Source: Moraxellaceae bacterium (GTDB taxonomy: Bacteria > Pseudomonadota > Gammaproteobacteria > Pseudomonadales > Ketobacteraceae). From it: a stretch of DNA of 12,636 nt. Position 1 is the first letter of the stretch, and every line of letters begins with the position of its first letter. The position numbers were made by a program, and so were the translations under genes. The notes beneath the pieces were generated by a model. The model was not told where the DNA came from, did no database searches, and saw nothing but the letters and a program-made list of their open reading frames with translations. The stretch covers positions 4,914 to 17,549 of the forward strand of contig NVVG01000006.1 of NCBI GenBank assembly GCA_002402125.1. Reading direction: 5' to 3'. Positions 1 to 12,636 of this stretch are shown here, piece after piece.

Positions 1-1476
1 GCGTTTTTACCGTTAAATAGTCCAGAAGATGTGCCTACGGTTTCGCCCTTGCAGGCGTCGATTGAGTATCTAGCCCATTTAAGAAACGCCTGGAACAGCG
101 AGTTCCCTACGGCCTCGTTTGATGAGCAAGAGATAACACTTACCATCCCCGCATCCTTTGATCCCGCAGCAAGGGACCTCACGGCAGAAGCCGCCAGATC
201 GGTAGGGATTCGCCATCTAACCTTGCTCGAAGAACCTCAAGCGGCAGTATATAGCTGGATGAAGTCTATGGGTGATGATTGGCGTGATCAGGTGACGGTA
301 GGGGACGTTATCCTGGTCGTTGATATCGGTGGCGGTACTACCGATCTATCACTGGTAGCGGTAACTGAAGAGTCTGGAATTCTGGTATTGAATCGTATCG
401 CCGTAGGAGATCATATCCTCTTAGGGGGTGACAATATGGATCTGGCCTTGGCCTATCAAGTTCGAGCAAAATTGGCCGAAGCAGGCAAAAATCTACAGCC
501 CTGGCAAATACAAGCACTGACACATGGCTGCCGCGCAGCAAAAGAGCAGATGCTCACCGATGTGGCATTGGATGCTGTGCCATTAGTTGTTCCTAGTCGC
601 GGTTCTAAGCTGTTAGGTGCAACCTTACGATCCGAGCTGACTCGAGCTGATATTGAGCAAACCCTCATTAATGGTTTCTTTCCAGAGTCCCCGATTGATG
701 CACACCCCATAGAAAAACCTCGAGGTGCACTGACTCAGATGGGATTGCCTTATGCTCAGGATGCCGGAATTACGCGCCACATAGCCGCGTTTCTAAGTAA
801 ACAAGTTGGCGCCGGCGATCAACTGGGTTTTGAATCCCAGCATGACTTTATCAAACCCAGCGTGATTCTATTTAATGGCGGAGCGCTTAAAGCCCCGTTG
901 TTAGCCAATCGATTACTTAACACCATCAATGGCTGGTTAACGGCTGCAGGGGCGGCGGAAGCCCGTCTGTTAGACGGTGTTGATTTGGATTTAGCCGTTG
1001 CCCAAGGCGCCGCGTATTTTGGTTTTGTGAAACAAGGTGACGGCGTGCGTATCCGGGGAGGCTTGGCATCGGCGTATTATATTGGTGTTGAAAGTGCGAT
1101 GCCTGCCGTGCCTGGAATGGAGGCACCGGTTGAAGCACTTTGTTTAGCTCCTTTTGGAATGGAAGAGGGTACCCAAGCGCAAGCCTCCGATCGAGAATTT
1201 GGTCTGGTTGTTGGTCAGCCCGTACGTTTCCGCTTTTTTGGCTCTACGGTACGCAGAGATGATGTGGCGGGAACCTTGTTGGATTTTTGGACCCCAGACG
1301 AACTCGAAGAATTACCAGACATACAAGCAAACTTAACTGCAGAAGGGCGCAAGCAAGGCGAGGTGGTGCCGGTACGTTTGGTTGCTAAAGTCACCGATAT
1401 TGGCACCTTGATGGTTGAAGCCATTCCCCGCGAGGGCGATGAGCGTTGGCAGGTCGAATTTGATGTGCGCGAATAA
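1..1476 (+). CDS. Hsp70-family protein, lidless, 5' end outside window
   Basis: Member of the Hsp70/actin ATPase superfamily. The open frame runs from base 1, so the GTG at 31 is not the start. Against its downstream paralogue about 130 N-terminal residues are missing, including the first phosphate loop. Visible are the PASFDPAAR segment (nt 151-177), the LLEEPQAAVYSW stretch, the second phosphate motif VVDIGGGTTDLSL (nt about 316-354), GDHILLGGDNMDLAL, and an adenosine-type motif VILFNGGALKAPLL (nt about 862-903). The last 130 or so residues look like a reduced beta-sandwich domain, ending at WQVEFDVRE with no helical lid. Family members are annotated as DnaK-like or YegD-like proteins with poorly known clients. 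It lies 29 bp before a longer paralogue in the same direction, so the two are probably co-transcribed and may work together. Substrate and partner are unknown. Confidence 0.9.
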   Translation, partial: AFLPLNSPEDVPTVSPLQASIEYLAHLRNAWNSEFPTASFDEQEITLTIPASFDPAARDLTAEAARSVGIRHLTLLEEPQAAVYSWMKSMGDDWRDQVTVGDVILVVDIGGGTTDLSLVAVTEESGILVLNRIAVGDHILLGGDNMDLALAYQVRAKLAEAGKNLQPWQIQALTHGCRAAKEQMLTDVALDAVPLVVPSRGSKLLGATLRSELTRADIEQTLINGFFPESPIDAHPIEKPRGALTQMGLPYAQDAGITRHIAAFLSKQVGAGDQLGFESQHDFIKPSVILFNGGALKAPLLANRLLNTINGWLTAAGAAEARLLDGVDLDLAVAQGAAYFGFVKQGDGVRIRGGLASAYYIGVESAMPAVPGMEAPVEALCLAPFGMEEGTQAQASDREFGLVVGQPVRFRFFGSTVRRDDVAGTLLDFWTPDELEELPDIQANLTAEGRKQGEVVPVRLVAKVTDIGTLMVEAIPREGDERWQVEFDVRE

Positions 1477-1478
1477 AT

Positions 1479-1503
1479 CATTGAGATAAACCATTGAGAT
1501 AAA
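1479..1503 (+). repeat. 12-bp direct repeat between the two Hsp70 genes
   Basis: CATTGAGATAAA occurs at 1479-1490 and again at 1492-1503, a period of 13. The pair fills nearly the whole 29-bp spacer between the stop of the first Hsp70 gene and the ATG at 1506. The second copy supplies the only Shine-Dalgarno-like bases (TTGAG, with GAG 7 nt before the ATG). The first copy is therefore a duplicated ribosome-binding region. It looks like a small tandem duplication; a regulatory role is not shown. Confidence 0.8.
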
Positions 1504-1505
1504 TC

Positions 1506-4364
1506 ATGAGTAATTCGCAGCACCCTTCGGGTAACTTATCGTCGTCATCCAACTTTATTGTCGGCATTGATTTGGGCACTACTCATACGGTAGTGGCCTA
1601 TGCTGATATTTCTCGTGGACCTAACAAAGCAGTCCCAACTTTATTTGAAATTGATCAGCTAGTTTCTGGTGGTGAAGTTGCCAAACGAAAGATGTTGCCG
1701 TCTTTTCGTTATCACCCTACCACCGGCGAAATTTCCGATGCTGACATCGCTTTACCTTGGGGTAAAACTACCCTACGCGGTGATGTAGAGCAGGTTGTTG
1801 TTGGGGAATGGGCAAGAGAGCTGGGTTCTAAGGTCGAAGGGCGTCAGGTAGCCAGTGCCAAGAGTTGGCTGTCCCATGATTTAGTCGACAGAACCGCCGA
1901 TATTTTACCTTGGGATGGGGCCGAAGGTGTTGAAAAAGTCTCGCCGGTATTAGCCAGTGCCAGTTATTTAGCCCATGTTCGCGCTGCCTGGAATCATCAA
2001 TTCCCGGATCATCCATTGGAACAGCAAAAAGTAATCGTTACCGTGCCGGCGTCTTTTGATGAGGCCGCCCGTTCGTTGACGGTAACCGCATCAAAGTATG
2101 CTGGCTTGCCGAATATTTCTTTGATTGAAGAACCACAAGCGGTGGTATATGACTGGTACTATCGACATAAAGATGATGCTAATGCCGCGTTAGAAAATAT
2201 TAAATTGTTGCTGGTGTGTGATGTGGGTGGTGGCACCACCGATCTAAGTTTGATTCAGGTAAAAGAAAAAAATCAGCAGCTATCTTTGAGTCGAATTGGA
2301 GTGGGTGATCACCTGATGCTTGGCGGTGATAATGTTGATCTGGCTTTGGCCCGGCAAGCAGAGCAACAAATTGCCGGAGATGGAAAGCCGCTACGGTTAT
2401 CGACATTGGCACAATTGATTCAACAGTCCAGGCAGGCGAAAGAAAAACTCATGTCGGACCCTGCACCCGAAAGCGCCAACGTAACCGTGCTGGGTAGCGG
2501 CTCACGTTTGATTGCTAAAGCAAAAACCGCGCAACTGTTTAGGGAACCCATAAGGCAATTGGTGTTGGAGGGTTTTTTTCCGTTAACAGCGTTGCATGAG
2601 CGACCTGCGTTGCAGCAAAGCGGGGTAATAGCCTTTGGTTTGCCCTACGCCAAGGATCCTGCAATCCCTAAACATATCAGTCAGTTTTTAGGGCGTTACA
2701 AGCGGCTTTCACAGCAGGCGTTAGGCGTGGCAGATGATGTTGCACCGGTACCAGATGCCGTGTTGTTTAATGGCGGAGTGTTTAATAGCCCGTTGATCAA
2801 ACAACAGTTACTGGATTGTTTGCAGCAGTGGCGCGGGCAACCGTTAACAGAACTCGATAACGGTTCACCGGACTTGGCGGTGGCCTATGGCGCGGTGGGT
2901 TATGCATTGTCCACGCTCACCGGCCAGTTTTCTATCGGTGGCGGGGCTGCACATTCTTTCTTTTTGTCCGTTGAGGATCAAGCACAAGACGATGTAACCC
3001 CTGCGGTGGGTATCTGTTTGATGCCCAGAGGTACAGAAAAAGGCGAAGAGGTATTGCTGGCGTCAAAGCGGTTTTCGTTACGGTTGGGAGAGCCGGTTAC
3101 ATTTAATTTGTTTTCGGTTTCCAATGACGAACGTTATTTCCCCGGCCAAGACGTTGATTGTTCTGACCCAATGTTTAAGAAGCTACCACCATTGGTGACA
3201 TCGTTAGACTGCACGATGGATGGAGCCACCCAGGTCGATGTTGTCATCGTGTGTTTTCTGACGGAAATTGGCACAGTAAAGATGCAGTGTGCGTCAATTA
3301 CCAATCCACTAGAGCGCTGGGATTTAGAGTTTGAGATTCGAAGTGGCAAGTTGTCCCAGTTAAAACCGGTGCAGTCGAATGTTCTCGACAGTATCAATAA
3401 GAACTTACCGTCCAATTTTTCTCAGGTGAGAGATCTTATTGCTGATGTCTATGGAAACAGCAAAAAAACGGTTGATAGCGCTCGGGTAAAAACATTACGC
3501 AAACGGTTGGAATCTGCGCTTGGTAAAAAAGAACAGTGGCCGCTGTATTTATTAAGGGCGATGTTTGTTGAATTGCTCAATGGTGCGAAAAAACGACGGC
3601 GCTCTAAAGACCATGAAAGAAACTGGTTTAATTTGGCCGGTTATACCTTACGACCGGGAGTGGGGTTTGATGGCGACTATGATTTTATTCAAACCATTAC
3701 CCCGTTATATGAATCTGGCTTACAGTTTGGCCAGAGTCACCAAGCCTGGGCAGAATGGTGGGGATTTTGGCGCAGGGTTGCACCAGGTTTACCATCGTCA
3801 ATGCAAATACGGTTATTTGAAGATATCTGCAAATTTATTAATCCAGTGACAGCCCGAAACTCCAGTGTTGCCGCAGAAGCCAAAAAGAAAGCCTATGGCG
3901 AGATGCTGCGCTTAGTTGGCTCCTTGGAACGGCTACCACAGACGCAGAAACAACAGCTGGGCACTTGGCTGCTTTCACGTGTAGATAATGAGACCAACGA
4001 TGATACGCTGTGGTGGGCACTTGGTCGTACGGGGTCTCGTGTGTTGATTGGTGCTGATAATAGCTTCGTGGTCGATGCAGAGATTGTTGAGGGTTGGTTG
4101 GCGCGCTGCTTTAAAGAGGATTGGAAGCAAAAGCCGATAGCCGGCCTCTGTGCCACCATGATTGCCAGGCGCTGCGGCGATCGTATGGTGGACGTCTCCC
4201 CACCAATAAGAAACCAGGTGCTAGAAAAGTTAACTTCATCAAAATGCCCTGAGTCGTGGAGTGCTATGGTTGATTCCGTCGCTGAAGTCGGCGCTGCCGA
4301 CAGTAAGAGAATGTACGGCGAAGCACTGCCCATGGGGCTTACGTTAATTTCTTCAGAAGATTAG
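1506..4364 (+). CDS. Hsp70-family protein with long C-terminal DUF3731-type domain
   Basis: A 952-residue chaperone-like ATPase. Phosphate motif 1 is VGIDLGTTHTVVAY (residues 19-32), PASFDEAAR is at 181-189, LIEEPQAVVYDW at 206-217, phosphate motif 2 VCDVGGGTTDLSL at 237-249 and the adenosine motif AVLFNGGVFNSPL at 418-430. DnaK usually has a V/I-GG sequence where this has FNGG. A beta-rich segment ends near 612 (ERWDLEFEIR). About 340 further residues replace the DnaK lid: charged and helical at 620-700 with a basic run KKRRRS (695-700), then Trp-rich (WAEWWGFWRR, 748-757). This matches what I know of DUF3731 in Hsp70-like proteins. No signal peptide or membrane segment is seen, so it should be cytosolic. 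The upstream gene is a shorter paralogue aligning colinearly up to this extra domain. Clients and cellular role are unknown, and canonical DnaK is ruled out by the different C-terminus. Confidence 0.92.
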   Translation: MSNSQHPSGNLSSSSNFIVGIDLGTTHTVVAYADISRGPNKAVPTLFEIDQLVSGGEVAKRKMLPSFRYHPTTGEISDADIALPWGKTTLRGDVEQVVVGEWARELGSKVEGRQVASAKSWLSHDLVDRTADILPWDGAEGVEKVSPVLASASYLAHVRAAWNHQFPDHPLEQQKVIVTVPASFDEAARSLTVTASKYAGLPNISLIEEPQAVVYDWYYRHKDDANAALENIKLLLVCDVGGGTTDLSLIQVKEKNQQLSLSRIGVGDHLMLGGDNVDLALARQAEQQIAGDGKPLRLSTLAQLIQQSRQAKEKLMSDPAPESANVTVLGSGSRLIAKAKTAQLFREPIRQLVLEGFFPLTALHERPALQQSGVIAFGLPYAKDPAIPKHISQFLGRYKRLSQQALGVADDVAPVPDAVLFNGGVFNSPLIKQQLLDCLQQWRGQPLTELDNGSPDLAVAYGAVGYALSTLTGQFSIGGGAAHSFFLSVEDQAQDDVTPAVGICLMPRGTEKGEEVLLASKRFSLRLGEPVTFNLFSVSNDERYFPGQDVDCSDPMFKKLPPLVTSLDCTMDGATQVDVVIVCFLTEIGTVKMQCASITNPLERWDLEFEIRSGKLSQLKPVQSNVLDSINKNLPSNFSQVRDLIADVYGNSKKTVDSARVKTLRKRLESALGKKEQWPLYLLRAMFVELLNGAKKRRRSKDHERNWFNLAGYTLRPGVGFDGDYDFIQTITPLYESGLQFGQSHQAWAEWWGFWRRVAPGLPSSMQIRLFEDICKFINPVTARNSSVAAEAKKKAYGEMLRLVGSLERLPQTQKQQLGTWLLSRVDNETNDDTLWWALGRTGSRVLIGADNSFVVDAEIVEGWLARCFKEDWKQKPIAGLCATMIARRCGDRMVDVSPPIRNQVLEKLTSSKCPESWSAMVDSVAEVGAADSKRMYGEALPMGLTLISSED

Positions 4365-4388
4365 ACAATAGCGTAAAAAACAGGACTT

Positions 4389-4434
4389 TTGCCACACCTT
4401 TGGGTAGAATTGCCATAATAGATCGTGATTATGG
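4389..4434 (+). promoter_or_regulatory. Dyad and possible promoter upstream of the LysR gene
   Basis: CCATAAT (4413-4419) and ATTATGG (4428-4434) form a perfect 7-bp inverted repeat with an 8-nt spacer, ending 22 nt before the LysR ATG. The left arm contains CATAAT, a 5/6 match to a -10 box. TTGCCA at 4389-4394 is a 5/6 match to a -35 box, but the 19-nt spacing is long. A dyad over a -10 would suit autorepression by the LysR protein, although the arm spacing does not fit a symmetrical T-N11-A box. The dyad is seen directly; its use as operator and promoter is inferred. Confidence 0.35.
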
Positions 4435-4456
4435 TGTTTCGTAAGGTATTTATGCA

Positions 4457-5395
4457 ATGAATATAGCCCGGGTTGACTTGAATTTACTGGTGTATCTCGA
4501 CGTACTGCTGCGCGAGCAAAACGTCACGCGAGCGGCTGAACAGCTTGGTATTACCCAGCCCGCCATGAGTAACGGATTACGTCGGCTAAGGGCTTTGTTC
4601 GATGACCCGATCTTAGTTCGCTCCTCATCGGGTATGAAACCCACCGAAAGAGCGTTAGAGGTTCAACCCAAAGTACGCCAAATCCTGTCGGAAACCCAAT
4701 TTCTGTTAGAACCAAAACAAGACTTTAAACCGCTGTCCAGTAAACGGGTATTTCGCATCATGGCGTCGGACTATGCCGAAGCAACGTTATTTCCTCGACT
4801 GATAAAACATATTCGCAGTGAAGCGCCCAATATTATTCTCGACGTGTTAACCCCCAGTGATGTGAGTTATAAAGATATGGAGCAGGGGCGAGTGGATATG
4901 GCGATTAATCGCTTTGATGAGATACCGCAGTCGTTTCATCAAACCACGGTATGGACCGACAGTTTTTCCTGTTTGATGAATAAAGAGAACCCCGCGGCAA
5001 AAAACTTTGGGTTAAAAACCTATTTAGAAGCACAACATGTTTGGGTAAGTAAAACCGGCATGGGGGTAGGGTTTGGTGTGAATCCGGAGAAATCTGGAGG
5101 CCTCGGTTGGATAGACCAAGCATTGTCTCGCATTGGTCAGAAACGAAAAATCTCGGTCTTTACTCGGCACTATCAAATGCCTGGGTTACTGGTTCAAGAT
5201 AATGATTTGATTGCAACCTTGCCGACGAAAGTGGCAGTAATGCAAGCAGAACGATTTCAGTTGGAGCTTAGGGATCCACCGTATTATATTCCTGAATTTG
5301 AATTAAAAATGGCCTGGAGTCCGATGTTGCATCACAACCTTGCACATCAATGGTTAAGAAGGTTAATCGGTTATACCGTGGGGAAATTGAGGTGA
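4457..5395 (+). CDS. LysR-family transcriptional regulator
   Basis: A 312-residue LysR-type regulator, a usual length for the family. The N-terminal winged helix-turn-helix is clear: VDLNLLVYLDVLLRE at 6-20, TRAAEQLGITQPAMSNGLRR at 24-43 and LRALFDDPILVR at 44-55, followed by KPTERALEV. From about residue 88 it reads as a periplasmic-binding-protein-like effector domain (FRIMASDYAEATLFPRLIKH and onward). The N-terminus resembles the NodD/NahR/LeuO side of the family more than the CysB side. The ATG at 4457 is preceded by AAGG at 10 nt. It lies only 40 bp before the arginine kinase gene in the same direction, so the two could share a transcript; it may control that gene, itself, or unlinked targets. 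The effector cannot be read from sequence. Confidence 0.95.
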   Translation: MNIARVDLNLLVYLDVLLREQNVTRAAEQLGITQPAMSNGLRRLRALFDDPILVRSSSGMKPTERALEVQPKVRQILSETQFLLEPKQDFKPLSSKRVFRIMASDYAEATLFPRLIKHIRSEAPNIILDVLTPSDVSYKDMEQGRVDMAINRFDEIPQSFHQTTVWTDSFSCLMNKENPAAKNFGLKTYLEAQHVWVSKTGMGVGFGVNPEKSGGLGWIDQALSRIGQKRKISVFTRHYQMPGLLVQDNDLIATLPTKVAVMQAERFQLELRDPPYYIPEFELKMAWSPMLHHNLAHQWLRRLIGYTVGKLR

Positions 5396-5435
5396 CCGTT
5401 TCTGTATTGCGCATATTAGACAATTCGGGGCGGCC

Positions 5436-6446
5436 ATGACTGCGCTTGCAAAAAAATACCTCACGGCTGAAGTGCTTGGCAAGCTTGCGCAAGTCCGGGC
5501 TGAGTGCGGTTTTGGTATCGAAGATATTGTACGCTCCGGTGTCGATAACCCTGATAGCAGTATTGGCGCTTATGCCGGTGATGAAGACTGCTACGGTAAA
5601 TTTGCCCCGCTGTTTGATCCGATTATCAATGATTATCATGGTTATGCCGCCGATGCCTCGCACCATTCCAATTTTGATATTAATAGCCTAATGAATATGG
5701 AGGATATGGATCCTAGTGGCGAGGTTATTATTTCAACTAGGATTCGAGTAGCCAGAAATATCAAAGGTTTCCCTTTCCCGCCGGCGCTGTCGACTGATGA
5801 TCGAGCGGTCATCGAAGAAAAAGTAGTTGCTGCTCTTAATAACCTTCAAGGGGAATTGTCCGGCACCTATTATCCGCTGGTTGAAATGCGTGAGGAAACT
5901 CGAATTCAACTCACAGAAGATCACTTTCTTTTTAAAAAAGGCGATCGTTTTTTAGAGTCGGCAGGTGTTAACGGCGACTGGCCTGCAAGTCGTGGAATTT
6001 TCCACTCTGATGATAAGCAGTTTCTGGTTTGGGTTAACGAAGAAGATGAGTTAAGAATTATATCCATGCAACCGGGTGGCGATCTCAAACAGGTCTTTGT
6101 GCGCCTGGCGCAAGCGATTGCTGCTATCGAGTCAGAGATAACCTTTGCCTACAATGATCACTTGGGTTATTTGACCAGTTGTCCGACGAATCTAGGCACA
6201 GCGATGAGAGCTAGTGTTCACGTTAAGCTGCCCCTGTTAGGCAAAACGCAACAATTCCAACAAACCTGCGCAACCTTGGGATTGTCGGTGCGTGGTATTC
6301 ATGGTGAGCACTCTGAGTCAGAAGGAGGTGTTTATGATATATCGAATAAACAGCGGCTGGGCATTAGTGAGGTGGAATGTATCAAACGTTTATATGCTGG
6401 CATAAAGGATTTGCTTGCGAAGGAGCGCCAACTAGGCACAATCTAA
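5436..6446 (+). CDS. Arginine kinase (ATP:guanido phosphotransferase)
   Basis: Reversibly transfers phosphate between ATP and L-arginine, making phosphoarginine as an energy buffer in the cytosol. The 336 residues hold the N-terminal helical domain (about 1-85) and the catalytic domain (about 90-330). Using Limulus arginine kinase numbering from memory, the nucleotide-binding arginines R124, R126, R229, R280 and R309 correspond to R102, R104, R207, R258 and R286. The guanidino-binding E225, C271 and E314 correspond to E203, C249 (in CPTNLGT) and E291 (GEHSE). The specificity loop S63, V65, Y68 appears as S41, I43, Y46, and the D62-R193 pair as D40-R171. E314 is diagnostic of arginine rather than creatine kinase, which has Val there. 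It is about 20 residues shorter than animal enzymes, mainly at the N-terminus. The upstream GGGGCGG is a weak ribosome site. It follows a LysR gene by 40 bp. Bacterial examples are rare and generally attributed to lateral transfer from eukaryotes. Confidence 0.95.
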   Translation: MTALAKKYLTAEVLGKLAQVRAECGFGIEDIVRSGVDNPDSSIGAYAGDEDCYGKFAPLFDPIINDYHGYAADASHHSNFDINSLMNMEDMDPSGEVIISTRIRVARNIKGFPFPPALSTDDRAVIEEKVVAALNNLQGELSGTYYPLVEMREETRIQLTEDHFLFKKGDRFLESAGVNGDWPASRGIFHSDDKQFLVWVNEEDELRIISMQPGGDLKQVFVRLAQAIAAIESEITFAYNDHLGYLTSCPTNLGTAMRASVHVKLPLLGKTQQFQQTCATLGLSVRGIHGEHSESEGGVYDISNKQRLGISEVECIKRLYAGIKDLLAKERQLGTI

Positions 6447-6470
6447 AAAGCCTAATTTAACAAGTGGCGT

Positions 6471-6510
6471 AATAAAAAAGGCCGAACATTCATGTTCGGC
6501 CTTTTTTATT
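6471..6510. terminator. Bidirectional rho-independent terminator, perfect 40-bp palindrome
   Basis: Arms of 19 bp (6471-6489 and 6492-6510) pair without a mismatch around the central TC. The core GGCCGAACAT/ATGTTCGGCC is flanked by six A on the left and six T on the right, giving a U tract on either strand. It lies 24 bp after the arginine kinase stop and 15 bp after the glcB stop, between converging genes, so it should end both transcripts. Confidence 0.93.
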
Positions 6511-6525
6511 TACGGGCATACGATT

Positions 6526-8700
6526 TTACTGACCGTACTTGGCTTTCGCTTCTTTTCTTTTGGCGTGTAACACAGGCTCAGTATAACCGTTTGGCTGTTC
6601 TTTGCCTTTTAATACAAGATCAAGTGCTGCTTGGAATGCTACGTTGTCATCAAAGTTAGGTGCCATGTTGCGATAGTCTGCATCGCCGGCATTTTGTTGG
6701 TCAACAATGGCAGCCATGCGTTGCATGGTTTCAACAATTTGAGACTCAGTACAAATGTCGTGGCGTAACCAGTTAGCAATATGCTGGCTGGAAATACGCA
6801 GCGTAGCGCGATCTTCCATTAAACCAACGTCATTGATGTCTGGTACTTTAGAACAACCTACGCCGTTATCAATCCAGCGCACCACGTAACCTAAAATACC
6901 CTGTACGTTATTATCCAATTCTTTTTGGATTTCTTCTGCGCTGAGAGTGGCATCACCCAGCAGTGGAATAGTCAGAATGTTGTCTAGGCTAGCGCGTGCT
7001 CGAGAAGCAAGCTCTTGTTGCTTTTTGGCAACACTGATTTTGTGATAGTGCATAACGTGCAGAGTGGCTGCGGTAGGGGATGGGACCCACGCACAGTTTG
7101 CACCGGCTTCAGGGTGGCCAATTTTCACCTTAAGCATTTCCGCCATTTGATCAGGAATAGGCCACATGCCTTTACCGATTTGGGCTTTACCGCTTAATCC
7201 GGTTTCAACACCAATGTCCACGTTCCAGTCTTCGTAGGATTGCATCCAAGGCTGTTGCTTCATTTGTGTTTTACGAATCATCGGGCCTGCTTCCATGCTG
7301 GTGTGGATCTCATCACCGGTACGGTCGAGGAAACCTGTGTTAATGAAAATAACCCGGTTCTTGGCGGCTCGAATACACTCTTTTAAGTTGATGGTAGTGC
7401 GGCGTTCTTCATCCATAATACCAATCTTAAGGGTGTTGCGACTTAAGCCAAGCGCATCTTCGATACGATCAAACAGTTCGTTGGCAAAGGCGACTTCTTC
7501 TGGGCCATGCATCTTAGGTTTTACAATGTAGATGCTACCTTCGCGGCTGTTCTTGAATTTAGAATCGCCAATGATGTCATGCTTAGAAATAAGGCTGGTG
7601 ATCATGCCGTCAAGAATGCCCTCTGGCACTTCTTCGCCATTGGCCATTAGGACGGCATCGTTAGTCATCAAGTGACCAACATTACGCACAAGCAACATGC
7701 TGCGGCCAGGTAGACTAATTGTCTCGCCATTGGGTGCGGTATAGGAGCGATCTGGATTCATGGTGCGGGTAAAGGATTTGCCGCCTTTGGTGATGGTTTC
7801 AGAAAGCGACCCTTTGATGAGGCCTAACCAGTTGCGGTAAACAGTGGTCTTATCTGCGGCATCAACCGCAGCAATGGAGTCTTCACAATCTTGGATAGTG
7901 GTGATGGCGGATTCCATCAATACGTCTTTAACACCTGCTGGGTGATCTTTTCCGACAGTGTGTGACGGATCGATTTGGATTTCAGCATGGAGGTTGTTGT
8001 GCTTGAGTAACACGGCTGTTAGAACGGTGTCCTGCAGATAACCGGCAAACTGAGCGGTGTTTGCTAAGGTTGTGGTCTCACCATTTTGCAGGGTGATTTC
8101 AAGTGCTTCACCGTTGACCGCGTAAGCTGATACGTCACGGTGGCTTCCCGTAGCCAGTGGGGCGATATCATCAAGTACACCACCCGCATATTGGATGACT
8201 TTGGCACCACGCGCAGGATTATAGCTTGAGCCTTTTTCAGCACCACCATCATCAGATATAACGTCGGTACCATATAACGCATCATATAGGCTTCCCCAGC
8301 GAGCATTTGCTGCGTTTAGGGCGTAACGGGCGTTCATTACCGGAACCACTAGCTGAGGGCCTGCGATGGTGGCTATTTCTGGATCGACACGGTCGGTGTC
8401 TATTTGGAAGTCGTCGCCTTCCGGCAGTAAGTAGCCAATTTCAGCTAGAAATTGCTTGTACTCGTCAAAATTGTGAGGCTGGCCAGCACGCGCTTGGTGC
8501 CATGTATCAATTTGCGCTTGCAAGTTATCGCGCTTTTCCAATAACGCCTTATTCTTAGGGGCTAGGTCGTTAAGGATGTTCTCAAACGATGCCCAAAATG
8601 CGTCGACGTCGATACCTGTGCCAGGAAGAATGTCGTTGGCTACTAGGTTGTGTAGGACGGTAGCAATTTGCAAGCCGCCTTGTTGAATTCTGTCAGTCAT
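6526..8700 (-). CDS. glcB: Malate synthase G
   Basis: Condenses glyoxylate with acetyl-CoA to give malate, allowing growth on acetate, glycolate or glyoxylate; cytosolic and Mg-dependent. With the start at 8700 the protein is 724 residues, against 723 in E. coli. Residues match the E. coli G-isoform: R339 in LVRNVGHLM (substrate-binding R338), E431 in GIMDEERRT and D459 in FLDRTGDE (likely Mg ligands), C616 in GVGCSKVPD and the catalytic base D630 in [12 protein letters not shown]. The frame stays open 29 codons upstream to 8787, but the ATG at 8700 has GAGG 8 nt before it, begins with MTDRIQQGG as expected of the family, and restores family length. It is single-gene, with its own candidate promoter and terminator. 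No isocitrate lyase or glc genes are in the window. Confidence 0.97.
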
Positions 8701-9043
8701 GGCTGAAACCTCAATACTAAAACTATACTCAAGCTGCACCCAATGGGCGAGATTCCGAAAGGATAGTTGGTGCGTGTTAATTTTCACTCGAGGTTAGTTA
8801 AAACGATCACTAACCCACGGGCGTGGATGATGCGTTTTTCTCGATACGGTGTCAAATCCTAAGCTCGTGACTGAACGGTCTAACGCAGAAACATTGGTTT
8901 CAGGTGTTAATTTCGAATTTGTCGTCAGAATTAATTGCAGGAGCAGAGTTTGGGGCTGAGGTGCTTGTTATCCATTGGTGTAATGCGGTAAAGATTAATT
9001 AGGCGATCGATTAAATACGGTGAATATTTGCTCAGTTATTGGG
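8701..9043. other. 343-bp intergenic region upstream of glcB
   Basis: No coding sequence is supported here. It contains the glcB ribosome site (GAGG, minus strand, 8709-8712) and one good promoter candidate, listed separately. I see no hairpin with a U tract that would end the upstream PLD-like gene, so readthrough into glcB cannot be excluded. No repeat or RNA structure stood out. Confidence 0.6.
8827..8855 (-). promoter_or_regulatory. Candidate sigma70 promoter for glcB
   Basis: On the minus strand a perfect -35 box TTGACA (8850-8855) is followed after 17 nt by CATCAT (8827-8832), a 4/6 match to the -10 consensus. Transcription would begin near 8820, giving a leader of about 120 nt before the glcB ATG. 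The leader length leaves room for control, but no operator was recognised. Confidence 0.45.
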
Positions 9044-9565
9044 TTAGATGCCCAATCGGCGGAATTCCTGACATGGGCTGCTGGCGCGCCAGACTCTATC
9101 AAAATAACGAGCCTTTTTTTGTGCCTCAGACGGCGATTTGAATTCGCAGCTTCCTTGCATGAAACCCATGCTAAAGCGATGGGTGATCGCTATGCCATCA
9201 ACTATGACAAACTCACCGTTATTAGCGGGTTCAGTGTCTGGGATGTTGTGGATTTTAATAGCAGAGGACAGGCGTTTTTGCAGTTCAATTAAGCGGTGAC
9301 CACTGCGTGCCACTTTGCTTGAGTTGCAAATGAGTATGTGAATTTCGCAGCGTTTATTACTGCGGGCAGTATCTGATACAGCCTTGATGAATTCAGCCTG
9401 GTCGTATAGTTCGGGGTCGAGCTCCTGGGTAAAAAGCATTACAGTACTTTGAGCTTGACCGACCATGCTGCTTAGTGCGGCATGAAAATCTTCTGCCCCA
9501 TCAAGATTGATTGAGCCGGTACTTTCCCCGACGACGAGCAGGGGGGCCAAATTTTGTATCGACAT
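9044..9565 (-). CDS. Small phospholipase D-like protein (DUF7931 type), degenerate HKD motif
   Basis: A 173-residue protein resembling the family found beside purB/cupin loci in Pseudomonas and relatives, annotated I believe as DUF7931. Its pattern fits one phospholipase D-type half: a strand and acidic turn (VMLFTQELDPELYD, 42-55), helix EFIKAVSDTARS, strand CEIHILICNSS, then GHRLIELQKRLSSAIKIH (89-106). Where catalytic members carry HxKxxxxD, this has N116-G-E118-FVIV-D123 followed by G. Two of three catalytic positions are lost, so lipase or nuclease activity is unlikely. The start at 9565 is chosen because AAGG lies 8 nt before the ATG and a promoter overlaps the longer frame. The longer start at 9643 would add 26 poorly coding residues. 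It follows the L16 hydroxylase gene by 96 bp. No signal peptide is visible. Function unknown. Confidence 0.75.
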   Translation of the reverse strand: MSIQNLAPLLVVGESTGSINLDGAEDFHAALSSMVGQAQSTVMLFTQELDPELYDQAEFIKAVSDTARSNKRCEIHILICNSSKVARSGHRLIELQKRLSSAIKIHNIPDTEPANNGEFVIVDGIAITHRFSMGFMQGSCEFKSPSEAQKKARYFDRVWRASSPCQEFRRLGI

Positions 9566-9605
9566 GGGGTAGACCTTCCAGTTAGTTGGATCAGCACTTA
9601 CCCTT

Positions 9606-9634
9606 ATTATTGATGATGGGTTAGAAATCATCAA
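9606..9634 (-). promoter_or_regulatory. Candidate sigma70 promoter for the PLD-like gene
   Basis: Minus-strand TTGATG (9629-9634, 4/6) and AATAAT (9606-9611, 5/6) are separated by 17 nt. This would place the transcript start around 9599, some 35 nt before the ATG at 9565. If real, it excludes the upstream alternative starts at 9643 and 9631 and makes the gene independent of the purB operon. Confidence 0.4.
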
Positions 9635-9661
9635 GCTATGCATGGTTTGGTGTTTTCTTGA

Positions 9662-10869
9662 TCATTCTTCATCGGCGAGATAAAACACGCCTTGTTGCAT
9701 CAGCCTCAGGAAAAAAGCTTGGTTTAGCGGGTCTCTAAGCTCATTGGCTAACGCCTGTGGCGGCAAACGTCTATGTTGGCAACAAAGTTGAACGAGAACT
9801 TTTGCTGAAGGGGAGAAATCAACTTGTTTGCCGTTGATGAATAGCAGATTGGGGTTGTCTGCGGTTAACCCGGTATAGGCCAGTCGGCAGGTTTCATCTC
9901 TCAGGAAGGGAGCGTTTTCATGGCAACAGAGGAGAATGTCATTGATGTTGATGTCGACCGGGGAGCCTTGCCCATCATCTTGCTCAACGCCGCCCTCATA
10001 TTTAGTCGAGGAGGCAAATTGTCCAAACCAGTGTTCTAACGTTTCTTGTGCGTCTAATGTATCGAGTAGTCGATGTTTGACTTGTTGGATGGCCGCAGGG
10101 GATATCCAACCGGTATTGTCTTGTGGGGTTAAGTCTGGGTCCGAATATCGATTATCGCCCTGTAGTTGGTCAATTTGGTAATCGGTGTATGCACTTAACA
10201 GGTCTTTGTTGCTGGGTGCGCGAAAACCAACGGATAACGTCATGCTTTCTCCGCGGGCTACCCCATGATGTGCAAGACCGGGGGGTAAATACAGTAGGTC
10301 GCCAGGTTCAACATCCCAGCAGTCATGGGTAATAAATTCTTCGACGATGCGTACTGGCAGATTGGGTATTAGCTTTTCGTTATCATCACACTGCTGGCCT
10401 GTTTGCCATTGGCGTTTGCCATCAAGCTGTATGAGGAAAACATCGTAATAGTCATAATGTGGGCCAACACTCCCTTTATCCGTGGCATAGGTGATCATGA
10501 TGTCGTCTACCCGCCAGGAGGGGATAAAGCTAAAATTATCCAGGAATTGACTGAAATCAGGTAGATGGTGATCAACCGCTTGGACGATGAGGGTCCAATG
10601 ATCCTCTGGCAGCTCGGCAAAACGTTCAGCTGTGAAAGGGCCGTGTTCTAATTGCCATTGATTGTCCGGTAACTCGTCCGGTAACTCTTGGATCAAGCGG
10701 GATTCAATGTGTTCCTCAAGAGCCAGCCCCGCTAGTTCATCTGCCGTAATCATCTGGTGAATATGAGGTAGGGCGTTTTTGACGAAAAGCGGCTTCTTTT
10801 GCCAGTACTCTTGCAAGAAGGTCTTCATGGAAAGACCTCCCAGCATTGCTAAAGGTTCTTCAGAACCCA

Positions 10870-10870
<1 letters not shown>
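9662..10870 (-). CDS. roxA: Ribosomal protein L16 arginine hydroxylase, cupin (YcfD/RoxA family)
   Basis: Fe(II)/2-oxoglutarate dioxygenase of the JmjC-like cupin type. The family enzyme YcfD hydroxylates an arginine of ribosomal protein L16 in the cytosol. The 402 residues show the family N-terminus FLQEYWQKKPL (18-28), ELAGLALEEHIESRLI (45-60), the iron-binding HxD as H138-Y-D140 in GPHYDYYDVF, the distal ligand H201 in LPPGLAHHG, and SVGFRAPSNKDLLSAYTDY (213-231). A C-terminal winged-helix-like region ends at GVFYLADEE. The GTG at 10870 shares one base with the purB stop (TAGTG), which suggests translational coupling. I prefer it because the following PLAMLGGLS resembles the N-terminus of Pseudomonas homologues as I remember them. 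The ATG at 10828 has a much better GGAGG 7 nt upstream and would give 388 residues. Assignment of L16 arginine as substrate is by family. Confidence 0.9.
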
Positions 10871-12285
<1,415 letters not shown>

Positions 12286-12292
12286 AGGCGCA

Positions 12293-12321
12293 ATGATACA
12301 CGATAACCAAATGTCGCCCAA
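12293..12321 (-). promoter_or_regulatory. Candidate sigma70 promoter for purB
   Basis: Minus strand TTGGGC (12316-12321, 3/6 to the -35 consensus) and TATCAT (12293-12298, 5/6 to the -10 consensus) are 17 nt apart. Transcription would start near 12286 and give a leader of about 50 nt. No PurR-like operator was seen. purB may instead be read from upstream through hflD, since no terminator separates them. Confidence 0.35.
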
Positions 12322-12377
12322 ACATTAAGGCTCGACAATTGGCAATCGGCTTAATAGCGTTGTCGATTAGCCTAGTA

Positions 12378-12636
12378 TTAGTCGGTTTCTAGGGTGATAG
12401 TTGAACGCAGCGTATCCAGTGTCGAGACTAAGCCTTTTCTACCCAACAATAGCTGCAGGCGAGAACCGCCAAGTTGCCGCCAAAGAATGGCAGAGCGGAC
12501 GCCGGATAAAAGAATAGCCCGCACTTTACAGGCAACGTCAGTTTTTTGTAGTTGTTCAGGGTTGCCTTTTACCTGGATGCGGAATCTAAGGGTGCCGATG
12601 GTATCAACGTAGATGTCAGCCAGTTTGGCGATCACG
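12378..12636 (-). CDS. hflD: HflD high-frequency lysogenization protein homologue, C-terminal part only
   Basis: The last 85 residues of a protein whose 5' end lies beyond the window. The GTG at 12635 is internal, not a start. The segment KGNPEQLQKTDVACKVRAIL followed by LSGVRSAILWRQLGG and a basic tail (LLLGRKGL) matches the C-terminus of HflD as I remember it. In E. coli HflD is a membrane-associated protein of about 213 residues that binds the lambda CII activator. Its position just before purB is the usual gammaproteobacterial order, normally with mnmA before it, and this supports the name. It ends 140 bp before the purB start with no clear terminator between. Confidence 0.88.
   Translation of the reverse strand, partial: VIAKLADIYVDTIGTLRFRIQVKGNPEQLQKTDVACKVRAILLSGVRSAILWRQLGGSRLQLLLGRKGLVSTLDTLRSTITLETD

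Follow-up and report, generated by a model that had tools for sequence, protein, structure and literature searches.

Arginine kinases (AKs) are energy-buffering enzymes familiar chiefly from animals, but bacterial ones are already in print for Desulfotalea psychrophila, Myxococcus xanthus, Sulfurovum and Moritella sp. PE36 (named in the part of the review PMC6429109 consulted here). Other papers, in the parts consulted, cite the studies on Desulfotalea, on Myxococcus and on 'bacterial arginine kinases'. With bacterial AKs already published, the gene analysed here is a further member of the group. It lies in a stretch of 12,636 nucleotides (the window) corresponding to positions 4914–17549 of contig C60 in a 4.62-Mb draft genome (302 contigs, 87.1% complete, 2.68% contamination). 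We consider it very probable that this gene encodes a cytosolic L-arginine kinase (EC 2.7.3.3) that is functional and belongs to a bacterial phosphagen-kinase lineage, and that it was acquired from another bacterium and inserted between genes for a LysR-family regulator and malate synthase G (glcB). Among the matches listed from open-licence PMC papers, no title or abstract placed an AK beside glcB.

The gene, its product and its neighbours

The AK gene (5436–6446, forward strand) runs from an ATG to a TAA without internal stops and encodes a protein of 336 residues. The phosphagen-kinase N-terminal domain (Pfam PF02807, ATP-gua_PtransN) is found at residues 4–65 (E 3.7e-21) and the catalytic ATP:guanido phosphotransferase domain (PF00217, ATP-gua_Ptrans) at residues 126–332 (E 2.2e-77), both far above cut-off, and the description of a complete AK gene in an earlier, sequence-only reading is therefore borne out. 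The PF00217 model matched the 87.1%-complete source draft once, at this gene. When the PDB was searched with phmmer, the top single-domain match was the shrimp (Litopenaeus vannamei) AK 4bhl (372 bits, residues 3–332), and among the 49 distinct chains found, the five named protein-arginine kinase ranked last. An AlphaFold model built on a 54-row alignment (mean pLDDT 89.4, pTM 0.89) predicts an AK fold. Its 20 best PDB matches in Foldseek are all AKs (TMq 0.85–0.89, identity 47–51%), headed by the double-domain AK of Anthopleura and followed by 1sd0, 1p52, 1bg0 and 1p50, which we take to be Limulus AK, and then by the shrimp enzyme. The model is weak at residues 161–180, a stretch which includes R171 (block pLDDT 62 and 55).

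Upstream of the AK gene, and on the same strand, is a gene for a LysR-family regulator (4457–5395) whose stop codon is separated from the AK start by 40 bases. The two are possibly co-transcribed and, by position only, the regulator is a candidate for controlling the AK. Downstream, glcB (6526–8787) lies on the reverse strand and converges with the AK gene. Between them, within 6471–6510, lies a perfect inverted repeat of 19 nt bordered by runs of A and T, which is probably a two-way terminator; a consensus scan reported no terminator, probably since the T run forms part of the stem. The further neighbours in the window are two Hsp70-like genes (the first, at 1–1476, recognised by eye only), a DUF7931 gene, a RoxA-like JmjC gene and purB. 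A search with a flanking Hsp70-like protein returned three matches above 70% identity besides its own, one of them from Gammaproteobacteria bacterium 42_54_T18 (75%), and this supports the assignment to a gammaproteobacterium. A chromosomal location is supported, within a draft assembly, by the family-wide presence of LysR and glcB. Codon use in the AK gene is native, scoring −1.126 where the 35 other ORFs of the contig average −1.173 (sd 0.059), with a GC3 of 0.429 where they have 0.471 (sd 0.030). It shows no sign of alien composition, and so lateral gain is argued below from distribution and genomic slot alone.

Residues shared with McsB and residues that separate the two

Residue equivalences were numbered by shrimp AK 4bhl in an alignment of 107 rows (105 non-McsB and two McsB). 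Every residue named in the sequence-only reading is present in the window AK: the nucleotide-binding arginines R102, R104, R207, R258 and R286 (equivalent to R124, R126, R229, R280 and R309), the glutamates E203 and E291 (E225 and E314), the reactive cysteine C249 (C271) and the inter-domain pair D40–R171 (D62–R193). The arginines, glutamates and cysteine are invariant in 105/105 non-McsB rows, and both McsB rows carry the same eight positions as well as H185 and T273. Because the McsB rows share this invariant set, the main evidence of the earlier reading fits any active guanidino kinase; most of the residues that it listed are common to both McsB rows and do not alone identify an AK.

Other features do make the distinction. 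Within the non-McsB rows D62 is kept in 97/105, R193 in 98/105, and G66 and Y68 of the specificity loop in 100/105 each, whereas the two McsB rows are gapped at D62, the loop and R193 and have Met/Gly at H284/H315. The window AK contains the arginine-type guanidine specificity loop S41-S42-I43-G44-x-Y46. The markers on the AK side that are absent from the McsB rows are the N-terminal domain, this loop, the D40–R171 pair and H262, and in the aligned sequences the first three show the window protein to be an AK. The case separates those residues that tell AK from McsB in bacterial annotation from those that do not. Because no NCBIfam model reaches its cut-off on the window AK, an automated pipeline may name it 'protein-arginine kinase', the label that several of its relatives already carry in their JGI names.

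An identity as McsB, the protein-arginine kinase that marks proteins for Clp degradation, could draw on the common catalytic domain and its shared arginines, glutamates and cysteine, and on the five NCBIfam protein-arginine-kinase models which match within residues 77–333. However, those models score 91–181 bits against cut-offs of 381–679 (180.7 against 385 for the best of them), and the phosphagen N-terminal domain and the gapped or substituted positions of the McsB rows point the other way. No McsA, CtsR or ClpC was found among the seven window proteins scanned with Pfam and NCBIfam, whereas a Bacillus record has mcsB flanked by mcsA and clpC. McsB was rejected on domains, model cut-offs and the residues missing from the McsB rows, and we give it next to no chance of being correct: as judged from sequence and predicted model, ORF 5436–6446 is an AK and not McsB. 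It is also quite unlikely that the enzyme is a phosphagen kinase with another guanidine (agmatine, taurocyamine or similar) as its main substrate. Multi-substrate phosphagen kinases are known (PMC6429109, in the part consulted) and, compared with shrimp AK, the window loop has Gly64 replaced by Ser and Val65 by Ile; roles for Gly64, Val65 and Tyr68, as for Glu225 and Cys271, are given in the consulted part of PMC12387690. With Ser in place of Gly64, the substrate specificity is not certain from sequence. Nevertheless, the loop follows those of AKs in both length and residues, the first taurocyamine kinase domain of Schistosoma is without the motif in the alignment, and Ser at this position (window residue 42) is found in one AK domain of Anthopleura and in 57/105 non-McsB rows.

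Distribution, phylogeny and the variable slot

Among 38 relatives searched, the AK is present in one, the window's own genome; it is absent from four of four congeners (one 84% complete) and from ten of ten other family members (one only 54% complete). Evenly drawn and partly overlapping samples, own genome included, gave AKs in 2/390 for the order (the other being 38% identical), 3/369 for the class (55% and 43%) and 5/398 matches for the phylum, one of which extends over 72 residues (E 6.2e-4) and was not counted as an AK. Six AK-like genes elsewhere in these samples are 33–55% identical to the window AK. The best 120 of 6781 protein-database matches include, besides the protein itself, 75 of single-domain length (<400 aa), with the highest identities being 75, 71, 70 and 68%. 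Ten related loci, six titled Campylobacterota (phylum partly from the tree), turned up in a single scan of the genomes of bacteria and archaea. The earlier statement that there are only scattered bacterial cases was an understatement. Across 17 AK loci (the window included) there is no conserved neighbourhood: AK alone is common to all, and each of the other shared gene families joins two or three loci. As several of the loci span only ~4 kb, this negative result carries little weight.

Carriage by phages or plasmids was considered and rejected. Two scans seeking short peptide patterns found no relatives in viral contigs. Nine records of a phage collection match the AK, with at most 77% of the query covered (residues 75–333 in the widest match), which is the McsB pattern. 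Matches were found in 21 plasmid records; among the 20 listed, 17 are annotated protein arginine kinase, two are without an annotated feature and one, of Candidatus Bandiella, is described below. The 'phosphagen kinase' of a Vibrio jumbo phage, an ORF of 720 bases, owes its name to a superfamily match (PMC7765460, in the part consulted).

Several further proteins were observed in these searches. Plasmid NZ_CP110821.1 of Candidatus Bandiella woodruffii, a Rickettsiales symbiont of the ciliate Euplotes, encodes a divergent AK of 365 aa (L061:3845–4942; 41% identical over residues 25–336), annotated 'hypothetical protein' and near transposase genes. Its hydrophobic N-terminus looks export-signal-like by eye, and the protein is possibly secreted and active on the host's pool. 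L013, L064 and L065, from the window's order and phylum, are more divergent phosphagen-kinase-like proteins (38–43% identical) with 'SMRVRVGRNL' and 'CP[ST]NLGT' motifs and perhaps constitute a second bacterial phosphagen-kinase group. An AK-like match of 33% identity (L066), in a 1.3-Mb genome listed as 100% complete (G1046), has one TAG inside according to the search, and a 401-aa open frame was read there. Four proteins of 446–507 aa (P0009, P0012, P0028 and P0083; 50–53% identical) start inside one AK domain. In the first three a whole second AK domain follows, grouping near Campylobacterota AKs, which suggests the existence of tandem-domain AKs in bacteria.

Single-domain rows for the trees came from the best 120 of 6781 protein matches. 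A quick tree comprised 105 rows (the 107 aligned minus two fragments), and the AU test and a careful tree comprised 77, with the divergent or partial L010, L013, L015 and L061, the two McsB and 22 near-duplicates (by eye) also dropped. No AK of a ciliate, kinetoplastid or choanoflagellate was entered by name, and the Desulfotalea, Myxococcus, Sulfurovum and Moritella sequences were not included. Nine rows were counted as eukaryotic, including P0016 and P0115 on account of their source label 'merc', which we take to denote eukaryotes. In the careful tree the window AK belongs to a 6-row set (support 100/99) inside a 19-row set (99/96), with eukaryotic rows in neither; one row of the larger set is named Desulfocapsaceae, and the five nearest to the window AK are P0002, P0003, P0007, P0008 and P0034. 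Constraining the window AK with the nine eukaryotic rows was 79 log-likelihood units worse (quick tree), and the clade was rejected (p-AU 0.004). No animal source is thus indicated, and the sequences support a bacterial immediate source.

The eukaryotic rows fall on one side of a branch in the quick tree. The careful tree does not recover this split (0% of 200 bootstrap trees), as AKs of the Campylobacterota type are placed next to the eukaryotic rows, at a weak support of 36. Rooting the quick tree with McsB placed the eukaryotes among the other rows, with a very long outgroup branch (3.72), and the careful tree leaves that part unsettled. We raise as a conjecture, more doubtful than not, that phosphagen kinases are at root bacterial and were passed from phylum to phylum as a lone gene independent of its neighbours, with the eukaryotic (animal) AKs descending from bacteria of a line close to the Campylobacterota one. 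If true, the animal-to-bacterium story would be reversed and the PhoD-or-AK slot described below would represent one such recent move. The older direction of transfer between bacteria and eukaryotes is also left open by the review PMC6429109, in the part consulted.

LysR and glcB orthologues each occur once in 14/15 family genomes (own included), the single miss for both being the 54%-complete genome. The gap between them (window 5395–6526), with LysR as its left edge and glcB as its right, is a slot whose content varies within the family: a PhoD phosphatase gene, a large P-loop ORF, the AK or no gene. In four of four congeners the ORF adjoining LysR (865–1180 aa) has PhoD matches and, by eye, a twin-arginine-like start; one of these ORFs was given a full Pfam scan. 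Contig breaks leave LysR and glcB on two contigs in genome G003 and cut glcB in G002. No PhoD match was found in the window's genome, whereas each congener has 3 to 6, some of which are pieces of one gene. Eight genomes of two other genera have a gap of ~2.8–3.1 kb with a large ORF (808–898 aa) and a P-loop-like motif in each; the two scanned match AAA models, one of them with a weak MalT-TPR match below cut-off. In genome G005, which has no slot gene, the LysR and glcB matches lie 96 bases apart. The slot gene points towards LysR in all twelve genomes that have one, whereas the AK points away.

Because the AK is absent from relatives and the slot has other contents in them, it was most likely gained laterally, and to this extent the earlier proposal of lateral acquisition stands. 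We infer the direction, gain rather than loss, and gain with replacement of the slot gene is the simplest account. It is quite improbable that the AK is ancestral, retained in this genome but lost from every relative sampled. Native codon usage and the AK-like genes in a handful of further genomes from the order, class and phylum would fit such a history, but those six genes are 33–55% identical and the three entered in the tree fall away from the window AK, while the nearer kin are the database proteins at 68–75% identity (among the best 120 of 6781) and many parallel losses would be needed. An assembly artefact or contaminant DNA, for which one might cite the fragmented draft, its measured contamination and the absence of the gene from the four congeners searched, is very improbable. 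The AK is inside its contig (10,349–11,359 of 49,140), the genes on either side of it each occur once in 14 family genomes, its codon use is host-like, and the protein database lists the identical protein on two contigs, which may or may not be independent. Furthermore, a contaminant contig is unlikely because both neighbours, LysR and glcB, are 87–93% identical to those of congeners. Lateral gain from another bacterium remains our preferred reading, and the locus provides a clear case of probable phosphagen-kinase gain by a bacterium in which the same site is seen with other contents in relatives.

Proposed function and comparison with known kinases

In the proposed scheme, the AK gene would have arrived from another bacterium into the LysR–glcB slot, where congeners carry a PhoD phosphatase gene. 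Its product would catalyse the reaction MgATP + L-arginine = MgADP + phosphoarginine + H+, such that high-energy phosphate would be stored as phosphoarginine under plentiful ATP and returned on energy, pH or starvation stress. From the sequence and the predicted model we infer this activity, substrate and physiology, and phosphoarginine may then act as an energy and phosphate buffer in this bacterium. When equipped with an AK system, both E. coli and yeast withstood low-pH stress better (PMC6429109, in the part consulted).

The window AK has in common with McsB the catalytic domain, the eight catalytic positions, H185 and T273, whereas McsB is without the N-terminal domain, the D62–R193 pair, the specificity loop and H284, all of which the window AK has, and possesses its own C-terminal dimerization domain (PMC12467219, in the part consulted). 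The animal AKs of Limulus, Litopenaeus and Anthopleura resemble it in predicted fold, domains and catalytic residues (47–51% identity, best 20 structures), although its N-terminus is 22 residues shorter than that of shrimp AK and the AU test separates it from the eukaryotic rows. The AKs of Desulfotalea, Myxococcus, Sulfurovum and Moritella come from other organisms and other genomic sites; all are bacterial AKs, and that of Moritella, a gammaproteobacterium, is gammaproteobacterial like the enzyme of the window.
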